A DNA stretch of 7,260 bases from Deltaproteobacteria bacterium (lineage in GTDB: Bacteria > Desulfobacterota > GWC2-55-46 > S146-70), in the NCBI GenBank assembly GCA_015492395.1, contig WGFD01000260.1, positions 1 through 7,260 of the forward strand, given 5' to 3'. This document shows positions 1 through 7,260 of this stretch, one piece after another. The notes under the pieces are model-generated. The model did no database searches and was not told the origin of the DNA. It was given only the letters and a program-made list of their open reading frames with translations. Both the position numbers and the translations under genes were made by a program. Each line of letters starts with the position of its first letter. Positions within the stretch are counted from its first letter, which is position 1.

Positions 1-136
1 CCTTCCGCGCGGCACAGGGATATGCCGCCATTTTCAATGGCTTACAGCCATTGAAAATGTGAGAAAAAGAAAAATCGCACTTTTTCTTTTTCGTCTCTGA
101 ATAATTCAGGGATGAATTATTCAGAGGTTCCTTAAG
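1..136 (+). repeat. Multi-hairpin intergenic repeat, copy 1 (left end cut by window edge)
   Basis: Positions 1-131 are identical to 2836-2966, and the match runs on to 136 with one mismatch (T132 versus A2967). Four complete perfect hairpins are visible: 9-14/23-28 (6 bp, loop CAGGGATA), 29-41/47-59 (13 bp, loop TTACA), 63-74/81-92 (12 bp, A5/T5-rich arms, loop TCGCAC) and 95-107/114-126 (13 bp, loop AGGGAT). Bases 1-6 are the end of the right arm of a fifth hairpin that is complete in copy 2. The copy lies downstream of the minus-strand 84-aa gene. It has no meaningful ORF. It is not a CRISPR array, because there are no regularly spaced short repeats with unique spacers. The family identity is unknown to me; a REP/BIME-like or MITE-like element or a structured RNA are the main options. 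Confidence 0.93.
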
Positions 137-321
137 TTGATCACAGTGCGATAGATGTATTCCTAAGGAACAAGCTGTGGGAAGATAGGGGATTGAAGGA
201 TCACGGCTTCATATCCTACGGATGGCCCCCTCACTGATAATGACAGTTGGATGGGCGCATATCCGCTTGCCAACCCCATGGCAAGCTGCGTGTTTTGAGA
301 TTTCCTTTCCTTACAGGATAG
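137..321. other. Intergenic stretch without a recognisable gene
   Basis: About 185 bases between repeat copy 1 and the stop codon of the 84-aa gene. I see no credible coding region or tRNA. Two structures stand out. An 8-bp inverted repeat (127-134/164-171, GTTCCTTA/TAAGGAAC) overlaps the right end of the hairpin repeat. A short hairpin at 265-272/279-286 (GCTTGCCA/TGGCAAGC, loop ACCCCA) is not followed by a T-run on the minus strand, so it is a poor terminator candidate for the 84-aa gene. Confidence 0.5.
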
Positions 322-576
322 TTATCCGGACAGCTTTCCTCTTACCAATCCCAGTAGCTTGCTGCAACAAGAGGATGGGATCTCGATGGAGAGGTCGGTA
401 AAGTCCTTGCCTTTACAAAGGATCTTCGGGGTTTCCCCATGGTCGGGGCATTGTATATCTCCGACGGCTTGCGTGATCTGGTCGGAAACCCCCTTTATCA
501 TGGCTGCATCGAGTGAATCCTTGACGTTATCCTTGTCGACCTTATTGCCATTGATCTCGAAGTCAATATCCAGCAT
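322..576 (-). CDS. Small uncharacterised Cys/His-containing protein (84 aa)
   Basis: The function is unknown. The protein is acidic in its N-terminal half and has no signal peptide or membrane segment, so it is probably cytoplasmic. Visible features are an N-terminal beta-like stretch (IDFEING, residues 4-10), a predicted helical middle, then CPDHG (Cys43, His46), Cys54 and a Cys70-Cys71 pair near the end, which could bind a metal or be redox-active. The general pattern (short IDFEING-type start, CxxHG, late CC) reminds me of small conserved hypothetical proteins, but I cannot name a family. Evidence that it is real: a purine-rich ribosome-binding site (AAGGAAAAGG) sits just before ATG576, a good promoter lies at 652-680, and the preceding gene has its own terminator, so this is an independent transcription unit. 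The plus-strand ORF over the same DNA lacks such signals. Confidence 0.72.
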   Translation of the reverse strand: MLDIDFEINGNKVDKDNVKDSLDAAMIKGVSDQITQAVGDIQCPDHGETPKILCKGKDFTDLSIEIPSSCCSKLLGLVRGKLSG

Positions 577-611
577 GCCTTTTCCTTTGTTCTTTATTCC
601 GTGATGAAATC

Positions 612-651
612 ATCTTGCGGCACGGTTATTACTATTAGTAACAGGCAAGAT
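612..651 (-). promoter_or_regulatory. Structured 5' leader of the 84-aa gene
   Basis: A perfect 7-bp inverted repeat (ATCTTGC 612-618 / GCAAGAT 645-651) encloses a second palindrome (TTACT 629-633 / AGTAA 637-641, 3-base loop). With the -10 box at 652-657, transcription should begin close to position 645, so this structure would lie at or over the start of the mRNA. It could be a 5' stabilising stem-loop, a regulatory leader, or an operator for a dimeric repressor. The inverted repeats are read directly; the role is inferred. Confidence 0.4.
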
Positions 652-680
652 ATAAAAGCATTTTTGCTGGACCCTGTCAA
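652..680 (-). promoter_or_regulatory. Sigma70-type promoter of the 84-aa gene
   Basis: Reading the minus strand, a perfect TTGACA -35 box (680-675) is followed by a 17-base spacer and TTTTAT (657-652), which matches four of six positions of the -10 consensus. The predicted start is near 645, leaving a leader of about 70 bases before ATG576. An 8-bp inverted repeat (654-661/688-695, AAAAGCAT/ATGCTTTT) overlaps the -10 box and brackets the -35 box, and may be an operator. Confidence 0.6.
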
Positions 681-734
681 ATAAAATATGCTTTTGCCAG
701 ATAACACAGCGCTTAATATAATGAGGCACGCTGC

Positions 735-777
735 AAAAAAAAGTGGACATCAAAGTTTTGTTAACTTGAACACGTCC
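735..777 (-). terminator. Rho-independent terminator of murJ
   Basis: On the minus strand, 24 bases past the murJ stop codon, an outer stem GGACGT/ATGTCC (777-772 with 750-745, one G-T pair) and an inner stem AAGTT/AACTT are followed two bases later by eight consecutive T (742-735). The stem is moderate and has an internal loop, but position, strand and T-tract all fit an intrinsic terminator that separates murJ from the downstream 84-aa gene. Confidence 0.75.
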
Positions 778-800
778 TTTGTCAGATTGTAGTCATAGTT

Positions 801-2390
801 TCACTGTCTCAACTTTTTTACGAAAGAAGCGGGTTTTTGCAAGAAGAGGTCGACTATGGTGTTGAGTTCATTTATCTTTAAGATGTAGGCAAGCAGAAAA
901 AACACACCCAACCCTGACAGCAGGGATAGGAAGAGAAAGATGGCCTCCATGATAACACCTCCACCGTAAGTGGTGCCCATGTGGTTTATGCCGTAGACAC
1001 ATATACCCATTACTATAGACGCCATTGATACCTTCACTATCGATGTTAGTATCAACCGGCCGTCCATTCTCCCCATCTTCAATCTGAGGACGGTGACGAG
1101 TGCCAGGAAGTTTACGGCAGAGGCGATGGATATGGATAGGGCCAAACCTCCATGTTTGAAGGGGGTCACCAGAACGGTCGACATTATTATGTTGGTAGCA
1201 ACGGATAAGAGTGCCACAAGTACAGGTGTTACCGTATCCTTTAAGGAGTAGAAGGCGGATGCGGATATCTTCGTGCCAGAAAATGTGAATATACCCAATG
1301 AATAGAAGTATAGGGCGTAGGTCGTCTCATGAACCGCGAATTCGCTGAATGCGCCTCTCCGGAATAGAAGAGAGATTATGGAAGGCCCCAGTATCATGAG
1401 GCCGATAGTCGCGGGGATGGTAATGAAGTTTATCATCCTTATTGCGAATGAGAAGGTCTCCCTGAACTGCTTCCACTCCTTTTTTGCCGCGTAATCTGAC
1501 ATAGAGGGAAGGACGGCAGTGGCTATCGCCACCCCAAAGATACCTATAGGCAGCTCTACCAGTCTATTGGCGTAGTACAGATAGGATATGCTGCCGTCGG
1601 GAAGTCTGGATGCAAACCATTGTGTTATAAGTATATTGATCTGATAGACGGCCACACCCAGGGTGTACGGACCCAGAAGCCTCGCGATCTTTTTTACGGC
1701 GGGATCGCTGAATCTGAAGTCGAGGCGCGGCAGCATCCCGACCCTCTTTAAATAAGGCAGTTGAAATAAAAACTGCATGCAGCCGCCGCCTACTACTCCT
1801 ACAGCGAGCGCATATACAGGTGTATCGAAGTATGGTGTCAGGATGATTACCGATAGTATGATGAATATATTGAAGAATACCGGTGACAGTGCCGGAGCCA
1901 TGAAGTGTTTCATGGAGTTCAATATGCCCATGGAAACTGCAAGCAGGCCTATAAAGAATAAGAAGGGAAATGTCCACCTTGTCATGGATGTGGCAAGGGA
2001 TAGTTTGGCGGCTGTATCCGTAAAGCCGGGGGCGAGCCACTTCACTAACGGCCCTGCAAAGAGTATTCCCATGATGGAGAGGCTCAGAAAGACCAGTGAC
2101 GCAGCCGTAATTACCTTGGAAGCGATGGTCCTGCCGCGGTCCTTCCCACCCGAGGAGAGCTCATCTGTAAGCACCGGTATGATAGAGGCCGTAAATGCCC
2201 CTTCACCAAGCAGTCTCCTGAAGAAGTTGGGTATTCTGTATGCTACAAAGAATATATCCGTATCGATACTTGCGCCGAAGATGGCGGCGATGGCGGCATC
2301 CCTTACGTAGCCGAATATCCTGCTTAGCATGGTGGCAGAACCGACTATAGAGGCGGCCTTCGTTATTTCTTGATTATCCGATCCAGACAT
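801..2390 (-). CDS. murJ: Lipid II flippase MurJ (MviN family)
   Basis: An inner-membrane MOP-superfamily transporter that flips the peptidoglycan precursor lipid II from the cytoplasmic to the periplasmic face. At 529 aa it has the normal family length, with about 12-14 hydrophobic segments along its whole length. The family signature is plain: SRIFGYVRD (residues 23-31), RIPNFFRRLLGEGAF (52-66), NRLVELPIGIFGVA (275-288) and LFRRGAF (342-348). Residues equivalent to functionally important E. coli MurJ positions are present with a constant offset of six: Arg24, Arg30, Asp45, Arg58, Arg276 and Glu279. ATG2390 is chosen because AGGGAG lies just upstream (a short 2-base spacing) and the N-terminus aligns with the family. 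The gene is divergent from rpsT, and a terminator follows at 735-777. No frameshift or truncation is seen. Confidence 0.97.
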   Translation of the reverse strand: MSGSDNQEITKAASIVGSATMLSRIFGYVRDAAIAAIFGASIDTDIFFVAYRIPNFFRRLLGEGAFTASIIPVLTDELSSGGKDRGRTIASKVITAASLVFLSLSIMGILFAGPLVKWLAPGFTDTAAKLSLATSMTRWTFPFLFFIGLLAVSMGILNSMKHFMAPALSPVFFNIFIILSVIILTPYFDTPVYALAVGVVGGGCMQFLFQLPYLKRVGMLPRLDFRFSDPAVKKIARLLGPYTLGVAVYQINILITQWFASRLPDGSISYLYYANRLVELPIGIFGVAIATAVLPSMSDYAAKKEWKQFRETFSFAIRMINFITIPATIGLMILGPSIISLLFRRGAFSEFAVHETTYALYFYSLGIFTFSGTKISASAFYSLKDTVTPVLVALLSVATNIIMSTVLVTPFKHGGLALSISIASAVNFLALVTVLRLKMGRMDGRLILTSIVKVSMASIVMGICVYGINHMGTTYGGGVIMEAIFLFLSLLSGLGVFFLLAYILKINELNTIVDLFLQKPASFVKKLRQ

Positions 2391-2413
2391 CTCTCCCTGT
2401 GGTTATAGATACT

Positions 2414-2419
2414 ATTATA
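2414..2419 (-). promoter_or_regulatory. Candidate -10 box for murJ
   Basis: A perfect TATAAT on the minus strand, placing a start near 2407 and giving a leader of about 17 bases. No good -35 box lies at the usual distance (ATATAT at 17 bases); a TTGTCA is present but only 12 bases away. The region is AT-rich, so a chance match is possible. Confidence 0.35.
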
Positions 2420-2430
2420 AAATTATCTCC

Positions 2431-2459
2431 TTGACAATATATTTAAATTATTAAATAAT
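2431..2459 (+). promoter_or_regulatory. Strong sigma70-type promoter of rpsT
   Basis: Perfect TTGACA (2431-2436), an ideal 17-base spacer and AATAAT (2454-2459, five of six). An AT-rich tract at 2411-2426 immediately upstream resembles an UP element. The predicted start is near 2466, giving a leader of about 26 bases with the Shine-Dalgarno sequence in its second half. This fits a highly expressed ribosomal protein gene. Confidence 0.8.
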
Positions 2460-2478
2460 TACTGTTTAAATGATTAAT

Positions 2479-2485
2479 AGGAGGG
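2479..2485 (+). promoter_or_regulatory. Ribosome-binding site fixing the GTG start of rpsT
   Basis: AGGAGGG, a near-perfect Shine-Dalgarno sequence, sits six bases before GTG2492. No in-frame ATG exists near this position, so the GTG start is secure. Confidence 0.9.
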
Positions 2486-2491
2486 ATTATT

Positions 2492-2758
2492 GTGGCAAAT
2501 CACAAGTCTGCGGTGAAGAGACACAAACAGAGCATTAAGAGAAGAGACAGGAATATCGCCGTGAAGTCTGCCGTTAAGACGGCCGTAAAGAGGGTAGAGG
2601 GGGCCATAAGCAAAAATGATATTGATGACGCGAAGAGGCGTCTCCGCGAAACCAATATCCTCCTCGATAAGGCGGTGTCTAAAGGGGTCCTTCACAGGAA
2701 CAACGCATCAAGGAAGATATCCAGGCTCACTACTAAGGTGAATGTTGCTGGCAGTTAA
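2492..2758 (+). CDS. rpsT: 30S ribosomal protein S20
   Basis: A primary 16S rRNA-binding protein at the bottom of the 30S subunit, active in assembly. The 88-aa length is typical. The N-terminus (MANHKSAVKRHKQSIKRRDRN, read from GTG) is the classic S20 opening (ANxKSAxKRxxQ), followed by helical, Lys/Arg-rich sequence and the conserved late segment DKAVSKGVLHRNNASRKISRL (residues 58-78). It starts at GTG behind a strong Shine-Dalgarno. E. coli rpsT also uses a non-ATG start (TTG), which there takes part in autoregulation; similar control here is only an inference. The gene is divergent from murJ, convergent with holA, and followed by the hairpin repeat. Confidence 0.98.
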   Translation: MANHKSAVKRHKQSIKRRDRNIAVKSAVKTAVKRVEGAISKNDIDDAKRRLRETNILLDKAVSKGVLHRNNASRKISRLTTKVNVAGS

Positions 2759-2810
2759 GCGAATTCAGCCGTAACTTGACCTTGACGGCTCCGTAAAAAA
2801 GCATCTCTAC

Positions 2811-2971
2811 CTAAGGAAGGTCTGATTTATTCAGACCTTCCGCGCGGCACAGGGATATGCCGCCATTTTCAATGGCTTACAGCCATTGAAAATGTGAGAA
2901 AAAGAAAAATCGCACTTTTTCTTTTTCGTCTCTGAATAATTCAGGGATGAATTATTCAGAGGTTCCATAAG
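2811..2971 (+). repeat. Multi-hairpin intergenic repeat, copy 2 (complete)
   Basis: Five perfect hairpins follow one another in 147 bases. H1 is 2815-2825/2831-2841 (11 bp, loop TTTAT); H2 2844-2849/2858-2863 (6 bp, loop CAGGGATA); H3 2864-2876/2882-2894 (13 bp, loop TTACA); H4 2898-2909/2916-2927 (12 bp, A5-G-A5 against T5-C-T5, loop TCGCAC); H5 2930-2942/2949-2961 (13 bp, loop AGGGAT). The joints are only 0-3 bases, so about 110 of 147 bases are paired. A short sixth stem (GGTTC 2961-2965 / GAACC 2971-2975) lies at the right end. The outer ends CTAAGGAA and TTCCATAAG (TTCCTTAAG in copy 1) form an imperfect terminal inverted repeat. No target-site duplication or ORF is evident. It lies between the convergent genes rpsT and holA. 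Confidence 0.95.
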
Positions 2972-3038
2972 AACCGTTCCTCGCCTGAGGGGATCCACTG
3001 TCTGCTGCAGGGAGCTTCAATTAGGACTCTCGGCCTGT

Positions 3039-4010
3039 TCATCGGCCTTGGCACAGGTCAAATATAAACCTCTCCAGGATGAGCCTCTTGCTCAAATTAC
3101 TGCTCTTGAGCTCCATGTCCGCCCTTCTCAAATTGCGGAATATCTCCGTCAGGTTGTCCTCTGTAAATCTCTTGCTATGCGCTATATAGTCACGAACCTG
3201 TGACGGGAATAGGCCAAGCGCCTGCGATATGTACCTACTATCCTTGCCGGAGCGTAACATTATCTTTGTCTTCCATAGTATCCTGAACTTTCTTGAGATG
3301 GCCCCGAGCACCATTAGGGGCGGTTCCGATGATAGCCTGTTAATGGTTCGTAGCGCGGCATCCAGATCCTTCATGCCGATGCTGCTTGTAAGATCAAAGA
3401 CCGTGTCTTCCCTGACATCTGCACCGACACGCTCTATATCGGCCACCTCTATCCTATCCCTTTTTCCCACATAAATGATAACCTTTTGCAACTCGCTGCT
3501 CATATATCTGAGATTATTGCCGGTTATGGAGATGAGCCTTGTAATGGCCTCGCCGGCGATGTCCTTACCTTCCTCTTTTACCTCTTTCCTTATCCAACCG
3601 GTGAGTCTTCCAATTGATAACCTGTTGAATATCCTCAGATATCCCCTCTTTTCGGCCTCCTTGAATAGCGTTGAGCCCTTGCGTAGCTTCCCTTGGCCGG
3701 CTATCAGGATGAGGCATGTGCTTGGAGAGGGATCGCCAAGGTAGTCGAGGAGAGCCCTCTGTCCTTTGGATTTAAGGGTGTCGATGTCATCTACTAGAAC
3801 CAGTCTCTTTTCGGAAAGGAGGGGCAGTGTCTGGGCGATTGAGAGGATGTCATGGATATCTGTGTCCTTCGCGCTGAAGCGGTGGTAGTTCATGTCTGTA
3901 GGACCATCCTGTAGTACGGCGGCCTTCAGCCTGTAAACCTCCTGCGCGATCAGGAAGTCCTCCTTTCCTGCGAAGAGATATACCGGTGCGACAGCTTTCC
4001 CTCCGACCAT
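3039..4010 (-). CDS. holA: DNA polymerase III subunit delta (clamp loader)
   Basis: The delta subunit opens the beta sliding clamp as part of the clamp loader that puts processivity rings on DNA. At 323 aa it is close to the family length of about 320-345. The opening PVYLFAGKEDFLIAQEV (residues 9-25) is characteristic, followed by an AAA+-like fold without a Walker A motif, as expected for delta: SEKRLVLVDDID (66-77), a ten-residue segment CLILIAGQGK (99-108), and a C-terminal helical domain with ADMELKSSNLSKRLILERFI (297-316). ATG4010 is the only reasonable start because the codon directly before it, in the same frame, is the lptE stop TAG. A GGAGG (4023-4019) lies eight bases upstream, inside lptE. 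It is the last gene of the leuS-lptE-holA operon and is probably translationally coupled to lptE. Confidence 0.95.
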   Translation of the reverse strand: MVGGKAVAPVYLFAGKEDFLIAQEVYRLKAAVLQDGPTDMNYHRFSAKDTDIHDILSIAQTLPLLSEKRLVLVDDIDTLKSKGQRALLDYLGDPSPSTCLILIAGQGKLRKGSTLFKEAEKRGYLRIFNRLSIGRLTGWIRKEVKEEGKDIAGEAITRLISITGNNLRYMSSELQKVIIYVGKRDRIEVADIERVGADVREDTVFDLTSSIGMKDLDAALRTINRLSSEPPLMVLGAISRKFRILWKTKIMLRSGKDSRYISQALGLFPSQVRDYIAHSKRFTEDNLTEIFRNLRRADMELKSSNLSKRLILERFIFDLCQGR

Positions 4011-4595
4011 CTAGAAGTCCTCCAACATACGTTCTTTAATGAGCCGTGCCAGATCCCTCGCCATCTTCTTAAGCACCTCCTGTTCAGAAAATTTTGTGGC
4101 GGCTATGTCGGATGTGGTTACAGTGAAGTCCTCGTAGTCGGTGATGTTGGGATCCTTCCATAGCACCCTGCCGTCACTCGCCCTTACAAGTTGTATCTCC
4201 AAGTTTAGTGTCAGCCTGTACTCTCTTGTGACATCCGCTTCATCATAGGATATGGGTCTCAGATCGTAGGATGTTACTGAACCTTCAAGAGCCGCTTCAC
4301 TCTTGTCTTCGCTTACAACCTTTACAGCGCCTATATTGACGAATTCGTCGATTATCGCAGTTGTTATTATGGCCTCAATCTCCGGTCTGTTGGTCATATT
4401 TTTGAAGAAGGGTATGTAAATCTTTTCGACACCTTCCGGCAGGGTGCCTCCCTTGCCAGCCACATGGTAGCCACAGCCGGCCAAGAGACCGGAAACAAGG
4501 AAAAGGATGGGAAAAATCAGAAAGCCGGTCCATAGCAAGGAAGTGTTACGAGCCGGTATCATTACGGTCTTCTTCTGCGATTCGGGGTGGATCAT
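4011..4595 (-). CDS. lptE: LPS-assembly lipoprotein LptE
   Basis: An outer-membrane lipoprotein that plugs and supports LptD, the LPS translocon of the outer membrane. It has 194 aa. The signal peptide has a basic start (KK, Arg16), a hydrophobic core (about residues 20-38) and the lipobox Leu38-Ala-Gly-Cys41; Cys41 would be the lipidated first residue of the mature protein. CGYHVAGKGG right after cleavage and the following VEKIYIPFFKNMTNRPEIE (56-74) are typical of the family. ATG4595 is preferred over Met12 because AGGAG (4606-4602) sits six bases upstream, although the n-region is then long (about 19 residues). It lies nine bases downstream of leuS and abuts holA with no gap. The gene implies an LPS-bearing outer membrane. 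Confidence 0.9.
   Translation of the reverse strand: MIHPESQKKTVMIPARNTSLLWTGFLIFPILFLVSGLLAGCGYHVAGKGGTLPEGVEKIYIPFFKNMTNRPEIEAIITTAIIDEFVNIGAVKVVSEDKSEAALEGSVTSYDLRPISYDEADVTREYRLTLNLEIQLVRASDGRVLWKDPNITDYEDFTVTTSDIAATKFSEQEVLKKMARDLARLIKERMLEDF
4019..4023 (-). promoter_or_regulatory. holA ribosome-binding site inside lptE
   Basis: GGAGG on the minus strand, eight bases before ATG4010, lies within the last codons of lptE. It supports the holA start and translational coupling across the TAG-ATG junction. Confidence 0.8.
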
Positions 4596-4601
4596 GGTCG
4601 A

Positions 4602-4606
4602 CTCCT
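4602..4606 (-). promoter_or_regulatory. lptE ribosome-binding site overlapping the leuS stop codon
   Basis: The minus strand reads TAGGAG: the first three bases are the leuS stop codon (4607-4605) and AGGAG is the Shine-Dalgarno of lptE, six bases before ATG4595. Ribosomes ending leuS therefore stop on the lptE initiation site, which suggests coupling. Confidence 0.85.
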
Positions 4607-7181
4607 ACCTTATAACCAGGTTGATAAGCTTGTTTGGTATGTATATGACCTTCCTGACCTCTCTGTCTGCAACCCAGCGGGTTACGGCTTCATTGTCCAA
4701 GACGGCCTCTTCAACGGTCTTCTGAGGAGTATCCGTTGGTATGTTTATCTTGGCCCTGAGCTTTCCGTCTACCTGCACCACGATCGTGACCTCTTCTCGC
4801 ATGAGCGCATCTTTAGTGTACGAAGGCCAGGTTGACTTTGAAAGCAGACTCTCGTTACCGAGCCTCTCCCATAACTCTTCGCATATATGTGGTGCGAAGG
4901 GTGACAGGAGTTTGACCACAGTTTCAATTGCCTCTCTCAGAACACTTTTGGACAGCGTATCTTCACCAATCCCTTCCCAGAGATAGATGGCATTGACCAA
5001 CTCCATTATTGCGCTTATCGCCGTATTGAAGTGAAAGCGCTCCTCTATATCGACGGTGACCTTATATATCGTTCTGTGTACGAGGTGGTGCAACTCCTTC
5101 AGCGACTTGTCCAGGGGTTGTGCGCCGTCATAGGGCGTTATATCGCTTATATCCTGGAGCCTCTCATCTATAAGCCTCCATACCCTGTTAAGAAACCTGT
5201 AGGACCCTTCGACCCCTTCATCACTCCACTCAAGGTCTCTCTCTGGAGGAGCGGCAAAGAGGGAAAATAGCCTGGTGGTGTCGGCTCCGTACCTTCCTAT
5301 TATCCTGTCGGGGTCTATAGTATTCTTCTTGGACTTACTCATCTTTTCTATCTGTCCACGTTCAATGGTCTCCCCGCACACCTTGCACTTATCCTCTGCC
5401 ATGTCTTCGGGAGAGACGTAGCCATGCGTGGGGCACCTCAGGATCTCTTTACACACCATGCCCTGCGTCAGGAGTTTCTTGAATGGTTCATCACATTCGA
5501 GTAGGCCGATATCCCGGATGGCCTTGGTGAAGAACCTTGCATAGAGTAGATGCATGACTGCATGTTCTACGCCGCCGACATACTGATCCACAGGCATCCA
5601 GAAGTTGGCTGCGGCCGTGTCGAAGGGTCCGTCTTCCATGTTCGGGGAGGTGTACCTGAGAAAGTACCACGAAGAGTCTACGAAGGTGTCCATCGTATCG
5701 GTCTCCCTCGTGGCCGGACCTCCACAATCGGGACATGGCACGCTCCTGAACGTATCCAGGTGTTCCAAAGGCGAGCCGCCCTTGCCGGTCAAGACTACAT
5801 CCTCCGGCAGTATAACCGGCAAGTCGTTGTACGGGACGGGGACGGTCCCGCAGCTACGGCAGTATATGATGGGTATGGGGCATCCCCAGTACCTCTGTCT
5901 TGATATGCCCCAATCCCTGAGCCTGTATGTCGTCACCCCCCTGCCGATGCCTCTTTCCTCTAGATAGTCTACTATTGCGGGCATGGCGTCCCTGTTGTCG
6001 AGTCCGTCGAATCTATCCGAGTTGATCATGTGGCCGTCACCTTCATAGGCTGCCTCCATGGTATCAGGGGAGAGGGTTCTGTCGAGCGGATTGATGACTA
6101 TCTTCAGGGGAAGCCCATACTTCTTGGCAAACTCAAAATCGCGCTGATCGTGAGCAGGGACCGCCATGACGGCACCGGTACCATACTCCATGAGCACGAA
6201 GTTAGCCACATAGACCGGCACTTTAAGACCGGTTAGGGGATTTATGCAATATGCGCCGGTGAAGACCCCTTCCTTTTCCGATAGCGCTCCGGTCCTTTCA
6301 TCACAACCCTGCTTTCTTATCCTTTCCACAAACTCCCTGATACCTGCGTCCTCTTTCCTGGGCTCTATCAATGTATCAACCATGGGATGCTCCGGGGCAA
6401 GGCTTATGAATGTCACACCCCACAGGGTATCCGGTCTGGTGGTGAAGATCTTGATCGACCTCTCGGAGTTTGTTACAGGAAAGTCGATCTCCGCCCCTGT
6501 GCTCTTGCCTATCCAGTTTCTCTGCATAACGAGCACCCTGTCCGGCCAGCCGTCCAGCTTGTCACAGTACTCCAGGAGTTCATCGGCGTACTCTGTTATT
6601 TTGAGGAACCACTGCTGCAGTGTCTTTTTTTCCACACTGCTCTCGCATCTCCAGCAGAGCCCTCCCTCTACCTGCTCATTGGCCAGTACCGTTGAACATC
6701 CGGGACACCAGTTGACCGATGAAAGCTTCTTGTAGGCCAGTCCCTTTTCGTACATCTTCAGAAAGAACCACTGGTTCCACCTGTAATACGTCTGGGCGCA
6801 CGTCGCTATCTCCCTGTCCCAGTCATAGCCGAGGCCCAGCCTCATGAGTTGTGACTTCATGTTGTTTATATTGTCAAAGGTCCACTTCGCGGGGTGGATG
6901 TTATTCTGTATGGCCGCATTCTCGGCCGGCAGGCCGAAGGAGTCCCACCCCATGGGATGCAGGACGTTGTATCCATTCATCTTAAGGAATCTGGCAAGGA
7001 CGTCTCCTATCGAGTAGTTCCTGACATGACCCATATGTATCTTACCGGAAGGGTACGGAAACATCTCCAGGAGGTAGTACTTTCTTCCGGCCCCGCCTTC
7101 CGTAACCTTGAAGATATCCTCCTCTTTCCATATCTCCTGCCACTTCTTTTCGATAGATTCCGGATCGTATCTTGGACCCAA
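4605..7181 (-). CDS. leuS: Leucyl-tRNA synthetase
   Basis: A class Ia enzyme that charges tRNA-Leu with leucine and edits mischarged tRNA. From the preferred TTG7181 start it is 858 aa (E. coli 860). Visible parts: HMGH (residues 49-52); ZN-1 module with CPGC (159-162) and CWRC (176-179); CP1 editing domain with TTRPDT (247-252) and Asp345 in [11 protein letters not shown]; a second Cys set, CRSC (441-444) and CPDC (483-486); DTFVDSSWY; a Cys/His insertion (583-602); KMSKS (613-617); and the anticodon-binding and C-terminal domains. The TTG start has GGGAGG eight bases upstream and brings Tyr5, HMGH and the editing residues into E. coli numbering. Longer in-frame starts exist at GTG7247 and ATG7226 but have no ribosome-binding site and would add 22 or 15 atypical residues. 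The 79 bases upstream show no clear promoter. It is the first gene of the operon visible here. Confidence 0.97.
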
Positions 7182-7189
7182 ACGACTAT

Positions 7190-7195
7190 CCTCCC
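7190..7195 (-). promoter_or_regulatory. Ribosome-binding site deciding the leuS TTG start
   Basis: GGGAGG on the minus strand, eight bases before TTG7181. It is the only strong Shine-Dalgarno near the 5' end of leuS and points to the TTG rather than to the upstream GTG7247 or ATG7226. Confidence 0.75.
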
Positions 7196-7260
7196 AATAA
7201 GATCTTTGAAGATACGCAGCGGGCATGCTTACGACGGTGCATTGCACGAAGCTTTAAAAC

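Follow-up and report, generated by a model that had tools for sequence, protein, structure and literature searches.

The window, that is the whole stretch of DNA analysed here, is the entire 7,260-bp contig C260 of the draft genome G000, which comprises 2.09 Mb in 359 contigs. It carries an array of five hairpins between rpsT and the gene for DNA polymerase III delta (Table 1). According to the ORF list of the window no ORF of at least 60 aa overlaps this element, as the initial annotation had stated. Successive hairpins are separated by joints of 2, 0, 3 and 2 bases, within the 0-3 bases given by that annotation. The stem lengths it listed (11, 6, 13, 12 and 13 bp) hold for hairpins 1, 2 and 4, and those of hairpins 3 and 5 have to be raised to 14 bp. 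Hairpin 5 has an extra T-G pair outside the 14-bp stem. That five perfect hairpins standing back to back lie far beyond chance is confirmed by the folding energy. As RNA the element folds with -78.2 compared to an average of -34.1 for shuffled sequences (z -11.9), and as DNA the minus strand reaches -54.9 compared to -14.6 (z -14.2), with 0 of 200 shuffles as stable in either case. Perfect stems of at least 11 bp with loops of 3-8 bases are confined in the window to the element and the partial copy at the contig start, and none is found in 30 shuffled windows. A terminator or promoter reading was rejected, with one terminator-like hairpin (hairpin 2; 0.3 expected) and no sigma-70-like promoter near the element. 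Adjoining the partial copy, an 84-aa ORF lies on the minus strand (322-576); it has no Pfam match at E 0.001.

Table 1. Features of the five-hairpin array and its surroundings in the window.
Feature	Position	Strand	Basis or remark
Second copy, truncated by contig start, hairpin 1 mostly missing	1..131	+	
rpsT	2492..2758		PF01649
Left flanking 4-mer CTAA (target-site position)	2811..2814	+	differs from right 4-mer
Full-length mobile unit (152 bp) with five hairpins	2815..2966	+	flanks of 27 young contig places, 10 of them two-ended copies; R1 and R2 matches end to end
Left terminal inverted repeat GGAAGGTCTGATTTATTC	2815..2832	+	16/18 bases equal to left end of IS5-family element L031
Hairpin 1	2815..2841	+	11 bp, loop 5; 5' arm is start of left terminal repeat
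Hairpin 2	2844..2863	+	6 bp, 8-base loop CAGGGATA containing AGGGAT (ANGGAN) at 2851-2856; GGA kept in second lineage
Hairpin 3	2864..2894	+	14 bp, loop 3; 8/14 pairs changed on both sides (29-copy alignment)
Hairpin 4	2898..2927	+	12 bp, loop 6
Hairpin 5	2930..2961	+	14 bp, loop GGGA (4 bases) with closing pair A-T (AGGGAT, 2943-2948); 3' arm enters right terminal repeat
Right terminal inverted repeat GGAACCTCTGAATAATTC	2949..2966	-	copy ends compared
Right flanking 4-mer ATAA (target-site position)	2967..2970	+	differs from CTAA
DNA polymerase III delta gene	3039..4010		PF06144

A BLAST search of G000 with positions 2811-2971 yields 78 matches, many of which are self-matches of the palindromes. 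It returns 30 loci, 27 with young and three with old copies; a further 25-base right end at a contig end (L040) was left out of the count. Both flanks are available for 10 of the 27 young contig places, the left flank only for 8 and the right flank only for 9. Because contigs break inside copies, these places correspond to 19-27 insertions. The two copies noted initially are therefore not the total, and the many dispersed intergenic copies that were named there as one sign of a structured element do exist. With few exceptions the copies begin with GGAAGG and end with GGTTCC. Exact 4-bp direct repeats flank six of the ten two-ended copies, and shuffling of the right flanks gives a mean of 2.40 (p 0.009). 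The six equal flank pairs are TTAA (twice), CTAA (twice), ATAA and TTAG, five of which (CTAA, TTAA, TTAG) conform to YTAR, the target duplication stated for IS5 (PMC10359306). With eight copies from a second genome of the class, G055, 9 of 18 copies have exact 4-bp repeats (shuffled mean 3.53, p 0.0007), a count in which L072 and L074 are scored unequal since their borders lie a few bases off. Direct repeats of 5 bp are absent among the two-ended copies. The flanks of the window copy are unequal, and four of the ten two-ended copies have no exact repeat. Copy number, inverted ends and 4-bp repeats together support the non-autonomous mobile element that the initial annotation had proposed.

The copies are intergenic, with 2 of 35 loci overlapping an ORF (77 aa and 85 aa). 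Some copies overlap a gene end by up to 30 bases, and in L003 the insertion is located at the extreme 3' end of a 149-aa ORF. Joining of the flanks across copies, which would restore empty sites, reveals no convincing interrupted gene. Copy orientation relative to neighbouring genes is unbiased (28/52 and 29/50); an apparent sense-strand bias in an early hand count was discarded after it disappeared in the first of these two counts, for which the ORF cut-off was tightened and further loci were added. Two loci of G000, L037 (contig C346, 978-1004) and L038 (contig C337, 971-997), are 27-bp miniatures which share the internal deletion joint GGAAGG/GATGAATT. They are found at different sites and are flanked by exact 4-bp repeats, TTAA and TTAG, respectively. 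They may have arisen by slippage that occurred more than once across the hairpins, or else a 27-bp unit may itself have moved.

The same genome contains an IS5-family element with like ends. This element, L031 on contig C140, is 1,222 bp long and carries a 341-aa transposase ORF that matches the IS5-family model NF033581 with 310 bits at a cut-off of 140, as well as PF01609 and PF05598. In addition to the agreement at the left end (Table 1), 16 of 20 bases are shared at the right end. L031 itself is flanked by TTAG and CTAA, which form no direct repeat. Derivation of the interior from the parent insertion sequence is not required of every MITE. Comparison of the array interior with L031 gives no similarity above chance beyond the ends, and below E 0.01 the left end alone aligns. 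A search of G055, a genome 81% complete, with the L031 transposase gives no match and had no positive control. Short end matches occur in six further genomes of the class (G013, G032, G039, G040, G042 and G043; L044-L056). Among 11 end-match loci examined, eight have both GGAAGGTCTGATTTATTC-type ends around unrelated interiors of elements of 138-262 bp, which mostly consist of one long palindrome. The array model has no match better than E 0.1 in the end-match loci with other interiors. The same ends thus go with various cargoes. GGAA... ends, a 4-bp YTAR-type duplication, the lack of an ORF, the intergenic position and a like-ended IS5-family element in the genome are all shared with IS5-group insertion sequences and their MITEs, and by its ends and duplications the element is MITE-like.

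The initial annotation had also considered a REP- or BIME-like origin and suggested looking for a RAYT (Y1) transposase with similar hairpins at its flanks. The hairpins do look REP-like, and three Y1 genes of the RAYT type (PF01797) are present in G000 (L082-L084), but nothing resembling the array is found in the three loci around them. REPINs and BIMEs are likewise described as short palindromic repeated mobile DNA (PMC3116915), from which the array differs by the missing RAYT link and by its 4-bp duplications. These duplications and the inverted ends resemble those of a DDE-type insertion sequence, and mobilization by a Y1 transposase is highly improbable.

Older copies are carried by G055, whose contigs match JAJRYL01, Deltaproteobacteria bacterium isolate Dive96_bin3.294. 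G000 contributes 16 young and 2 old ones to an alignment of 29 copies, and G055 the other 11. In this alignment, 22 of 58 pairs are changed on both sides compared to 9.1 in shuffles (0 of 500), and 91.1% of the cells pair compared to 45-53% when the partner is slid. Compensatory changes in the stems had been named initially as the mark of a structured family. Together with the kept fold and the covariance-model matches given below, they bear this description out. The opposite expectation, stems that decay freely and without compensation, holds in one part only: old copies do decay, but compensation is seen. In the G055 locus L069 (contig C253), the array is split near hairpin 4 by foreign sequence that bears short palindromes of its own.

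By sequence search, the window type is found in 2 of 63 genomes of the class at E 1e-6 and, among 395 genomes drawn from the phylum with two candidates scored per genome, in one, its own. A covariance model built from the 29-copy alignment, R1, detects 4 of the 63 class genomes at E 0.01, namely G000, G055 and, with weak matches, G036 and G062. The full G062 locus scores 77.9 bits with R1. BLAST with this locus uncovers a second lineage in the genus g11, with 38 matches in G062, 13 in G027, 3 in G031, 32 in G046, 16 in G019 and 28 in G011, partial matches included. An even 800-kb sample of G011 holds 14 full arrays, from which roughly 48 are expected in the genome. Five array-bearing g11 genomes had been missed by R1, and its absences therefore mean little; R1 and a second model, R2, give no match at E 0.1 in a 287-kb sample of 20 further genomes of the class. 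This second lineage, as well as the GGA loops discussed below, did not appear in the initial annotation.

The g11 elements also consist of five hairpins, and in both lineages the terminal repeats lie inside hairpins 1 and 5. Their ends can be placed in 27 of 30 loci, which gives 25 elements of 150-153 bp and two of 140 and 144 bp. The ends are of type CAGGGTGTTGAAAAA and CAGGATGTTGAAAAA with flanks that are mostly NTAG, and they differ from the window-type ends. Exact 4-bp repeats flank 15 of the 27 elements (shuffled 8.5, p 5e-5). When run unfiltered, R1 matches 28 of these 30 loci with E-values of 5e-6 or below, over the full length and on the strand of the BLAST match, and is weak on L131 (0.008) and L137 (0.05); with default filters, only 6 loci are found. 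The reverse comparison uses R2, which was built from 28 g11 copies alone. It recovers 7 of 13 loci from G000, G055 and G036 with E-values of at most 4e-8, among them the window copy (2.8e-17), is weak on L115, L024, L028 and L059, and misses both G036 loci. Among 19 control loci, a match better than E 0.1 is obtained in just one, and this locus holds a true array.

In a joint alignment of both lineages, which is model-fitted and includes one spurious reverse row, both partners vary in 48 of 57 pairs compared to 34.2 after shuffling. A comparison of the two lineage consensuses that leaves out the reverse row gives 26 of 56 pairs with both bases different, all 26 Watson-Crick in each lineage, and 25 identical pairs. 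Identity between the consensuses is 53/113 in the stems and 24/37 in the unpaired columns, a difference that is not significant alone (Fisher p 0.06). The array differs from IS5-group insertion sequences and their MITEs in that fold, length and loops are conserved across lineages with different ends. It also differs in its interior, which beyond the ends is unrelated to the insertion sequence, and in that PF01609 is not found at E 0.001 or better in any of the six g11 genomes, a search that is positive in 9 of 14 control genomes. A candidate for an autonomous g11 partner, a 1.43-kb end pair in G027 among the matches listed, of which none is from G011, was rejected as it encloses ordinary ORFs. 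Two further G027 loci, L156 and L158, are array derivatives that retain hairpins 1 and 5 and lack most of the intervening sequence; both flanks of L158 read TTAG. Loci L159-L164 from G027 and G062 represent an apparent second g11 MITE family with ends of type CAGGCTGCTGAAAAA and other interiors.

In an ordinary IS5-group MITE, template switching at replication could also create palindromes and keep them perfect without any selection for the fold. The ends are indeed IS5-like, and multi-base arm changes in hairpin 3 of G055 are exactly matched in the other arm. The hairpin-3 loop (window 2878-2880; L002-L016) is TAC in both window copies and inverted to GTA in most others, as is expected from recombination or template switching within the hairpin. 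This process leaves unexplained why a genus with different ends has arrays of like length, hairpin order, joints and GGA loops, and as a full account of the element we regard it as unlikely. The interior fold has persisted while its sequence and the ends changed, which suggests selection on the fold itself. We are confident that the element is mobile and that its fold is conserved.

The loops of hairpins 2 and 5 share the sequence GGA, which is invariant in these two loops in the g11 alignment. On the plus strand, at least two predicted terminal loops contain GGA in 16 of 29 copies of the first alignment (14 of the 16 young rows from the window's genome) and in 26 of 28 g11 copies; the other strand reaches this number in 0 of 29 and 2 of 28 copies. 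Such loops are the hallmark of sites for the regulator CsrA/RsmA, for which an ANGGAN loop, the SELEX consensus RUACARGGAUGU and the CsrB repeat CAGGA(U/A/C)G are given (PMC7652899). With the predicted closing pair counted, both window loops read AGGGAT and thereby match ANGGAN, an exact agreement in both loops that is found in the window type only. By our own comparison, hairpin 2 of the window reads GCACAGGGAUAU and agrees with the SELEX consensus at 10 of 12 positions. In g11, hairpin 2 has ANGGAN in 25 of 28 copies, and hairpin 5 has ANGGAN in 2 of 28 and CAGGA(A/C)G in 16 of 28. CsrA-site motifs are described as generally paired because CsrA is a dimer (PMC4333381). Both GGA loops are kept in only 2 of 11 G055 rows, and of the 14 arrays in the even G011 sample, old ones among them, 10 retain GGA in loop 2 and 8 in loop 5.

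Stems of SELEX-derived CsrA hairpins are reported mostly not to exceed four contiguous pairs, and binding may be impaired by very stable stems (PMC7652899); the stem of hairpin 5 has 14 bp. No csrA was recognised in 1.48 Mb of partly overlapping, partial sequence that includes 29% of G011, where the one match, 30 residues at E 0.016 in L219, was judged by eye to be due to chance. At least one GGA loop on the minus strand, mostly in hairpin 3, is present in 10 of 28 g11 copies. These minus-strand loops and the g11 hairpin 5, which mostly does not carry ANGGAN, lower the standing of a CsrA decoy. A partner of the CsrA type is predicted from the loops with reservation.

If selection maintains the fold, it may act on RNA or on DNA. 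The strand-specific pair of GGA loops supports the RNA level, as does, weakly, the excess of columns with G-U over columns with C-A pairs, 26 compared to 12 in the young and g11 sets (p 0.03). With old copies included, this excess is lost (37 vs 38 and 20 vs 19). A MITE whose hairpins matter solely as DNA, either as cruciform or in single strands, where they aid transposition or bind a host DNA protein, would carry the GGA loops as a by-product. The equal G-U and C-A counts with old copies (37 and 38 columns) agree with such an element, and so do the location of the ends within the first and last hairpin of either lineage, the unbiased orientation towards genes and the palindromic nature of like-ended MITEs of the class. 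It does not account for a GGA pair that is kept in the same two hairpins and on the same strand in both lineages, nor for unpaired columns that are somewhat more conserved than stems (p 0.06), and the interiors with which other MITEs move are quite different, so that the ends do not depend on a five-hairpin plan. On balance we consider hairpins of purely DNA-level relevance a rather doubtful though serious alternative, and we lean towards selection on the RNA fold.

Our preferred reading, held tentatively, is a MITE-like non-autonomous element with a conserved five-hairpin fold whose plus-strand transcript is a predicted decoy for a protein of the CsrA/RsmA type. A DDE transposase, probably of the IS5 type in the window's genome, would act in trans on the inverted ends, with NTAR sites as targets for the unit. 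Transcription of the plus strand through a copy would then yield the five folded hairpins, and the two GGA loops are predicted to hold one CsrA dimer. The effect could be that of a decoy in trans or that of a cis element in the mRNA of a neighbouring host gene. It is conceivable, as a more speculative extension, that such arrays form a class of transposable RNA decoys, in which the five-hairpin fold and the two predicted CsrA-binding loops are kept and stems and ends are exchanged between lineages. Under the same speculative reading, each genome would contain tens of scattered CsrA sponges, and their number would rise with transposition.

Bacterial MITEs are usually regarded as inert remnants of insertion sequences. 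Binding of CsrA to the GGA loops, if it occurs, would make the dose of a global regulator depend directly on transposition. This would open a route for a selfish element to tune or exploit host physiology, and some unexplained Rfam families, TD-2 and TwoAYGGAY, could be read as possibly mobile.

The array family is absent from Rfam above threshold: the whole window has no match at E 1 or better, and for the element alone the 35 matches listed are all far below gathering. It does not fit the REP/RAYT systems, and its structural constraint was not found described in the literature searched. In this literature, covered by titles and abstract openings and mostly open-access, neither a mobile CsrA-binding element nor a five-hairpin MITE is reported. 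QMITE1 and QMITE2 of Coxiella are MITEs with copies that are transcribed as structured small RNAs (PMC5896051), as is predicted for the array. They differ from it as long palindromes, with direct repeats of 7-9 bp for QMITE2, and the available text describes no conserved multi-hairpin plan or GGA loops for them (PMC5896051). The TwoAYGGAY RNA (RF01731), which Rfam places in clan CL00106 together with RsmV, is predicted to bind CsrA (PMC4333381) and by its name resembles the array in having paired AYGGAY hairpin loops. One g11 copy reaches only 18.1 bits with this model compared to a gathering threshold of 43 (E 2), and the available text does not mention mobility for this RNA. The TD-2 RNA (RF03162) differs in that three hairpins are matched instead of five, and another g11 copy scores 33.3 bits compared to a gathering threshold of 48.7 (E 0.0012 in a 201-base search). 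This copy aligns over 98 of 98 model positions, and the TD-2 model shares with the array GGA loops in two of its three hairpins and a similar outer GUUGAAAA...UUUUCAAC stem.
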